64,000 nucleotides of DNA, from NCBI GenBank assembly GCA_958295775.1, contig CATQHC010000009.1:682001-746000 (forward strand), given 5' to 3'. Under the pieces are notes generated by a model, which did not search any database, was not told the DNA's origin, and saw only the letters and a program-made list of their open reading frames with translations. How positions within the stretch are numbered: position 1 is the first letter of the stretch; each line of letters begins with the position of its first letter. The position numbers and the translations under genes are program-made. Shown piece by piece: positions 1 to 64,000 of the stretch. The stretch is from Chloroflexota bacterium (GTDB taxonomy: Bacteria > Chloroflexota > UBA11872 > VXOZ01).

Positions 1-180
1 ATAAGGCTTGGCCGCGCCGGCAGCCAGCGCGTCGATCACGTGCTGCGGCGTGGGCAGATCGGGATCGCCGATGCCCAGCGAGATTACGTCCACGCCTTCT
101 TTCCGCTTGGCGGCAATCCGCCGATCGACCTCGGCAAACAGATACGGCGGTAGTTTGGCAATCCGATTCGCAAAACGCAT
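1..180 (-). CDS. dapL: LL-diaminopimelate aminotransferase, N-terminal part (cut by window edge)
   Basis: The first 60 residues of a class I/II PLP-dependent aminotransferase are visible, running off the left edge. The ATG (178-180) has an AGAGG Shine-Dalgarno about 9 bases upstream. The N-terminus ([18 protein letters not shown], then [13 protein letters not shown]) is typical of the LL-diaminopimelate aminotransferase group, which converts tetrahydrodipicolinate directly to LL-DAP in lysine and peptidoglycan synthesis. A dapF gene at 11317-12165 supplies the next step, which supports the call. The PLP lysine lies outside the window, so another class I aminotransferase cannot be excluded. 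Confidence 0.7.
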
Positions 181-286
181 GTGTGCATCCTCTTTCGTGT
201 GAGCGCGTGCTCAGCATGACCTCAAAGCAGACTCATGAGTGCCTTTGCGTAACCCGCCGAATTGGCTTACAGTCGGACAGAAGGTG

Positions 287-320
287 CCCTCACCCTAACC
301 CTCTCCCTCGGGGAGAGGGA
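287..320. repeat. CCCTCACCCTAACCCTCTCC repeat (family R6)
   Basis: The 3' half (CTCTCCCTCGGGGAGAGGGA) is an almost perfect hairpin. A second copy lies at 58599-58636 with a variant stem. Both are intergenic. Confidence 0.6.
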
Positions 321-537
321 ACTTTCAGAGTTGTGGCGTTGATTCGCTGTCCGCGGGGCTTGGTTCAAGCAAGAGTCTCCTCGAGGAAGATTGGGGTTTT
401 CCCAAGTGCAAAACAGTCGCAGTATACGGTATCACGAAATTGAAGGAGAGGGGTAGTTCCAGTGCTGTGCACGTGCCGTCAAGCTGAAGTGAAGAGTTGA
501 ATTTGTCTTTGTGGTGGAATCTTGAGAAATGGTATCC

Positions 538-564
538 ATGCTTCGACAAGCTCAGCACGAACGG
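538..564. repeat. TTCGACAAGCTCAGCACGAA repeat (family R1)
   Basis: The core TTCGACAAGCTCAGCACGAA followed by CGG recurs, in either orientation and with complementary end changes, at 26497-26529, 26552-26584, 33601-33637, 47684-47724 and 47781-47817, with a half copy at 22557-22575. This copy lacks the left palindrome arm. Confidence 0.65.
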
Positions 565-648
565 ACGAGAAATGCTCTCGCAGTTGGCGACACTTGCCCC
601 GGCACATGGCAACGTCTTACTGGCCTCTGCCCACGAATGCACCGTCCT

Positions 649-3141
649 CTACGGCGACCATGACGGATCGGCGTCGAGGGCCGGATTGTCGGTGAGGCGG
701 GTGACGTTGCCGGTAGCAATGTCCATCACGTAGACTTCGTAATTTAACTCCCTGATGCTGTAGAAAGCCAAGCTCTGGCCGTCCGCCGACCACGCGGCGC
801 CGAAGTCATCGGCCGGGTGGGTCGTCAGCCGGGTCAGGTCAGTGCCGTCGGCGTTTATCACGTAGATTTCCCAGTTGCCGTTACGTTTGCTGGTAAAGGC
901 CAGTCTGCGCCCGTCCGGCGACCACGTCGGCGCGGTGTCCGCGGCGCGGTCGGTAGTAAGCCTCACTTGCTCACTGCCGTCGGCATTCATCACAAAGATA
1001 TCGAAGTTTCGTTCGCGGTCGCTGGTATACGCAATTTTCACGCCGTCGGGCGACCAGGACGGAGCCAGTTCACGCCCGCGGTCGAACGTAAGCCGCGTCT
1101 GTGCGCTGCCGTCGGCGTTCATCACGTAGACATCGACGTTATTGTCACGTTCGCTATAGAACACCAGCTTGCGTCCATCCGGCGACCAGCGGGGAGCGAA
1201 GTCGTCACCGGTATGAGTCGTCAGTTGTGTTACCTCGCTGCCGACTTCGTCGAAGACGCCGGCGGCGTTCATCACGTAAATGTCGAAGTTTCCGGCACGA
1301 TTACTCGCGAACGCGATGCGCCGCGCGTCCGGTGACCAGGTCGGCGCAACGTCGTTTGCCGGATCGTCCGTCAGGCGCGTCAAACCGCTGCCGTCGGCAT
1401 TCATCACATAGATTTCCCAGTTTTCATCGCGCAGACTGGCAAACGCAATCTGCGCCAGACGCTCCTCTTCACCGCCGGATACGACGACGAACTGCTTGTT
1501 ACCGGCATACGCGCTATTGTCAAAGATCATGCGAAAGGCAACATCCTCGGCGGAGACTTCCGCCACCACCACTTTGAAGAGCAAACCGAAATTCCCGAAC
1601 GGCAAGGGCGATGGACCAGTGACCTGCCAGTAGCCCACATCGTCCGGTTGGGAAAGTTCCCAGCCGTCCAGCAGTCCCCCTTCATGGGCCGGGACGAGCG
1701 AGACCGTAACCGGCCGGTCAATGTCGAGTGTAAAGCGCAAGTGCTGAATGTTGCGCGGCACATGGAGCGCGCGCACGAAAGTTGTCGCGGTCTGCTCTTC
1801 CAGGTCAATCGTGGGTGGATCTACCGCGATGCGTCCCTGCGTATCGGGACTGTAAATCTCGCCGAACGGCAGCGCCCCAGTGGCGAATTCGCCCGTGACG
1901 CCGTCCAGGGTCGACTCGATGCGTATCGCATACTCCCCATCGCGGCGCAGCGTGGTGTAGCTCAGCTTATATTGACCGGCAAAATCATTCACCAATGCAA
2001 CGAACTGGTCTTCAAGATGCGCCAATTCCGCCGCCGCGTAGTAAGCGCCGTTCGTTGCCGTTGCGAGCGTGCGCAATTCCGATTCTTGATAAACGTCGCC
2101 CAGACCGAGCGGATAGAGTTGCACGCCTCTCGCCCGTGCCAGTTGCACCACCTCGTCGCGCGTGCGGATGCTGCTGGTATCCTTGCCGTCCGAGAGAAAG
2201 ACCAGCGCGCGGCTGGCGTCGGCAACCATGCTCGCTTGCGCAGAAAACAGGTCGAGACCACGTTCTACGGCATCCCAGAGGCGGCTGGAACCCGAATCAA
2301 AACCGGATTCCGCAAAACGAGTGACGTCCGCGCGGATTTGGTCTCTATCCGTAGTTGGAAAAGCGATGATCACCGGTTCTGCGGAGCGATCGTGAAAGGC
2401 CACGACACCGACGCGATGTGCGGCGGGCAAGCGGTCGAGGGCGCTATCAAGCGCATGACGCATGAGCGTACTGCCGGCGGTGCCGTCCGGCAACTGCCAG
2501 GTTGTCATGCTGCGCGTAAAGTCAAGCACGAACACCACTTCCAAGGCAAAGCGCTCGGCGGAGTACACGAAGAAATTGGTCTCCGTGTAGTCCACTTCTT
2601 CCCAGGCGTCCGTGCCGGCGCCGCGCTCGAATATGCGCGTCGCGGCTTGCAGGTCCGCCGCCGGCAAGATTATGGGGTTGCCGTCTTCGTCACGGAGAGA
2701 GAAGATCGCCTGCACCTGGCTCGGCTCGCGCAGCAAGACGCGCACGCCCGCAAAGTTTACCGCCGATTCCGCGGCCGGCGCGGGAGTACCTACCGGCGTG
2801 GGCGAAATCTCAGGGGCAGGCGTCGCCGTAGGCGGGGGAACCGGGCTTGGCGTGGGCGAAGGTACCTGAGTTGGACGCGGACGTGGCGTCGCGGTCGGTG
2901 CGGGCGTAACCTCCGGCGTGGCCGTCGGCGGCGTGATAGTGACCGTCGGCGTCGGGGGGACTGGGGTCGCAGTCGGCACGACTAAAGTCGCAGTCGGCGC
3001 AACTGTCTGAGTTACCTGCGGCGATGGGACCGGGCTGGCTTCCTCAACGGTGGCGTCCGCATCCGGCTCATCCCCGCCGCATGCTGCCAACAACAGGCAG
3101 AAACAGCCGAACAATACGGCGACGAAATAGCGTTTCGTCAT
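649..3141 (-). CDS. Lipoprotein with VWA domain and TolB-type beta-propeller
   Basis: 830 residues from the ATG at 3141, which has AGGA about 12 bases upstream; an in-frame TTG two codons earlier (3147) is possible. A signal peptide ends in the lipobox LLAAC (Cys21), so the protein should be lipid-anchored outside the membrane. A Pro/Thr-rich linker spans about residues 30-125. A von Willebrand A domain (about 200-390) carries a MIDAS-like DFTRS at 207-211, expected to bind a divalent metal and ligand. The C-terminus (about 565-830) has six TolB/PD40 propeller blades with the recurring pattern SxRxxNxxIYVMNADG and LTRLT. The family role is protein or ligand binding at the surface; the ligand is unknown. 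It is divergent from the NHL gene. Confidence 0.85.
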   Translation of the reverse strand: MTKRYFVAVLFGCFCLLLAACGGDEPDADATVEEASPVPSPQVTQTVAPTATLVVPTATPVPPTPTVTITPPTATPEVTPAPTATPRPRPTQVPSPTPSPVPPPTATPAPEISPTPVGTPAPAAESAVNFAGVRVLLREPSQVQAIFSLRDEDGNPIILPAADLQAATRIFERGAGTDAWEEVDYTETNFFVYSAERFALEVVFVLDFTRSMTTWQLPDGTAGSTLMRHALDSALDRLPAAHRVGVVAFHDRSAEPVIIAFPTTDRDQIRADVTRFAESGFDSGSSRLWDAVERGLDLFSAQASMVADASRALVFLSDGKDTSSIRTRDEVVQLARARGVQLYPLGLGDVYQESELRTLATATNGAYYAAAELAHLEDQFVALVNDFAGQYKLSYTTLRRDGEYAIRIESTLDGVTGEFATGALPFGEIYSPDTQGRIAVDPPTIDLEEQTATTFVRALHVPRNIQHLRFTLDIDRPVTVSLVPAHEGGLLDGWELSQPDDVGYWQVTGPSPLPFGNFGLLFKVVVAEVSAEDVAFRMIFDNSAYAGNKQFVVVSGGEEERLAQIAFASLRDENWEIYVMNADGSGLTRLTDDPANDVAPTWSPDARRIAFASNRAGNFDIYVMNAAGVFDEVGSEVTQLTTHTGDDFAPRWSPDGRKLVFYSERDNNVDVYVMNADGSAQTRLTFDRGRELAPSWSPDGVKIAYTSDRERNFDIFVMNADGSEQVRLTTDRAADTAPTWSPDGRRLAFTSKRNGNWEIYVINADGTDLTRLTTHPADDFGAAWSADGQSLAFYSIRELNYEVYVMDIATGNVTRLTDNPALDADPSWSP

Positions 3142-3259
3142 CTGCAATTGCCGTCCTGCATCGGTCGCTTGCCTCCGCCGCTGGTGGCGCTTGACGTATA
3201 ATAGGCCAATGTGAGGATTGATAAGCGAGAGTATCTGTCCACAGTATTTGCGAAACTAC

Positions 3260-4450
3260 ATGATTCGTCAAACGCAACGCCATACACCTTCGTCGGCGCG
3301 GTCAGTTGGGGCGTTCGCCGCGCTGGCAGTGCTGCTCTTGGGCGCGCCTGCGCTCCGGGCGGTCGAATCCCAGCAATATCTATACGAATCCGAAGTAACA
3401 CGCCATAGCACTATCACCACTATAGCGGGCAACGGCATCGCAAGTGCCAGCGGCGACGACGGCCCGGCCACGGAAGCCACGCTCAACACTCCCGCCGCCC
3501 TGGTCGTAGACCCTCTGGGCAACGTGTACATTGCCGATGCCTTCAACCACCGCATTCGGCAAATTGCGCCCGACGGCACTATCACTACCATCGCGGGCAC
3601 GGGAGAAGCCGGGGACGCAGGGGACGGTGGGGAAGCCGGGGACGCCCGATTGCGCTCCCCGCTGGGCATCGCGATAGGCGGCGACGGCTCGATTTACATT
3701 GCCGACACCTACAATCACCGCATCCGCAAGGTTTCGCCGGACGGCGTCATCAGCACGATAGCGGGCACCGGCGAGTCCGGTTTCGGCGGTGACGGCGGCC
3801 CGGCAACACAGGCCGCGTTGGCCTACCCGACCAGCGTTGCGGTTGCGGCTGACGGCGCAATCTACATTGCCGACACGCGCAATCATAGAGTGCGTAAACT
3901 GGCGGCGGACGGTGCCATCACCTCCGTGGCGGGTACCGGCGCGCCCGGTTTCAGCGGCGATGGCGGTCCTGCGAAACTGGCGCGGTTGAATAGCCCGCGC
4001 GGCGTGGCCGTATCTCCTGATGGGAAGCTCTACATCGTGGATCGGGAAAACCGGCGCATTCGCATGGTGGCGACCGACGGCCTCATCACGACCATTGCGG
4101 GTACGGGCAGTTCCGGCTTCAACGGCGATCGGGGCGATGCCACCCGCGCCACGTTACGCGCCCCCTACGGCGTTGCCGTGGACAGCCGGGGCAACCTCTT
4201 CATTGCCGATACCTTCAACCATCGTGTGCGGAAAGTCTCACCTGACGGCAACCTCGATACGGTGGCCGGCAGCGACCGCTTTGGCTTTAGCGGAGACGGC
4301 TGGGCGGCCGGTTTCGCCACGCTTCACTACCCGCTCGGCGTGGCGGTGGACATTGCCGGCAACCTCTACGTCGCCGACAGCATCAACCATCGCATTCGAA
4401 AAGTGTGGGCCACCGCGAATACGGTGCCCACGCCCAATCTGTTCTTCTAG
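3260..4450 (+). CDS. Secreted NHL-repeat protein
   Basis: 396 residues from the ATG at 3260; an in-frame TTG at 3218 gives 14 more residues but would spoil the signal peptide, which here runs from basic residues into AALAVLLLGAPALRA. The mature protein has six NHL blades of the form GVAVDxxGNLYIADxxNHRI, each followed by a linker of the type ITTIAGTGxxGFxGDGGPA. NHL blades form a beta-propeller that binds proteins, nucleic acid or cell-wall polymers. A TATAAT box at 3197-3202 in the divergent gap could serve as its -10, without a clear -35. No enzymatic domain is attached, so a binding or envelope role is the most that can be said. Confidence 0.8.
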   Translation: MIRQTQRHTPSSARSVGAFAALAVLLLGAPALRAVESQQYLYESEVTRHSTITTIAGNGIASASGDDGPATEATLNTPAALVVDPLGNVYIADAFNHRIRQIAPDGTITTIAGTGEAGDAGDGGEAGDARLRSPLGIAIGGDGSIYIADTYNHRIRKVSPDGVISTIAGTGESGFGGDGGPATQAALAYPTSVAVAADGAIYIADTRNHRVRKLAADGAITSVAGTGAPGFSGDGGPAKLARLNSPRGVAVSPDGKLYIVDRENRRIRMVATDGLITTIAGTGSSGFNGDRGDATRATLRAPYGVAVDSRGNLFIADTFNHRVRKVSPDGNLDTVAGSDRFGFSGDGWAAGFATLHYPLGVAVDIAGNLYVADSINHRIRKVWATANTVPTPNLFF

Positions 4451-4610
4451 TCAACTGCTTCTGACGGACTTCCTTACCCGTTGCGTTGGTTCGGATCAGA
4501 AACTATCGCCAGATTCTGCACTTCCTTCTCTAGGCTGCGCTACTAAAACCGCAATCACCACAGCGCCGCTTGCCCCTCAACGCCCTGGTTAGGCTGGCGC
4601 GGGCGGAGAG

Positions 4611-5237
4611 CTAGCTTTCTCGCCGGAAAACGTAGGCATAGGCACTTCGCGTATACGCCACGCCGCGCTGGGTACGCTCCAGTTCCTCCCGCGTGACCGT
4701 CCGATCCCGCTTTGGCACAAAGTAGAAAGCAAGGTTGGTCTCAACCAAGCTAAATCGCTCGGCGCGGCGATTGATAGCCGCTACCAGCGCGAAATCCTGG
4801 TCCAACCACGCCATGCTTGCGTCGCCGTGGCTGTTGTTGGCCAGGAGCACGCCGCCAACTTTGAGGTACTGCTTGCAGTGCTGCGAGACGAAACCCGCGT
4901 ACTGCGAAATGAGCAAATCGTAGCTCTCCTCAGCTTCCGGGAATTCCTGCACATAGTCAGCTCTGTGAAAGCGGATGCACGGCTCTTGGGAATACACCTT
5001 CCGCTCGTTCACATAGTCACGCACAGCCGGATCTGCAAAGAAGCGCGCAGCGCGCTTGTCCGTATCCACAAAACACGTGTGCGGATAGACGAAGGCCGGA
5101 GTAAGGTGCGCAAAGCTGCCCGGATAGAGCGCGCGTCGGCTCGCAAAACTGGCGGCCATGAGCTTGAACAGCTCCAGCCGCTCAAAGCTGTGAGCCACGT
5201 AGTGTTTTGAATAGAGAGCCAACGCGTCCTGGCTCAT
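4611..5237 (-). CDS. Uncharacterised protein, weakly methyltransferase-like
   Basis: 208 residues, no signal peptide. A stretch reading VYPHTCFVDTDKRAARFF followed by YDLLISQYAGFVSQ and VGGVLLANNSHGDAS resembles the nucleotide-edge Asp and the central strands of class I S-adenosylmethionine methyltransferases, but a glycine-rich motif I is not evident. I do not recognise a named family. It follows the NHL gene tail-to-tail and precedes, on the same strand, nothing obviously related. Treat the enzyme assignment as a weak inference. Confidence 0.5.
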   Translation of the reverse strand: MSQDALALYSKHYVAHSFERLELFKLMAASFASRRALYPGSFAHLTPAFVYPHTCFVDTDKRAARFFADPAVRDYVNERKVYSQEPCIRFHRADYVQEFPEAEESYDLLISQYAGFVSQHCKQYLKVGGVLLANNSHGDASMAWLDQDFALVAAINRRAERFSLVETNLAFYFVPKRDRTVTREELERTQRGVAYTRSAYAYVFRRES

Positions 5238-5334
5238 GGCGGTTCCGGACCCTGAAGCACGCTCTGTCGCATAGCGGGCATTTCATCTGTCATGTTGCTC
5301 CATTCGTCGGTCGCCACCTCGCGCGCTAGCTGGG

Positions 5335-5703
5335 CTACTCTTGCGGTTTCACCGTTAGAGGAATGGGAATCCGAATCACGGTAACGGTCTGGGTCTCGGC
5401 ATCGATGAAGTAGACGGTCTCCACGCCTTCCTGCGTGCAGATAATCTTGATCTGCGTGATGGTGTCACGGAATGACAGGTACTCCTGGTACCCAAGACAG
5501 GTCTGCTCCGGTTCCTCCAGTTCATAGAAGAGCACGCCTTCTTGGGGCGGCCATGGCGCCGGGGTCGGTTGTGCAGTCGCGGGCACCGGCGTAGGCGTCG
5601 CTGTAGGTACGGGTGTTGGCGTCGGCTGCCGCAGCGGACCGCATCCTGCCACTACCATCAAGAGACTGAGTAGTAGGATCCCCCGGCGCAGCAGCTTTTC
5701 CAT
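5335..5703 (-). CDS. Small lipoprotein, paralogue 3 of a tandem trio
   Basis: 122 residues with the lipobox VVAGC, a Thr/Pro linker (TPTPVPTATPTPVPATAQPT) and a C-terminal domain of about 75 residues. That domain shares with its two upstream neighbours the pattern FYxL...C.GYxE...FRxT..QxKI.CT..GVETVYFID. Two conserved cysteines could form a disulfide. The gene starts 4 bases past the stop of the preceding paralogue, so the three look like one minus-strand operon. Function unknown; the domain may bind something at the outer face of the membrane. Confidence 0.75.
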   Translation of the reverse strand: MEKLLRRGILLLSLLMVVAGCGPLRQPTPTPVPTATPTPVPATAQPTPAPWPPQEGVLFYELEEPEQTCLGYQEYLSFRDTITQIKIICTQEGVETVYFIDAETQTVTVIRIPIPLTVKPQE

Positions 5704-5707
5704 TGGC

Positions 5708-6097
5708 TTAGGGCATCCCCGGCACTGGCGCCAGCTTGCGGGTAACGGTGATCGTCTGGTTCTGTACGTCTACAAAGTAGACGGTGCCCTTTTCATCGTT
5801 TGTGCATACCACCCGGACTTGCCGCACCACCCCCAGAGAGTCATGGGTAATCTGCTCAGGGGATACCTCAATCGGTCCTATGATCTCAGCAAAGCCGGGG
5901 CACACCTGCTCACTCTGGGTGAGATCGTGAAAGACTATCCCTTGCTTGCGCACGCCAAGGGCAAGAACGGGAGACGGCGTTGGCTGAGGAGCGGAAGTGG
6001 GCACAGACGACGGTGTTGCTTCAGCTTCCGGCTGTTGACCGCAGCCGCTGAGCATCACCGCACACACCAAAAACAAGAGACTGCACCGCAGCTTCAC
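5708..6097 (-). CDS. Small lipoprotein, paralogue 2 of a tandem trio
   Basis: 129 residues from a GTG start, with the lipobox MLSGC, a short Pro/Thr linker and the same C-terminal domain as its neighbours (FHDLTQSEQVCPGFAEI ... VRVVCTN ... GTVYFVDVQNQTITV). It is the most diverged of the three, with an insertion between the first cysteine and the second. Function unknown. Confidence 0.75.
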   Translation of the reverse strand: MKLRCSLLFLVCAVMLSGCGQQPEAEATPSSVPTSAPQPTPSPVLALGVRKQGIVFHDLTQSEQVCPGFAEIIGPIEVSPEQITHDSLGVVRQVRVVCTNDEKGTVYFVDVQNQTITVTRKLAPVPGMP

Positions 6098-6150
6098 AAC
6101 ACGTCCCGTATCGCGACTGCGCCCTCGATCCCAGGCCGGGCCCCGGCAAG

Positions 6151-6597
6151 CTAGGGTATCTCCGGCTCAAGCAACGGGACGCGTATGCCTGTCACTACCA
6201 AGTTATCCAAGTCAACGAAATACACGGTTTCCACGCCGGGACCGGTGCACGTAATCTTGACCTGAGAAACAGTCTGCCGAAAACCGGTAAACTCCTGATA
6301 TCCCGGGCAGGTCTTCTCGATTTCCGTGAGGTCGTAGAAGAGAATACTCTGCGTCTGCGTGGGCGGAACCGGCGTGGCCTCTTCCGGCACTGCGTCAGCC
6401 GCAGGCGTCGCAGCGACCGCAGTTGGCGTCGGCGTTGTGGTGGGTTCCGCTTCGGCAACCGGTTGCGCAGTTGGCGATGGCTGTGCCGTGGCAGCAACCG
6501 TCGGAGTCGTCGCGTCCTCGTCCTCCGCGGACTCACCGCAGCCAAGCAGGGCAAGCGACAGCGCGCAGACCGCAAGAGCCCGGCTCCACACTCTCAT
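6151..6597 (-). CDS. Small lipoprotein, paralogue 1 of a tandem trio
   Basis: 148 residues from the ATG at 6597, chosen because GGGAGGAG lies 9 bases upstream; a longer reading to 6642 would bury the signal peptide. The lipobox is ALLGC, followed by an acidic and then Thr/Pro/Ala-rich linker of about 60 residues and the shared domain (FYDLTEIEKTCPGYQEF ... VKITCTGPGVETVYFVD). First gene of the putative three-gene operon. Function unknown. Confidence 0.75.
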   Translation of the reverse strand: MRVWSRALAVCALSLALLGCGESAEDEDATTPTVAATAQPSPTAQPVAEAEPTTTPTPTAVAATPAADAVPEEATPVPPTQTQSILFYDLTEIEKTCPGYQEFTGFRQTVSQVKITCTGPGVETVYFVDLDNLVVTGIRVPLLEPEIP

Positions 6598-7103
6598 GTG
6601 CGCACACTCCTCCCTGCCTTCAACCCTAGATTGCGGCGCCAAAGGCGTTGGCGCCGCGCCTGCCTATACTGTAGCGAATTGCTCTACGACCTGCCATTGC
6701 GAACTGAGGTCACCGCAGACTGCGGCGACGGCCAGACCACTCCGCGATTTAACATAGCACATGGCGCCTGCCGCGAGTTTGCCAGATTCCGGTCCGGATA
6801 TGTCCACATGCCGCCCTTGGGCAGGTCTTTGCTCTTCGCTGCAACGCAACCACGCCAGAAATCTGCCATGATGCCGTAGGGGCACGGCATGCCGTGCCCC
6901 TACACCCAATTGCAGCTCTTGTTACGGTAAATTCAATCTTGCGTTCTCATCCATCGCTCCACCATATGGAACTTGCTCTCCGACTCTTGCTGCACTTGGC
7001 GCTGCCGAGTCATTGCCAGCCCATTTGAGTTATAGCCTAGAATTAGCGCTCCGCTTGGCATGACGGCCTTGTGCATCTCTTGCGGGATTGGGGGCAGCCC
7101 AAG
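6598..7103. other. Intergenic region with a perfect palindrome
   Basis: About 500 bases without a credible gene. The only structure seen is the 28-bp palindrome at 6876-6903. It separates the lipoprotein operon from the 3' end of the hydantoinase genes. Confidence 0.55.
6876..6903. repeat. Perfect 28-bp palindrome GTAGGGGCACGGCA/TGCCGTGCCCCTAC (family R4)
   Basis: Each arm of 14 bases is the exact reverse complement of the other. Related copies are at 45646-45675 (two changed positions, mostly compensated) and 50283-50312 (compensated AGAGG/CCTCT change). It could act as a bidirectional terminator or be a REP-like element. Confidence 0.7.
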
Positions 7104-8858
7104 CTATTCGCCCGAATCAGCCGTCTCATTTTTGCGGCCCCGGGCGCGCAGGCCGCGCGTGGCGCGTGCATCCACCACCCACGCTTCCGGGTCAATGGCA
7201 ACGCCGTACTCTTTGGCCGCAGTTGCGCGGTCGTAGTAGCCACGCCGCACGTCTTGGAGCACCAGCGCCGGCGGCCGTTCGAAAGGATCGCCGTAGCCGC
7301 CGCCTCCGGGTGTCCGCAAGCTGAGCACGTCGCCCGGTTCCATGTGTACGCCCTCGTCTTTGCTGATGTGTTCCGGGCGGTATTCTTCACCCCGCAGGGT
7401 AAATACGTGCTCAGCCGTGCGTGCCGACTGGCCACCCAGTATGCCAAACGGGGCGAACCGGCCGCGCTCCCCGAGCAACGAAGCGCTCGCGTCGCCGCTC
7501 CGTATCTGGAATTCGAAGATCACGCCGTAGCCGCCGCGCCGTTTGCCGGCGCCCCCGGAACCCTCGCGAATAGCGTACCGCGTGAAGAGCACCGGATAGC
7601 GGAACTCGAAGATTTCCAGCGCCTGTGTGCGCGCCACGGCAATGGTGGGGTTGCCGTTGATCAACCCATCGGTGAGGAAGTTGCCGCCGTAGCCGCCGCC
7701 TATGAATGAGTAGAAGACGTAATAGCCCTTGCCTGGATTCTCACCGCCGACCGAGAGGTTTGTCACCGTGCCCATCGGCGCGGCGTAGGCATTGTCCGGT
7801 ATTGCCTGGCCCAATGCGCCCAGCATGACGTCAATCACACGCTGGCACACTTCCGCCGCGCAACCGGCCACGGGACGCGGCGGCTGGGCATGCAGAAACG
7901 TCGTCGTCGGAATGTCTACGGTGAAAGGCGCAAAGCAACCCGCGTTGATGGGCACGTCGGGGAACGTGTGCTTGAATGCAATGAAGACTCCCGCAAGCGT
8001 CGTACTGAAGACGCTGTTGAGCGGCCCCCGGCAGGGAGGGCTGCTTTCCGAGAAATCCACGTGGACGTCACTGCCGCTTACCGTCAACTTCAAGCGGAGC
8101 GCAAGCGGCTCCCAGTCTACGCCGTCGCTGTCTATGTAGTCGGTAAACTTGTAGGCGCCATCGGGAATAGTCTCGATATGGCTGCGCATAAGCCGCTCTG
8201 AACGCGCTTTCATCTCGTCAACCGCCGCGAACACCGTTGCCTCGCCGTAGCGGTCAAGGAGTTTCGTGAGCCGGTCGGCGCCGAGATTGAGCGCGGTGAT
8301 CTTCGCAATTATGTCGCCTTGGCGTTCGGCCGACACCCGCACATTCTGCAGGATGATATCAAGCACGTCTTGGTTCAGCGCGCCCTTGTCCATAATGCGC
8401 ACCGGCGGCAGGCGCAAGCCCTCCTGATAGATCTCCGTGGCCCGCGTGGAAAATCCCCCCGGAACACGCCCGCCAATGTCCGGCCAGTGTCCGCTATTCG
8501 CCAGGAATGCCGTGAGCTTACCCTTGTAGAAGAACGGCCTCACCATCTTCACATCCATGAGGTGCGTGCCGCCAAGGTACGGATCGTTGATGATATAGAC
8601 GTCGCCGTCCGCGATGTTCTTGACCAGCTTAATCACGGAACGCACGGTGAACTCCATCACGCAAATGAAGTTCGGGAGGCCGCGCGGCCCCTGCATGATC
8701 ACTTCACCGTCGCGTACGTGGTAGATGCCGCTGGCGCGGTCGAAACCGTCCGAGATGACGGGCGAGAACGCCATCCGCTCCAGGGTGGCGTCCATTTCGT
8801 CGGCGATCTGTTCCAGGCCGCCGCGAATTACCGCGAGGGTGATCGGATCGATAGTCAT
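7104..8858 (-). CDS. hyuB: Hydantoinase B/acetone carboxylase alpha-like subunit
   Basis: 584 residues, the usual length for HyuB. It opens with DPITLAVIRGGLEQIADEMDATL and contains NDPYLGGTHLMDV and SPPCRGPLNSVFSTTLAG, all hallmarks of the family, and ends in the glycine-rich LRTPGGGGYGDP. With HyuA it forms an ATP-dependent cytosolic enzyme that opens hydantoin or oxoproline-type rings, or carboxylates ketones; the exact substrate cannot be read from sequence. Its start lies 2 bases after the hyuA stop, so the genes are co-transcribed and probably coupled. Confidence 0.9.
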   Translation of the reverse strand: MTIDPITLAVIRGGLEQIADEMDATLERMAFSPVISDGFDRASGIYHVRDGEVIMQGPRGLPNFICVMEFTVRSVIKLVKNIADGDVYIINDPYLGGTHLMDVKMVRPFFYKGKLTAFLANSGHWPDIGGRVPGGFSTRATEIYQEGLRLPPVRIMDKGALNQDVLDIILQNVRVSAERQGDIIAKITALNLGADRLTKLLDRYGEATVFAAVDEMKARSERLMRSHIETIPDGAYKFTDYIDSDGVDWEPLALRLKLTVSGSDVHVDFSESSPPCRGPLNSVFSTTLAGVFIAFKHTFPDVPINAGCFAPFTVDIPTTTFLHAQPPRPVAGCAAEVCQRVIDVMLGALGQAIPDNAYAAPMGTVTNLSVGGENPGKGYYVFYSFIGGGYGGNFLTDGLINGNPTIAVARTQALEIFEFRYPVLFTRYAIREGSGGAGKRRGGYGVIFEFQIRSGDASASLLGERGRFAPFGILGGQSARTAEHVFTLRGEEYRPEHISKDEGVHMEPGDVLSLRTPGGGGYGDPFERPPALVLQDVRRGYYDRATAAKEYGVAIDPEAWVVDARATRGLRARGRKNETADSGE

Positions 8859-8859
8859 C

Positions 8860-10926
8860 TCACGTCACCTCTATCAGCAGGCTGCCGCCCGCAGCGACTG
8901 TGGCGCGGCACCACGGCTCCAGCCAGACCGTCGTATCCGGTTGCTCGATGAGGGCCGGGCCGTGAAGCATCGCGCCCCACGGGAGCTTGGCACGTTCAAA
9001 GACGGGACAGGAAACGAACTCGCCATCGGCGTACACGGCCCGTTCTTCTTTGCACGCTGCCGCTACCGTGGAATCCGGCGCCTTCACGTAGTCTTTCAAG
9101 GCCACGTCCGCACGGACGCCAATCACTGCGGTCCGAAGATTGAGGAGTCGAATGGGAATTTGCGCCAGCAGTTCTTCCAAGCCGCCGAATCCTTCTTCGA
9201 CGCGACCGTAATGCTGCAGATACGCCTTGCGAAAGCTCTCGGCGATGGTCTCGTGGCTGAGTTTGCCGGCAGGCAAGGACGTGCGGATGACGTGGGTCTG
9301 CCCTTCGTAGGATATGTCGGCTTCGCGGATAACGCTGACACGTTCCAAGGGCACGCGTTCGCCGGCCAGCATCTCTTCGCCTGCCGCGAGATGGTCGGCG
9401 AAGATGCGCTCCACCTCAGCCAGGTCAAGCGCATCCAGGAGGCAGTTCTGCATTGTGACAAAGTCATGTTGGCGGTCGGCGATCACGCAGCCCCACGCCG
9501 ACGCAATGCCCGGAAAGTAGGGCACAATGCCCTGCCCAATGCTCAGCTCTTTTAGGAGAAATCCCGCATGCAAGGGTCCGCTGCCGCCAAAGGAGAAGAG
9601 CGCGAACTCGCGCGGGTCATGGCCTTTGTCAATCGAAACGCGTCGAAGGCTGCCGGCAATCCGGTTGTTCGCAACCGTCACAATCGCCTGCGCGGCCTCT
9701 TCAGTGGAGAGCCCAAGCGGCCTGCCGATGGTTTCCGCAATCACCGACCGCGCGCCTGCTACGTCGAACGACGCGCCTGCCACGCCGGCTATCGGGTACC
9801 TGGGATTGATCCTGCCGAGAATTAGATTAGCATCGGTCAAGGTCGGCGCCGTGCCGTTCTTCCCGTAGCAGACTGGTCCCGGTTCGGCGCCTGCACTTTG
9901 CGGTCCAACTTGCAGCAGACCGCCCTGATCGATGCGCGCAATACTACCGCCGCCCGCGCCAATCGTGTGAATGTCGATCATCGAGACCATTAGGGGAATG
10001 CCAAATTCCAGGTCCATGCCGCTTGACGGCAAGGGCTTGCCTGCCTGCACGAGCGAAACGTCGAGGCTCGTGCCGCCCATATCGTAGGTAATGAGATTGG
10101 CGAAACCGTCTTCAGCGGCAATCCTGGTTGCGGCAATCACACCGGCCGCCGGCCCGGAAAGCACTGTGTTGAGCGGCAAATTGCGCACGGCCGCAGAGGA
10201 CATCATGCCGCCGTTTGACTGCATGATGAAGAGGTCGCTCCCGTACCCACGCGCATGGAGCCGCTCCTCCAAACGTTCCAGGTACTGGCCGACATTAGGT
10301 TGAACGTAGGCGTTGACGACTGCGGTACTGGTGCGCTCGAATTCGCGGAATACCGGCAGCGTCTCGCTGGACGTGACCACGTAGAGGTCCGGCCATTCGG
10401 CCTGCAGGATTTCCTTCGCGCGCAGTTCGTGCTCGGGATTGGCGTAGGAATTCATGAAACTGACGACAATGGCCTCAGACCATTGCGCCAGCAACAGCCG
10501 TCCTGCCTCCAAGACCTCATCCTCGCACAGAGGAGTCAGCACGGCGCCTTCGGCGGCGATGCGCTCGGTTACTTCGAGGCGGCGGTCCCGGGGAATGAGC
10601 GGTTCGTACGTCCCGGTCAGGCCGTACATGTGGGGACGGTCGCGGCGGCGCAACTCCAGAATGTCCCGGAAGCCGCGGGTTGCAATGAGACCGCAGCGGC
10701 CGCCATCGCGCTCAAGAACGGCGTTGGTCGCTACCGTGGTGCCGTGGGTGACGAGATCGATGTCGGAGTACGAAACGTGCAGATCGTCCAAAGCGGTGAT
10801 GAAGCCGCTAGACTGATCATCGGGCGTGGAGGCAACTTTGCCGATGCGAAGCTCACGACGCCCCTCATCGAGCACGACTACATCAGTGAATGTGCCGCCG
10901 ACATCTACGCCAACGAGCATTCCCAT
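8860..10926 (-). CDS. hyuA: Hydantoinase A/oxoprolinase-like ATPase subunit
   Basis: 688 residues. The N-terminus GVDVGGTFTDVVVLDE is the phosphate-binding loop of the actin-like ATPase fold, followed by VTHGTTVATNAVLER and, later, LITYDMGGTSLDVSLV and DIHTIGAGGGSIARID, all HyuA landmarks. Two ATG codons, at 10926 and two codons on, are both possible. It hydrolyses ATP to activate the amide or ketone substrate handled by the HyuB partner immediately downstream. First gene of a two-gene operon. Confidence 0.9.
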   Translation of the reverse strand: MGMLVGVDVGGTFTDVVVLDEGRRELRIGKVASTPDDQSSGFITALDDLHVSYSDIDLVTHGTTVATNAVLERDGGRCGLIATRGFRDILELRRRDRPHMYGLTGTYEPLIPRDRRLEVTERIAAEGAVLTPLCEDEVLEAGRLLLAQWSEAIVVSFMNSYANPEHELRAKEILQAEWPDLYVVTSSETLPVFREFERTSTAVVNAYVQPNVGQYLERLEERLHARGYGSDLFIMQSNGGMMSSAAVRNLPLNTVLSGPAAGVIAATRIAAEDGFANLITYDMGGTSLDVSLVQAGKPLPSSGMDLEFGIPLMVSMIDIHTIGAGGGSIARIDQGGLLQVGPQSAGAEPGPVCYGKNGTAPTLTDANLILGRINPRYPIAGVAGASFDVAGARSVIAETIGRPLGLSTEEAAQAIVTVANNRIAGSLRRVSIDKGHDPREFALFSFGGSGPLHAGFLLKELSIGQGIVPYFPGIASAWGCVIADRQHDFVTMQNCLLDALDLAEVERIFADHLAAGEEMLAGERVPLERVSVIREADISYEGQTHVIRTSLPAGKLSHETIAESFRKAYLQHYGRVEEGFGGLEELLAQIPIRLLNLRTAVIGVRADVALKDYVKAPDSTVAAACKEERAVYADGEFVSCPVFERAKLPWGAMLHGPALIEQPDTTVWLEPWCRATVAAGGSLLIEVT

Positions 10927-10978
10927 GCGCTAAGACTCTTACTGTGACGAATATTAAGACGTTTCGTAGAGTGAATGG

Positions 10979-11314
10979 TTAAGTGATAAGGCCGAGGCGC
11001 TTACCGATCTGATAGAAGTTTACGCTCCAGCCCCAGCCGAAAATGTGCGGCGTGAAAACGCGCGCATCTTCCGCATTCCACAGCCGCGCTTTCAAGCGGT
11101 CGATTGTCGGAGGACTAAAGCTATAGGGAATTCCCAGTAGCTCTCCCTCGGTCTCGCGGCGCATAAAGGCAACCAGACCGACTACGGCGGTGGCGAAAGC
11201 GGCAATGAAACCGGCTCGTTCGCTGCGGTTGACTCTGCCGAATGGAGCAATCGAGATGATGCCCAGAATGAGCGCAAGGATAATTATGAGTGTGCGTTTG
11301 GTACCGTCTGACAT
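10979..11314 (-). CDS. Small membrane protein with C-terminal DUF5808 domain
   Basis: 111 residues from the ATG at 11314, preceded by GGGAGA with good spacing and starting 2 bases after the dapF stop. Two hydrophobic segments near the N-terminus (IIILALILGIISIAPF and AGFIAAFATAVVGLVAFM) are followed by a soluble tail with LWNAEDARVFTP and GWGWSVNFYQIGKRLG, the recognisable DUF5808 pattern. The function of that domain is not known to me. Tight coupling to dapF suggests co-expression with DAP synthesis, but not necessarily a shared pathway. Confidence 0.75.
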   Translation of the reverse strand: MSDGTKRTLIIILALILGIISIAPFGRVNRSERAGFIAAFATAVVGLVAFMRRETEGELLGIPYSFSPPTIDRLKARLWNAEDARVFTPHIFGWGWSVNFYQIGKRLGLIT

Positions 11315-11316
11315 TC

Positions 11317-12165
11317 TTAGTCTCCCTGCAGCCAGGTACCGGCAAAGACGGTCTGGGCCGCGCCCCGCATGAGGACGTTGCCAGTGCCGTCCCACGAGAT
11401 GGTCAGGTCGCCGCCGGGCAGACCCACGTTGACGGTCTCATCCGTCAAACCGTGTAAACGGGCGGCCACAGCCGTGGCGCAAGCGCCGGTGCCGCACGCC
11501 AGCGTCGGGCCGGCGCCGCGTTCCCACACACGCACCTCAATCCGGTCGCGTCCCACCACCTGCGCTATCTCGAAGTTCGTGCGCTTTGGAAACGCCGCAT
11601 GGTGCTCTACTTCGGGTCCGATAGTGGTAAGGGGAAAGGACTCGATGTCATCGAGGAACGTCACGGCGTGGGGGTTCCCCATAGAGACCGCGGTAATGGC
11701 AAGCTCCGTGCCATTGACGTGCAGCGGCATGTCCTTGACAGGCATGGAATCAGCCTGTACTGGAATCTCCGCCGGCGCAAGCAAGGGCGGGCCCATGTCC
11801 ACGGAGACGGAGAAATTCTGGTTGTCTCCCGGATGTACGTTGACTTTGAGCACTCCCGCCAGCGTATCTACCTCCAGCCAGCCTTCGCGGATTTCGCCGG
11901 TATCGTAGAGGTACTTGGCAAAGCAGCGGATGCCGTTGCCGCACATCTCAGCCTCGCTGCCATCGGGATTGAACATGCGGAATTTATAGCCGTGCTGCTG
12001 ATCTGTATCGATTAGCAAGAGGCCGTCGCTGCCAATGCCGAAGTTGCGGTCACAGAGCTTGTGCGCAAGGTCTTTCCAAGCTCTCTGTCCATGCGCGCGG
12101 GCATCCACCACGACAAAGTCATTGCCTGTGCCGTGCATCTTGATGAATTCCAGGTCTTGTGCCAT
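11317..12165 (-). CDS. dapF: Diaminopimelate epimerase
   Basis: 282 residues, normal for DapF. It carries both catalytic cysteine loops: EMCGNGIRCFAKYL near residue 80 and LACGTGACATAV near residue 230, plus the N-terminal KMHGTGNDFVVVD. The enzyme interconverts LL- and meso-diaminopimelate without cofactor in the cytosol, giving the precursor of lysine and peptidoglycan. With the DapL-like gene at the left edge it outlines the aminotransferase route to DAP. The DUF5808 gene follows directly. Confidence 0.95.
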   Translation of the reverse strand: MAQDLEFIKMHGTGNDFVVVDARAHGQRAWKDLAHKLCDRNFGIGSDGLLLIDTDQQHGYKFRMFNPDGSEAEMCGNGIRCFAKYLYDTGEIREGWLEVDTLAGVLKVNVHPGDNQNFSVSVDMGPPLLAPAEIPVQADSMPVKDMPLHVNGTELAITAVSMGNPHAVTFLDDIESFPLTTIGPEVEHHAAFPKRTNFEIAQVVGRDRIEVRVWERGAGPTLACGTGACATAVAARLHGLTDETVNVGLPGGDLTISWDGTGNVLMRGAAQTVFAGTWLQGD

Positions 12166-12258
12166 CGTGTGCCTCTACTCGTTGCAAGAGTGCTCTTAAT
12201 CTACATTACTTTCGCGATAGCAAGCATTCGCGGTTTTCCCGCCTTGGTGCTCTCTAGC

Positions 12259-12297
12259 AGGAGTGCCCAACTCTCTACACGCTATTCGGGCACTCCT
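12259..12297 (-). terminator. Hairpin after the coiled-coil gene
   Basis: Arms AGGAGTGCCC (12259-12268) and GGGCACTCCT (12288-12297) pair perfectly over 10 bases around a 19-base loop, 20 bases past the stop of the coiled-coil gene. No U-tract, so termination strength is uncertain. Confidence 0.45.
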
Positions 12298-12316
12298 CTC
12301 TCATCCTGGGGCTAAC

Positions 12317-12892
12317 CTAACGCGGTATCAGTTCCAGCGCGGCCAAGACGCCAATGACTACAATTGCCACGGCGTAGAGATGCAGCCGCATACGCAGTTC
12401 GAGCTCGCGCGTATCAGTTCTAAGCGCAGTCTCCAATGCCTTTAGGCCCGACTTGGTCTCATTCTCCAGAGCCTTCAGGTCGGCCTTTGATTCTTTCTTA
12501 TTTGCCTCTAGGTCGCCCCTCACAGCCTCTATGTCCAATTTGATCGCTGCTTCCAAAGCCTTTACGTCGCCCCTCACAGCTTCTATGTCCGCTTTGGTCG
12601 CTGCTTCCAGAGCCTTTACGTCGCCCCTCACAGCTTCTATGTCCGCTTTGGTCGCTGCTTCCAGAGCCTTTACGTCGCCCCTCACAGCTTCTATGTCCGC
12701 TTTGGTCGCTGCTTCCAAAGCCTTTACGTCGCCCCTCGCAGCTTCTATGTCCGCTTTGGTCGCCAGCGTATCCCATGATTCGCTCAAGGTCTCCAGCAAG
12801 GCTTCCGCCATCTCCTTGCTGTACCCCGCATCCTTGAGGCGTTCAAACGCCTTATGCGTATCCTTCACGGCCACCGTTCGCTTCTCCTTCAC
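12317..12892 (-). CDS. Coiled-coil protein with 18-residue repeats and a C-terminal membrane anchor (DUF1640-like)
   Basis: 191 residues. A globular start (KAFERLKDAGYSKEMAEALLE) is followed by four nearly identical 18-residue units TKADIEAVRGDVKALEAA, then diverged heptads and one C-terminal transmembrane helix (LYAVAIVVIGVLAALEL). This layout resembles the DUF1640/CCDC90 coiled-coil group, in which the stalk oligomerises and the tail anchors the protein in the membrane. The longest start (GTG, 12892) overlaps the miaA 3' end by 41 bases; a GTG five codons on, behind AAGGAG, is equally plausible. Function unknown. Confidence 0.7.
   Translation of the reverse strand: MKEKRTVAVKDTHKAFERLKDAGYSKEMAEALLETLSESWDTLATKADIEAARGDVKALEAATKADIEAVRGDVKALEAATKADIEAVRGDVKALEAATKADIEAVRGDVKALEAAIKLDIEAVRGDLEANKKESKADLKALENETKSGLKALETALRTDTRELELRMRLHLYAVAIVVIGVLAALELIPR
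12540..12757. repeat. Four tandem 54-bp coding repeats
   Basis: Near-identical 54-bp units encode the 18-residue heptad-like units of the coiled-coil gene. Units differ at only a few bases, which implies recent unit duplication or homogenisation. It is in frame, so unit number can change without breaking the protein. Confidence 0.85.
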
Positions 12893-13853
12893 CCGCCTGG
12901 CACCTGCGCCGCCGCTCGCACTCCCTATAGAAGCTTTCTATTCGTTCTCGTGCAATTTCCACGGCGTCTGAGCCTATTTCTATCCATTGTATGCCCTTTT
13001 GTTTGCGGAACCAAGTCTCCTGGCGTTTAGCGAGTTGGTGGGTCGCGTATTTGGCCCGTTGAACGGCTTCCGCCAAGGTGCACGTGCCCTGCACGTACGC
13101 GGCAAGCTGCCGGTACCCGGCGCTCTGCATACTTGGCAGTTCGGCCGTTACACCCGCCGCTAGCAGGCCTGCAACCTCCTCCACAAAGCCGGCGGCAATC
13201 ATGCGGTCCACCCGGGCGTCGATGCGCTGATAGAGCGTTTCGCGCGCAACGCATAAGCCGAGTTGCAGTATTGGATACGGCGGTGGCCGCTGGGTCCGCT
13301 GCGCCGAGAACGGCATGCCGGAGACGATACAGACCTCCAAAGCGCGAATGAGTCGCCGGGGGTTGCGTTGATCGATTTGCGCGGCAGCCACCGGGTCCAA
13401 GCGCTGCAGACGTGCGCTCAAGGCAGCTACGCCCTCCGACTCCAGTTGGCTTTGGAGTTCGGCGCGTAGTTTTGGTTGCGGCGGCACCGACGGGAATTCA
13501 AGGCCGTCTACGATGGACTGCACGTAGAGTCCGGTCCCACCTATGAGCCACGGCCGCTTCCGGCGGGCGGCAATGTCAGCCAGAGCATTTTCTGCCTGGG
13601 CACGCCACACCGCAACCGAAAAGGACGCGCAATCCGCGGCAGCCACATCTATCACGTAATGTGGCGCCTGCGCGCGTTCCGCTGCCGTAGGTTTTGCCGT
13701 GCCGATGTCCAGGCCGCAGTAGACCTGGCGCGAATCAGCGCTGACGATTTCCGCGTTGCATTCGGTCGCGAGCGCTACCGCTAAGGCAGTCTTGCCCAAG
13801 GCCGTAGGGCCGACGATGGCAACAAGGGAAGACGAGGCATCTGACTTTGACAT
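12852..13853 (-). CDS. miaA: tRNA dimethylallyltransferase
   Basis: 333 residues. The P-loop GPTALGKTALAV, the DSRQVYCGLDIGTAKP motif, GGTGLYVQSIVDG and RNPRRLIRALEV are the standard MiaA landmarks. The enzyme transfers the dimethylallyl group to the N6 of A37 in tRNAs reading UNN codons. The C-terminus is somewhat extended and basic (ECERRRRCQAGEGEANGG), overlapping the downstream coiled-coil gene, so the extension may have arisen by loss of an earlier stop. Confidence 0.95.
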   Translation of the reverse strand: MSKSDASSSLVAIVGPTALGKTALAVALATECNAEIVSADSRQVYCGLDIGTAKPTAAERAQAPHYVIDVAAADCASFSVAVWRAQAENALADIAARRKRPWLIGGTGLYVQSIVDGLEFPSVPPQPKLRAELQSQLESEGVAALSARLQRLDPVAAAQIDQRNPRRLIRALEVCIVSGMPFSAQRTQRPPPYPILQLGLCVARETLYQRIDARVDRMIAAGFVEEVAGLLAAGVTAELPSMQSAGYRQLAAYVQGTCTLAEAVQRAKYATHQLAKRQETWFRKQKGIQWIEIGSDAVEIARERIESFYRECERRRRCQAGEGEANGGREGYA

Positions 13854-13961
13854 GAAGCTAGTCCCTGAATGCGCTGGGCATGCCTAGCCCTGCTTTCAAT
13901 GAACCGGCAGGATTCATGTCGCGCAAGCACAGCAATGAAGCGATGCGGCCATGTAACCAAC

Positions 13962-14690
13962 CTACATGAGACTGGCACCAAGCACGAGTTCCGGTACGTA
14001 GGCGCGGGGCGGCAGTGACGCGATGAAGAGCGCAGCCTCCGCCACGTCTTCCGGTTCCAGCATTTTGGCGAACGCTTCCGGCGGCGGCGGCTCGGGCCTT
14101 TTCTCCAGCAACGGTGTGTTGCAGGGGCCAGGGTAGACCACGGAGACGCGAATCCCATGCTCGCGTTCCTCCATCATCGTGCCGTGCGCCAACCCGCGCA
14201 CACCGTGTTTGGTAGCTTGGTACGCAATGCCGGAGACGACGTTGGGCTTTTGCACGGCATCCGACGAATAATGGATGATTGTGCCCGCTCCCTGTATTCG
14301 CATGACGGGCAAGACCGCGTCCACGAGATTGTAGGCGACGGTAAGGTTGTGGGCGATCATCATGTCCCAGTCTTCAGGCCGCATTTCCACAAAGGCGCGG
14401 TTCTTGATATTAGTACCCACACTATTGACCAAGACATCGATTCTGCCAAACTGACTGCGCGTACGCTCGACCATGCCGGCCACGGCGCCACGGTCGTTTG
14501 CATCGAGCGGCACAGCCAGCGCCGTGCCGCCGTTCACTCTGATATCCTGCACCAACGTTGAGAGTTTATCTCTACTCCGCGCCGCAACCACAACGGTTGC
14601 GCCTTCTTGTCCGAAAAGCCTCGCCGTTGCCGCGCCCATGCCGGTGCTGGCGCCGCCGACAATGGCCACCATGTTATCCAGTTTCCCCAC
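13962..14690 (-). CDS. SDR family oxidoreductase
   Basis: 242 residues from the GTG at 14690, set 11 bases after AGGAG; an ATG ten codons upstream (14720) is an alternative. The cofactor loop GGASTGMG lies near the N-terminus, followed by LVNSVGTN, the catalytic IHYSSDA serine and YQATK (Tyr and Lys of the YxxxK motif), and the PGPCNTP loop. It should be an NAD(P)-dependent cytosolic dehydrogenase; the substrate is unknown. The sugar epimerase gene upstream on the same strand hints at sugar or polyol metabolism. Confidence 0.85.
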   Translation of the reverse strand: MGKLDNMVAIVGGASTGMGAATARLFGQEGATVVVAARSRDKLSTLVQDIRVNGGTALAVPLDANDRGAVAGMVERTRSQFGRIDVLVNSVGTNIKNRAFVEMRPEDWDMMIAHNLTVAYNLVDAVLPVMRIQGAGTIIHYSSDAVQKPNVVSGIAYQATKHGVRGLAHGTMMEEREHGIRVSVVYPGPCNTPLLEKRPEPPPPEAFAKMLEPEDVAEAALFIASLPPRAYVPELVLGASLM

Positions 14691-14763
14691 GCGTCCCACT
14701 ACTCCTTCCAGCACACGCACGTGCTGCGTTCGTTTCGGATTCCCAATTGGTCAAGCGCTGTCG

Positions 14764-15564
14764 CTATTCCACATCGGCGCCGAGTTCGTCAAAGAGACCC
14801 AGCAGATACTCGCGGCCGCGCACCGCTTCGTGGTGAACCTCCGCGATGGTGTTGCCGCCGAGTTGCTCGATCATACAGGGGCCGGCAAAGTCGTGGTCGC
14901 GCAGGATCGTAAAGAGCGCCTTGAAGTCTACGTCTCCGTCGCCGGGGGTCACGTCCACCGAACCGTTGACGCCGCCGGTCTCATCTTTGATGGACATGCC
15001 CGCGACGTACGGCGCAAGTTCCTCAAAGTCGTCTTCCGGTCGTTCGCCGGTATAGAAGAGCACGTTGCCGGGGTCGTAGAAGACTTTTAGATTATCTGAC
15101 TGGATTCGCTGCATCAGCGCCACCAGTCCCCGCGCCGTTGCCGTCACGCCGCCATGGGGCTTCATCATAACTACAATGCCCTTGCTCTTGGCATACTCGG
15201 CGGCCTCTTCCATGAGTTGCAGGAATTGATCGTAGAGTTCCTCGTCATTGGTGCCGCTATTGTGCATGAAGCGCGCACCCAGCGTATGGCTGTTGTCCAC
15301 ATAGCTGTGCAGCGCCGAGCGCGCTACGCTTTCATCGCCCCAGGGAATGCTCGTATAGTTCTCCAGGTTTTTTAGGTTGTACTTTTCCAGCAAGCGAGCG
15401 AGGTTCGCCACCTGGTCTTGGGAGGCGTTCGGCGGCAAAGGCGCGCCATCCCTCGCCGTCATAAAGCCAAAGTTATTGAATCCCGCCTGCGCCGTGCCTT
15501 CCATGGATACTTCCAGCGCGTACTTGGTCCACGGACGGCTGAAACAGCCTAGCTGAATTTTCAT
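14764..15564 (-). CDS. Sugar phosphate isomerase/epimerase (xylose isomerase-like TIM barrel)
   Basis: 266 residues from the ATG at 15564, which has AGAGG 6 bases upstream; a longer in-frame reading exists but lacks a ribosome binding site. Landmarks are GCFSRPW at the start, MMKPHGG (metal-site Glu replaced by Lys-Pro in this position), KVFYDPGNVLFYTG and CMIEQLGG. The family isomerises or epimerises sugars and inositols using a divalent metal. It shares strand with the SDR gene 70 bases downstream, suggesting a two-gene catabolic unit. Confidence 0.8.
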   Translation of the reverse strand: MKIQLGCFSRPWTKYALEVSMEGTAQAGFNNFGFMTARDGAPLPPNASQDQVANLARLLEKYNLKNLENYTSIPWGDESVARSALHSYVDNSHTLGARFMHNSGTNDEELYDQFLQLMEEAAEYAKSKGIVVMMKPHGGVTATARGLVALMQRIQSDNLKVFYDPGNVLFYTGERPEDDFEELAPYVAGMSIKDETGGVNGSVDVTPGDGDVDFKALFTILRDHDFAGPCMIEQLGGNTIAEVHHEAVRGREYLLGLFDELGADVE

Positions 15565-15803
15565 GAGTTTCCTCTCTGATGGGGAGACGTCCAATGTAGC
15601 GAGCAACTAACACTAACGGGCAGAACGTAGCATGGGGTTATGGACGCTGTCAACGCGGAGAGTTGTGCTGTTGGAGACAGCGGACATGTTTCGGAGTGGG
15701 TTTAGCTCACGTTCGCACAGCCTGCCCGCACCCGCACACGTTCCGCGCAGGTACCGAATCTGCAGCCACCGGCGGCGCAATAAGACCCTGTATACTTAAG
15801 CAC

Positions 15804-16661
15804 ATGCAAGAACGCCTTCAAAAATACCTCGCCCGGTGTGGGGTTGCGTCCCGACGCCGCGCAGAAGCTTTGATTTCTCAGGGGCGCATTTCTGTAAACG
15901 GCAATACGATTACCAAGCTCGGCACCAAGGTGGATTCAGAGCGCGACACCGTAGCGCTGGACGGCAAGGTAGTTGGGCCGCCTGACGCACTCACGTACCT
16001 GGCTCTGCACAAGCCCGCCGGCTTCCTGACCACCCGTGACGATCCCCACGGCCGGCCCACTGTCTATGACGTGCTGCCCGCCGCCTACGCGCGCCTGGCG
16101 CCTGTGGGGCGCTTGGACGGCCGGAGTGAAGGTCTGCTCTTCTTCTCCAACGACGGCGGCTGGGCAAATCGCGTTACACACCCGCGCTACGGTGGCGAAA
16201 AAGAATATGCGGTGCTGGTGAACGGCAACCTGACTTCCCAGCAGCTTGCAACGCTGCGCGCGCCCATGGTGTTGGACGGCTACCGGCTCAATCCGGTAAC
16301 CGTGCGTATCATTGACCGCGAGGACGGGGACACGTGGACCGCTATGACACTCACGGAAGGACGCAAGCGGCAGATACGCCACATGCTGGCCGTAATCGGC
16401 AAGCAGGCCATGCGCCTGGTTCGTACTCGCATCGGCCCGGTGGGCTTGGAGAATCTTGCACCGGGGAAAGTGCGACCGCTCACGGAAGCCGAGGTCGGCC
16501 ATTGGCAGAAGCCGCCGGAGCGCCCACAACCTGAAGACGTCGAGGCTCGGCCCATTCACTCGCAACGCAATGTAGAAAGCACAGCCTCGCCCGGAGTGGG
16601 AGACACTGATACCGCTCTTGCGGGAAGTGCAGCCGAGGCGCGTCGCCGTGACAATGAATGA
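15804..16661 (+). CDS. rluB: rRNA pseudouridine synthase, RsuA/RluB family
   Basis: 285 residues from the ATG at 15804. An S4 RNA-binding domain (LQKYLARCGVASRRRAEALI) is followed by the catalytic domain with LHKPAGFLTT and GRLDGRSEGLLFFSNDG, where the Asp of GRLD is the nucleophile. EGRKRQIRHML is also typical. The family makes one pseudouridine in 23S or 16S rRNA. A TATACT box at 15791-15796 lies too close to the start for a normal leader. The cmk start overlaps the last codons, a common pairing. Confidence 0.9.
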   Translation: MQERLQKYLARCGVASRRRAEALISQGRISVNGNTITKLGTKVDSERDTVALDGKVVGPPDALTYLALHKPAGFLTTRDDPHGRPTVYDVLPAAYARLAPVGRLDGRSEGLLFFSNDGGWANRVTHPRYGGEKEYAVLVNGNLTSQQLATLRAPMVLDGYRLNPVTVRIIDREDGDTWTAMTLTEGRKRQIRHMLAVIGKQAMRLVRTRIGPVGLENLAPGKVRPLTEAEVGHWQKPPERPQPEDVEARPIHSQRNVESTASPGVGDTDTALAGSAAEARRRDNE

Positions 16662-17358
16662 ACCTCGCATTACGATCGCCATCGACGGCACCGCGGGATC
16701 GGGCAAGAGCGCGTTGGGCAGCCACCTCGCCGCGAAACTCGGCTATCTGTTTGTGGACACCGGCGCTTTCTACCGAGCCCTGACCCTAGCCGCCCTGCGT
16801 GCGGATATATCCGTGGACAATGGGCCGGCGCTGGCTGCGCTCGCGCAGACACTGGACATAACTATAGCGCCCCCTGCGGTGGCCGACGGCCGTCAGTTTA
16901 CGCTCATGCTTGGTGAGGAAGATGTGACCTGGGACATTCGCAGTCCCGCGGTGGACGCGGGCGTTTCGCCAGTTGCAGCCCAACCGGAGGCGCGCGCCGC
17001 ACTGCTGCCCCTGCAAAAGGACCTCGCTGCGCGGAGAGCCGTGGTAATGGTGGGGCGGGACGTTGGTACCGTGGTCTGTCCGGATGCCGAGGTAAAGGTC
17101 TTTCTGGTCGCCGACTTGGAGACCCGCGCGCAGCGGCGCCGGCAGGAACTCGCAGCCAGGGGCACTGACGTTTCATCCATCCACATCGCGCAGAACCTCG
17201 CGGACCGTGACCGCATTGACAGTAGCCGCGCCACCGCGCCCCTCACGCAGGCCCCTGAAGCCATCGTTTTGGACACGAGCAAACTTACGCTTGCGCAAGA
17301 AGCAGCCAAAGTCCTCACCAAAGTTGAAGCAATCAAGAACACTCTTTCCAAAGAGTAG
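16654..17358 (+). CDS. cmk: Cytidylate kinase
   Basis: 234 residues. The start at 16654 overlaps the rluB stop by 8 bases and follows from family alignment (ITIAIDGTAGSGKSALG, the P-loop). DTGAFYRALT, the CMP-binding region with RSPAVDAGVSPVA and VMVGRDVGTVVCPDA are all as expected. It phosphorylates CMP and dCMP with ATP in the cytosol. Somewhat shorter and more variable near the LID (NLADRDRIDSSRATAPL) but intact. Confidence 0.95.
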   Translation: MNEPRITIAIDGTAGSGKSALGSHLAAKLGYLFVDTGAFYRALTLAALRADISVDNGPALAALAQTLDITIAPPAVADGRQFTLMLGEEDVTWDIRSPAVDAGVSPVAAQPEARAALLPLQKDLAARRAVVMVGRDVGTVVCPDAEVKVFLVADLETRAQRRRQELAARGTDVSSIHIAQNLADRDRIDSSRATAPLTQAPEAIVLDTSKLTLAQEAAKVLTKVEAIKNTLSKE

Positions 17359-17411
17359 GCGCTGTTTGCAAGGTTACTATGGTTTCAGATGCATTTCTTT
17401 AAAGAATATCT

Positions 17412-17451
17412 TTGACATCTCTTGCCACCTATCACTAGATAAGTTTATAAT
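17412..17451 (+). promoter_or_regulatory. Probable housekeeping promoter for the 79-residue protein
   Basis: TATAAT (17446-17451) lies 18 bases after TTGCCA (17422-17427), a 5/6 match to the -35 consensus. An overlapping perfect TTGACA at 17412-17417 faces TAGATA at 17436-17441, also with an 18-base gap. The surrounding stretch is unusually AT-rich. The leader to the next ATG is about 125 bases. Confidence 0.55.
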
Positions 17452-17584
17452 TGAAATCAGAGATTTGATAAACAGTTGCGATCGGGGGAAGTAGCGCGAC
17501 CGAGAACGCCGAGGCCTCACCTGCGCCTCCGCCACTTGCAGCGCTTGGCAACCGTGAGCAACGACAAGAAAGGACTACATCATT

Positions 17585-17824
17585 ATGGAAAACTCACCTA
17601 ACAATGGTAACGGAGATGCCCGTAAGGCCCAAACGGAGCAGCCGTTCTTCCGCGTTACCATCGAAGTGCGCAACTCGCCCGGCGATGCGTTTGAGAACCT
17701 GCAAGAGAAGCTGAGCGAAAAGGCGAATGCGATCCTCGACTTCATCCGCCGCGGCGTGGAAATCCGCGTCGAGACCGGCGCCAAGGGCAAGGAGAACAAA
17801 GCCGAACGCATCACCATCGAATAG
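17585..17824 (+). CDS. Small uncharacterised protein
   Basis: 79 residues, behind AAGGA 10 bases upstream of the ATG. The charged sequence contains PFFRVTIEVRNSPGDAFENLQEKLSEKANAILDFI-type alternation: a beta-strand then a helix, and a second strand VEIRVETGAKGKEN near the end. No signal peptide, membrane segment or metal motif. A strong promoter upstream and a hairpin downstream suggest a separately expressed single gene. I do not recognise the family. Confidence 0.65.
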   Translation: MENSPNNGNGDARKAQTEQPFFRVTIEVRNSPGDAFENLQEKLSEKANAILDFIRRGVEIRVETGAKGKENKAERITIE

Positions 17825-17901
17825 TCTTCAGCCACTACCCTGTAGCGCGGGGAACTGTCCTAGTAGTGACGAACGCGCGCATCGGTACACAGCCAGTGTG
17901 A

Positions 17902-17941
17902 ACACAGAGCAGGCTTCCGCCATTGGAGGCCTGCTCTGTGT
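17902..17941 (+). terminator. Strong hairpin after the small protein gene
   Basis: ACACAGAGCAGGC (17902-17914) pairs with GCCTGCTCTGTGT (17929-17941), and the pairing continues inward with one bulge. It lies about 80 bases past the stop. The following bases (CTAAG) lack a U-tract. Confidence 0.5.
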
Positions 17942-18017
17942 CTAAGCCCAATTCGCTGTCCCTGCCCGCAGAAACTCAACCCACGCTTGCTACCGGTCCG
18001 TGGCTTCGCGGCCACTC

Positions 18018-19892
18018 TTAACGCTGAGCAGAGGAAGAGTTAAGGGAAACAATGCGGCCTTCACCACCCTCTGGATAACGCGCGGCCGTCACGACGCCGT
18101 CAAGTCCCTCGGCAATGTAATTGGCAATCGCCTGCTGGTAGGTGACGCCCAGCGCAACGAACGGCGCGCCGCGGAAGGGGTATTCGTCGCCGCCGCGCGC
18201 GAGGAAGTCGAGCGTCGCGACGTGCACCGGTCCGGCGCCTGCCACCACCTCGCCGTCACGCACCAGCCACGTGCCGTCGGCAAGCCGCACGTCGCGCACA
18301 CGTGAGCCGGGCGTAACCACCCGCCCTTCATCATCGAGCGCTTGCGCGGCGCCGTTGGGATCCCAGGTCATGGTGAACCCGGCAATCTGCGGAAAGCGGC
18401 CGTCACCGCGCTCGGCGCGGGAAACGGCGTTTTCGAGGATCTCTTTGAACTGCTCCGCAGATATATCCGGGACAATGGCTAAGAGATTTGAAAACGGCGC
18501 CATGCTGAAGATGTCGAGTTCGTACAGCGCGCCTGCCGGTATCACGTTGTCGTTGCGAATCCCCCCGCCATTCTGCAGAGCCACGTGCGGCGCCGGCGCA
18601 TTGAAGCGCTCCGCCAGTGCGTGCGCCTGCCAGAGCAGCGCGTCGGCAATGAGATTGCCCTGATTGGTCTCGCGCGCGCGCACCGCACGCCGTTCACCGT
18701 TTAAGGGGACTTCCGTCGAGCCGACGACGGTACGCGCGAGCGTTTCGATGAAGTCCGCTACCGGCGCGACGACCTGCTCTTGGACCGCCGGATTGGGCGC
18801 CACGGCATCCGGCCGGTCCCCGCCGACCACCCGCACCGGCCCGCTCGCGGGATCGATCGCTGCTACCGTTCCACTGGCATCGAATTCAACGATCAAGCGA
18901 CCCACGTACGTGTACCGGCCGGGTGCAACCACCACCGGCACGTCAATGCCGTCGGCATCCGGGGCGAGCAGCGGGTAGGCGCCGAAAATGCTCCCTTCAT
19001 CGCCGGGCAGCAGCAGGTCGCCCTCGTTTGCCAGCAATTCGTCACCGCCCCCGGCAATCATTATGTCAACACCTCGCAACGCGGCGACTAGCGCGAGATC
19101 GCCTGCCACACCTTGCAGATGACTGACGACGATGATTTTGTTCACACCCGTCGCCAGGAGCGCGTCGATTTCCTGCTGGACCACCGCCGCCACGTCCTGC
19201 AACACTCGCACATTGCGCGGGCTGGAAAGATAGGGCAGACCCGGCGTCGTGGCGCCGATCACGCCCACCCGCTCGCCGTTGACCTCAAGGGCGGCGCTGC
19301 GGGCGATGCGTCCCGCCGCTGCGAGCGCAGCCAGCCGCGGCTCGCCGCTGAAGTCAAGATTGGCGCTCAAGAAGGGAGCCGTTGACGTAGAACCGCCGAT
19401 GGCGTCCGCCAGTACGTCCGGGCCAAAGTCGAACTCATGGTTGCCCAGGACAATTGCGTCGTAGCCGATGAGGTCGAGCGCAATTATGTCGAAGAAGGGC
19501 GCAGGCCGGCGGGCCAGGCTGGCGCTGAACTCCGGTCCCGCCCGGTAGTTGTCGCCGGCAGAAAGCACCAGCACACCGCTGCCGCGGTCGCGCGCCTCTT
19601 GCCGCAGCTTGGCGACGAGCGCCGCAAAGCGCGCCGCGCCGCCGACATCCTCACGCTCTCTTCCGGCATGGATCAACTGCGATTCACCGTCATTATTGTG
19701 CAGGATCGTAAGGCGAAACGCCCGAGGCGCGGCAGTGGGCGCCGGTGTCGCGGTCGCGGCGACTGCGACGGTCGGCTCGGTTGGTTGGCCTGGCGCGGGC
19801 GGCGCCTCGACAGTTGCGCAGGCGGACAGCGCCAGCGCCAAGAAAATTGCGGGCAAAGAAACACGTGCGCGTCCGGATTGCAGCAGGGTCAT
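18018..19892 (-). CDS. 5'-nucleotidase/UshA-family lipoprotein
   Basis: 624 residues. ATG at 19892 has GAGGAT 7 bases upstream. The lipobox LALSAC, then a Thr/Pro/Ala linker, places it outside the membrane. The metallophosphatase domain (about 60-310) contains ILHNNDGES, LVLSAGDNY, VLGNHEFDFG and VVSHLQG; the usual NDxHG is NDGES here, so one metal-ligand His is replaced. The C-terminal nucleotidase domain (about 340-610) has LQNGGGIR and FLARGGDEYPF. The family hydrolyses extracellular nucleotides or other phosphate esters for salvage. Substrate range uncertain because of the altered motif. Confidence 0.85.
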   Translation of the reverse strand: MTLLQSGRARVSLPAIFLALALSACATVEAPPAPGQPTEPTVAVAATATPAPTAAPRAFRLTILHNNDGESQLIHAGREREDVGGAARFAALVAKLRQEARDRGSGVLVLSAGDNYRAGPEFSASLARRPAPFFDIIALDLIGYDAIVLGNHEFDFGPDVLADAIGGSTSTAPFLSANLDFSGEPRLAALAAAGRIARSAALEVNGERVGVIGATTPGLPYLSSPRNVRVLQDVAAVVQQEIDALLATGVNKIIVVSHLQGVAGDLALVAALRGVDIMIAGGGDELLANEGDLLLPGDEGSIFGAYPLLAPDADGIDVPVVVAPGRYTYVGRLIVEFDASGTVAAIDPASGPVRVVGGDRPDAVAPNPAVQEQVVAPVADFIETLARTVVGSTEVPLNGERRAVRARETNQGNLIADALLWQAHALAERFNAPAPHVALQNGGGIRNDNVIPAGALYELDIFSMAPFSNLLAIVPDISAEQFKEILENAVSRAERGDGRFPQIAGFTMTWDPNGAAQALDDEGRVVTPGSRVRDVRLADGTWLVRDGEVVAGAGPVHVATLDFLARGGDEYPFRGAPFVALGVTYQQAIANYIAEGLDGVVTAARYPEGGEGRIVSLNSSSAQR

Positions 19893-20200
19893 GGGGGATC
19901 CTCAATAGTGTGAAAGCGCCGATTCCACATCATATGATACTACCGCACGCTACGACCGGCTCTGCGGGGACACAATAATTTGATTGCCGCAACGCGCACA
20001 TGCTGCGCGCCTGCCCCGGGAATTGTGCTTGTTCCCTACAGTTCTCGGCTCATTTCAGTGTGCGGCAATGTGCGGAATGCGTCACGGCTGCGGCCGGCGG
20101 AACGCAAGACGATTGAGCAGAACTTCTTGCCGCGCATACCATCGCTTAGGTGCGTGCATGCGGATGAGCGACCGACACTTATCCAGAGTGCAGCCAGCCG

Positions 20201-20677
20201 CTATTGAGTGGACGTCTGCGACACCTCAGCCTGCGCAGCCGCGGGCCGGTCAATGCCGGACACACGCCGGATATCGCGCACCCGCAGCGCCAGCGCAGCG
20301 ACCATTAGGACAATCGAAGCAACCGAAAAGAATGGCTGAATTGGCTCGAAATACGTCAGCGCGCCGCTTGCGCCCACCACAGCCAGCACCACCTTATTGC
20401 ACACCGGACAGCCAATGCCAATGAAGAGCAGCAGGCCGCTGCCAAGCGCCTTGGAGTCCTGGGTGGAGCACGTAGCCGGCACGCCGTAGGTCGCTCCAAG
20501 CACAACCGCCAAGACCGTAATGATCCCTAAGAAGACAAAGTCGGTTGGCCGTGCGTCAAGCGGGCGCACGAAGAACGGGTTCGGGATCACGCCGCTGGGG
20601 ATGCCCACGAGCAGCAAGACCGCCAGCCCCATGCCGCCGCCGCTTGCGAGTGCTTTCCATGTCATTGCCCGCTGCAT
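20201..20677 (-). CDS. Four-helix membrane protein with a CPVC motif
   Basis: 158 residues from the ATG at 20677, behind GGAG with 7-base spacing; longer in-frame starts (20701, 20728) have weaker sites. Four hydrophobic segments are visible: GMGLAVLLLVGIPSGVI, FVFLGIITVLAVVLGATYG, LGSGLLLFIGIGCPVCNKVVLAVVGASG and FFSVASIVLMVAALAL. The CPVCNK in the third helix looks like a redox-active or metal-binding site facing the membrane. Similar proteins occur in actinobacteria, as far as I recall, without a settled function. A role in thiol redox or metal handling is inference. Confidence 0.7.
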   Translation of the reverse strand: MQRAMTWKALASGGGMGLAVLLLVGIPSGVIPNPFFVRPLDARPTDFVFLGIITVLAVVLGATYGVPATCSTQDSKALGSGLLLFIGIGCPVCNKVVLAVVGASGALTYFEPIQPFFSVASIVLMVAALALRVRDIRRVSGIDRPAAAQAEVSQTSTQ

Positions 20678-20829
20678 TTGCTGTCTCCCGCTCGCCGCCA
20701 TGTTTCTTTTATAGTTTTGCCGTCTCATTTAATCAAGACTGTCGCAAAAACCGCACCCGGCAACGGCGCATCACCAAGGCCGTCACATCGGCTCGGATTG
20801 CCGCTCCAGCACAACCCTACCCGTCGCCG

Positions 20830-21588
20830 TCACCTTCTCCGTCTGGCGGTAAGGATCAGGCGGTTGCTCTCCGGCGCCAGCCGCTCACCCGCCAGGCTGC
20901 CAAAGAAATCGAGCCGTTCCATCCCCGCGAGGTTCAGCATGCGTTCCAATTCGTGGGGCAGGTAGACCCGCATTTTCAATTCCCGCTCGATGCGCTCGCC
21001 CTCAGGCGTGATGATGACGCGGCTGGTGTGTTGGCTGCCCGTCTCGTAGTTCATGTAGTTTCTATTCACCATGGCGTAACCGGTGGACGCCAGCTCCGAG
21101 TCCTCCCAGGCCTGCTTCTGATAGGTCTGGATGGGATTTGGCATCTCCATGACAAAGCGACCGCCGGGACGCAGCACCGCCGCCACGTCGTTCAGCACCT
21201 TCTGGTCTTCCTCATCGCTTTCCAGATAGCCGAGGGCCGTAAACCAGTTGACTACGCCATCAAACGCGCAGTCGAACGGCAGGGCGCGCATGTCGCCCTG
21301 CACCAGGTTGACGTCGAGCCCGCGTATCTGCCCGTCCTTGTACGCCTGGCGCATGAGCACGTCCGAGCGGTCGAGCCCGATCACCGTGTAGCCTTGGATT
21401 GCGAGCTGCACGAGATGGCGGCCCTGGCCGCAGGCCAGGTCGAGCAACGACGACCCCGGCCGCAACTCCAGCAACCGCTCGATAGCCTCCACCTCCGGCA
21501 CCGTATAGCGATCGCTGGTCAAGTCGGCATACGTCGCCAGATAGAGTTCATCAAAACGGTCGCGGTACGACGGGCCTTGTCCACCCAT
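20830..21588 (-). CDS. Class I SAM-dependent methyltransferase
   Basis: 252 residues from the ATG at 21588; upstream in-frame starts are possible. Motif I reads LLDLACGQGRHLVQLA, followed by GLDRSD, the motif II/III region QGDMRALPFDCAFDGVVNWFTALGYLES and VLRPGGRFVMEMP. This is a standard small-molecule methyltransferase fold; the acceptor is unknown. The gene stands alone between divergent neighbours. Confidence 0.85.
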   Translation of the reverse strand: MGGQGPSYRDRFDELYLATYADLTSDRYTVPEVEAIERLLELRPGSSLLDLACGQGRHLVQLAIQGYTVIGLDRSDVLMRQAYKDGQIRGLDVNLVQGDMRALPFDCAFDGVVNWFTALGYLESDEEDQKVLNDVAAVLRPGGRFVMEMPNPIQTYQKQAWEDSELASTGYAMVNRNYMNYETGSQHTSRVIITPEGERIERELKMRVYLPHELERMLNLAGMERLDFFGSLAGERLAPESNRLILTARRRR

Positions 21589-21791
21589 GCAATCTTCCCT
21601 TTTCCTCATCGGCACTGTTCTTTTAGGATACTACGCCACCACCGCGTGCGTCTTTTACTAGCTAGTCTGCATTGACGATTGGGGCGATTCTGCGCCCCGG
21701 CCGCGTCCATCCGCTAGGAGTTCTACAAGTGCAATCTGAACCATTTCTTAGCCGAACTTCACATTGTTCTAATGTACTTATGCTTTTCCCC

Positions 21792-21820
21792 TTGACAAAT
21801 CGAAGAACAGTGCAATACTT
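21792..21820 (+). promoter_or_regulatory. Promoter ahead of the MauE/MauD-like genes
   Basis: A perfect TTGACA (21792-21797) is followed after 17 bases by ATACTT (21815-21820), with AATACT also possible one base earlier. The region is AT-rich against its surroundings, and the ATG of the MauE-like gene is about 85 bases downstream. Confidence 0.6.
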
Positions 21821-21906
21821 AAGGTAATGAAACGGAGTGCGGGTTGGGTGAAGGTAAGGAAAGGTGCTCACAGAAGAGCCTACATAGTGCGGTGGGAGTT
21901 AGCCCG

Positions 21907-22449
21907 ATGCTTGAAAATAGCGTTCTTTTCCTTCAACTGCTGATAGGCGGCGTTTTTCTCCTTGCTGCCGCCGCTAAGTTACTGCACCTGTCCGATTTCA
22001 AAGCGGCCGTGCAGGGATTTGGTCTCGTGCCGGCGCGTGCGCTCCAGCCGGTGAGTGGTGCGATCCCCGTATTGGAACTCCTCTGTGGCACATTGCTCAT
22101 CACGGGTATTGCCGTGGCATGGGGTGTGTGGTTAAGCGTCAGCCTAGTGGTAGCTTTCATTGTAGCCTCGTCCGTGGCGTTAGCACAGGGACGGGGTGGG
22201 ATCGACTGCTATTGCTTCGGCGCGGGTCGTCAGCCGCTAGGCAAAGCCACCATAATCAAGCAGATCGTCATCCTGACATTGCTTGTAGTCCTGGCGCCCA
22301 CTGCCGGCTCAACTTGGTTAGTGGATGTCGGTCTCACTGGGGACGCCAGCGGCGTGGCGGGGGCTGCGGTGTTCGTGATCGGGGCGTGGGCGGTGGCCTT
22401 CGTCGCTGCCGAACTGCTGCGGCTGCGCACTATTTCCCAGTCGCACTGA
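21907..22449 (+). CDS. MauE/DoxX-like redox membrane protein
   Basis: 180 residues from the ATG at 21907, with GGGAG 8 bases upstream. Four to five transmembrane helices begin with VLFLQLLIGGVFLLAAAAKLLHL and include LELLCGTLLITGIAVAWG. Between helices stands DCYCFGAGRQPLGKATIIKQ, the CxCFG motif of the MauE family. In methylamine dehydrogenase clusters MauE, with the thioredoxin-like MauD, is needed for disulfide formation or maturation of the small subunit in the periplasm. Here it precedes a MauD-like protein and a Cys-rich Tat substrate, so it probably performs disulfide chemistry for that protein. No mauB-like large subunit is nearby. Confidence 0.8.
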   Translation: MLENSVLFLQLLIGGVFLLAAAAKLLHLSDFKAAVQGFGLVPARALQPVSGAIPVLELLCGTLLITGIAVAWGVWLSVSLVVAFIVASSVALAQGRGGIDCYCFGAGRQPLGKATIIKQIVILTLLVVLAPTAGSTWLVDVGLTGDASGVAGAAVFVIGAWAVAFVAAELLRLRTISQSH

Positions 22450-22488
22450 ATTACGGAAACGCACTCCATAGGGAGTGAAAGAGACTGC

Positions 22489-22513
22489 CATTCCGGCGAA
22501 AGCCGCAATCCAG
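22489..22513. repeat. CATTCCGGCGAAAGCCGCAA repeat (variant of family R5)
   Basis: Stem CCGGC/GCCGC around GAAA, in the 170-base gap between the MauE-like and MauD-like genes. It resembles the CATTCCCGCTTTCGCGGGAA copies at 31278-31304 and 58457-58482. Confidence 0.5.
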
Positions 22514-22556
22514 GAGGGGTGGGGGTCCAGCTTGTCGGATTGAGCATTTGCTCTTC

Positions 22557-22575
22557 CGTTCATGCTTCGACAGGG
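22557..22575. repeat. Half copy of family R1
   Basis: CCGTTCATGCTTCGACAGG matches the left arm of the R1 element (compare 33601-33637 and 47684-47724) and then breaks off. Confidence 0.5.
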
Positions 22576-22619
22576 ACTTAGTGTAGACCACTCAGCATCA
22601 ACGGCAACCGGTCGCCAAA

Positions 22620-23213
22620 GTGGACCAGAAGGCAGAAGTCTTGGAAGGCATATGGCTGGCATCGTACCTCCTGCAGTGGGCCCTCATCGGCCTGCTCGCC
22701 TTCGTCGTCATCGGCCTCATGCGGCAGATCGGCGAGTTGCGCCTACGCGTTGGGGAAGAACGGGAAGTCGGCATCTCCGTCGGAAGCAAGGCGCCGCTCT
22801 TTCAGGGAGAGGGAATCAACGGGACTGTGGACCTGGAAACCATGGTTGGCGAACGGCTGCTGGTGCTTTTCGTGCATCCGACCTGCCCGCCCTGTAAGGA
22901 ACTGTTCGCGAGCCTAAATGGAGAGCCGGAGCAAATAGAACAACAAGGCGCGCGCTTGGTGCTCGTGAGTGGAGGCAGTCAGGAACAGAACCGAGATATG
23001 GTTGACGAATTCAAGCTCTCGTGGCCGCTGGTGATCCAGCAGGAGCATGAGATTGCCGACCTCTACGGCAGTAGCTGGACGCCGTTCGGCTTTGTCGTGG
23101 ATGAAGAAGGGAACGTAGCCGGAAAGGGGGTGGTGAACGATGTGCATGTGCTAGGCGAGCTGCTCGCTAGAGATGCGACGACCGGCAGCTTGCCAGAGAA
23201 TAAGAGCGGGTAA
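22620..23213 (+). CDS. MauD-like thioredoxin-fold protein
   Basis: 197 residues from a GTG start. One N-terminal transmembrane helix (about 12-36) anchors an exported thioredoxin-like domain with VLFVHPTCPPCKEL, the CPPC active site at 89-92, and a cis-Pro loop in SSWTPFGFVVDEEG. The layout matches MauD, which acts with MauE on disulfides of an exported protein. It follows the MauE-like gene by 170 bases, a gap that holds two repeat remnants, and precedes the Cys-rich Tat substrate. Confidence 0.85.
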   Translation: MDQKAEVLEGIWLASYLLQWALIGLLAFVVIGLMRQIGELRLRVGEEREVGISVGSKAPLFQGEGINGTVDLETMVGERLLVLFVHPTCPPCKELFASLNGEPEQIEQQGARLVLVSGGSQEQNRDMVDEFKLSWPLVIQQEHEIADLYGSSWTPFGFVVDEEGNVAGKGVVNDVHVLGELLARDATTGSLPENKSG

Positions 23214-23297
23214 CGTCCGCGCACGAAGTGTGACGACGCCCCGCGCATGAGTCGCATCACAAGACGCAATGCATGCAACACATGGGAGGTAAAACCC

Positions 23298-23624
23298 ATG
23301 GATAAGCTGATTGCGCAAGCGAGCGAGAGCCTAGCGAAAGCTAGCATGAAACGTCGCGGCTTTCTGGGCAGGCTGGTGAGCGCCACTACAGGCGCTGCCG
23401 TGCTCACTGCCGGTCTTGCCACTGTAGCGCGTGCCGATCACTGCGAAGGCAGTCACCACTGCGTAACTTGCAGGGCACCTTACACCGGGAGTTGTGGTCA
23501 TCCCTGTTCGATGAGGGAGAAAAACAGATGGCAGGAATGCAGGGTTGTTGATTGCTACGAGCGAACACCCTGCAGTGGCTGGTATCTAGTCCATGTTGGC
23601 TGCACTGGTACATGCCCGTCATGA
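23298..23624 (+). CDS. Tat-exported Cys-rich small protein
   Basis: 108 residues from the ATG at 23298, behind GGGAGGT with 7-base spacing. A twin-arginine signal (KRRGFLGRLVS, hydrophobic core to residue 41, ARA at 45-47) precedes a mature domain of about 61 residues with ten cysteines (49, 55, 58, 66, 70, 81, 86, 92, 102, 106) and two tryptophans (78, 95). The Tat leader, dense cysteines and MauE/MauD partners recall the methylamine dehydrogenase light chain. However, it is half the size, the spacing differs, and no large subunit is present. I infer a folded disulfide-rich protein exported by Tat; whether the tryptophans are modified is unknown. Confidence 0.8.
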   Translation: MDKLIAQASESLAKASMKRRGFLGRLVSATTGAAVLTAGLATVARADHCEGSHHCVTCRAPYTGSCGHPCSMREKNRWQECRVVDCYERTPCSGWYLVHVGCTGTCPS

Positions 23625-23660
23625 CAGTGGGTGCAGTTTTGCTTAGTGGTTAGGCCTTGT

Positions 23661-23694
23661 GGCGAACCTTAAGTAAAGGCGAACCTTAAGTAAA
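23661..23694. repeat. Two tandem 17-bp repeats GGCGAACCTTAAGTAAA
   Basis: Exact copies at 23661-23677 and 23678-23694, in the gap between the Cys-rich protein and the solute-binding lipoprotein. Each contains the palindrome CTTAAG. They may be a protein-binding site or a simple slippage duplication. Confidence 0.7.
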
Positions 23695-23826
23695 TAGGAA
23701 GTGCGTACAGAGCGCCTTTGTAGGGAAGACTCTCTCAGGGGTGCTCTGCGTACTTCTTGGCTGTTGAGGGCGCGCCGGGGCTTGCTACTGGAGCGCTGAA
23801 ATATTGAGCGGACAAGGAGGACCGTC

Positions 23827-25143
23827 ATGCTAACTCGCCGAGTGTTGATAGGAAGTACGGCAGTGCTTGCGGCCGGCTGCGGCGGGTTGGACATCCCGTT
23901 CCCAGAGCTAGGCGCTCCGCAGATCGCTCCATTGACCTGGCTCTCGCGCCCGTTTACCGGGCTTAGCACTGGTAGCCGTATCGCATCGTTCGAGGAAAAG
24001 CTCCGACGGATAGAGCAAGAGCTGGCGGCGTCCACTGAAGGCCCCTTCAGCCCTGCGGGCGGACGGTACACCTTATCTTTGCGCTACGTGGAACGCTATG
24101 CGGAGGGTTACGCGGAGCAGTATCCTACACCGCAGCAGTTGGCGGCATGGTTGGAAGAGTTGAGCGAAGACGAAAAAGGCGCCGACCTTGTGACCCTGTG
24201 GCCTGATGAGGCACGGGCATTAGGGGAAATGGGCGCACTGCTGCCCCTAGACCAGTTCGGCGGCCCAGGTGGCGTAGACTTCGAGAAGGAGTTCTATGCG
24301 CCGGTGCTTGAGCCCTTTCGCGCGAACGGAGCGCTCTACGCCCTGCCGGCAGACGCCTTTCCACTCATGCTCTACTACGATGTTGACTACTTTGCCCAGG
24401 CGGGAGTAGCGCCGCCGGACGGTACTTGGGACTGGGACGTCCTGGTGGAGAACGCGCTGAAGCTGACCCAGCGGGAGCAGGACGGCACGGTGACGCGCTG
24501 GGGGCTGGCAACGCACACCGCGCCCATCTGGTGGGCCCTGTGGCAGAACGCAGCGGAGTTGGCGGACGCGCTGACGTCGCAGTGTCGACTGCAGGAACCG
24601 GCCGCCATCGCAGCGCTAGAGTTCTTTCACGGCTTGATTCATAAGCACGGCGTTTCCCCAGTGGCATTCGATATGGATCTATGGAGAATCATTGATGATC
24701 CGGCGGGTTTGCCGCCGGCGATGGTGTACACTACTCTCCCGCTCGGTGCTTCACGTTTCAACTATCGTCGGGCAGAGTTGCCCCGCGGCAAAGCGCGCAG
24801 CGTGCCGTTCGATAGCCATATAGGCATCGCGATTCTCGCGCAGACCGCCAAGCCGGAGGCAGCCTACACGGCGCTCCGAGGTCTCGTGCATACTATGCGA
24901 CCGTACGTCGATGTTCCAACCGAGCGAGAGGCGGTGGCTCGGCTGGGGCAGATGCGGACAGACCTTGAGCCGGAGGAAGCCGCGGCGATTCAGAATTCCA
25001 TGGAACACGCGCGCCTCTTGCCACAGGATGTGGCCCAGCATCGGGCTATGTACGGCCTGGTCGAGGCGTTGGTGCGCGGCGACGACGTAGCTTCCGCAGT
25101 CAACCAAGGCTGCTCGATACTCTACGAGAACCAGCGGACGTGA
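23827..25143 (+). CDS. Extracellular solute-binding lipoprotein (family 1-like)
   Basis: 438 residues; the ATG has AAGGAGG just upstream. The N-terminus LTRRVLIGSTAVLAAGCGG combines a twin-arginine motif with a lipobox, so it is probably a Tat-exported lipoprotein. The fold is suggested by LVTLWPDEARALGEMGALLPLDQF, ALPADAFPLMLYYDVDYFAQAGV and TWDWDVLVENALKLT, as in sugar-binding proteins of ABC importers. No permease or ATPase gene is adjacent. Its position beside the MauE/MauD/Cys-rich set may be coincidental. Confidence 0.85.
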   Translation: MLTRRVLIGSTAVLAAGCGGLDIPFPELGAPQIAPLTWLSRPFTGLSTGSRIASFEEKLRRIEQELAASTEGPFSPAGGRYTLSLRYVERYAEGYAEQYPTPQQLAAWLEELSEDEKGADLVTLWPDEARALGEMGALLPLDQFGGPGGVDFEKEFYAPVLEPFRANGALYALPADAFPLMLYYDVDYFAQAGVAPPDGTWDWDVLVENALKLTQREQDGTVTRWGLATHTAPIWWALWQNAAELADALTSQCRLQEPAAIAALEFFHGLIHKHGVSPVAFDMDLWRIIDDPAGLPPAMVYTTLPLGASRFNYRRAELPRGKARSVPFDSHIGIAILAQTAKPEAAYTALRGLVHTMRPYVDVPTEREAVARLGQMRTDLEPEEAAAIQNSMEHARLLPQDVAQHRAMYGLVEALVRGDDVASAVNQGCSILYENQRT

Positions 25144-25295
25144 GAGGCTGCGAGCGAGTAAAACGTCTGGCTATGACTACGTTCGCTATTAGTGAAGTCT
25201 CTAGGCCCGCCAACTTTCTCTAAACGCGAAATGGCGTGGGACAAGCCCCAGCGCTACGCATTCGCTGGCATTGCCTTCTTGAAGAAACACTCTCA

Positions 25296-25320
25296 AGATT
25301 TCTCGCTTCGCTCGGCATGC
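25296..25320. repeat. AGATTTCTCGCTTCGCTCGG repeat (family R7)
   Basis: The reverse complement of this element recurs at 28564-28589 (CATTCCGAGCGCAGCGAGGA). Intergenic, with a short CGCTTCGCTCG-like stem. Confidence 0.5.
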
Positions 25321-25366
25321 CAATATCTGTCAGTCCAACCAAGTCCTGTGGGAGACCGCCCTGCCG

Positions 25367-26422
25367 TTATGCATACTCCAGCCCCACGCCGAGGGCTTCT
25401 GCCGATAGGTTGATGGCAACTTCTGCCGCCTCCGGGGCTTGGTGGAAGGGGAAGCGGTGGGTGAGGAGCGGCCCGACGCGCACCTTGCCGGCGGCTTGGA
25501 GGTCTAGGAGAGCTTGCAGATTGCGCTCCTGGTCCCAGGGCACGAAGCGTTCCGGATAGTCTGCTTCGCCGCGCAGGTAGTCGCGCTCGCGGCTGCCGGG
25601 GCCGCGGCCGTTGACCCAATGGATATTGAGTTCTTTCGTATGGGGATCGGCGTCCGGGTGGGTGGGGGTAAAGTCCCAGATCACGCGCCCGATGAACAGC
25701 AAACGCCCGCTCTCCCGCACGAGCCGCACGGCCAGCGAGGCCGGACCGCGCACACGGGCCGAGGTCGCCACAAAGACCGCGTCCGCACCCCTTCCCTCGG
25801 TGTATTCGTCCACCGCGGCGGCAATCTCGTCGTCCGTGCCGCCGGCCGTCGCCGCGGCGCCGAGTTCGCGGGCTTTCTGCAGCCGGAACTCATGCAGGTC
25901 TACGCCGATGGCCTGCCCGCCCACCATGCCGACGAGTTGCGCCGTGATCTGCCCCACCATGCCGAGACCGAGCACCACCGCCGTTTCGCCCGGCTGCAAT
26001 ACCGCCCGGCGCATGGCATGAAACGCCGTAAGCCCAACGTTGGTCGTCGCAGCCTCAAGCGGCGATAGACCCGGCGGAATCTTGGCAAACGAATGCTTGT
26101 GCACGAACCCCTGCTCGGCGTGGAAGCCGAAGCCGCCGCCTGCCGCAGCCACCAGGTCGCCCGGCTGGAAGCGGTCTTGCAAGTCTTCCGAAACCTGTAG
26201 GACTTCGCCCGCAGACTGGTAGCTGTGGGCTTTCTCTGAGAACGGGCCGGGGTCTTTGCCGTCTGCCAACGCCTGGCGCCGGCGCCCGACGCCCGCCATT
26301 TCGGAACCGGCCCCAAATACCGAGGCCAGCGTGCGAATTACCACACCTGAGCCCTGCAACGTGGGTTCCGGCGCCTCTTTGATGTACATTTCACCGCGAT
26401 TGTTGCTGTATAGGGCGCGCAT
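25367..26422 (-). CDS. Zinc-type medium-chain dehydrogenase (MDR family)
   Basis: 351 residues from the ATG at 26422, with GGAGG 11 bases upstream. The N-terminal catalytic domain has SYQSAGEVLQV and FQPGDLVAAAGGG; the cofactor domain has TAVVLGLGMVGQITAQLVGM. The usual zinc ligands (Cys near residue 40 and GHE) are not evident, since GAGSEMAG and FGFHAEQG occupy those places. It may thus be a zinc-free reductase. NAD(P)-dependent oxidation of a sugar or alcohol is the family expectation. It stands just downstream of the CocE-like hydrolase on the same strand. Confidence 0.8.
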   Translation of the reverse strand: MRALYSNNRGEMYIKEAPEPTLQGSGVVIRTLASVFGAGSEMAGVGRRRQALADGKDPGPFSEKAHSYQSAGEVLQVSEDLQDRFQPGDLVAAAGGGFGFHAEQGFVHKHSFAKIPPGLSPLEAATTNVGLTAFHAMRRAVLQPGETAVVLGLGMVGQITAQLVGMVGGQAIGVDLHEFRLQKARELGAAATAGGTDDEIAAAVDEYTEGRGADAVFVATSARVRGPASLAVRLVRESGRLLFIGRVIWDFTPTHPDADPHTKELNIHWVNGRGPGSRERDYLRGEADYPERFVPWDQERNLQALLDLQAAGKVRVGPLLTHRFPFHQAPEAAEVAINLSAEALGVGLEYA

Positions 26423-26496
26423 TGTTTGATGTGCCTCCGCTTTCACTTCAAAATTATAGGTTGGATGTCTGCCGAGACGACTGAATTGTGCTTTTT

Positions 26497-26529
26497 CCGT
26501 TCACCCTTCGCCAGGCTCAGGGCGAACGG
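26497..26529. repeat. Palindromic R1 element, GGGCGAACGG variant
   Basis: CCGTTCACCCT pairs with AGGGCGAACGG (one mismatch position) around TTCGCCAGGCTC. It is followed 22 bases on by a second R1 copy in the opposite orientation. Confidence 0.65.
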
Positions 26530-26551
26530 AATCCCTTACGGCTTGCCTTTG

Positions 26552-26584
26552 CCGTTCGTGCTGAGCTTGTCGAAGCATGAGCGG
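26552..26584. repeat. R1 element, opposite orientation
   Basis: CCGTTCGTGCTGAGCTTGTC followed by GAAGCATGAGCGG. With the copy at 26497-26529 it forms an inverted pair in the gap before the CocE-like gene 3' end. Confidence 0.65.
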
Positions 26585-26635
26585 CAAAGGCGGGTTCACC
26601 ATGCGAGGCTCATTCGAAATCTACGAAACACCCTC

Positions 26636-28345
26636 TCAGGGTATCACCGGCAGCGTCAAGTGGGATGGCCTTGAATGGTCGTGAAAGATGGTCTGCCGAG
26701 CGGTGATCAGAGTAGCGTCAGCGTAGTCGTTCAGGCCGGTGTTGTGATTACGGTCGAAATTGGGAAAGTCGCTACTGGAAACATCCACGCGGATTTGGTG
26801 GCCTTCCCTAAAGAGATTGCTCGTCGGATTCACCTGGATTGTGTACTGGTACACCGCATCCGGTTCGATGAGCGTGGGTTCCGTATAGGAATCCCGGTAG
26901 CGGGCGCGCACAATGCCGTGGCACAGCTCTTGCGTGAAACCGTTCGGCCACACGTCCATCAACTTGACCACAAAGTCCGTATCGCGGGCCGATGACGCCG
27001 CCCAGAGCGTGACCGTGATCGGACCCGTTACCTCGAGGGGTTTCTCCAGCGGCTGCGTGGCGTAAGACAAAATATCCTGCCGGTGCGCCAGCGCGCTCTG
27101 GTCGTGAGGTTCCTGCTGACCGGGGCCGGTATACAGGGTCATCACGGGATCGCGGGGATCGTAGGAGTATTCATCCGGCGGCTCGTCTGTGGGCGCTTCC
27201 CGCGAGAGCAGACCATCGCCAAACGGCGTATTCGCCTCGCCGCCGCTGTGAAAAAAGAAGTCGGTGTACTGCGTGCGCGCCAGCGGCCACTCGTTCTCAC
27301 CGCGCCACGTGTTCGCACCCATCACGAAGAGCTGAATCGGCGGCCAGTCGGCGATACCGCTGGGGTCGTCCTTGAGCCAGGCGCGGAACCAGGCATCGGA
27401 AATTGCGTAGTAGTCCCGCACCGCCTTCGGGCCGAAGTCTACCGAACCCACCGTACGGTGAAGATCCACGGCGGTGTGCGTCCACGGGCCGACGATGAGC
27501 TTTTGGTTCTCGCGCGCAGGTTGGGTCATGCCGTTCGCGGTCATGCCGGTGAAGTGCTTGATGGTGCCGATCTGCTGGTCGTACCAGCCGGTAACGCTCA
27601 GCACCGGCACGTTCACATCCTGGTGCTTCTGCAGGAAGCCGAAGTGGTCGAGCGTGTGGTCTTCCAGCCAGTAACGAAAGTGCGGCGCGACATCTGACAG
27701 AACGTGGTCGGGAATATCCAACAACGGTAGGAACCACAGCCACTTGGAGCGGTCCTGCTCTTCCCAGATACGCTGGGCCTCCTCAGTGGTGATGGGCTCA
27801 GCGGTTTTCCCTGCGCGCAGTCGCAAGTCCGGCGCCAGCGTGTTGACCGACCACCACAGCACACGCCCGAGTCGCAGCACAGCGGAGAGCTCGCGGTCAA
27901 GCAAGTTGGCGGCAATACCGCTGGCGTACATGGTCTTGAGACTTGGCGGCCGGGTGGGGGCAAGTTCCCACTGCGTCCAGCCATTGTACGAGTTGCCAAA
28001 GGTGCCGACCTTGCCGGTGGAACCCGGCAGCCGCGCCGACCACTCCACGGTATCGTAGCCGTCCGCGGCGTCATAGGTGTCGCCGCGATAGAAACCGGGG
28101 CGAAACTCGCCATCGGACGCGTACCGCCCCCGCACGTCCTGCACCACGGCGATATACCCACGCGCGGCAAGCCCTTCGCTGAGACCGTGAGGGCTCTTAT
28201 TGTACGGCGTGCGGCACAGCAGCACGGGAAATTCGCCCGGCGCGTCGGGACGATACACGTCGGCACGGAGAATGGTGCCGTCCCGCATGGGTACGGGGAC
28301 GTTTTCTTCCAGTGTTACGTCGAAAGTGCTGTCAGTTTGTGCCAA
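26636..28345 (-). CDS. CocE/NonD family hydrolase
   Basis: 569 residues, no signal peptide. The start region VPVPMRDGTILRADVYRP, then LLCRTPYNKS and QDVRGRYASDGEF, leads to the nucleophile elbow GTFGNSYNGW (Ser). A C-terminal jelly-roll with VTLWAASSARDTDFVVKLMDVWP and VSSSDFPNFDRN completes the X-Pro dipeptidyl-peptidase/cocaine esterase family layout. It should be a serine hydrolase acting on esters or amides in the cytosol. The real substrate is unknown. The MDR dehydrogenase follows on the same strand but 210 bases away, with an inverted repeat pair between. Confidence 0.9.
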   Translation of the reverse strand: MAQTDSTFDVTLEENVPVPMRDGTILRADVYRPDAPGEFPVLLCRTPYNKSPHGLSEGLAARGYIAVVQDVRGRYASDGEFRPGFYRGDTYDAADGYDTVEWSARLPGSTGKVGTFGNSYNGWTQWELAPTRPPSLKTMYASGIAANLLDRELSAVLRLGRVLWWSVNTLAPDLRLRAGKTAEPITTEEAQRIWEEQDRSKWLWFLPLLDIPDHVLSDVAPHFRYWLEDHTLDHFGFLQKHQDVNVPVLSVTGWYDQQIGTIKHFTGMTANGMTQPARENQKLIVGPWTHTAVDLHRTVGSVDFGPKAVRDYYAISDAWFRAWLKDDPSGIADWPPIQLFVMGANTWRGENEWPLARTQYTDFFFHSGGEANTPFGDGLLSREAPTDEPPDEYSYDPRDPVMTLYTGPGQQEPHDQSALAHRQDILSYATQPLEKPLEVTGPITVTLWAASSARDTDFVVKLMDVWPNGFTQELCHGIVRARYRDSYTEPTLIEPDAVYQYTIQVNPTSNLFREGHQIRVDVSSSDFPNFDRNHNTGLNDYADATLITARQTIFHDHSRPSHLTLPVIP

Positions 28346-28423
28346 TGGGACACCTCATTTTCCAGCGAGCCCTGCCGCTTGCCCTGCTCCGAAAGAGGAG
28401 TTCGCGACACCCTCTCCGGTAAC

Positions 28424-28440
28424 GCAGGTTTGCAACCTGC
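28424..28440. repeat. GCAGGTTTGCAACCTGC palindrome (family R2)
   Basis: Core stem GCAGGTT/AACCTGC around TGC or similar. Other copies: 49903-49926, 55317-55340, the cluster 55489-55576, 60692-60714, 60767-60796 and 60847-60874. The flanks GGTA(A/G)C and GTTACC extend several stems. Confidence 0.7.
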
Positions 28441-28563
28441 GCCCTCTAAAGTCATTCCGGCTTCCACCAGTATCCAGCCCCTTTATGGGCGGCCTACTGT
28501 GCAATGGCGGGAGAGATTTGACCGATTTCAAGAGTTAGAAACTGCGCCGACTTTACACCTACT

Positions 28564-28589
28564 GTCATTCCGAGCGCAGCGAGGAATCT
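28564..28589. repeat. CATTCCGAGCGCAGCGAGGA repeat (family R7)
   Basis: The mirror copy is at 25296-25320. Intergenic, in the gap of about 300 bases between the CocE-like and DUF2442 genes, which holds no gene. Confidence 0.5.
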
Positions 28590-28642
28590 AGATTGCCATG
28601 CATACAAGATTAAATCCTGAGGTCTCCAGCCCTGTCACTCAC

Positions 28643-28912
28643 CTAGCCAACCGCGCTAGGCATCAATTCTGAAACTGACTTACCGGTAAGCTGCAAATAG
28701 AGCGCATCAGGGCAAAGCTCAATGTCTTGCCCCCAAGCCACTCCGCCATCTAGCGCGATATGCACCGACTCGAAGTAAGAGCGACTCAACCACGCCTCGA
28801 ACACACCGCGTCCTGTCAAATGCGCTAGATCGACCACACCGGCAGTCCCATCAGAGAACTGAATCCAAAGCCGATAGCCCTCGCGTGGCTCAACTACCGT
28901 TGGTCGAATCAT
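28643..28912 (-). CDS. DUF2442 domain protein
   Basis: 89 residues from the ATG at 28912, behind GGAG with 7-base spacing; the ORF extends further upstream but that part has no ribosome binding site and overlaps the nuclease gene. The pattern TVVEPREGYRLWIQFSDGTAGVVDLAHLTGRGVF followed by a small sheet and CPDALYLQLTGK is that of DUF2442, small proteins often found beside DUF4160 proteins in toxin-antitoxin-like pairs. Here no DUF4160 gene is visible; the neighbour is the HsdR-N-like nuclease. Role unknown. Confidence 0.8.
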   Translation of the reverse strand: MIRPTVVEPREGYRLWIQFSDGTAGVVDLAHLTGRGVFEAWLSRSYFESVHIALDGGVAWGQDIELCPDALYLQLTGKSVSELMPSAVG

Positions 28913-28970
28913 GCCAATTCTCCAATTCATTCCCTCGCAGGCTGTGCCGCCGTTCCGATACCCATGCCAG

Positions 28971-30215
28971 TCAGTCGAAGCGCACCGCGAACTTCGCCGG
29001 GTCCTGTCCGACGTGCTTGATAACAATGCGAGCATTCTCAGTATGATCGTGCGCGCTGTAATTCCCTTCAGAAAAGACATTTCCTGCTAGTTGGGGGTTT
29101 TTGAATGGCTTGCCAGATGGATGTGTGGGGTTCTTGGCAACGAGATAACGGCTGTTTCGTCGAATGGGTAGAGAGTCTGCGTGGAGAAAATTCTTCCGCA
29201 TGAGCCAGCCTGTGACTTCGACCATTACATGACTCCAGCTCTTGATGGGACGATGGGATTCGTCCGGGAACCGTATCTCCACAGGCTTGGGAGAAACTCC
29301 GTTCACGGCTACCGGTTTCAGGGTTGCGAGCGATTGCCAACCGCTCGAATGCAGAGCGGTAGGCTCGGGACTAGCAATGACAGGTTTCTTCTGTGGCGGA
29401 GCATCTTGTGGTGGGGCCATCTGCTTAGGACGGACTTCCTGTGCAAAGGGCGACTGCTCATGTACAAACTGGGAGAATGCGCGCCGAACGTGAGCACGAA
29501 ACTGCTCTCGGGCATCTTGTGTTGCGCGGCCCTTATAGAAACGTCCCATAATGAAGTGAACGAAATCGTCAGTGGGCCGCTCGAACTCCTGGGCAAGCAT
29601 ATCCTTGATTGACTTCGTGTATTTAAGATCTCTTGCGAAGCTAACATTCGTCTCATCGTTGAAGTTTGCCTTCGAAAACCGTTCTAGCACCTGGACCTGT
29701 GTCTCAGTAGGGTCAAGCATGTTGATTTCAAAGAAGGGCTCTTCATCCATTTTGGCGGTGCCATTGAGGTTTGTGAAGAACCGGTACAAGGTGCCGTCCG
29801 TAAGAACCCCAAAGCTAACTTCGGTGGTAAGGAAATAGCGCCATAGTTGAATCACCGCCTTTTCGTTGAGGTTCGTGCCAAAGGACTTGCACTCAATCAG
29901 AATAACGGGATTGCCGTCTTGAATCAGGGCGTAGTCGACTTTCTCGTCTCTCTTCATGCCCACGTCAGCGACGTATTCTGGTCTGACCTCGGTTGGATTG
30001 TGGGTATCGTAACCTAACATATCGATGAACGGCAGAACGAGGGCATGCTTGGTAGCTTCTTCGGATTTGAGGTACTCAGTTCGCTCAGCGAACTTGCGCG
30101 ACAGGGCATGCACTTCATCGAAAAAGGCCATTAGTCCAGCCACCTCATTGTCAAGCTCTCTGACGGTCTCATGTTGATAATTCAAGAAATCGAACGATGC
30201 GAGCCGCAAGGGCAT
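28971..30215 (-). CDS. Standalone HsdR-N-like (PD-(D/E)XK) nuclease
   Basis: 414 residues. The N-terminal domain (about 45-210) reads ATKHALVLPFIDMLGYD, VRPEYVADVG, KVDYALIQDGNPVILIECK and QLWRYFLTTEV, matching the HsdR N-terminal nuclease fold; D94, E108 and K110 form the PD-(D/E)XK site. No helicase domain follows. A Pro/Gln-rich linker (about 265-280) leads to a C-terminal part with a WLMRKNFLHADSLPI segment that may bind a partner or DNA. Such single-subunit HsdR-N proteins are common in bacteria. A defence role is inference only. Confidence 0.8.
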   Translation of the reverse strand: MPLRLASFDFLNYQHETVRELDNEVAGLMAFFDEVHALSRKFAERTEYLKSEEATKHALVLPFIDMLGYDTHNPTEVRPEYVADVGMKRDEKVDYALIQDGNPVILIECKSFGTNLNEKAVIQLWRYFLTTEVSFGVLTDGTLYRFFTNLNGTAKMDEEPFFEINMLDPTETQVQVLERFSKANFNDETNVSFARDLKYTKSIKDMLAQEFERPTDDFVHFIMGRFYKGRATQDAREQFRAHVRRAFSQFVHEQSPFAQEVRPKQMAPPQDAPPQKKPVIASPEPTALHSSGWQSLATLKPVAVNGVSPKPVEIRFPDESHRPIKSWSHVMVEVTGWLMRKNFLHADSLPIRRNSRYLVAKNPTHPSGKPFKNPQLAGNVFSEGNYSAHDHTENARIVIKHVGQDPAKFAVRFD

Positions 30216-30353
30216 GATGTGTAGGTTACATATTAGGCAATCTAGATTTAAGCGTCAAAGCGCTGTCGCCACTGCATAACGCCACCGCTAGTGGAGAGGC
30301 TGGAAAGTGAGACAACTCGCGCCGGGGAGTAGCGCTGCCCCGGAGGTACTCCG

Positions 30354-31562
30354 CTACCCCACTACTTCCACCACCGGTGGGGTGATGAAGTCGTGGTAGC
30401 GTGCTTTGACCATCGCGTCTTGGGTGTTGCCGGTGTGGAGGTAGACGCGGAAATTGCAGTTTAGGCGCGCGCCTTCGGGGAGGACATAGCTGCCGTCCAC
30501 GCCGGGGTGGCCGAGGAATTCGCGCCAGGCAAAGCAATTCGCGTGCATCAGGCCGTAGTTGCGCACGTGCCAGTACGTGGGATAGCGGAAGCTGGAGGGG
30601 TGGTCGCACACCGCAAGGCCCACGGTAGCGCCGTCCACCGGCCCCACGTAGTCCATCCACTGGGCGCGGCTGCCGAAGCATTCGTCCTCGCCCTTGCCGC
30701 CGTAGGCGTTCTCGATGTGCCCGGCGTTGTCCGCATCCATGCTGCTGGCGACCCGCACGGAGAGCATGGCGCCCTCCTTCGTATCGCCAAAGCGCACGGG
30801 GCCTTCCGTGGCGTGCAGGGTCACGGAGATATCCAAGATGCGCGCGTCCGGCGCCGGGGCATACGCCACCACGTGTTTCTCCTCCGCCACCACCGGCTGC
30901 TCGCTGCGGCTCACCCAATAGCTCCGGGAGCGAAACGCGCCGCAGACCGGACCACTGACATAGGCACTTCCAACACCAAAGGCGGGGGAGAAGGAGTCGT
31001 GGCGCTGGTAGCCGTGGTCGTCGAGCTCGCTCCAGAGGTCCACGCCGTTCACGTCGCCATGGGCCACGTGAATCGACTTGTGATGCGGGTGGTCGTGCTT
31101 CTCGCCGGGTATGTCCGACACCATCGGATACCCGCGCGTCATGCCCTTGCCGGTGGGACCGATCACGGGATAGAGAAACTGCTTGTTGTGTTTCGCAGCG
31201 TGGTGATAGGTGGTGAAAACTTCGCCGTTGAGGTGTATATCCAGGCCGTGCGTGCCGTCCGCGACGGTCACGACTTCGTCATTCCCGCTTTCGCGGGAAT
31301 CCAGACTGCGTTTCGCGCCTTCCTCCAACGTAAACAGTCGACTGGAGTTCACAGCTAGATTGGGCACAATCCAGACCAAGCGCACGCCGTCAGCAGTCTG
31401 CACCGCCTGTGCGGGCAGGGCTTCTTTGCTCTCGTCTGAAACTACAACGTAGTCTCTGCTTGGATCGAGCCCGTCTCCATCGACCCAGACCGGACAGTGC
31501 CTGCGTGTGTGATTGCCGGCGTGGACAGTGAACCGCATGCGTGCCATGGACCTATCTTTCAT
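30354..31562 (-). CDS. PmoA/DUF6807 family protein with an in-frame repeat insertion
   Basis: 402 residues (start at 31562 or the ATG at 31547). Conserved landmarks of the family are YHHAAKHNKQFLYPVIGPTG, HDHPHHKSIHVAHGDVNGVDLW and the C-terminal TYWHVRNYGLMHANCFAWREFLG. The family fold is a galactose-mutarotase-like sandwich with unknown chemistry, often next to sugar oxidoreductases. Residues 87-95 (LDSRESGND) are encoded by a complete intergenic-type repeat (31278-31304), an in-frame insertion before the conserved core. Confidence 0.8.
   Translation of the reverse strand: MKDRSMARMRFTVHAGNHTRRHCPVWVDGDGLDPSRDYVVVSDESKEALPAQAVQTADGVRLVWIVPNLAVNSSRLFTLEEGAKRSLDSRESGNDEVVTVADGTHGLDIHLNGEVFTTYHHAAKHNKQFLYPVIGPTGKGMTRGYPMVSDIPGEKHDHPHHKSIHVAHGDVNGVDLWSELDDHGYQRHDSFSPAFGVGSAYVSGPVCGAFRSRSYWVSRSEQPVVAEEKHVVAYAPAPDARILDISVTLHATEGPVRFGDTKEGAMLSVRVASSMDADNAGHIENAYGGKGEDECFGSRAQWMDYVGPVDGATVGLAVCDHPSSFRYPTYWHVRNYGLMHANCFAWREFLGHPGVDGSYVLPEGARLNCNFRVYLHTGNTQDAMVKARYHDFITPPVVEVVG
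31278..31304. repeat. GTCATTCCCGCTTTCGCGGG repeat inside a coding sequence (family R5)
   Basis: Stem TTCCCGC/GCGGGAA around TTTC, 27 bases, exactly nine codons on the minus strand. The same core is intergenic at 58457-58482. It interrupts the DUF6807 gene without shifting frame. Confidence 0.8.
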
Positions 31563-32151
31563 TGGTTGGAAGGTAGTAGCCGGTACTCGTCAACTCAAGT
31601 GCTACGTTCTAGGCCGTAGAGTGGTGTTCTCCTCTCGCACTTTACGCGGCCCACGTCTGGAACACGCAGCGCGGGACCTTGCCTTCCGCTTCATGTGTCA
31701 GATCCGATCTTTGCCTGAGCGGGGCAACAGGTTAGCCGGAGGGCCCCCGTGGGTCAAGGGCTTTAGGAAAGAACATAGGCGGTGGCGGAAGCATTGTCAA
31801 CCAAAGATCGCTTAAGCAAATCTCGTGTGGTCCCGCGAGCGCGGTCACGGCAGGGGTAATCCCCTCGGCAATGCATGCAGCGCTCGCTAGAGGACAGAGC
31901 TACCTCAGAACAAGCCCGGGAAGAATTTTCCAGCATTAAGAGTTATTGACATAGGAATATCCACATTTCCGTGGTACAATACCGTATTGATAGCACTGAG
32001 ATAGGGAATATTTCGGTGAAAGGAGGCTACACAAGCGGCGCTTGCAAGAGAGCCGTGACGCCTGAGCAGGTCTTCCTCATCATTTCACAGTGTCTGGGCA
32101 ACGCACGGCTCCAGTGTACGTACGCCATTGACCTAAAGGAGGTCATTTGCA
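31563..32151. other. Leader and intergenic region ahead of the solute-binding protein
   Basis: About 590 bases. The left part is featureless. At 31946-31951 is TTGACA and at 31975-31980 TACAAT, but the gap of 23 bases is too long for a normal promoter. At 32019-32026 AAAGGAGG is a second strong ribosome-binding-like sequence, followed by an ORF that reads into the next gene in another frame, which I do not accept as real. The true promoter is uncertain. Confidence 0.4.
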
Positions 32152-33540
32152 ATGAAGACACGATCGAATTTGCTTACTCGTCGACGCCTGTTCATTGGCG
32201 CCGGCGGCATGGCAAGTGTGCTGGCACTCGCCGCCTGCGGTGCGATGCCGGCTGCCACGACTGCGCCTGCGGCGGAAGAGGAAACCGAGACTAAGGCCGA
32301 AGAGAAGACGGAGATGATGGAGACGCCGGTCATCAACATCGACGAGTACTTCACCGAGACCGACGGCCGTCATGCACCGTACCTGGCCACGTTAGAGATG
32401 GCTGAAGAGGCCTTGAACGTCAAGTTCAACGTCATCCCCGGTGAGTACAGCGGTATCTGGGACCGCCGCAAGACCGCGTTTGCCGCCGGCGAGGCCGACG
32501 TGGACATCTCGATGAACCAGGTAAACTGGGTCTTCTTCGGCGGGTTCAACGGCATGTTTGTCGACCACATCCCGTTGATGCAGCGAGACAACGTCGACAT
32601 CGCCCGCTACTATCCCGCGGATATCAAAGCCTGGAGTTGGGCTGGCAAGCTGTACGCCATCCCCACCCAGTCCGGCGGCGAGTTGGTGCTTTTCAACAAG
32701 CAATTCTTCGATGAAGCCGGTCTAAATTACCCCGGCGGCGACTGGACCTACGACGACATGATCGACATGTGCCAGAAAGTCAATAAACCCGAGGACAACC
32801 GCTGGGCGGTGCAGGTCGGACAGAATAGTCTTTTCTATATGGCCAGCACTTTCATGCTCAATTTTGGCGGCTCGGAACTGACCGAGGACGGCAACAGGGT
32901 GCTCTACGGCGAGGATCCCAAGTCGCATGCCGGTGCCCAGTTCAACGTGGACCTGCACCTGAAGCACGAGTTCACGCCGCCAAGGGAGGTTGTCAGTGAA
33001 TTGCTGGCCGGACGTTCCGGCATCGGCATTCTGGAACTGGGGCACATCGCCATCGAGTTTAATGGCGTATTTCGCTACAATGCCTCCCAGCAGCACTTGG
33101 GCGAAAAGCTCAGCGTGACCCGACCGCCGCGTGGCGAACGCGGCACGGCAACCGTGGTCGGCAACGCCCACTCCATCATGGGTCTCTCTAAAGTGCAGGA
33201 CTCGGTCTGGGACTTGCTGAAGTGGCTCGGCTCGGATGAGGGCGCTACCCAATCCGAGTACTTCGGCTGGACGTCCTGGCCGTCCATCATCGAGCACGCT
33301 TCCCACCCCGGGTGGGCATCGCGCTTCGAAGGGACAAACGTGGATGACGCAATTCAAGCATGGGCTGAGGAAGGCCACAACTTCCTGCGCCTGCCTGAGT
33401 TCAACGAGGCCTGGGGTCCGCTGCAGCAGCCGTGGTACAGCGCGCTCCGAGGCGAAATTACGGTGCCCGAGGGCCTGCGCGAGTCGGCACAGATTCTCCA
33501 AGAGATCATCGACCGGCGACCGGACGAGCACCGGGAGTAA
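32152..33540 (+). CDS. Extracellular solute-binding lipoprotein (ABC importer type)
   Basis: 462 residues; AAAGGAGG lies 10 bases upstream of the ATG. The N-terminus LLTRRRLFIGAGGMASVLALAACG combines a twin-arginine motif and a lipobox, so the protein is probably folded before Tat export and then lipid-anchored. An acidic linker (EEETETKAEEKTEMME) precedes a family-1-type solute-binding fold with KAWSWAGKLYAIPTQSGGELVLFNKQFFDEAGLNYP. Such proteins bind sugars or related solutes for import. No permease genes follow; a hairpin at 33559-33589 closes the unit. Confidence 0.9.
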   Translation: MKTRSNLLTRRRLFIGAGGMASVLALAACGAMPAATTAPAAEEETETKAEEKTEMMETPVINIDEYFTETDGRHAPYLATLEMAEEALNVKFNVIPGEYSGIWDRRKTAFAAGEADVDISMNQVNWVFFGGFNGMFVDHIPLMQRDNVDIARYYPADIKAWSWAGKLYAIPTQSGGELVLFNKQFFDEAGLNYPGGDWTYDDMIDMCQKVNKPEDNRWAVQVGQNSLFYMASTFMLNFGGSELTEDGNRVLYGEDPKSHAGAQFNVDLHLKHEFTPPREVVSELLAGRSGIGILELGHIAIEFNGVFRYNASQQHLGEKLSVTRPPRGERGTATVVGNAHSIMGLSKVQDSVWDLLKWLGSDEGATQSEYFGWTSWPSIIEHASHPGWASRFEGTNVDDAIQAWAEEGHNFLRLPEFNEAWGPLQQPWYSALRGEITVPEGLRESAQILQEIIDRRPDEHRE

Positions 33541-33558
33541 CTCTCGGTTGAAGGCCTG

Positions 33559-33589
33559 ACACCTTCTCATTGGATTTGATAGAAGGTGT
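33559..33589 (+). terminator. Hairpin after the solute-binding protein gene
   Basis: ACACCTTCT (33559-33567) pairs with AGAAGGTGT (33581-33589) around a 13-base loop, starting 19 bases after the stop. No strong U-tract. Confidence 0.45.
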
Positions 33590-33600
33590 GAGTAAAGAGT

Positions 33601-33637
33601 ATCCGTTCATCCTTCGACAGGCTCAGGATGAACGGAT
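33601..33637. repeat. R1 palindrome, full form
   Basis: ATCCGTTCATCCT (33601-33613) pairs perfectly with AGGATGAACGGAT (33625-33637) around TCGACAGGCTC. It may add to termination for the upstream gene. The rest of the gap to 33955 shows nothing further. Confidence 0.7.
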
Positions 33638-33955
33638 ACTCGACTCTCCAATAGCTTGTTTGTTCTTTCGCTCATGGCAAAGCCTCCTCACATCTGCTGA
33701 TTGCCACAGACCCGGGGCATTCTGCAGTACTGTCTAAGGAACATCTGCGCATACTCTGAATCAGGAGTAGCTTTCACCGTCAATCGGTTTAGGGGACTCT
33801 CTGCTTTCCATACCACACTGTCCTCGAATTGCAGCCATTCCTGTGTGCGATATATTCACCCTCACGCAGTGTTCTCGCTCTCGCCAATAGGATAGATTCT
33901 AAGTCAGAGTGATAGAATCAGGTTGCAAAGTCTCAATCCCGATACGGTAGTTTGT

Positions 33956-34864
33956 ATGTCTCCAGCAGGAAGCGAGGCAAACAGTAGCGCTATGGATGCA
34001 GCTAACGCCGGCAGGTTGGTGACTATGCTGGTTGAGGATTTTAGCCAGCAGCGGTTTGATCTCTCGGCGCGAGACGTAGTGACGGACGAGCCCGCGCCGG
34101 GTGTAGAAGAAGTAGAAGAAATGCGGGAGCACGGTGTTTCAGACCGAACCGTGCGGCTGTTTTCCACCTTCATTATGGCTATGAACTATCAGCGAAAGTC
34201 TGCGCCCCTGTGGCGCAATGGGCACGTGCTCTTCAAGGCGCGTCCAGATCTCTATGATCCAGGTTACATCTCAACTCTCTCGCATGGCTCGCTGCGCCGG
34301 ACACTTGCCGATTTCAGAGTCAGCCAGAAACACGAGCGAGATACACGCGCCTGGAATGGCATTGCCCAAAGCCTGAGAGAAGAGGGGCCGGTACGGCGCC
34401 TCATCGATGAAGGGGCGGGTGACGCCACGGAGTTGCTTGGCGATCTCCGCAGCAGAGGGAAGGGACGAAACCGTTTTCCACACCTTAGGGGAGCCAAACT
34501 CGCGCCGATGTGGATACGTGTTGTTGCGGAGTTTGGCCGAGTTGAGATTGCCGGCATCGATACGGTTCTTCCGGTCGCGGTGGACGTTCACGTGCGCCGA
34601 GCTACGGAGAACCTAGGCGTAACGGACACACGCAATCTTACGCTCGACAAGGCTACTCCAGAGATCCAGGACGCTTGGCGCGAAGCCGTTATGGCTGCAA
34701 GGGAGTCGGGAACATACGTGACCTGCTCAATGTTAGACCCAATTTTGTGGTACTTTGGCAAATACGGTTGTAGTCATTGTGAAGTGGTGGGCCGACGCAT
34801 CCCCATAAGCCTAGGCCGAGCGTGCGCAGGCTGCCGGCTGCCAGTCAAAGAGGAGAAGCAATAA
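33956..34864 (+). CDS. HhH-GPD-like DNA glycosylase-related protein
   Basis: 302 residues from the ATG at 33956; an in-frame upstream start (33923) and ATG at 33992 are alternatives. The middle contains FPHLRGAKLAPMWIRVVAEFG followed by VLPVAVDVHVRRATENLG, which resembles the helix-hairpin-helix and catalytic Asp segment of HhH-GPD glycosylases (compare AVDTHIFRV in endonuclease III). The C-terminus has three cysteine spots, GCSHC and ACAGC among them, suited to an Fe-S cluster or zinc. A base-excision or nucleic-acid role is plausible, not shown. The stop TAA overlaps the next ATG by one base. Confidence 0.6.
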   Translation: MSPAGSEANSSAMDAANAGRLVTMLVEDFSQQRFDLSARDVVTDEPAPGVEEVEEMREHGVSDRTVRLFSTFIMAMNYQRKSAPLWRNGHVLFKARPDLYDPGYISTLSHGSLRRTLADFRVSQKHERDTRAWNGIAQSLREEGPVRRLIDEGAGDATELLGDLRSRGKGRNRFPHLRGAKLAPMWIRVVAEFGRVEIAGIDTVLPVAVDVHVRRATENLGVTDTRNLTLDKATPEIQDAWREAVMAARESGTYVTCSMLDPILWYFGKYGCSHCEVVGRRIPISLGRACAGCRLPVKEEKQ

Positions 34865-36099
34865 TGGAGCGACTTGCCCTGCATGGCGGGACACCGGTAC
34901 GGGACGGCTCGAAGCACTGGCCGAAGTGGCCGCAATTCGATGAGACCGAACTGCAGAACGTGCGCGAGGTATTTGAAAGCAACCTCTGGGGCGGCACGTC
35001 GCATGGTCCCATGAAAATGGCGGCGCAGGAGAAATTCGCTTCCTACCACGACGCAAAGTTTGGCATCGGCCTCATCAGTTGCACCGCCGGTCTGGAAATC
35101 GGACTCAAGGCGTTCGGCGTGGGCGCGGGCGACGAGGTGATTGTGCCCTCATTCACGTTCATCGCCACCGCCTTCGCGCCCATGTATCTCGGCGCGACGC
35201 CGGTTATGGCGGACATCAACCCGGATTCGCTCTGCCTCGATCCCGACCGCACCGAGGAAGCCATCACGCCGCGCACGCGGGCCATCAGCCCCGTGCACTA
35301 CGGCGGCTATCCGGCGGATATGGAGCGTTTTGCAGAGATCGCGCGCAAGCACGATCTGGCGATCATCGTGGATGCCGCCCACGCCCACGGCGCGGAGTGG
35401 AAGGGCACAAAACTCGGCGGAATGGGCGACGCCAGTTCCTACAGTCTGGGCGGCGGCAAGAACATGAGCACGGGCGAGGGCGGCATGCTCACCACCGACA
35501 ACGAGGAGCTTGCCGAACGCTGGCTCTACACGCTTTCCAGCTTCGGCCGCGCCAAAGGCGAACCGGGCTACGTCCACTACGAGTTGGGCGGCCACTATCC
35601 CATGAATGAGTTCCAAGCGGCGATCCTGCTGGGGCAACTGGAACGCTTCGACGAGCAGACCAAGAAGCGCAACCGCAACGCGAAATACCTCTCCAGCCTG
35701 TTGGCGCAGATAGACGGCATCGAGCCGCCGCATTTTCCGCCTGAGGTGACCCAGCACGGCATGCACATCTACACGTTCCGCATCAAGCCGGAGCAGTTCG
35801 GCACCGACAAACGGACGTTTCTGGACGCCGCGCACGCCGAGGGTGTGCCCGTCTCCGGCGGGCACCCGCGACCGATCTATGACAACCCCATGCTCGACCT
35901 GGACTCCGGCGACATCGCGGGCGGCGCGGGCAAGTTCCGCATCATGGACTGCCCGGAGGCCGAGCTACTCACCCGCGACGAGGGCATCGCCATGGGCCAC
36001 GTGACGCTGCTGGCCGAAGAATCGGACATGGACGACATTGCCGAGGGCATCGCCAAAGTGCGCCGCAACGTGGACCAACTGCAGCGGGTGGCGGTCTAA
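34864..36099 (+). CDS. DegT/DnrJ/EryC1-type aminotransferase
   Basis: 411 residues from the ATG at 34864, overlapping the upstream stop (TAATG) and behind GAGGAG. Landmarks: GGTSHGPMKMAAQEKFA, VIVPSFTFIATAFAPMYLGATPV, IVDAAHAHGAEW and SLGGGKNMSTGEGGM, whose Lys is the PLP-binding residue. The family transfers amino groups to keto-sugars or acts as a dehydratase in sugar pathways. Translational coupling to a glycosylase-like protein is unexpected. No sugar nucleotide genes surround it. Confidence 0.9.
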   Translation: MERLALHGGTPVRDGSKHWPKWPQFDETELQNVREVFESNLWGGTSHGPMKMAAQEKFASYHDAKFGIGLISCTAGLEIGLKAFGVGAGDEVIVPSFTFIATAFAPMYLGATPVMADINPDSLCLDPDRTEEAITPRTRAISPVHYGGYPADMERFAEIARKHDLAIIVDAAHAHGAEWKGTKLGGMGDASSYSLGGGKNMSTGEGGMLTTDNEELAERWLYTLSSFGRAKGEPGYVHYELGGHYPMNEFQAAILLGQLERFDEQTKKRNRNAKYLSSLLAQIDGIEPPHFPPEVTQHGMHIYTFRIKPEQFGTDKRTFLDAAHAEGVPVSGGHPRPIYDNPMLDLDSGDIAGGAGKFRIMDCPEAELLTRDEGIAMGHVTLLAEESDMDDIAEGIAKVRRNVDQLQRVAV

Positions 36100-36446
36100 G
36101 GTACGTATGCGCCCTCAGGCGGAACCGCTCTGGCGCCACGAATCATGGCGCGTGCCAGCACGATAACCAGGGGAAAGAGCGAAGACGGATCCCCGGTTTC
36201 GAGAGAATGACGGTAAGCTGGCTCTGTCGCGTGATTCGCCCTTCGATAGTGCCCGGTAGTTGAGCTTTTCAAGACCTTAACCATGTTTTCACTCCCTCTC
36301 CCGCTGGAGACTTTTTTGGAACTACGGCCGAGTGAGAAAGTCCCCTCTCCCTCGACGGGTGTATAGACTGGGTACAAGGGTTGCACATGTTCGGGGACAT
36401 TAGGTGACACTCGTTCGGGGACATGGGTTAAAGGATGTTGGGCGAA
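36100..36446. other. Intergenic region with a GTTCGGGGACAT direct repeat
   Basis: GTTCGGGGACAT occurs at 36389-36400 and 36413-36424, separated by TAGGTGACACTC. This looks like the end of a decayed mobile element or of a REP-type unit, but no transposase is nearby. A short minus-strand ORF (36096-36410) is not convincing. Confidence 0.45.
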
Positions 36447-37340
36447 TCAGCCTCTGCCGGAGTCCTCGTCTTCGATCAGCGTGCTCAGCGACGCGTCGAG
36501 GGCGGCGGCGATTCTTGCGGCCGCCGCGATAGTGATGTTCTGCTTGCCTTTTTCCACAGTGCTGAGGTAGGCGCGGTCGAGGCCGGCTTTCGCAGCCAGC
36601 GCTTGCTGGCTCCAGCCACGCTCTTTGCGCAGTTGCTGCACGCGCTGCCCCAAGGAGCTTAGGTAATCTGACGCGGTCCTTTGTTCAACGCCCACGTTGA
36701 GCAAACGATTGGCGGCGCGAATTGCCGCCAAAGGATCAGTGGAAATGAGATCTGCGGGGATTTCGTCTTGCAGCGCAGGATCGGAGAGTCCCACACCGCC
36801 GACAAACACTACCGGCGGCTTTTCAAGAGACTTGAGGACTTTTGCAGCATCTCTCGCGACGGGAATGCGATCGGGCTGAGAGAGTGATAGCAACACGAGG
36901 TCCGGCTGCCGCTGCCGCACCCAGTCTACGAGATCCTTGGTAGGAGTGTTCTGTCCCAAGAACGCGACGTCCCACCCTTCCAAGAAGAAGAGATCGGCGA
37001 TCAGGCGCGCGCCCACCGCGTGCATCTCCCCCTCTACCGCCGTTATCGCTGCCTCGGCCCCAATGCGCCGGCGCCGGCGCGCGCGACCTCGTATGTATGC
37101 GCTCTGTTGGAGCGTGATCTGAATGGCAAGATGTTCGGCGGCAATGTTCAGGTCGCCGCGATGCCAGGCATTGCCTACCTCAGCCAAAGCCGGCGTAATT
37201 ACATCCACGTAGACCAACAGTGGATTAATGCCGCGATCCAAGGCGTCCTTGATCACGCGGAACGCCTCCTCTTGATCGCCGGACAGCAGGGAGGCGGTGT
37301 ACCGCTCCCGCAGAGATTCTAGTGCTGGGCCCACTTCCAT
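36447..37340 (-). CDS. Cobalamin-binding (CarH-like) sensor with C-terminal XRE helix-turn-helix
   Basis: 297 residues. Residues 1-85 form the helical cap of B12-binding modules and carry W59-x9-E69-H70. The Rossmann part (about 95-215) carries E105-x-H107-x-x-G110, the lower-ligand His signature, then DVAFLGQNTPTKDLV and VVFVGGVGL. Wx9EH with ExHxxG is the signature known from the adenosylcobalamin photoreceptor CarH. Unlike CarH, the DNA-binding part is C-terminal (229-290) and XRE type: VQQLRKERGWSQQALAAKAG, AYLSTVEKG. I infer a B12- and possibly light-dependent repressor. It is divergent from the FAS1 lipoprotein gene and probably controls it and itself. Confidence 0.85.
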   Translation of the reverse strand: MEVGPALESLRERYTASLLSGDQEEAFRVIKDALDRGINPLLVYVDVITPALAEVGNAWHRGDLNIAAEHLAIQITLQQSAYIRGRARRRRRIGAEAAITAVEGEMHAVGARLIADLFFLEGWDVAFLGQNTPTKDLVDWVRQRQPDLVLLSLSQPDRIPVARDAAKVLKSLEKPPVVFVGGVGLSDPALQDEIPADLISTDPLAAIRAANRLLNVGVEQRTASDYLSSLGQRVQQLRKERGWSQQALAAKAGLDRAYLSTVEKGKQNITIAAAARIAAALDASLSTLIEDEDSGRG

Positions 37341-37368
37341 TGGTATTTCACCGACACTCTAGCAAGAA

Positions 37369-37468
37369 TTGTTGGATATAGTTGACACAGTATAGTGTAT
37401 ATTATAAACTACATTTGTTGGACATATGCCGCACCCGGGTAAGCATATGCTAGGCATATCCAGCATAT
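37369..37468. promoter_or_regulatory. Divergent promoter/operator region with repeated boxes
   Basis: Direct repeats TTGTTGGATATA (37369-37380) and TTGTTGGACATA (37415-37426) flank a rightward TTGACA (37382-37387) with TATAAA at 37403-37408 (15-base gap) or TAAACT at 37405-37410 (17-base gap). ACAC-AGTATA-GTGT (37385-37398) is a dyad overlapping the -35. Downstream, GCATAT recurs at 37443, 37454 and 37463, about one helical turn apart. The stretch is strikingly AT-rich. Likely binding sites of the neighbouring regulator. Confidence 0.6.
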
Positions 37469-37500
37469 TCGTCAAGACGCCTGAGCACAAGGAGAAGAAA

Positions 37501-38490
37501 ATGCTTAGGAACATAGTGAGAAAGACCGGGCGGAGTGTTGGGCCCTGGAGACAGCACTTTCGCAAACTGGGCGTGGCAGCCGCGTTGGGCCTCGCGCTAG
37601 CGCTGCTGGCGGCCTGCGGCTCCGATGCCGAGGCCACGCCGACGGCGGAGCCGGAAGCCCAGCCCGCCACCATCGTAGACATTGCAGTCGGCGACGATCG
37701 GTTCGAGACTCTCGTAGCCGCGCTGCAGGCAGCCGGCATGGTGGAGACCCTGCAGGGCGAAGGCCCCTTCACAGTCTTCGCGCCCACAGACGATGCCTTC
37801 GCCAAGCTGCCTGAGGGGACCGTCGCCGCGCTCTTGGAGGACATTCCTACCCTCACCAGCATTCTCTTGTACCACGTAGTATCCGGTAACGTCAAAGCCG
37901 CCGATGTCGTAAAACTCGATATGGCGACCACGGTGCAAGGCGAGGCAGTGTCAATCACGGTAGACGGTGACACCGTGCGCATCAATGACGCCCAGGTCAT
38001 CATCACCGATATCGAAGCATCCAACGGCACCATCCACGTCATCGACACCGTCCTGCTGCCGCCGGAGCCGGAAGCTGAGCCGGGCACCATTGTCGATATT
38101 GCCGTCGGCGACGATAGATTCGAGACTCTGGTAGCCGCGCTGCAGGCAGCCGGCCTGGTGGAGACCCTGCAAGGTGAAGGTCCGTTCACCGTCTTCGCGC
38201 CCACGGACGACGCCTTTGCCAAGCTCCCTGAAGGTACGGTGGCTGCGCTCCTGGAGGACGTTCCCACCTTGACGGGCATCCTGCTCTACCACGTGGTCGT
38301 CGGTAACGTGATGGCGGCTGACGTCGTCAAGCTCGACGCCGCGACCACCGTGCAGGGCAGCGACGTCACGATCACGGTCGACGGCGACACGGTGCGAATC
38401 AATGACGCTCAGGTCATCATCACCGACATCCAGGCTGCCAACGGCACCATTCACGTCATCGACACCGTCCTGTTGCCGCCTGAGAATTAG
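37501..38490 (+). CDS. Lipoprotein with two fasciclin (FAS1) domains
   Basis: 329 residues from the ATG at 37501, behind AAGGAG with 6-base spacing. The signal peptide ends in LALLAAC (Cys39). Two FAS1 domains (about 56-190 and 195-329) each contain [45 protein letters not shown] and [15 protein letters not shown]. They are nearly identical to each other, more so than usual for FAS1 repeats, so the second arose by a recent duplication. FAS1 domains mediate adhesion or polymer binding at the cell surface. It is divergent from the CarH-like regulator. Confidence 0.9.
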
Positions 38491-38554
38491 AGAGGTATGT
38501 AACGCAGGTACAACGGTCTCTTGCGGAGCGTGGTTCCAGACCGGTCACCGTGCG

Positions 38555-38600
38555 CGCGCAGACGAGGGCTCTTCACACATCGAGAACTCTCGTCTGCGCG
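38555..38600 (+). terminator. Hairpin after the FAS1 gene
   Basis: CGCGCAGACGAG (38555-38566) pairs perfectly with CTCGTCTGCGCG (38589-38600) around a 22-base loop, 65 bases past the stop. No U-tract. Confidence 0.5.
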
Positions 38601-38628
38601 GGGCATGGGCCCGCTGATAGGCATTGAC

Positions 38629-38663
38629 TTGACTCAATAGTCAATAGTCTTTAGTCTTTAGTC
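38629..38663. promoter_or_regulatory. Dyad and 7-bp tandem repeats before a tiny ORF
   Basis: TTGACT-CAAT-AGTCAA (38629-38644) is a perfect inverted repeat. It merges into 7-bp units CAATAGT, CAATAGT, then CTTTAGT twice. This could be a regulator-binding site upstream of the ORF at 38683 and the DUF378 gene. Confidence 0.4.
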
Positions 38664-38682
38664 TACGCAAGGAGGATAGCAC

Positions 38683-38739
38683 ATGCTATTTCTCAAGAAG
38701 TCCATCAGTATGGGGACGCTTCCTGTATCGCCGGAATAA
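38683..38739 (+). CDS. Possible 18-residue leader or small peptide
   Basis: ATG at 38683 has a near-perfect AAGGAGG 8 bases upstream. The ORF encodes MLFLKKSISMGTLPVSPE. The short length means chance is possible, but the ribosome binding site is among the strongest in the window. It precedes the DUF378 gene by about 130 bases, so it may be a translated leader. No family recognised. Confidence 0.35.
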   Translation: MLFLKKSISMGTLPVSPE

Positions 38740-38871
38740 CCAAAGCAAATGCTAACGCTACCTGCCTAACTGGTTGGCGACGGGCAGTCCTCACGAGCCG
38801 ACCGCGTCGGTGGAAGGAGGATGAATGCGTTCGGAGAGTAGATGTCAAGCAGGATTTGAAGGAGAAGACTT

Positions 38872-39087
38872 GTGGAAGCACTACAGCTCATAGCCCTCAT
38901 CGTAGCCGGTATCGGCGCCATTAACTGGGGGCTCGTCGGTTTGGCAAAGATCGACCTCGTAGCTCTCATTGCCGGCGGTCTCAAGTTTGGTGAGGTCAAC
39001 TCCATATCCCGCGTACTTTACATCGTAGTAGGTATTGCCGGAGTGCTCGCGATAGTCTTGGAATTTACAGGCGGCAATGGCGCATAA
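38872..39087 (+). CDS. DUF378 two-helix membrane protein
   Basis: 71 residues from a GTG start, behind AGGAG with 7-base spacing. Two helices: LIALIVAGIGAINWGLVGL and VLYIVVGIAGVLAIVLEF. The INWGLVGL and SRVLYIVVG blocks are the DUF378 signature. The family is small integral membrane proteins of unknown role. Two terminator-like hairpins follow. Confidence 0.85.
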   Translation: MEALQLIALIVAGIGAINWGLVGLAKIDLVALIAGGLKFGEVNSISRVLYIVVGIAGVLAIVLEFTGGNGA

Positions 39088-39104
39088 TTCGTTTGCGGGG
39101 CTCG

Positions 39105-39124
39105 CAGGGCCGGCGGCCCTGTTT
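39105..39124 (+). terminator. Short GC-rich terminator
   Basis: CAGGGCC (39105-39111), loop GGC, GGCCCTG (39115-39121), then TTTC. Starts 18 bases after the DUF378 stop. Confidence 0.55.
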
Positions 39125-39168
39125 CAGTGTGGAAGTCCCGCAATTTGTATCAGCTAGAGCAATAATTA

Positions 39169-39213
39169 AGAATCGAGGACACGCGGAAACCCAGGTGTCC
39201 TCGATTCTCTTTT
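39169..39213 (+). terminator. Strong intrinsic terminator
   Basis: AGAATCGAGGACAC (39169-39182) pairs perfectly with GTGTCCTCGATTCT (39195-39208), followed by CTTTT. Best terminator in the window; it closes the DUF378 transcript and also separates it from the convergent gene to the right. Confidence 0.75.
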
Positions 39214-39357
39214 CGTCCATAGGCAATTGACGTTCCGCGCCATGCCCGCCATATCCCTGACCGGCCATCTGCGACTGCGGCAACCAATCAGGCGCATGCC
39301 ACACCGCAGCCGCTATGCGGGCCGGAGTTCAGAACTCAACAATAGGCAAGCTCCGGC

Positions 39358-40068
39358 CTACGTACACTGCCAGGCCGGACCGATGTTCACGACGCCAATA
39401 TTCCAGTTCTGCATCACCCAGGCATCGCCTTGGCGGGCAAATGTGTACTCCTGGCCGGGGTAGGTCACGAGTTCACGCGACGTCTGTTCATTGTCGGAAG
39501 CAGTGCAGTTCAGAACTGCATCGTACGTCCACACCTCTTGGGTCTCGACGACCACTTCGCTCTCGTCTGCGGAGACACTTCCCACCGTGCAAGTATTCAA
39601 CTGTGGGACTATCGCCGTAATGCGTACCACGCTGTACGTATCGGTGCTCTTCGCGAGCAAGGATTCAGCGGATGCTTGGGCGCGGGCCGCCATTGCGCCC
39701 CAGATTGCACTGAGTTGCGCCGCATCAATTTCACCCCGCATCAGCGCGGACTGGCTCTCATTGGCCGCAGCAATCGCCGCGCTGAGATCAGGCGTGCACG
39801 GCTCGCCCGCCGCCAGTGCGGGAACCGCCGTAGGTTGCGGGGCAAGTGTTGCCGTTGGCAACGGTCTTGGCGCGGGCGTCGGCAATTGTGCCGTAGGCGC
39901 GGCAGTCGGCGTCGCCGGCATCTCCGCTGCTTCCTGCGCAGTTGGCGTGGCTTCTTCAACCTCTTCGCTGCCGGGGTCTGTCAACCGCAGCGCAACCACC
40001 GTGCCGGCTATGACAAGCAATAAAACTACAAGAATGACGAGCATTCGGATGACCCACGTCCAACTCAT
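39358..40068 (-). CDS. Membrane-anchored exported protein with Thr/Pro linker
   Basis: 236 residues. One N-terminal transmembrane helix (MLVILVVLLLVIAGTVVAL) without lipobox, an acidic then Pro/Thr/Ala-rich linker (about 32-95), then a globular domain of about 140 residues. The latter has four cysteines, a helix-rich first half, and a sheet ending in the pattern VVVETQEVWTYD and YTFARQGDAWVMQNWN. It resembles the small alpha+beta domains found at the end of many anchored sensors and synthases, but I cannot name the family. It is convergent with the DUF378 unit and divergent from nusA. Confidence 0.7.
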   Translation of the reverse strand: MSWTWVIRMLVILVVLLLVIAGTVVALRLTDPGSEEVEEATPTAQEAAEMPATPTAAPTAQLPTPAPRPLPTATLAPQPTAVPALAAGEPCTPDLSAAIAAANESQSALMRGEIDAAQLSAIWGAMAARAQASAESLLAKSTDTYSVVRITAIVPQLNTCTVGSVSADESEVVVETQEVWTYDAVLNCTASDNEQTSRELVTYPGQEYTFARQGDAWVMQNWNIGVVNIGPAWQCT

Positions 40069-40159
40069 TCTACACCCTCCTTTGCACTACGGCCTGCCTA
40101 CATACTACCCCTATTCGCCGCATCATGCACCCAATGGATCCAACAGGCAGGGCACAAGA

Positions 40160-40205
40160 TGCTATAATGGGATTGTTTGCGGAAGTGGGGGTAGCCCACT
40201 TTTTC
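40160..40205 (+). promoter_or_regulatory. nusA operon promoter and leader hairpin
   Basis: TGCTATAAT (40160-40168) is an extended -10 box; no clear -35. About 15 bases on, AAGTGGG (40183-40189), loop GGTAG, CCCACTT (40195-40201) and TTTC form a terminator-like hairpin inside the predicted 5' leader, 52 bases before nusA. Such GTGGG/CCCAC leader hairpins precede rimP-nusA operons in many bacteria, as I recall, and may allow feedback by NusA. Confidence 0.6.
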
Positions 40206-40257
40206 TTAACTGGTGGCTGCCCCAGTAAGATTCAGGCAGCGGGGGAAGGTATCGCAA

Positions 40258-41436
40258 ATGAAGAGCGATTTTGGTTCGGCGATCGCGCAGATTGCCAGTG
40301 AAAAAGGCTTGAATCAAGAAGACGTCATTAGCGCGCTAGAGACTGCGATCCTCTCTGCATACCGAAAAGTCAGCGGCGACCCGGCGCCGAATGCAATCGC
40401 CTACTTCGATCCACAGTCCGGCGAATCTAAGATATACATACCCAAATTGGTTGTAGAAGAAGTGACGGACGCAGAAGCCGAGATCAGCCTCGCCGAGGCG
40501 CGAAAAATCGATTCCGATTCGGAAATCGGCGACGAAATTGAAGTGGAGATTACGCCGCCTAACGTGGGGCGCATTGCCGCGCAAGCCGCGCGTCAGGTTC
40601 TGCTCCAGTCGTTGCGTGAAAAAGAACGCGACCACGTCTACGATGACTTCATCGACCGTGTCGGTGAAGTTGTGAGCGGACGGGTACAACGGGTGGATAG
40701 CAGGGGTGTAGTGTTGGACTTCGGCCGCGCGGAAGCGCTGATGTCGTCAGCAGACATGGTGCCCGGCGAACGTGATCGCTACCGCTTGGGTCAACGTCTC
40801 CGCGCGTACATTTCCGACGTCCGCAAGGACCTCAAAGGTCCCGTGGTTCGGGTTTCGCGCGCGCACAAGGACTTCATCCGCCGTCTCGTCGAGCAGGAAG
40901 TTCCCGAAGTCCAGACCGGAACCGTCGAGATCAAGGCGATTGCCCGCGACCCGGGCTCGCGCACAAAAGTGGCCGTTGCCGCCGCGCAGGAAGGACTTGA
41001 CCCCGTGGGGTCATGCGTCGGCATGCGGGGCACGCGCATTCAGAACGTGCTGCGGGAGTTGGGCAACGAGAAGGTTGAAATAATCGAGTGGAGCGATGAC
41101 ACTGCCACCTTCATTAAGAATGCTCTGTCGCCAGCGGAGATTCAGCGGGTGGAACTCATCGAGGAAGACGACCAGCAAGTAGCATCCGTCCACGTTGATG
41201 CGGATATGGTCTCACTGGCTATTGGCCGCGAAGGCCAAAACACCCGGCTCGCCAACAGACTAACCGGGTGGAAAATCAACATTCGTTCGCTGGAAGAAGA
41301 GAAGGAAGCTGGCGACGGGGAGGCCGCCGCAGAGGTCTCGGCCGCAAGCGCGGAAGCACCGGCGGAAGAAGACTCTGCGCAGGAGGATGCGGCGCAATCT
41401 CTGTCTGCGGAGGAGTCGACGCCCGGCGCCGGCTAG
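40258..41436 (+). CDS. nusA: Transcription termination/antitermination factor NusA
   Basis: 392 residues from the ATG at 40258, with GGGGGAAGG upstream. The N-terminal RNA polymerase-binding domain is followed by S1 (GEVVSGRVQRVDSRGVVLDFG), KH1 (KVAVAAAQEGLDPVGSCVGMRGTRIQNVLREL) and KH2 (VSLAIGREGQNTRLANRLTGWKINI) domains. The C-terminus is an acidic, Ala/Glu-rich tail. It modulates pausing, termination and antitermination. First gene of the operon; rimP, which usually precedes it, is missing. Confidence 0.95.
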   Translation: MKSDFGSAIAQIASEKGLNQEDVISALETAILSAYRKVSGDPAPNAIAYFDPQSGESKIYIPKLVVEEVTDAEAEISLAEARKIDSDSEIGDEIEVEITPPNVGRIAAQAARQVLLQSLREKERDHVYDDFIDRVGEVVSGRVQRVDSRGVVLDFGRAEALMSSADMVPGERDRYRLGQRLRAYISDVRKDLKGPVVRVSRAHKDFIRRLVEQEVPEVQTGTVEIKAIARDPGSRTKVAVAAAQEGLDPVGSCVGMRGTRIQNVLRELGNEKVEIIEWSDDTATFIKNALSPAEIQRVELIEEDDQQVASVHVDADMVSLAIGREGQNTRLANRLTGWKINIRSLEEEKEAGDGEAAAEVSAASAEAPAEEDSAQEDAAQSLSAEESTPGAG

Positions 41437-41568
41437 GCGTTGCAGCTTGATCTTGGCAGAGAGCCGCAGTGCCCACGCCAATTGTGCCGCATGCGCGGCC
41501 CGCCTGGTGGGCGCACGGAGGCTCCCCTGGGCGACATAGGAGACGAATGTAAGTATTAGGAGGGTGTG

Positions 41569-41964
41569 GTGACTCGAACTGCCGCGCCACACGGAAAGCA
41601 CATACCACTGCGCACGTGCGTGGGGTGCCGGGCAACGAAGCCCAAGCGGACCCTGGCGCGCATTGTACGCACAGCGGAAGGACGCATCGCAATAGACACA
41701 ACTGGCAAAGCACGAGGCCGCGGGGCATACTTGTGCCCCGAATCGGCTTGTGCACGACGAGCCCTCAAAGCGGGTACACTCAACCGGGCATTGCGCAGCA
41801 ACGTAGATGATGCGGCGCTCGCAGAACTGAGAGCTTGGGCCGAGCAACTGTCCGCTCCTACCAACCTGCCCGCTGATCCACCAAAAGCCAATCTTGCTTT
41901 CCCAGTTCACCGCGACGGGGCACACCCCCGCAAGAGGAGGGACAAGAGTGAGATCACGATCTAG
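41569..41964 (+). CDS. ylxR: YlxR-family RNA-binding protein (DUF448)
   Basis: 131 residues from the GTG at 41569 (5 bases after AGGAGG; the GTG at 41566 would be too close). The signature RTCVGCRATKPKRTLARIVR and GRGAYLCPESACARRALKAGTLNRAL is clear. YlxR proteins bind RNA and, in some species, regulate RNase P or transcription. The C-terminus is extended by about 45 residues and overlaps infB by 17 bases, suggesting coupling. Confidence 0.9.
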   Translation: MTRTAAPHGKHIPLRTCVGCRATKPKRTLARIVRTAEGRIAIDTTGKARGRGAYLCPESACARRALKAGTLNRALRSNVDDAALAELRAWAEQLSAPTNLPADPPKANLAFPVHRDGAHPRKRRDKSEITI

Positions 41965-43846
41965 ATATGGCGGTGGCCCGCGCCCGCGTCGACGATCCTC
42001 CGGTCGTAACCGGTCGGATCAGCAGGACCGCAATGCGAGCGCGTCGCGTGGTTTAGCAACCAGCTTGGCAGCGCCGTCGCGCAAGATTAAGCTGCCACAG
42101 GATATAACGGTCGCGCAACTCGCGGAGCGCCTTGAAGAGAGCCCCGCTGCCGTCATCAAAGAGCTCTTTACGCGCGGTACTGCCGTTACCATCAACCAAA
42201 CATTGGACTATGCCACCGCGTCACAGGTTGTCGAAGCCCTGGGCCATACCGTTGCCAAAGAGGAGACCAAGCCTGCGGCGGCGAAGCCAAAGGAAGACGT
42301 GGTGCTGGAGGTTGCCAAGCAAACGGGCACCACCGAACGGCGACGGCGGCGCTTTGAGAAGCGGTCACCGGTCATCACCGTTATGGGCCACGTCGACCAC
42401 GGCAAGACGTCACTGCTTGACGCTCTCCGCGAAACAAGCGTGGCGGCGGGTGAATCCGGCGGCATTACCCAACGAATTGGCGCCTATCAAGTAGCCAGTA
42501 ACGGCGACACCCTCACCTTCATAGACACGCCGGGTCATGAGGCGTTCACGGCCATGCGCGCGCGCGGAGCGAAAGTAACCGACTTGGCAGTGATTGTGGT
42601 AGCAGCGGATGACGGCGTAATGCCCCAAACCGTCGAGGCCATCAATCACGCGCGGGCGGCGAAAGTGCCGTTCTTGATTGCGCTCAATAAGATCGACCTG
42701 CCGAGCGCCAACCCCGATCGTGTCAAGCAACAGCTCACGGAACATGAAATCCTCATCGAAGAGTATGGCGGCGAAACGGTGCTGGTGCCGGTTTCTGCCG
42801 AGACCAAAGAGGGACTGGACGATCTCTTGGAAATGATAGCGCTCCTCTCAGAATTGGAGGGCGTACGCGCCGACCCCCGCATTCCGGCGCGGGGCGTCGT
42901 TATCGAAAGCAATATCGACAAGAGTCGCGGCCCCGTGGCCACCATTCTCGTACAGGAAGGTACGCTGCGTGTGGGCGAAACCGTGGTCTGCGGCAAGACA
43001 TCCGGTCGTGTGCGCGCCCTCTTCAATGAGTTTGGCGCCCCCATGGCCGAGGCCGGACCCTCTGTGCCTGCCGAAATTCTCGGTCTCAGCGCCTTGCCTG
43101 CTCCCGGCGATACCCTCGTGGTCGTCGTCGACGAAAAGGCGGCGAAAGTCCTGCTCCAGGGGCTAATCGACCGGGAACGCGATGAGACGGAGCGTGTGTC
43201 GCTGGATACGCTCAGCGCTACCGCCGGAGAAGGCGTGGAAGAACTGGACATTGTCGTCAAGGCGGACAACCGTGGTTCGGTTGAGGCGATCCAACAATCG
43301 TTGGAGCAACTCTCCACTGATGAAACTCGCGTGCGTGTTATTTACAGCGGCGTAGGCCCCGTGAGCGAATCGGATGTGCAGTTAGCCATCGCCGGCAACG
43401 CGATGATTACGGCATTCAACGTGCGCCCCGATGTCGCCGCGCGTTCACTGGCGGATTCGGAGAGTGTCGAGATCCGCCATTACAACGTGATCTATACCCT
43501 CATCGAGGAGATGCAGAAGGCACTGCTTGGCTTGCTAGACCCCGAGATCGTGGAGGTTGTGGACGGACAGGCGGAGGTCCGGGAGGTCTACAATCAGGTT
43601 CGCGGGCAGAGCGTACTCGGCACCATCGTGCGCGAGGGCACGTTGCGGCGCGGCGCACAGGCGCGCATTCTGCGCGATAGGCGGCAGCTAGTCAAGACGA
43701 CAATCACCAGCTTGCGCCGCTTCAAAGACGCCGTGCGCGAGGTAGCAAGCGGCTATGAGTGCGGTATCGCCATCGGAGAAGTGTACGAAGCCCGCGAGGG
43801 CGACATCTTAGAGACCTTCCATATAGAAGAAAAGGCACGCGTCTAG
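41948..43846 (+). CDS. infB: Translation initiation factor IF-2
   Basis: 632 residues from the GTG at 41948, which has GAGGAGG 7 bases upstream. The start is short and Arg/Gly-rich instead of the usual long N-terminal region, followed by the IF2-N domain ([20 protein letters not shown]). The G domain has [20 protein letters not shown] and NKID. Domains II-IV follow ([32 protein letters not shown]). It places fMet-tRNA on the ribosome, using GTP. The compact N-terminus is at the short end of the family. Confidence 0.95.
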
Positions 43847-43894
43847 CGCACGTGTTGCAACGCTTGCCCTCCCCGCGAGAGGAGCAAGCAAAGG

Positions 43895-43921
43895 GCTGCG
43901 AGCCGCTGGGCTCGCAGCTTT
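43895..43921 (+). terminator. Hairpin between infB and rbfA
   Basis: GCTGCGAGCC (43895-43904), loop GCTG, GGCTCGCAGC (43909-43918), then TTT. 50 bases after the infB stop. It may be a partial terminator or RNA-processing site within the operon. Confidence 0.5.
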
Positions 43922-44059
43922 ACGTTACTCAGTAGCAGGCAGCTCTCCAAAGCCCTGCGCGCTCCGCGTGAGGGTGCCAAGGCGGTACCGCGGAACGTGA
44001 ACGTTGCGTGGGCGCGACTGCGACTGAACTGCATTGCGAAATGGTGAAGGGAGCAGCAC

Positions 44060-44485
44060 ATGGATCTACGAAAGCTGGAGCGCTCTACCGCATTGCTGCG
44101 GGAGGAGCTAGCCGACATCCTGCGCTCGGAAATTCGCGATCCCCGTCTGAACGCGGTAACAGTGTCGGCTGTGCGTCTCTCCCGCGATCGGCGCCACGCC
44201 CGGGTCTACGTGAACCTGGCGGAACAAACGCAAGACGAGGATCAGGTACTTCTCGCTGCCCTGGGCCGTGCTGCGGGCTTTGTGCGGCGCTGCCTTGCGC
44301 AACGACTCACGTGGTACAAGGCGCCGGAGATTTCGTTTCAACTGGACGAAGGGATGAAACAGGGCGACCGCGTGCTTGCCATATTTCGCGACCTCGAATC
44401 AGATGAGCGGACCGAGGCGAACCATGCGGAACCTAACGCTCAGCAGACGAACACCGAGCACACTGAAGAGCTTCCCCACCAGTAA
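44060..44485 (+). CDS. rbfA: Ribosome-binding factor A
   Basis: 141 residues behind AGGGAG. The family pattern is RSTALLREELADILRSEIRDPRL, VSAVRLSRDRRHARVYV and FVRRCLAQRLTWYKAPEISFQLD. It matures the 16S rRNA 5' end on the 30S subunit. The last 25 residues are a polar, Glu/Asn-rich tail. The stop overlaps the next ATG (TAATG). Confidence 0.9.
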   Translation: MDLRKLERSTALLREELADILRSEIRDPRLNAVTVSAVRLSRDRRHARVYVNLAEQTQDEDQVLLAALGRAAGFVRRCLAQRLTWYKAPEISFQLDEGMKQGDRVLAIFRDLESDERTEANHAEPNAQQTNTEHTEELPHQ

Positions 44486-45534
44486 TGGATACGCGCATGG
44501 TAGTGACGCCCTCTTCCACCACCCAAGAAGACCGCCACGCCGCAATCCCGGCCGGTGAGTGGGAGAAGGCCTGTGCGCTTGTGCTCCAGGCACAACGCAT
44601 CGTTCTCACAACGCATGCCGGTCCTGACGGCGACGGCATCGGCAGCATGGTTAGCCTCTACATCGCGTTACACGCCATGGACAAGCTGGTGGCGATGGTC
44701 TGCAGCGATCCCGTCCCGCAGGACCTAACCTACCTGCCGTACGCGGGTCACGTCCAAGACATTCACCAACTTACTGCGCTACCCTTTACGCCCGATCTCA
44801 TAGTCGTGTGCGACTCAGCCAGCTTGTCGCGGCTGGGCGCAGTGTACACCGAGAGCCGGTCCAGCTTTGCAACGATTCCTCTCCTCAATCTGGACCACCA
44901 TCAAACGAATTCGCGGTTCGGCCTCGTCAATCTGGTAGACACCACGGCGTCTGCGACCGCCGAAATCGCACACGCATTGAGGGAACGCCTGCGCGTGGCA
45001 CCCACATTGGAAACGGCCACGGCCTTGATGACCGGTCTCGTCACTGACACGTTGGGTTTCCGCACGGATAGCGTTACGCCGCGTACGCTCGCCCTTGCCG
45101 CTGAATTGCTGGCAGCGGGCGCGCCGCTCACCGAGATTTGTTACCGAACGTTTCACGCCACACGCTACGAGAAACTAAGGCTCTGGGGGTACGCCCTCTC
45201 CAACCTGCAACGGAGTGAGGATGGACGCATTGCGTGGTTGCAGCTCCCTCGTGAAGTCCGCGCGGAACTAGGGGCCAAGGAGACCGACCTGATGGGACTG
45301 GCCTCCTTAGTCGAGGGTATTGAAGGCGCGGACATTGTCATCCTCGCTTGGGACAAAAGGAAGGACCCACTGCGTACGGGTATTTCTCTGCGGTCGCGCA
45401 CCGTGAACGTTGCCACTATTGCGCAGATGCTGGGCGGCGGCGGTCACGCCAATGCTGCCGGCGCGCTGCTTGCAGAACCACTGGACGTGGGATTGCGCAA
45501 AGCGGTAGCGGCGGCAGAGGCACATCTCGACTGA
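44485..45534 (+). CDS. nrnA: DHH-family phosphoesterase (NrnA-like)
   Basis: 349 residues. DHH motifs: THAGPDGDGIGS, VVCDSASLSRLG (usually DxAxxxR), NLDHHQTNSRFG. The DHHA1 part has RTVNVATIAQMLGGGGHANAAG. The family degrades nanoRNA oligonucleotides and dephosphorylates pAp. It belongs in the rbfA-nrnA-truB-ribF order common in Gram-positive and Chloroflexota genomes. Overlaps the rbfA stop by one base. Confidence 0.9.
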   Translation: MDTRMVVTPSSTTQEDRHAAIPAGEWEKACALVLQAQRIVLTTHAGPDGDGIGSMVSLYIALHAMDKLVAMVCSDPVPQDLTYLPYAGHVQDIHQLTALPFTPDLIVVCDSASLSRLGAVYTESRSSFATIPLLNLDHHQTNSRFGLVNLVDTTASATAEIAHALRERLRVAPTLETATALMTGLVTDTLGFRTDSVTPRTLALAAELLAAGAPLTEICYRTFHATRYEKLRLWGYALSNLQRSEDGRIAWLQLPREVRAELGAKETDLMGLASLVEGIEGADIVILAWDKRKDPLRTGISLRSRTVNVATIAQMLGGGGHANAAGALLAEPLDVGLRKAVAAAEAHLD

Positions 45535-45645
45535 TTAGTGCGAGACCCACGTTGACCTGCGCGAGGCGAATGCTCCCTGCTCCAAGCCCGATTCATGCCT
45601 CCTGCAACGGATTTGTGTGCATGCTGCGTCTTGTTGTGGCGGTGT

Positions 45646-45675
45646 CGTAGGGGCATGACATGTCGTGCCCCTGCG
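45646..45675. repeat. R4 palindrome, variant
   Basis: CGTAGGGGCATGACA pairs with TGTCGTGCCCCTGCG with two mismatches, in the gap of 177 bases between nrnA and truB. It could act as an internal terminator or be a mobile repeat that entered the operon. Confidence 0.6.
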
Positions 45676-45711
45676 TAGAGTACGCCATTCGGTTCTAATG
45701 GAATACTGAAC

Positions 45712-46605
45712 GTGCTTCACGGCTTCCTCAACATCGCGAAGCCTGCCGACGTCACTTCCCATGACGTCGTGAACGTCATTCGCCGACTCGCGCGACAGCG
45801 CCGCGTAGGGCATGCCGGAACGCTGGACCCACTTGCCTGCGGTGTGCTGGCAATCGGCCTGGGGCACGCAACGCGCCTTATCGAATACCTCGCCGACACA
45901 CGAAAAACGTACCGCGCCGGCATTCTGTTGGGACGCACGACGACAACCGACGACAGCGCGGGCGACGTGCTGGTAGAACGCCCCGTCACCACAGACGGAT
46001 CTGAGATCCGTGCCGCTTTGACCCACTTTTCCGGCGCCATCGCGCAAGTGCCGCCCGCCTACGCCGCTGTCCACGTGGCAGGCACACGCGCCTACGTGCG
46101 GGCGCGGCGCGGCGAGACCGTTGCATTGGCGCCGCGACAGGTGACAATCCATCGCCTCAACATCCTGGAAATGGACATTCCGCGGCTCACCCTCGAGGTA
46201 GAGTGTTCCACCGGCACATATGTTCGTGCCTTGGCGCGTGATTTGGGCGAGGCGCTTGGCAGCGGCGCTCATCTGGAAGCCCTGACACGCACTCAGGTGG
46301 GTCCATTTGCGCTGGCAGACGCCATCCCGCTGCACGCGTTGGCAGACCGTGTCGCAGAATCTGGCTGGGAAGCGGTTTTGCTGCCAATGGAATACCCACT
46401 TCGCCAATGGGCTACTCGCCAGCTCAGCGCTGAGGAGACAGCGCAGGTGCTGAATGGCATGCGTGTTACGGCACCCGACGTTGCGCGGGAGGGAGGATTC
46501 GCTCGCGCCTACGATCCGGCGGGACGACTGATTGCGGTGTTAAGAGCGGTGAACGCCGCCGGACCACTCTGGCAGCCGGTGAAAGTGTTTCGCTATAATC
46601 CATGA
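45712..46605 (+). CDS. truB: tRNA pseudouridine(55) synthase
   Basis: 297 residues from a GTG start. FLNIAKPADVTSHDVV and GHAGTLDPLACGVL (Asp of GTLDP is the nucleophile), RKTYRAGILLGRTTTTDD, then VECSTGTYVRALARDLG are the TruB landmarks. A C-terminal domain follows. It makes pseudouridine 55 in the T-loop of tRNAs. Downstream of nrnA and upstream of ribF, the usual order. Confidence 0.95.
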   Translation: MLHGFLNIAKPADVTSHDVVNVIRRLARQRRVGHAGTLDPLACGVLAIGLGHATRLIEYLADTRKTYRAGILLGRTTTTDDSAGDVLVERPVTTDGSEIRAALTHFSGAIAQVPPAYAAVHVAGTRAYVRARRGETVALAPRQVTIHRLNILEMDIPRLTLEVECSTGTYVRALARDLGEALGSGAHLEALTRTQVGPFALADAIPLHALADRVAESGWEAVLLPMEYPLRQWATRQLSAEETAQVLNGMRVTAPDVAREGGFARAYDPAGRLIAVLRAVNAAGPLWQPVKVFRYNP

Positions 46606-46667
46606 TGGTGCACGCAGTGACGGCCTGCCGTGTGTGGAATCAGACAGGGCAAGGATAGGAATCCGCA

Positions 46668-47627
46668 GTGCAGGTGTATTCTAGAGACCCAGAGTCTCTT
46701 ATTCCAGACCGTCCCACCGTGCTCACCATCGGTAAGTTCGACGGCATCCACCGGGGACACCGGCACGTGCTGGCGGCAGTCGCGGCGCGCGCCCGCGCCA
46801 ACAACTGGCAGTCCGCCGTCATCATCCTCTGGCCGCCCCCGCCCGAAGTGCTGCGACCGGGCGCGCAGATTCCCCGCCTCTCCACGCTGGCCGACAGGGA
46901 AACAGCTATCGCCGCCAGCGGCATCGATCTCTTCATCCTCTGGCCGTTTACCTTGGAGCTCTCTCGCCTTGCCCCGCGCGAGTTCATGCAGGTGCTGCGT
47001 GACCGCCTCGATCTGCGCGTGCTTGTCATTGGCAGCGACTTTGCCCTGGGCCACCGGCGCAGCGGCACGCCTGACGTCTTGCAGGAGATGGGGAGAGAAA
47101 TGGGCTTTGAGGTCGTCGTTTCGCCGCCCTATGTGCACGAGGGGCAGGTAGTCAGCAGTTCCCGGATACGCGAGCACCTCGCCGTGGGCGAAGTGGCGCA
47201 GGCGGCGCAACTCCTCGGACGCTGGCCGACCCTCACCGGTACCGTGGTGCGCGGCGCCGGACGGGGGAGGCTCTTGGGCTTCCCGACGGCAAACCTGCAC
47301 CTCGCCGAGCCGCTGGCCGTGCCCGGCCACGGCATTTACGCCACCATCGCGACGTTTCCAGCGGCGAGCGGCGCCACTGCGCATCCGGCAGTCACCAGCA
47401 TCGGCGTGCGCCCCACCTTTGACGACACGAACGAGCGGACCATCGAAACCTTTCTCCTGGACTATACCGGCGACCTCTACGACCAGGTGCTCCGCTTGCA
47501 CTTTGTGGAAAAGCTGCGCGATGAGGAGAAATTCGATTCGGTAGAGGCCCTGATCGCGCAGATGAAGCGGGACGTCACCCATGCTCGCGCCGTCCTTGCC
47601 CTGCACCCGCTGCCACAGGAACCCTGA
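46668..47627 (+). CDS. ribF: Bifunctional riboflavin kinase/FAD synthetase
   Basis: 319 residues from a GTG. The N-terminal FAD synthetase part has TIGKFDGIHRGHRHVLA, VIGSDFALGHRRSGTP and SSSRIREHLAVGEV (the SSTxIR motif). The C-terminal riboflavin kinase part has GRGRLLGFPTANLHL and PAVTSIGVRPTF, and ends near the conserved LRFVEKLRDEEKF. It makes FMN and then FAD in the cytosol. Last gene of the nusA operon; R1 repeats follow. Confidence 0.95.
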   Translation: MQVYSRDPESLIPDRPTVLTIGKFDGIHRGHRHVLAAVAARARANNWQSAVIILWPPPPEVLRPGAQIPRLSTLADRETAIAASGIDLFILWPFTLELSRLAPREFMQVLRDRLDLRVLVIGSDFALGHRRSGTPDVLQEMGREMGFEVVVSPPYVHEGQVVSSSRIREHLAVGEVAQAAQLLGRWPTLTGTVVRGAGRGRLLGFPTANLHLAEPLAVPGHGIYATIATFPAASGATAHPAVTSIGVRPTFDDTNERTIETFLLDYTGDLYDQVLRLHFVEKLRDEEKFDSVEALIAQMKRDVTHARAVLALHPLPQEP

Positions 47628-47683
47628 TTGGCCGACTCCCGGCTTGCTGCAGTAGAAATGCAGTACGGCAGTAGGGAACGCGC

Positions 47684-47724
47684 GAGACCGTTCATGTTTC
47701 GACAGGCCCAGCACGAACGGTCTC
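47684..47724. repeat. R1 palindrome with extended arms
   Basis: GAGACCGTTC (47684-47693) pairs with GAACGGTCTC (47715-47724); the loop includes TTTCGACAGGCCCAGCAC. 57 bases after the ribF stop, so it may terminate the nusA operon. Confidence 0.7.
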
Positions 47725-47780
47725 AGTCTCTGGCGAGCCGTCTTGGTCTCCAGGGAACGACTCTGCTCTGCAGCGGCAGT

Positions 47781-47817
47781 GTGCGTTGCCGTTCGCGCTG
47801 AGCCTGTCGCAGCGCAC
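47781..47817. repeat. R1 element, diverged, with GTGCGTTG/CAGCGCAC ends
   Basis: The core CCGTTCGCGCTGAGCCTGTC with outer arms GTGCG/CGCAC. Second R1 copy in the ribF to ABC-exporter gap. Confidence 0.55.
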
Positions 47818-47861
47818 CTGGATGAGGCTTACCGACGCGCGCGCCGCCAAGGTGCCTGGCC

Positions 47862-49802
47862 TCAATCCGGCTCACCGCCGGGAAACGGCCTTGAACTTTG
47901 AAAGCCGGTCCCTCTCATGCCGCCCGGCCTGCCGCGGCCGAACGGCGGCCCGGATGGGCCGGCCTCGGCGCTTTCAACGGCCGCGGGTTCCGGCTCGGTG
48001 CGGAACTGGATGCTGTGCAGCTTGGCGTAGAGACCGCCTCTTGCCAGCAATTCCTCGTGTGTGCCGGCCTCGACGGCGCGGCCCTCCTCGAGCACCAAGA
48101 TGCGGTCCGCGGCCCGTACGGTGGAGAGACGGTGGGCGATGACAAAACTGGTGCGGCCTTGGCGCAGCGTGTTTAGTGCCTGCTGAATTAGCTCTTCGGA
48201 CTGCGAATCGAGCGAGGACGTGGCTTCATCCAGGATGATGATGCGTGGGTTCTTGAGGAAGACGCGGGCGATGGCCACGCGTTGCTTCTCGCCGCCGGAG
48301 AGCCGGAAGCCCCGCTCGCCCACCACCGTCTCGTACTTTTCCGGCAGGCCCTCGATGAAGTCGTGAATCTGCGCTGCCTTGGCGGCCTCAACTACATCCG
48401 CTTCCGTTGCTTCCGGATTCGCGTAGAGCAAATTTTCCCGCAGCGACGTGTGAAACAAGAACGGCTCTTGCGTTACCACGCCGACGTGCCGCATGAGCGA
48501 CAAGTATTGCAGGTCGCGCAGGTCATAGTCATCTAACCGCACCTGTCCGTTCACCGGATCGTAGAGGCGCGGGATGAGATACGTCAGCGTCGTCTTGCCC
48601 GCGCCGCTGGGGCCAACGAGAGCAATCATCTCGCCCGGCTCGGCTGTAAACGAGATACCCGCGAGTGCCCAGGCTGCCTCGTCGTTGTAGCGGAACCAGA
48701 CATCATCGAAGGAGATCCGCCCCTGCACAGTGGAGACCTCACGCGCACCCGGCGTATCGAAAATCTCCGGCTCCATGTCCAAGTAACCAAAGATCCGGTC
48801 GAACAACGCCATCGCGCCCTGCACGTCCACGTAGACATTCGCCAGTTGGGACGACGGACCGTAAAGATTCCGCAGAAACGCGACAAAGGCGACAATGGTG
48901 CCAAGGGTTAGTTCCTCTTGCATCACCTGGCGGCCGCCGAACCAGTAGATTGCCGCGGGGCCAATGGAGGCGAACAGCCCCAGGAACATGAAGAACCAGC
49001 GCCCGACCATGGCTTGCTTGATGTTCAAGCGCAGCAGGTCCCGCCCGATGCCGCGAAAACGCGAGTCCGCGCGCTGTTCGCCGGAGAACGTGCGCATGAG
49101 CAGGTAGCCGCTGATGTTCATCATCTCGTGGAGGAAGGCGCTGAGATCAGCCTGTTTCTCCTGCGTCTCCCGCGAGACCTGACGCCGGTAGCGCCCCACG
49201 CGCCGCGTCGGCAGCACAAAGGCCGGTGTGACGATGAGGGCAATTATCGCTAGTTGCCAGTTCATAAGAAAGAGCACGACGATCGTAAACAGCACCGTAA
49301 AGATGTTCGTGATGATTGAGATGATGGTGCCGGCGATGACGCTCTGCACGCCGGCGACGTCGTTGTTGATGCGGGAGATGATCTCGCCGCTGCGAGTCTT
49401 GGTGAAGAAGCGCAGCGACATGCGCTGCATGTGCCGGAAGAGCTGCTTGCGCAGGTCGTAGACGATGCGCTGGCCGACCAAGGCGTTTAGGTAGCTCTGC
49501 AACACGCTGATCAGGCCGGAGAGGAACGGCAAGGCAACCATGCCGAAGACGAGCAGGTTGAGCAGGCCGAAGTCTTTATCCGGTAGGGCGGTGTCGATAA
49601 CGCTGCGTATGAGGAGCGGCGGAATCAAGCCAAGTCCGGTGACGGCCAGCACGCAGATCAGTATCACGATTTCGTGGGGCCAGTACGGCGCCAAGTAGCC
49701 GAAAACACGGCGCACGCCGGCAGCAGTCAGCGCCACCTTGGGCTGACCCTCGTTATCGCGATACGCCCGATGCATGCCCCAGCCACCGCCGCCGTACATC
49801 AT
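47862..49802 (-). CDS. ABC exporter, fused permease and ATPase (MsbA-like)
   Basis: 646 residues. A six-helix transmembrane domain (about 40-330) contains EIVILICVLAVTGLGLIPPLL and ISIITNIFTVLFTIVVLFLM. The ATPase domain has Walker A GPSGAGKTTLTY, the Q-loop VTQEPFLFHTSLREN, signature LSGGEKQR, Walker B IIILDEATSSLD and the H-loop IAHRLSTVRAADR. The termini are glycine-rich (MMYGGGGWGM, FGRGRPGGMRG). It works as a homodimer or with a partner to export lipids, peptides or drugs. It stands alone, convergent with ribF. Confidence 0.9.
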   Translation of the reverse strand: MMYGGGGWGMHRAYRDNEGQPKVALTAAGVRRVFGYLAPYWPHEIVILICVLAVTGLGLIPPLLIRSVIDTALPDKDFGLLNLLVFGMVALPFLSGLISVLQSYLNALVGQRIVYDLRKQLFRHMQRMSLRFFTKTRSGEIISRINNDVAGVQSVIAGTIISIITNIFTVLFTIVVLFLMNWQLAIIALIVTPAFVLPTRRVGRYRRQVSRETQEKQADLSAFLHEMMNISGYLLMRTFSGEQRADSRFRGIGRDLLRLNIKQAMVGRWFFMFLGLFASIGPAAIYWFGGRQVMQEELTLGTIVAFVAFLRNLYGPSSQLANVYVDVQGAMALFDRIFGYLDMEPEIFDTPGAREVSTVQGRISFDDVWFRYNDEAAWALAGISFTAEPGEMIALVGPSGAGKTTLTYLIPRLYDPVNGQVRLDDYDLRDLQYLSLMRHVGVVTQEPFLFHTSLRENLLYANPEATEADVVEAAKAAQIHDFIEGLPEKYETVVGERGFRLSGGEKQRVAIARVFLKNPRIIILDEATSSLDSQSEELIQQALNTLRQGRTSFVIAHRLSTVRAADRILVLEEGRAVEAGTHEELLARGGLYAKLHSIQFRTEPEPAAVESAEAGPSGPPFGRGRPGGMRGTGFQSSRPFPGGEPD

Positions 49803-49902
49803 GCGCAGTGCTCTACAGTGTTCATGTATCTACCTGTCTAGATGCTTCGTTCCAAGTATCCCATCGCAGGTCCACCGCACGTCCCCAACGCCTCTGCCTG
49901 CC

Positions 49903-49926
49903 GGTAGCGCAGGTTTATAACCTGCG
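49903..49926. repeat. R2 palindrome, GCAGGTTTATAACCTGC form
   Basis: CGCAGGTT/AACCTGCG stem around TATA, flanked by GGTAG. Same family as 28424-28440 and the copies at 55 and 60 kb. Confidence 0.7.
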
Positions 49927-50282
49927 TCTGTTCTGCTGAAATGCTGCAGTGATTGGCCGCCAGTCGCTTCCGCCTTGCAACGAATGCAATCACTTGCATC
50001 CACACTTGCCCCCCTGCAGTTCGTGCAGCCGTGCAATCCCCTCACGCTCCTTGCTCGCCGAGCATGCGGACGGGCAACAATTCGGACAATTGCCAAGTCT
50101 ATATTAACCATAACGTGAATGTTACACAATGACAGGGCAGTGCGGCAAGAAATGGAGAGAGGCAGCCCGAGTGAGCGGAGAAGACAACGGCAACAGACAT
50201 AGTAGGGTGTGGCGAAGTCCGTTCGCAGAATTCTGATGATCAGGGCGAGCAAGGCTTGCGGCGCGCATTCTGCTACGGAGAG

Positions 50283-50312
50283 CGTAGAGGCACGGCATGC
50301 CGTGCCTCTACG
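50283..50312. repeat. R4 palindrome, AGAGG form
   Basis: CGTAGAGGCACGGCA pairs perfectly with TGCCGTGCCTCTACG. Compared with the copy at 6876-6903, GGGG/CCCC is changed to GAGG/CCTC in both arms, so base pairing is conserved. Confidence 0.7.
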
Positions 50313-50587
50313 GGTTGGCGCAGCTTTTCTGATCGCCGCGTCGGTTCGCCCGATATCCAGCCCGGCGCGGCCCCTAGCGCCAGTTGCGTCTATGCGTCGC
50401 TTTCTTCTCACCAATGAACAGTATGGTCTCTCATCCGCGCACGATTTTTCAAACGCACACCTGGCACTTTTCCGAAACGAGCGCAACGACGAGAGTGCTT
50501 AGGACTCAGGTTCACGGTTTCTCAAGTTGCTCGCACCATCAAGAGTCTTACTCCAATCGGAGACCAGATGGAGCCGATTGACTCGTG

Positions 50588-50953
50588 CTAGAAGATATCG
50601 CTGATCTTCTTGCCGGAGTAGAAGACATTGACGGCGACTATCGCTGCCCAGACGAGACCAACTCCCAGAATTCCCGCACCGTAATCAAGCACGATCCCGG
50701 TCGCCGGAATTGCGAAGACGAGCGAGCTAATTGGAACGGCGGGCGACACGCTCTTCGGTTTGACGTCCTGCAAGCGTGCTTCCACGCGGCGGTCAATCAC
50801 GGTATCCAAACGCTCGATGAGCATGTCGGTCAGTTCCTCGTTGTATTCCGCCCCGAGTTCCTGCCGCGCCGAGAGGATAGCGTCCAGATCCTCCCGGGTG
50901 CCGTCCGCTCTTTCACGCTCTTCTTTGTCTCGCCCTGCTCCACTGCTGCTCAT
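50588..50953 (-). CDS. Two-helix membrane protein, paralogue C of three
   Basis: 121 residues. A charged N-terminal helix (TREDLDAILSARQELGAEYNEELTDMLIERLDTVIDRRVEARL) is followed by two transmembrane segments (ISSLVFAIPATGIVLDYGAG and GLVWAAIVAVNVFYSG) and the tail GKKISDIF. The helical segment and the tail nearly match paralogue B. Function unknown; the layout suits a membrane-bound coiled-coil scaffold. Confidence 0.75.
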   Translation of the reverse strand: MSSSGAGRDKEERERADGTREDLDAILSARQELGAEYNEELTDMLIERLDTVIDRRVEARLQDVKPKSVSPAVPISSLVFAIPATGIVLDYGAGILGVGLVWAAIVAVNVFYSGKKISDIF

Positions 50954-51082
50954 GCTCTTTGTCCCATTTTTTCGCTACCGAAGTGCTCACTATGGCACTC
51001 TCTTTGTTCAATTTCCTAACTGCCCAACTTACAGACGTGACACGGAAGTAGCTTGGGGAATGCCGCGCTTGTGCCGGAACCG

Positions 51083-51445
51083 CTAGAAGATATCGCCAAG
51101 CTTCTTACCCGAATACAGAACATTGACAATGATCAACGCGGCCCAGACGATGAGAACTCCCCTAATGCCAAGCATAGCGGCCGCAATCGCGGTCAAGGGA
51201 ATTGCAAGAGCAAGAGTCGTAATCGGCACGGCCGGTGAAAGAGAACTCTTTGGGGACTTATCCAGACGCGCTTCCACCCGGCGGTCAATCACGCCGTCCA
51301 GGCGCTCCATCAGCATGTCGGCGAGTTCTTCGTTGTACTCGGTGCCGAGTTCTTGCCGCGCGGAAAGGATGGCGTCCAACTCCTCGCGGGTGCTCTTAGC
51401 CTCTTTGCGTTCTTTCTTGTCCTTGTCTTTCCCGCTCTTGCTCAT
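51083..51445 (-). CDS. Two-helix membrane protein, paralogue B of three
   Basis: 120 residues from the ATG at 51445, behind GAGGGAAG. It begins with a Lys/Glu-rich stretch (KSGKDKDKKERKEAKS), then TREELDAILSARQELGTEYNEELADMLMERLDGVIDRRVEARL, two hydrophobic segments and GKKLGDIF. Closely related to paralogue C and more distantly to paralogue A. Function unknown. Confidence 0.75.
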   Translation of the reverse strand: MSKSGKDKDKKERKEAKSTREELDAILSARQELGTEYNEELADMLMERLDGVIDRRVEARLDKSPKSSLSPAVPITTLALAIPLTAIAAAMLGIRGVLIVWAALIIVNVLYSGKKLGDIF

Positions 51446-51609
51446 GGTTTGCTTCCCTCTGGCCTGGACTAATCGTTTTCGTTTTGGCAGGCATCCCGCC
51501 AATTGCCAATCGCGGTAAGCCCTGAATTTCTGTCGGCGCGGACGAGTGCTCGCTGTATTAGTTGCCCTGCCGTCGTGCCGGCGCATCGATGCGTCTGGCA
51601 GTGTCAGCC

Positions 51610-51966
51610 CTAGTCTCGTCTGTTTACGGCCCAGATAACGTTGAGAATGATAATGGCGATCCAGGGAGAAAAAATTACAAAAGAGGAAAAAGGACCCACA
51701 AAGGCGCCAGCTATGGCCATGGCTGGCAGACCGGCAATGAGCGACATGACCGGCAGGACCAGGGGAGAGACGCTGCCCTTACGGTTCTTGATTCGCGCCT
51801 CGATGCGTTGGTCGATGGTGGCGTGCAAGCGCTCGACAAATGAGTCGGCCAGTTCAGTGCCGAAGCGCTCCCCCAACTCCTGGTGCGCGGCAACCATGGC
51901 TTGCAACTCCCGCCGCAACTGCGCGTCAGTCGGAACGCCTTTCTTTTCCTGCTCTACCTCAGCCAT
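51610..51966 (-). CDS. Two-helix membrane protein, paralogue A of three
   Basis: 118 residues from the ATG at 51966. It has the same layout as its neighbours, with AHQELGERFGTELADSFVERLHATIDQRIEARI, a VSPLVLPVMSLIAGLPAMAIAGAF helix and a second helix, and ends NRRD instead of SDIF. Most diverged of the three, so the duplication order is probably A, then B and C. The genes are separated by 130-165 bases. Confidence 0.7.
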   Translation of the reverse strand: MAEVEQEKKGVPTDAQLRRELQAMVAAHQELGERFGTELADSFVERLHATIDQRIEARIKNRKGSVSPLVLPVMSLIAGLPAMAIAGAFVGPFSSFVIFSPWIAIIILNVIWAVNRRD

Positions 51967-52170
51967 AGACCACCCTTTCAAATCTTTAACTGCTATCGTC
52001 TGTTTATTCCAATTTCAGACGTTGCAACTTGAAATGTTAGAAGAGTATTGCAAGCCTCTTAAGTTAAGGGATATACCACACACTGTCTGACAGTGCAAGT
52101 CATAGGGAGGCTCTTCGCGATGGGCGAGGCAACAAAGTGCTTGAACGCCAATGGGCGGTGCTTGCGCAGG

Positions 52171-53175
52171 CTACAGCTCTATCACGCTGCCGGTGCGGCT
52201 AGCCTCGTAGGCTGCCAGGATGATGCGGAGGTTCATCAAGCCGTCCTCGGCGGGGGTCGGCACCGGCCCGTTGTCGTCCAGGGCGTCGCAGAAGGCGCTG
52301 AAGACCCGTGCGAAGGCGCCCGGTTCGGCGGCCCACGGCGCGGGATACTCGCAGTGCTCACCTTTCCACAGCTCGATTGCGTGTTCGCCCCCGCCCAGCA
52401 CAAGCGAGCCCGCCGATCCCTGAATCTCGCGGGCCGGCATGCTCCGGTCAGCACCCCAACCGTTTTGAATGGAGGTGATGGCGCCGTTTTCGTGACGCAG
52501 GATGGCGAGGGCCGTATCTTCCACCTCGAAATCGCGGGCAAAGGTGCCCACCGCGCCGAAGACCTCCCGCACCTCGGATTGCATGAGATTCCGCGCCAGA
52601 TAGATACTGTGATAGCCGTTGTCGAGCAAGGCGCCGCCGCCGCCGCGCCCGGCCTTGGCGCGCCAGCCCGGGTCATACGCCGCCGTGCCCTGGTAGTGAT
52701 AGTTGCCGAAACCTTCAAATCGCACCAGGTACGGCGTGCCGATTGCGCCAGCGTGCACCAGTTCCAAGACGCGGCCGGGCACTGCTTGGCGCGAGTAGTT
52801 GTGAATGAGCGAAAAGACCACATCGGCCTGCTCGACGGCAGCGATAATCTCCAGGGCCTCAGCCTCATTCGCGGCGATGGGCTTTTCCAGAAGGATGTTG
52901 TGTCCCGCTTCAGCGGCGGCAATCGTGGCCGCATGGTGCAAGTGGTGGGGCAGACAGATGTCTACGTAATCAAGGTCGTCACGGGCAAGCAGATCGCGAT
53001 ACTCCACATAGCGGGAGGCCGATGGTATGTGTAAGCGGTCACCGAGCAGGTCGCGCCGCTCCGCCGCCGGATCCGCCACCGCCACCACGTCAATGCGGTC
53101 CGCCAACTCCACATAGCCCGGCAGGTGACCTTGTTCTGCAATCCGTCCACAACCGATGATGCCAACACGTTTCAT
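52171..53175 (-). CDS. Gfo/Idh/MocA family oxidoreductase
   Basis: 334 residues. The Rossmann motif is GIIGCGRIAEQGHLPGY; the catalytic region reads LLEKPIAANEAEA, with the Lys of EKP. The C-terminal domain includes GGGALLDNGYHSIYLARNL. Family members oxidise or reduce sugars, inositols or their derivatives with NAD(P). One of four in the last 12 kb, the nearest being the three at 57-62 kb. Confidence 0.9.
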   Translation of the reverse strand: MKRVGIIGCGRIAEQGHLPGYVELADRIDVVAVADPAAERRDLLGDRLHIPSASRYVEYRDLLARDDLDYVDICLPHHLHHAATIAAAEAGHNILLEKPIAANEAEALEIIAAVEQADVVFSLIHNYSRQAVPGRVLELVHAGAIGTPYLVRFEGFGNYHYQGTAAYDPGWRAKAGRGGGGALLDNGYHSIYLARNLMQSEVREVFGAVGTFARDFEVEDTALAILRHENGAITSIQNGWGADRSMPAREIQGSAGSLVLGGGEHAIELWKGEHCEYPAPWAAEPGAFARVFSAFCDALDDNGPVPTPAEDGLMNLRIILAAYEASRTGSVIEL

Positions 53176-53320
53176 AATGCAGGTTCCTTCATGGTGTCAT
53201 TGGGTTTGCCGACCACAACACAGATTGTGATCGCGCCAGTGAGACTCTGCAAACACGGCCGCCACACTCTCCGAATTCATCTATCTGTCGGCGACTCTTG
53301 AATCGGTGACGTCCATCTTC

Positions 53321-53346
53321 AGTAGCGCGGGGGCTTGTCCCCCGCC
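53321..53346. repeat. REP-like palindrome GTAGCGCGGGGGCTTGTCCC, left flank of the RAYT (family R3)
   Basis: Stem GCGGGGG/CCCCCGC around CTTGT. It lies 22 bases past the transposase stop. Opposite orientation to copies at 53970-54000 and 54153-54185, so the transposase is bracketed by inverted REPs. Confidence 0.75.
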
Positions 53347-53367
53347 TCTTCGCGCGAACAATAGACT

Positions 53368-53865
53368 TCAGAGCCATTCGCTCAAATCGTATACCAGCGA
53401 GCCGGAGAAAGCATAGTCTTGCCAATACTTGACGAGGCCCTGTCGGACTGGATTATTAAGCACATACCTTACAACCTCATCGAGGTTCTCTTCCTCGCGC
53501 AAGAAACGGTCCCAGAAACTCGCTTGCCAAATTCGACCGATCTCACCGAGTTTTCAGACCTGCCGCTGTGCAAGGTTCTTGAACTGACCAACGAAAGTTA
53601 TGATGTCACACGTGGAAGACGGCCCAAGCACAAGATGTGCATGGTTGGGCATCAGACAGTAGGCGTATATTGGTGCTTCAGTTTTGTGCGCGTGCCCACG
53701 CAGCACGTCGCATGTCGCTTGTGCGAACCTCGGATCTACAAAGAGTGGACGTCGCGCAAGCGTGCCAATAGTCACGGAGCAGATCGCTCCTAGTTGACCG
53801 TAGAGTTCCCGGTCAAGGCGAATGCGTTTGTGGCGGTATTGTCTTGATAGAGGATTTGAAGCCAC
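53368..53865 (-). pseudogene. REP-associated transposase (Y1/IS200-like), frameshifted
   Basis: The first part (53554-53865) encodes a Y1-transposase N-terminal region with YCLMPNHAHLVL, the HUH pair of histidines, and FVGQFKNLAQRQV, then meets a TGA. One extra base at about 53556 (TG-AAA to TGG-AAA) restores the frame: GRIWQASFWDRFLREEENLDE, VVRYVLNNPVRQGLVKYW, ending at 53368. A single-base deletion has thus split an otherwise complete RAYT protein. The catalytic Tyr was not located with confidence. Flanking REP palindromes fit a REP-transposase unit. A sequencing error would also explain the shift. Confidence 0.85.
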
Positions 53866-53969
53866 GTTCTTTCTTTTACAAGTTTGCGGGGAATATGCCG
53901 CCGCTCTAGGGGGATTCGGTACTCAAACTACACTTGGCATTTAGATGTCCCGCGTTACGTCAGGTGAAG

Positions 53970-54000
53970 GGCGGGGGACGAGCCCCCGCGCTACTGAGGA
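53970..54000. repeat. REP-like palindrome GCGGGGGACGAGCCCCCGCG (family R3)
   Basis: Stem GCGGGGG/CCCCCGC around ACGAG, with CTACTGAGGA following. On the other side of the transposase from 53321-53346 and inverted relative to it. Confidence 0.75.
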
Positions 54001-54152
54001 AAGAGTCTCTGTTGTCTTGGGGCGAGAAACAACCTACGGCGGCTGGACCCCAGATTTGTTCCAGCCTGGGGACCTCTGTGCCACGTCAGACAAAGTGCGG
54101 CCGACAAGCATACGCGCTAGTCATGTGAGCTTTCACTCTACTTCAGACAAAG

Positions 54153-54185
54153 AGCGGGGGACAAGCCCCCGCGCTACTGAGGAGC
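54153..54185. repeat. REP-like palindrome GCGGGGGACAAGCCCCCGCG (family R3)
   Basis: Same stem as the previous copy with ACAAG loop and the tail CTACTGAGGAGC. A further copy is at 58264-58288. Confidence 0.75.
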
Positions 54186-54233
54186 ACTAAATAAACGGCA
54201 ACTCTCTACCGCCTGCGCATCCAACTACTCTAT

Positions 54234-55082
54234 CTACCCTACCGTCAGGCCCAACTCCCGCTCCACGTACGCCTTGTTCGTCGCCGCGCTGGCTTTGGGG
54301 GTGGAACGGGAACGGTCGAGCTCGATCATAAGCCAGCCCGCATAGCCGTTCTCCTGCAGCACCTCCACGCACTCTTTCACGTGCACCACACCGCTGCCGA
54401 GTTCCACGAAGTCGGGCAGAATGGCCGTCGCGGCATCTGCGCCCTGGGCCTGGACCGACTGGGCGTCGGTGAAGGCTTGGGGGTCCCAGTCTTTCAGATG
54501 GACGTACTTCACGCGGTCGGCGTAGTCGCGCACTACTGACAGTTCGTCACCGCCGCCTTTGCGCAGGTGCGCCGTGTCCGGGCAGAGAAAGACGTAGCGC
54601 GGGTCGGTATAGTCCATCATTATCTCAATCTCTTCCTCCGTCTCCACCGTGGTCGCGTAGTGCGGGTGGTAGCAGGCGAGCACGCCAAAGTCCAGGCAGC
54701 GGCGGCCGATCTCGTCCATGCAGTGGGCCTGGTTGAGCAGCTCCTGGTCGGTAGGGCCGCCCGACGCGCGGGACCCGCCGCCGAGCACCAGCCGGTCGGC
54801 GCCGTGAGCAGCCAGAAACTTGGCAAAGCCCACGTTGCGGGCAACCATCTCGTCCATGCGGTGGGCCTCATTCATGGGTCCCCCGCCGTAGACTGTGACG
54901 AGCTCCAAACCCCGTTGCGCGATGATGTCCTGAAATTCGCTGACCTTATCGCCGTAGGTGTCGACCACCGCCGCGAAGGTCTCAAAGCCCTTAAATCCCA
55001 GCGCGGCAATCTCGTCCAACGCCTGCTCGAACCCGTCCATGCCCCACGTAATCGTATGGTACCCAACGCGAATGTCTGTCAC
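54234..55082 (-). CDS. Sugar phosphate isomerase/epimerase (IolE-like TIM barrel)
   Basis: 282 residues. VGYHTITWG at the start, then ALGFKGFETF, LACYHPHYATTVET (metal ligand His), FLCPDTAHLRKGGGD, YVHLKDWDP and WLMIELDRSRS follow the pattern of inosose dehydratase and related epimerases. The enzyme dehydrates or epimerises a cyclitol or sugar with a divalent metal. It fits the neighbouring Gfo/Idh/MocA oxidoreductases. Confidence 0.85.
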   Translation of the reverse strand: MTDIRVGYHTITWGMDGFEQALDEIAALGFKGFETFAAVVDTYGDKVSEFQDIIAQRGLELVTVYGGGPMNEAHRMDEMVARNVGFAKFLAAHGADRLVLGGGSRASGGPTDQELLNQAHCMDEIGRRCLDFGVLACYHPHYATTVETEEEIEIMMDYTDPRYVFLCPDTAHLRKGGGDELSVVRDYADRVKYVHLKDWDPQAFTDAQSVQAQGADAATAILPDFVELGSGVVHVKECVEVLQENGYAGWLMIELDRSRSTPKASAATNKAYVERELGLTVG

Positions 55083-55316
55083 GGTTGTGCTCCTCTCGGT
55101 TGCTTGCGTGCCCAGAGATGGTACACATCAACATGCTTCAACTAGTCCAAGAACGACTAAGCACCATTATAGTCGCAGCACGTCGGCTGCGGTACGCATG
55201 AACCGCGGCGAGCGCCCACGACCGGGACCGTGCGCTGCTTTTTGCCAGGCACTACGTGCCGACTGCTAAGCGCCTAGCCGCGGATCGTGTGTACGATGGC
55301 ATCGTCTTCTCCCTCC

Positions 55317-55340
55317 GGTAGCGCAGGTTTGCAACCTGCG
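55317..55340. repeat. R2 palindrome
   Basis: GGTAGCGCAGGTTTGCAACC followed by TGCG. Same form as 28424-28440. Confidence 0.7.
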
Positions 55341-55488
55341 TCTCTTTCGCTCGACGCATGCGCTCAGAGGCCGGCAGTAGCACACGCGTAGCCGTCACCA
55401 TCGCCTTAAGCAGAATGCTTAGAAGCCCGACATCACCGTGAGGATAGCTGTGTGTGGCGCCGCTGCCTGCAACACGGGGAAACAGCAA

Positions 55489-55576
55489 AGGTTGTAAGCC
55501 AAGACCCGGCGCAGGTTGTAAACCCATGCCCAGCGCCGGTTGTAAACCCATGTCCAGCGCAGGTTACAAACCTGCG
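55489..55576. repeat. Tandem array of R2-derived units
   Basis: Three to four units of about 24 bases (AGGTTGTAAACCCATGCCCA plus GCGC), the last ending in the complete AGGTTACAAACCTGCG. Spacing and near-identity suggest tandem duplication of a half-repeat. Not a CRISPR: units lack unique spacers. Confidence 0.65.
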
Positions 55577-55582
55577 AAACCG

Positions 55583-57016
55583 CTAGGTGTCCGCTTCGGT
55601 ATAGGCGTCCGCTTCCGTGTAAGCCTCTTCCAACTTGGTGCGGAAGGGTTCTTGGGGACGAGAAACGGCGGCGCTCTGGTAAGCGTGGTTTTGGAGGCTA
55701 TGCTCAACGAGCAGACCGCGCAGGTGGGCGATCACGTCCGCGTGCGCGCGGCTGCCTGCTAGATTCTGAATTTCGTCGGAGTCGGTTGCCAGATCGTAGA
55801 GTTCGCTCTCGCCCGTGGCGTAGTGGACGTATTTGTAGCGCGCGTCACGCACCATTTGGCTGCCCATGTTCTCGCTGAAGACCGTGTCGCGATGGAGCGC
55901 CGTGGAGTCTGCCAGCAATGGCCCAAGGCTTGTGCCTTGGAGCGTTGCCGGCGGCTCCACGCCGCAGGTGGTGTAGAAGAGCGGAACATAGTCGAGGGAG
56001 CTCACGAGCGCTGGGCTCCGCGCACCTGCGCGAACTTCCGGTCCCCGGATGATGAGCGGCACGTGTGCCATTGACTCGTAGAAGAAGCCCTTGTAAGGCA
56101 GGCCGTGATCGCCAAGCGCGTCACCGTGGTCCGCGGTGTAGATAATGAGCGTTTCGTCGAGCACGCCGTTCGCTTCCAGCGCAGCCAGCATCTTGCCGAC
56201 TTCCTCATCAATGAGCGATATGTTGGCGTAGTAGTGGGCACGCCACATGCGGTGCTGCTCCGGCGTTGCCTCCGCAGGGCTCATGCGGTACATAGAGTTC
56301 GTAATATTCTCTTTGCCCGCCTGCTGTTGCGCGCGGGGCTTGTTGACCAGCTCCGCCCGCGAGCCGACGGGCGCGGGAATCGGCGCGTCGTAGTACATGT
56401 CCGCCATCTCTTCCGGCGGGTCGTACGGGTCATGGGGACCGGCGAAACTCACCCACGCGGCGAAAGGCTCTTTACCGTTACGCGCCAGCCAAGCAGCGGC
56501 CTGATCGCCGATGAAGCCGTCCACGTGAAAGCGCTTGGGCAGCGGCGTGACCGAGGCGTTCAGCGTGTCAAAGTAGCCGGGGTTTTGGGTAGGGTGCGCA
56601 CGCTTGTGGCCGTGGGCGCGCAGAAACTTGCTATGGTCGTCGGGCAGGTAGGTATGCCGCTTGTCTTCGGCGCTGATGCGCTCCCCAAAGCCATTGCGCG
56701 CGTCCCAGGGAAAGAAGTGCATCTTGCCGATGGCGGCAGTATTATACCCTGCGTCGGTCAGCACTTGGGGCCAGACTGGCAGCTTGCCCTCGTCGAGCCA
56801 GTGCGAGTTGCCGAGTACGCCGGTGGCGGACGGCCACTGTCCACCCAGCAACGCCGCGCGCGTAGGTACACAGAGCGGCGCGGGCACGTAGCAGCGCTCG
56901 AACACCGTGCCCTCGCGCGCCAGGCGGTCGAGGTTGGGGGTCTGCATGAAGTCCAGACCGTAGCACGGCAAGCTGTCCCAGCGCTGCTGGTCCGCGGTGA
57001 TGAAGAGAAGATTCAT
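55583..57016 (-). CDS. Sulfatase
   Basis: 477 residues, no signal peptide. It begins MNLLFITADQQRWD (metal Asp pair) and has CVPTR at 49-53, the formylglycine signature whose Cys must be oxidised by a formylglycine-generating enzyme (no such gene in the window). TADHGDALGDHG provides further metal ligands. The family removes sulfate from sugars, polysaccharides or choline esters. Being cytosolic by sequence, it may act on small imported sulfated sugars, in line with the sugar genes around it. Confidence 0.9.
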   Translation of the reverse strand: MNLLFITADQQRWDSLPCYGLDFMQTPNLDRLAREGTVFERCYVPAPLCVPTRAALLGGQWPSATGVLGNSHWLDEGKLPVWPQVLTDAGYNTAAIGKMHFFPWDARNGFGERISAEDKRHTYLPDDHSKFLRAHGHKRAHPTQNPGYFDTLNASVTPLPKRFHVDGFIGDQAAAWLARNGKEPFAAWVSFAGPHDPYDPPEEMADMYYDAPIPAPVGSRAELVNKPRAQQQAGKENITNSMYRMSPAEATPEQHRMWRAHYYANISLIDEEVGKMLAALEANGVLDETLIIYTADHGDALGDHGLPYKGFFYESMAHVPLIIRGPEVRAGARSPALVSSLDYVPLFYTTCGVEPPATLQGTSLGPLLADSTALHRDTVFSENMGSQMVRDARYKYVHYATGESELYDLATDSDEIQNLAGSRAHADVIAHLRGLLVEHSLQNHAYQSAAVSRPQEPFRTKLEEAYTEADAYTEADT

Positions 57017-57164
57017 AGATTGCCCCTCGACTGTGTCCTAATGCTCTTGGTTACGGAGATTATTCCCAATGTCTGCCCCTGCTTGTCAGCGTAAATGGCA
57101 CCTTTCTTCTCGGCGCGTACAGAGAGAGAAGCTTTGAGACCGAAACAAGACTATGCATGAGTCA

Positions 57165-58154
57165 CTAAAGGGCGAGACTACTCCCTGTGCGCGCGGCTTC
57201 TCTGGCGATGAGCACCGCGCGAGTCGAATCAATCGCATCCCGCGCGGTTGCGATTATTGGTGACTGACCCCTGATGCGGCGCACGAGGTCCTGGCCGCTG
57301 GAATCCGGGCGGTTGCGGCCAAACTGCACGTGCACGCGCGGTTCCTCGTGCCGCCAGTAGAGCAAGTCGCTGAAGTGCAGGCTGCGGACTTCGGCAGCGC
57401 CCTCGGTGCCCGTGAGAAAGAAGCGGCAGTCCCATGGCGTCGCGCGGGGCGTCAGCCAGTCGGCTTCGATGGTGGCGACGATGCCCGAATCCATGAGGAA
57501 CATGGCGTGGGCGACGTCGTTGAACCCCGGATATTCCTGCCAGCGGCGCTGCGCGTGATGGGCCGTCACCGACTGCACACTCGCGCCGAAATACCAGCGC
57601 GCCAGGTCGATGTCGTGAATCATGAGGTCAACGATGGGGCCGCCTTCTTTGCTTTCCTCCAGCATCCAGGGCTCGCGCTCGGCCAGGGCGAATTCATGGG
57701 GCCGCGTGGCGACACACCCGGCAATCTCGCCCAGAAACCCGGAATCCACCAACTCTTTGAGACGCACGAACGGCGGAGCGAAGCGCTCGGTCACCATCAT
57801 CTGCAATTCGGACGTGCTCGTCGCCAGGGCCTGCTCGACGCGCGCCAAGTCCGCCAATTCAATGACCATCGGCTTATCGACGAGGACGTGCACGTTGCGC
57901 TCCAGACAGGCCAAGATTGCTTCCGCCTTTTCATGGTGCGCATTGCAAATGGTGGCGAGGTCCGGTTTCAGTGCATCCAGCATCTCCTCATAGCCGGCGT
58001 AGATCGGCACGTCGTACTGAAGGGAAACTTCGGCGCGCCGCTCCGGGTCGCTCTCGGCGATGGCGACGAGTTCCGTGTCCCCCGCGGCGAGGATTTCCTT
58101 GATCGAACCGGGACCGTGAATGTGAATGCCGATGGCGGCAAAGCGCAGTCGCAT
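57165..58154 (-). CDS. Gfo/Idh/MocA family oxidoreductase
   Basis: 329 residues. The Rossmann part reads FAAIGIHIHGPGSIKEILAAG, a variant lacking the usual GxGxxG glycines at the start. The catalytic region is LVDKPMVIELADL (DKP instead of EKP, Lys kept), followed by GGPIVDLMIHDIDLARWYFG with the His. Sugar or cyclitol oxidoreductase by family; substrate unknown. Second of four such genes here. Confidence 0.85.
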   Translation of the reverse strand: MRLRFAAIGIHIHGPGSIKEILAAGDTELVAIAESDPERRAEVSLQYDVPIYAGYEEMLDALKPDLATICNAHHEKAEAILACLERNVHVLVDKPMVIELADLARVEQALATSTSELQMMVTERFAPPFVRLKELVDSGFLGEIAGCVATRPHEFALAEREPWMLEESKEGGPIVDLMIHDIDLARWYFGASVQSVTAHHAQRRWQEYPGFNDVAHAMFLMDSGIVATIEADWLTPRATPWDCRFFLTGTEGAAEVRSLHFSDLLYWRHEEPRVHVQFGRNRPDSSGQDLVRRIRGQSPIIATARDAIDSTRAVLIAREAARTGSSLAL

Positions 58155-58263
58155 GTCTTTTCTCCAAGTCTACTTCTGGCGTGTGGGCACTATTTTTGAT
58201 GCGGGGGAAGAGCCCCACATGCTACGGTGTCGCAATTTCACGCGGTGAGTTGCTTCTCCTGCG

Positions 58264-58288
58264 GGCGGGGGACAAGCCCCCGCGCTAC
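58264..58288. repeat. REP-like palindrome (family R3)
   Basis: GGCGGGGGACAAGCCCCCGC followed by GCTAC, identical in core to the copies beside the transposase 4-5 kb away. Confidence 0.7.
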
Positions 58289-58456
58289 ACCGATATGAGC
58301 CGCTCTGTCCGTCATTCCTACGAATGTGGGAACCTGCCTTTGCCTTCTTCCCGCGGAGAGTTGCTTCTCCTGCGGGCGAGTGCCCGTCCCCGCCCGACGT
58401 CTGGAGGAGCCGCACTATCCGTCATTTCCACAATTGCCAAGAGAGCCTCTCTATCC

Positions 58457-58482
58457 GTCATTCCCGCTTTCGCGGGAATCCA
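58457..58482. repeat. GTCATTCCCGCTTTCGCGGG repeat (family R5)
   Basis: Same 26-27 base core as the in-gene copy at 31278-31304, here intergenic. Confidence 0.7.
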
Positions 58483-58598
58483 TCTTCTCTTCGTTTGACG
58501 AGTGTCCACTATTGTTGTGTTGGCTTGAAGCCTGCGCCGGCCCGAGCGTAGTCCTGCTTTCTGTTCTAGTCTCATTGATGCAAAGGCGCCCTGTGAAT

Positions 58599-58636
58599 CA
58601 CCCTCACCCTAGCCCTCTCCCTCAAGGGCGAGGGAA
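58599..58636. repeat. CACCCTCACCCTAGCCCTCT repeat (family R6)
   Basis: Continues CCCTCAAGGGCGAGGG. Related to 287-320. Confidence 0.6.
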
Positions 58637-58699
58637 GAAGAAGCGGTCGCTGGTGTGATATCAACTACTTGGCACTCCGGACTGCTGTTGCGAAACACG

Positions 58700-59782
58700 T
58701 CATTGGCCCTGCGGTGTGCGCGGGCGAATTGCTCGTCCCTCGGAGATCGAATCATAGGCCGCTTCTACCAAATACAGAGTACGCAAGTTGTCGGCTCCGC
58801 TATTCATAGGCTCGCGGTCTTCATGGATTGCGGTGAATAGTTCGGCCATTGGGCCCACCAGCGCATCCGGAATCCACTTGCCTTGGAGTTCCGGCGCAAT
58901 CCACGCAGCGTCGTACCGCTCGCTGCGGTATGCAAGCGTATCCTCGCGACCGTAGGGGAAATTGTAGAAGACCCCAAGCTCGCCTTTCGCTACGCCTGCC
59001 GTGCCTTCGAAGCGGTACGTGGCGTGGGTATCGTCGTCCCAGATGCCCGCGTGGTTGAGCAGTAAACCGTGCGCGCCGTCGGGCCAGGCCAACGTGATCA
59101 CCGCCGAGGTCTCGCCCTTGATGCGTTCGTCACCCGCGTGAAAACCGGCAGCAAAAAGCCATTCCGGCTCCCCCAAGATGAAACGCACGACGTCGAGGAA
59201 ATGAATCGCGTCTTCGACGATCAGCACGCGCGGACGATCCCATAGCCAGGGCCACAATTCCCAGCGCAAAGGACCGACCCGATCGATCTGCACGTACGTC
59301 AGATCGCCCAAGTCGCCGCGTTGCTTGAGGGCGTAGACCGAACGGAAGGCCTGGTCCCAGCGGCCGTTCTGGTTAACCGCGAGGCGCACCCCGGCGTCGG
59401 CTGCGTCCCGCACCATAGATTCCGCTTTGGCAATGTCATAGGTGAGGGGTTTCTGGCAAAGCACGTGCTTACCGGCGGCAACGGCCGCCTCGACGAGCGG
59501 CGGATGGCTGATCGTGGGCGTGGCAATATCCACCACTGCCACGTCCGGTGATTCTAACAGCGCCTCCAGGGAAGGAAAGGACACCGTGCTAAACTCTGCC
59601 GCCAGCGCCTCTGACTTGGCCGTATCGGCATCGTAGATACCTACCACGTTGAAGCCGGCGCTGCGGTAGGCCGGCAGGTGACCGGCCCGCGCAATACTGC
59701 CCGCGCCGACCACACCGATGCCATAGTCGCGTTTCGGCGGGAGATGCGGCAGGTAGTCAAGCGGCTGGGGTGTGGGAGGCAT
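58700..59782 (-). CDS. Gfo/Idh/MocA family oxidoreductase
   Basis: 360 residues from the ATG at 59782, with AAGGA 7 bases upstream; a GTG six codons earlier is weaker. GIGVVGAGSIARAGHLPAY is the cofactor loop; LCQKPLTYDIAKAE holds the catalytic Lys; VEDAIHFLDVVRFILGEPEW supplies the His region. It starts 22 bases after the SDR stop on the same strand, so the two should be one operon acting on the same sugar or cyclitol. Confidence 0.9.
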   Translation of the reverse strand: MPPTPQPLDYLPHLPPKRDYGIGVVGAGSIARAGHLPAYRSAGFNVVGIYDADTAKSEALAAEFSTVSFPSLEALLESPDVAVVDIATPTISHPPLVEAAVAAGKHVLCQKPLTYDIAKAESMVRDAADAGVRLAVNQNGRWDQAFRSVYALKQRGDLGDLTYVQIDRVGPLRWELWPWLWDRPRVLIVEDAIHFLDVVRFILGEPEWLFAAGFHAGDERIKGETSAVITLAWPDGAHGLLLNHAGIWDDDTHATYRFEGTAGVAKGELGVFYNFPYGREDTLAYRSERYDAAWIAPELQGKWIPDALVGPMAELFTAIHEDREPMNSGADNLRTLYLVEAAYDSISEGRAIRPRTPQGQ

Positions 59783-59803
59783 GGTGTTGTCCTTTGGCAC
59801 GAA

Positions 59804-60574
59804 TCACGGCAGCGGCGTCACGCTGTGCACGTAGCCGCCGTCGACGCAGAGAATCTGTCCGGTGATATAGTCTGCCTGGGGTGAGGCGAGAAACACGACC
59901 GCATCGGCAATATCTTCCGCTCTGCCCATGCGGGCGCGGGGCGCACGGCGCATCCATGCGTCTCTGCCCTGCGGTGAAGCCGGCCACCCCGGGGTTGAGA
60001 CTGCGCCGGCGGCAATGCAATTGACCGTAATCCCCTGCGGCCCGAACTCGACCGCCAAGGCTTGCGTCAATGTGTTGAGCGCGCCTTTGGCAACGGTATA
60101 GGGGGTTGTGTGCCGCTGAAAGACGAGGCTGTGCGATGAACTGATATTGACGATACGGCCTCCCGTTTCCTGCAAAAGCATGGTCTGCAACGCTGCCTGT
60201 GTGCAGTGTACGACGCCATCCAGATTCACCGCAAAGACCCGCTGCCAAGCGCTGAAGGGGTAGTCGGCAAACGACCCTGCGTGGCGGCTGCCGATAGCGG
60301 CGTTATTGACCAGTATGTCCAACCTGCCGAAGTGCGTCTGCAATTCCTGGATCATGCCTTGCACTGCGGACGGGTCGCTTACGTCGGCGTGGAGCGGCTG
60401 CCCCTCGCGACCGGTCGCCGCGACAGCCTCGCAGGTGGCCTCAGCCCCCGCTTGGTCGGTGAGGTAATTGACACCCACGTCCGCTCCAGCGGTTGCCAGC
60501 GCGACGGCGATCGCTTGGCCGATGCCTTTGGATGCCCCGGTCACTAGGGCAACGGTACCGTCCAGCGCTATCAT
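59804..60574 (-). CDS. SDR family oxidoreductase
   Basis: 256 residues from the ATG at 60574; upstream in-frame residues contain the intergenic repeat region and are unlikely to be translated. The cofactor loop is TGASKGIG; LVNNAAIG, NISSSHS, YTVAK (YxxxK) and CVDGGY at the end follow the pattern of fatty-acyl or glucose dehydrogenase-like SDRs. First gene of the two-gene unit with the Gfo/Idh/MocA oxidoreductase. It probably oxidises a sugar-derived alcohol. Confidence 0.9.
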   Translation of the reverse strand: MIALDGTVALVTGASKGIGQAIAVALATAGADVGVNYLTDQAGAEATCEAVAATGREGQPLHADVSDPSAVQGMIQELQTHFGRLDILVNNAAIGSRHAGSFADYPFSAWQRVFAVNLDGVVHCTQAALQTMLLQETGGRIVNISSSHSLVFQRHTTPYTVAKGALNTLTQALAVEFGPQGITVNCIAAGAVSTPGWPASPQGRDAWMRRAPRARMGRAEDIADAVVFLASPQADYITGQILCVDGGYVHSVTPLP

Positions 60575-60691
60575 CCCCTTGCTTCTCTCCTGCCGTGACG
60601 CATTCACCCGCGACGCAGTGTGCGACACTGTAGACGGGCGCGGATTCTGCAGTCTTTCGCGCGGTTGATGTGCACTTTTCGCTGGTGCCAC

Positions 60692-60714
60692 GTAGGTTAC
60701 AAACCTGCGCTACC
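60692..60714. repeat. R2 palindrome
   Basis: GTAGGTTACAAACCTGCGCT followed by ACC. Stem AGGTT/AACCT. Confidence 0.65.
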
Positions 60715-60766
60715 CGTCTACTCTCTTCAAGTCTGTTCCGCCGTCGCCGGGTGCCTGCCGCTGCCG

Positions 60767-60796
60767 CAACGCAGGTCTGTGACCTGCGTTACCGGT
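60767..60796. repeat. R2 palindrome, extended stem
   Basis: AACGCAGGTC pairs with GACCTGCGTT around TGT, then ACCGGT. The GG/CC position differs from other copies in both arms, so pairing is preserved. Confidence 0.7.
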
Positions 60797-60846
60797 CATC
60801 AAGCCGCTGCTTGGCTTACTACCGTTGGGCCTCTTCCGCTGCCGCG

Positions 60847-60874
60847 ACGCAGGTTACAAACCTGCACTACCGGT
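60847..60874. repeat. R2 palindrome
   Basis: ACGCAGGTTACAAACCTGCA followed by CTACCGGT. Shares ACCGGT with the previous copy. Confidence 0.65.
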
Positions 60875-60893
60875 CAGCGGGCTGCTGCTTGGC

Positions 60894-62135
60894 CTATAGC
60901 CAGTGGGTGACCGGCCATAGGGTTGCCGACCGCGTAAACGGCGCGTCAAGCAGGGCATCTGTCTCCGCAATTGGATCGTGGCCGTAGCGCCGCAGAAACT
61001 CTGCCTCGATCTGTTCCTCCACTGCCGTTGGCGCGCCCAGCGGCAAATCGACCCACGTGTTGCCGCGGTCGGCGCTCTCGCGCACCGCCAGGCAGAGCTC
61101 GTAGTCCCGCAATCCGCCGGCCACGCCGTATTGGGGCTGCGCACCTTCCGTGATCGCAGTGTGGAAGCTGGTTAAGATGTCCGCCTTGGAAGCGTCATCT
61201 TGCGAGCCGATCCCGTATTGTGCGTAAGGATTCCGCCACACTACGGGCGGATCGGTGGCGACGGAGAGGGAATGAACCACCGTCTCACCGCTGTTTTCTG
61301 AACAATGCTCCTCAAACGGGTACGTGAGCGACTGCCCCTCTGTGTATCGCACCAAGACCTCGCGGCTCAGGTTGCCCTTAGTCCCCTCGATCTCCCAGCC
61401 GATGGGGAATGTGATGTGCGTAGCAGGAAACACACGCGGCGGCTTTTCAAAGAGGCATGCGACGCCGTTCGCGAATTCGATCACTCCCGAATCCCATTTC
61501 AAGGAACGTTCCGGCTCGCCGCCGTAGGCCGTATAGGGCTCGGTCGGTACCTCGCCGCAGTAGCCGAGCACGCGCGCGGCCGGCGCGTCGATCAGAGCGC
61601 GAATGCCGCTAAAGCCATGGTATTGACCCGTCTGGTACCAGAGCCGGGCGTGGGTCACGTCGCCAATCAGGCCGGCGTCGATTATCTGCCGCTTCAGCCG
61701 CTCTTTGGGCCAGAGCCACACCTGTTCCGCCACTTCCCACAGGACGCCGTTTTCCCGGCAGGTCTCCGCGATGGCATTGGCATGCCGACGCGTGAGCGCG
61801 ACCGGTATCTCGGTAAGAACGTGGCAGCCGTGACGGGCCGCGGTGAGCGCCATGACGACGTGGGAGTCTTTCGGCGTCAGACTGAGGACCACGTCAGGCT
61901 TTTCGTTGGCAAAAAGCGTACGCACGTCGGCATAGCGCCCGGCAACACCATATTGCGCACCCACTTGGTCAAGGGTGTCAGCATTGCGGTCGCAGATCGC
62001 GGCCAACACATAGTGGTCGGTGAGGCGGGCGATGGTCGCCAAGAACTGCCGTGCCCGCGAACCGGGGTCCGCGCCGACGCCCAGCACGGCAATGCGAAGT
62101 TTACCCTCTTTGCCCGAAGGTGCGCGCACTGTCAT
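60894..62135 (-). CDS. Gfo/Idh/MocA-like protein lacking the usual catalytic lysine
   Basis: 413 residues. IAVLGVGADPGSRARQFLATI is the cofactor loop, and VVLSLTPKDSHVVMAL follows. In place of EKP the sequence reads LTEIPVALTRRHANAI, so the Lys is Ile here. The C-terminal domain is long (GLKWDSGVIEFANG..., about 150-410). It may bind NAD without redox chemistry, or use another base. Its start overlaps the end of the upstream gene by 4 bases (ATGA). Confidence 0.85.
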   Translation of the reverse strand: MTVRAPSGKEGKLRIAVLGVGADPGSRARQFLATIARLTDHYVLAAICDRNADTLDQVGAQYGVAGRYADVRTLFANEKPDVVLSLTPKDSHVVMALTAARHGCHVLTEIPVALTRRHANAIAETCRENGVLWEVAEQVWLWPKERLKRQIIDAGLIGDVTHARLWYQTGQYHGFSGIRALIDAPAARVLGYCGEVPTEPYTAYGGEPERSLKWDSGVIEFANGVACLFEKPPRVFPATHITFPIGWEIEGTKGNLSREVLVRYTEGQSLTYPFEEHCSENSGETVVHSLSVATDPPVVWRNPYAQYGIGSQDDASKADILTSFHTAITEGAQPQYGVAGGLRDYELCLAVRESADRGNTWVDLPLGAPTAVEEQIEAEFLRRYGHDPIAETDALLDAPFTRSATLWPVTHWL

Positions 62136-63064
62136 TCGCCGCCCGTCTCAGCCAGAAATGCCGCGTAGTGCTCCAAGGGTTGCGAGAACGTCTCGTCAAG
62201 CTCGGTGACCACCAGCCGCGCCCGCGCTGTGCGTTCAACACCCGGTTCCAGCGTGCCGCCGAAGAGCGACAGATAGAGCGGATTGTGCTTGTGGAAGCGG
62301 TCCCGCGCGTCGGGACTGTCGTAGCCGCTCGACACCGCAAAGCAATCATCAGGCCGGGACATGAGCACGGCGGCCACGCGCTGCTGGCGGTCGGCCTGGA
62401 AGCACACCGGCAGCTTGTACCGTCGCATCGGCGAGAAGCGGGCAATATCCCGCCAACGGCCGTCCACGCTGATGCCCACGGCGTCTTCATCGCGCGGATA
62501 GGCCAGCACGCCGCCGCGAAAGACCGGGTTCACGTTTACGGGCGCAAGCTCCGGTTCATCGGCATAGAGGCCCGGCTCATCCTCAAGCTCGAATCTATCG
62601 CGGGCCAAGTAGACGTGGGGTACGTGCACGGGATCGAAGTAGCACGCCAGCAAGGCCTCGAAATCATGGGCGATTGCGTTAGGCGTAACAGTCACGGTCA
62701 TGTCAATCGTGGCCGGTTCCACGATCTCGTAGCGAATGGCCATCTCAGGATGCGTCGGCGCTTGCAGTGCCCAGCGCAGCGTCACGCTGCTTGCGTCCGC
62801 TTCCACGTGGCGCTCGCCCTGGCGCGGATTGCCGAGGTCGCTATCCATGCCGGTCGCGGCCCCGCCCGCCGGATCGCGGTGCATGAAGCGGTACAGGTTC
62901 AGTATGGCGTACAACGGGTGCACGAATTCAATGCCGGTGGCCTTATGCACTAAGTGCGTCAGGCCGTGATGCGGGAATTCATTGCCGGGGCGCAGAACGC
63001 CCTGAATCTCGTCCGTCTCGAAGGCATAGACTTTTTCTTCTGCGCGGTAGTCCAGAGTGGCCAT
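62132..63064 (-). CDS. Uncharacterised protein, possibly a mutarotase-like sandwich
   Basis: 310 residues, no signal peptide. The beginning (DEIQGVLRPGNEFPHHGLTHLVHKATG) and long run of alternating hydrophobic strands (VTLRWALQAPTHPEMAIRYEIVEPATIDMTVTVTPN) suggest a large beta-sandwich like aldose 1-epimerases or DUF6807 proteins. A cluster of histidines and an aromatic patch (FPHHGL, HNPLYLSLFGG) may form a sugar site. I cannot name the family. Translationally coupled to the following Gfo/Idh/MocA gene. Confidence 0.65.
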   Translation of the reverse strand: MATLDYRAEEKVYAFETDEIQGVLRPGNEFPHHGLTHLVHKATGIEFVHPLYAILNLYRFMHRDPAGGAATGMDSDLGNPRQGERHVEADASSVTLRWALQAPTHPEMAIRYEIVEPATIDMTVTVTPNAIAHDFEALLACYFDPVHVPHVYLARDRFELEDEPGLYADEPELAPVNVNPVFRGGVLAYPRDEDAVGISVDGRWRDIARFSPMRRYKLPVCFQADRQQRVAAVLMSRPDDCFAVSSGYDSPDARDRFHKHNPLYLSLFGGTLEPGVERTARARLVVTELDETFSQPLEHYAAFLAETGGE

Positions 63065-63287
63065 CTGCCAGTTTTCCTTTCGCGGTCAGGCATGCCGGCG
63101 AGCGCGCTCGTCTGGCAGCACGCTGCGGTTCAACAGTAGCACATCCCTGTGGCGCCACTCCCAAGCCGCAACCTGGGCGTGCCACAAGGTAAGGGCAAGA
63201 AATCCTCCAACTCAAGCGCTCACTTGAGGGACGTTCCAAACTTACACAAGCTGTCTTTCAGTCAAGATTGGCGCCCCAAGTGTCGTC

Positions 63288-63320
63288 CCGGAGCTACGGG
63301 GTACTCTCCCGTAGCTCCGG
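63288..63320. terminator. Perfect 13-bp hairpin between solute-binding protein and downstream genes
   Basis: CCGGAGCTACGGG (63288-63300) pairs exactly with CCCGTAGCTCCGG (63308-63320), loop GTACTCT. 80 bases after the solute-binding protein stop. Such hairpins often stabilise the abundant binding-protein mRNA and limit read-through. The rest of the gap (63065-63399) shows nothing else. Confidence 0.55.
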
Positions 63321-63399
63321 AAACTCGCCCCAGAGTAGTGGTGTACGGGATGAACCTTGGGGAAGAGTTCTGCGCTGCCGGTCTATGACGTTGCGGTTT

Positions 63400-64000
63400 C
63401 TACGAAGTAGCGGCGTCGAAGAGCGCATTCGTCTCCGCCGCCATGTTTTTCAGGCCTTCCTCCACGCCAACGGTTCCGGCAAAGATCTCAGGCGCCCAAA
63501 CGCCCATGGGACCAAGCATCTCGCCCCACGAGACGACGTCGTGCGTGGGCAAGTTGGTAGTCCACTGGAACATCTCGAACGCGGCTATCCGGTTCGCGGG
63601 CCCGTCGGTGACCTCGGGATCGTAGTAGAGTTGCGCGGAGTCATCGCGCGCCGGCCGCAACACGTCTGCCCTAGCCAGGATGTCCTGGGAATCCTTGGTC
63701 ATCATATTGGCGAAAACGCCCCACGCCTGGTCGGGGGACTTGGAGTTGGTGTTCATACACCAGCCGACAATGTTGGTGGTGCCGCCCGGGTTGCCGGTGT
63801 TGGGCGAAGCAGCCACGTAGCCGTAGTCCCAGGTGAAACCGGAGCCGGGCCACGCCTCGTTCAGGAACTTGACGTTATTTGATGCCGCCGTCCAAAGGAC
63901 GACTTGGCCGCTGCCAAAGAGGGCAAAACGACCGCCGCGGCCCGCCATGCCTTGGCTCAGGTCAGCAATCTGGTCGCGGGACGGCGAAACGCGATGCTTG
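63400..64000 (-). CDS. Extracellular solute-binding protein, C-terminal part (cut by window edge)
   Basis: About 200 residues remain in frame to the edge (KHRVSPSRDQIADLSQGMAG...). The segment GYVAASPNTGNPGGTTNIVGWCMNTNSKSPDQAWGVFANM and the closing FAGTVGVEEGLKNMAAETNALF follow the C-lobe of family-1 solute-binding proteins. The start of the gene and any signal peptide lie outside the window. It heads the sugar-oxidation gene run on the minus strand, consistent with import of the substrate of those enzymes. Confidence 0.8.
   Translation of the reverse strand, partial: KHRVSPSRDQIADLSQGMAGRGGRFALFGSGQVVLWTAASNNVKFLNEAWPGSGFTWDYGYVAASPNTGNPGGTTNIVGWCMNTNSKSPDQAWGVFANMMTKDSQDILARADVLRPARDDSAQLYYDPEVTDGPANRIAAFEMFQWTTNLPTHDVVSWGEMLGPMGVWAPEIFAGTVGVEEGLKNMAAETNALFDAATS

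Follow-up and report, generated by a model that had tools for sequence, protein, structure and literature searches.

Is the protein of 297 amino acids encoded on the reverse strand of the window (by which we mean the whole stretch of 64,000 nucleotides analysed here, from a Chloroflexota genome of 3.42 Mb) a light-responsive regulator, and if so, of which genes? The question arises because the protein had been predicted, from its sequence alone, to join a CarH-type cobalamin signature to a DNA-binding domain of the XRE type. Its gene (36447..37340, minus strand; called as an open reading frame and supported by Pfam domains and orthologues) was recovered exactly, with 297 codons. Three Pfam families matched the product, each above its curated cut-off. 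B12-binding_2 (E = 1.5e-12) covers the four-helix cap half of the cobalamin-binding domain (residues 10-75; 37116..37313, minus strand), which includes G56xxW59, H60 and E69H70; B12-binding (E = 1.7e-15) covers the Rossmann half (residues 98-186; 36783..37049, minus strand), with G104xxH107 and G129xxxP133, and with H107 at the position of the lower axial ligand, equivalent to H177 of CarH from Thermus thermophilus (TtCarH). HTH_3 (residues 235-286; E = 1.9e-13; 50.6 bits against a cut-off of 23) marks a C-terminal XRE/Cro-type helix-turn-helix (residues ~230-290; 36471..36653, minus strand) and places the protein among the XRE/Cro-type regulators. The recognition segment of this domain reads DRAYLS, and the nearest solved helix-turn-helix structures include those of SinR, C.AhdI and C.BclI. 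The Pfam scan revealed neither a MerR domain, the B12 domain beginning already at residue 10, nor the biliverdin-binding globin-like domain of photocobilins (hereafter, the protein and its relatives of the same architecture will be referred to as CBD-XRE).

The two motifs on which the original prediction was built, W59-x9-E69-H70 and E105-x-H107-x-x-G110, are present in the translation exactly as given, and comparison with CarH of T. thermophilus HB27 (WP_011174503.1, plasmid pTT27), which has W131, H132, E141, H142, E175, H177 and G180, bears out their reading as CarH-type: W59, H60, E69, H70 and H107 are the equivalents of W131, H132, E141, H142 and H177, the motif stretch being GNAWHRGDLNIAAEH in CBD-XRE and GEAWHRGEIGVAEEH in TtCarH. 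H60, the counterpart of the bis-His ligand H132 in CarH, as well as G56, G104, G129 and P133, are further signature residues that the prediction had not named. The signature of light-responsive cobalamin domains (GxxW, EH, GxxH and GxxxP), a pattern whose link to light response has been validated in other proteins (PMC11796333), is complete in all four SignatureFinder parts, as G56xxW59, E69H70, G104xxH107 and G129xxxP133. The GxxWx9EH motif was found in none of six stand-alone corrinoid proteins taken from relatives, and the score against the pyl_corrinoid model (47.8 bits, with a cut-off at 215) and the matches to the MtaC and MtbC models are all far under cut-off, so that the protein is not assigned to the corrinoid methyltransferase group. 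With the NCBIfam equivalog for CarH (NF052513) it scores 70.5 bits against a cut-off of 400. Among structures in the PDB the best match by sequence is CtMerR (E = 3e-22), followed by photocobilins, and the best Foldseek match is to photocobilins; by sequence and fold together, the nearest solved structures are the photocobilins, CtMerR and the B12 domains of CarH; the top fold matches also include one methyltransferase corrinoid protein, 7xcn. The AlphaFold model used was built from five sequences only and is of low confidence (mean pLDDT 63.8), and the fold matches are therefore taken as supporting evidence only.

The architecture is shared by a family. By profile search, first through 400 genomes of the phylum and afterwards through 393 of the class to which one match belongs, further full-length members were found, for a total of 36 full-length loci in about 18 genera, all of them Chloroflexota and all with the XRE domain joined to the C-terminal side of the B12 domain. 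Full-length orthologues are carried by five of five congeners (73-77% identity) and by two genomes of another family (38-40% identity, helix-turn-helix included). W59, E69, H70, H107 and P133 are invariant across the 36 loci, as are R256, E263 and N268 in the helix-turn-helix; G104 and G129 are kept in 33. The position of H60 holds a His in only 23 of the 36, and a bis-His step thus cannot be general in the family. A scan of genome contigs found full-length relatives in Chloroflexi MAGs only, and a search of plasmids returned CarH and other B12 proteins, with no record covering 80% of the query. In a tree of B12 domains alone, 11 CBD-XRE sequences form a group of their own (branch support 92/74), apart from TtCarH and its MerR relatives, from photocobilin-type domains and from stand-alone domains with the light signature; TtCarH groups with other sequences, so that the B12 domain of CBD-XRE falls outside the CarH clade, and corrinoid proteins form a separate clade (100/100). 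By its domains, its equivalog score and its place in the tree, then, CBD-XRE is not a member of CarH, and belongs with the cobalamin domains that bear the light signature and with the XRE regulators. The architecture, which had been called unusual, is real and conserved; it does have a precedent, however, since B12 domains fused to helix-turn-helix domains at either terminus are mentioned generically in an earlier survey (PMC11796333), and the combination is not categorically new. A literature search, conducted mostly without subscription journals, returned no paper on the XRE type, on its operator or on its targets. One B12 domain that stands alone and bears the light signature (GLMWERNQITVAEEH; locus L090, 4179-6144, genome G358) has neighbours that by eye are STAS-like and PAS-like, and may feed a B12-based light signal into a partner-switching pathway.

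We then consider what the window genome offers such a protein. CBD-XRE is the only protein with a B12-binding (PF02310) or B12-binding_2 (PF02607) domain found in it, yet a cobalamin adenosyltransferase gene (PF01923) is kept. Neither a phytoene synthase gene (SQS_PSY family) nor a PF03441 photolyase was found, the latter in none of five genomes (G000-G004, G000 being the window genome), although other family members adjoin a photolyase; the classical outputs of CarH are thus absent. No cobalamin riboswitch (RF00174) was found in the genus, and near the locus Rfam returned only a sub-threshold match to a CRISPR repeat (E = 0.28).

The neighbouring genes point to another output. Divergent from the regulator lies a gene for a lipoprotein with two fasciclin domains (37501..38490, plus strand; PF02469, E = 2.3e-80), whose AAGGAG and ATG at 37501 are conserved in the alignment and which is the sole fasciclin gene found in the window genome; it is followed by a gene for a small DUF378 membrane protein (38872..39087, plus strand; PF04070, E = 4.6e-16). 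Both are proposed targets. The pair adjoins the regulator in f1 and f4 genomes, in the window genus as well as in the second family, the latter having it in reversed order. In two f74 genomes the divergent operon encodes an SRPBCC protein, an FAD amine oxidoreductase, DUF1365, a short-chain dehydrogenase (SDR), a second SRPBCC protein, a DCC1-like protein and a photolyase; in G532 the divergent genes encode DUF378, fasciclin, GTP cyclohydrolase I, SRPBCC and photolyase, and in G570 a photolyase gene lies directly behind the regulator, with DUF378 divergent. Overall, 11 of the 18 genera have, divergent from the regulator, fasciclin and/or DUF378 genes or else an operon for photolyase, DUF1365, SDR and FAD oxidoreductase; four more have related genes (SRPBCC/epimerase, or a convergent fasciclin gene), and three show no recognisable light-stress neighbour. 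Every fasciclin gene found in the window genome, G021, G675 and G532 adjoins a CBD-XRE gene. The fasciclin RSP_1409 is induced by photo-oxidative stress in R. sphaeroides (PMC7074977), a fasciclin protein has been tied to such stress in Azospirillum (Dubey 2021, as cited in PMC10949492), and genes for the PhrB photolyase, FolE, SDR and FAD oxidoreductase lie within light-inducible LitR regions of Pseudomonas (PMC9758184). The neighbours (fasciclin, DUF378, photolyase, GTP cyclohydrolase I and the DUF1365/FAD oxidoreductase/SDR group) thus independently support a role in light or photo-oxidative stress. As the window genome has no other B12-domain protein, no phytoene synthase and no PF03441 photolyase, the output in this genus is likely to be the fasciclin and DUF378 envelope proteins. 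Two further arrangements were seen. G532 has two CBD-XRE loci (L163 and L165), both accompanied by fasciclin, SRPBCC and photolyase genes that differ little from one copy to the other, in what looks like a duplicated light-response locus. At three loci in three genomes (L162, L168 and L170) the CBD-XRE gene lies beside an NAD-dependent epimerase gene, with Epimerase plus DUF1731 in L162 and L168 and SRPBCC in two of the three; the epimerase may be another light-regulated output.

The divergent gap holds a candidate operator, the quasi-palindrome TGTTGGATATAGTTGACA (37370..37387, plus strand), whose core, TATAGTTGACA, is invariant in six of six congeners. The same core is present in the divergent gap of both f4 and both f74 genomes, though the genes driven differ, and it, or a one-base variant, recurs at the f72, f127, f57 and f96 loci, commonly 31-40 nt upstream of the regulator start; counting f4, f74, f72 and f127, the core is present in divergent promoters of five families. 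The consensus over 21 sites, tGttGaaTATAgTtGACA, is likewise a quasi-palindrome. Some f40 loci (G532, G570 and G717) showed no clear match to the motif. In the window the core overlaps a sigma-70-like promoter of the fasciclin gene (TTGACA-17 nt-TAAACT; 37382..37410, plus strand; 10/12 matches in a promoter scan; the -10 is TATACT in three congeners), its TTGACA being the -35 hexamer. Within the 3.42-Mb window genome there is a single occurrence of the 11-mer, and no wider regulon could be traced there through a second exact site; the 11-mer is likewise found once in each of G002, G003, G004, G021 and G037 and is missing from G009 and G011, and the extra sites in G001, G005, G247 and G397 have no convincing light-gene context. 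A second copy of the upstream half-site, TTGTTGGACATA (37415..37426, plus strand), forms a direct repeat with 37369-37380 at a spacing of 46 nt, and TGTTGGACATATGCC is invariant in the six congeners. The fasciclin 5' leader (37415-37470) is almost unchanged in these genomes (TGTTGGACATATGCC...CACCCGGGTAA...TATGCTAGGCATA) and has CATAT-containing repeats. An RNA leader was considered and rejected: the region folds no better than shuffled sequences (z = -0.38) and shows no compensatory changes, and its conservation is therefore read as that of DNA sites; it may hold more sites for the regulator. The recognition segment, DR(T/S/A)Y in the family, matches R35-T36-Y37 of C.Esp1396I, dimers of which sit on the TATA centre of their operators (PMC4041747); the Thr is an Ala in the window genus, and the details of recognition must therefore differ.

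Our best reading is that CBD-XRE is an AdoCbl-dependent photoreceptor, not a CarH orthologue, that controls photo-oxidative-stress genes. We consider it probable, with good though not full confidence, that the 297-residue protein is a B12-based light-responsive regulator in which a CarH-type AdoCbl domain and a C-terminal XRE domain together repress such genes in the dark. The domains and residues, their conservation in the family, the gene neighbourhoods and the operator-like element that loci share are directly observed; to these, this reading adds AdoCbl binding, a light response, an oligomer switch, dark repression and the sign of regulation, all of which we infer. In the dark, AdoCbl would be held between H107, as the lower ligand, and the pocket formed by W59, E69 and H70; the AdoCbl-bound B12 domains would oligomerise, much as CarH is tetrameric on DNA in the dark and comes apart in light (PMC10442372), and the XRE domains of the oligomer would sit on the quasi-palindromic TATAGTTGACA operator, covering the -35 box of the promoter from which the divergent fasciclin(-DUF378) genes are read. 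Light would break the Co-C bond and the B12 domain would rearrange, possibly to bis-His ligation by H60 and H107 as in CarH; DNA binding would weaken, and the photo-oxidative-stress genes would be expressed. Dark repression with release by light is suggested by the shared sensor residues, the site on the -35 box and the adenosyltransferase gene. The candidate operator also lies just upstream of the regulator's own start, and autoregulation is proposed for this reason.

The sign of this scheme could be the opposite, with the AdoCbl-bound dark form activating, or the light form being the one that binds DNA, an option that we regard as rather unlikely. In C.Esp1396I, whose recognition helix is similar, binding at the distal operator activates and binding at the proximal one represses (PMC4041747), and the candidate site ends on the -35 hexamer, where an overlapping or abutting position could serve activation; however, TtCarH and LitR repress in the dark (PMC10442372, PMC9758184), and photo-stress genes are expected to be light-induced. 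It is improbable that CBD-XRE senses the level of AdoCbl, i.e. B12 status, and not light, repressing or activating its targets according to the availability of the cofactor. All that the signature indicates is a pocket shaped for AdoCbl, and a genus without a cobalamin riboswitch has room for another B12 sensor, but the neighbours (fasciclin, DUF378, photolyase and FolE) are not genes for B12 transport or synthesis, nor B12-dependent genes, and the Trp and Glu-His by which the adenosyl group is positioned do not vary among the 36 loci. Class II LitR, which acts through a LOV partner (PMC9758184), shows that a B12-type domain need not itself be the photosensor, and the domain in CBD-XRE might likewise be retained so as to form oligomers or to bind a separate photoreceptor, as has been reported for class II LitR with a short LOV protein; the invariance of the key cobalamin-contacting residues, axial His included, and the presence of the adenosyltransferase gene argue against B12-independence and make it very improbable. 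Finally, the chance fusion of an ordinary corrinoid methyltransferase-type protein to a helix-turn-helix, to which the weaker pyl_corrinoid, MtaC and MtbC matches might point, is hardly credible given the separate corrinoid clade, the lack of GxxWx9EH in the six corrinoid proteins compared, fold matches that favour photoreceptor domains and the absence of any methyltransferase gene seen beside the CBD-XRE gene.

An AdoCbl-dependent photoreceptor of this kind would mean that the light switch of CarH can be carried over to a DNA-binding fold unrelated to its own and attached at the other terminus; this would be relevant to the way in which oligomerisation driven by AdoCbl becomes DNA binding, and to optogenetic design. 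It would also give a function-level handle on the fasciclin and DUF378 genes of Chloroflexota and provide this phylum, most of which is uncultured, with a concrete light-response system open to testing; cultured members of one of the clades of the phylum, SAR202, are inhibited by light, for a cause not yet known (PMC10444878). More broadly, there is likely to be a Chloroflexota lineage of B12 photoreceptors separate from CarH/LitR, a CarH-grade AdoCbl sensor that acts via a C-terminal XRE domain and controls, through the TATAGTTGACA operator, a carotenoid-free photo-oxidative-stress regulon (fasciclin, DUF378, photolyase, FolE and the DUF1365 cluster).

Several known systems resemble CBD-XRE in part. 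With class I CarH/LitR, represented by TtCarH, it shares the layout of the B12 domain and the W/H/EH/H ligand set, H132 included, as well as a divergent light-stress target, which in Thermus is phytoene synthase and photolyase; the DNA-binding domain, however, is MerR-type and N-terminal in class I, and XRE-type and C-terminal in CBD-XRE, which adjoins fasciclin/DUF378 and not carotenoid genes. CtMerR of Chloracidobacterium thermophilum (8JBS/8JBT) has the light-responsive signature and is without the bis-His residue, as are 13 of the 36 CBD-XRE members, but carries an N-terminal MerR-type domain. Photocobilins, or photoglobin-B12 proteins (8J2W, 8J2Y), also couple a light-responsive-type B12 domain to a second module, a biliverdin-binding globin-like domain in their case and a C-terminal helix-turn-helix in CBD-XRE. 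The restriction-modification controllers C.AhdI, C.BclI and C.Esp1396I have a similar XRE domain with an R-T/A-Y recognition segment, and the operators of C.Esp1396I are centred on TATA (PMC4041747), to be compared with the ACTATAGT/ATATAGT core of the candidate operator; unlike CBD-XRE, these are stand-alone helix-turn-helix proteins of restriction-modification systems, with no sensor domain. Lastly, the regulon of class II LitR (PplR/PmlR) overlaps the neighbours of CBD-XRE in PhrB, FolE, a short-chain dehydrogenase and an FAD oxidoreductase (PMC9758184); class II LitR is MerR-type, with PmlR2 driven by a LOV partner, whereas CBD-XRE is XRE-type.
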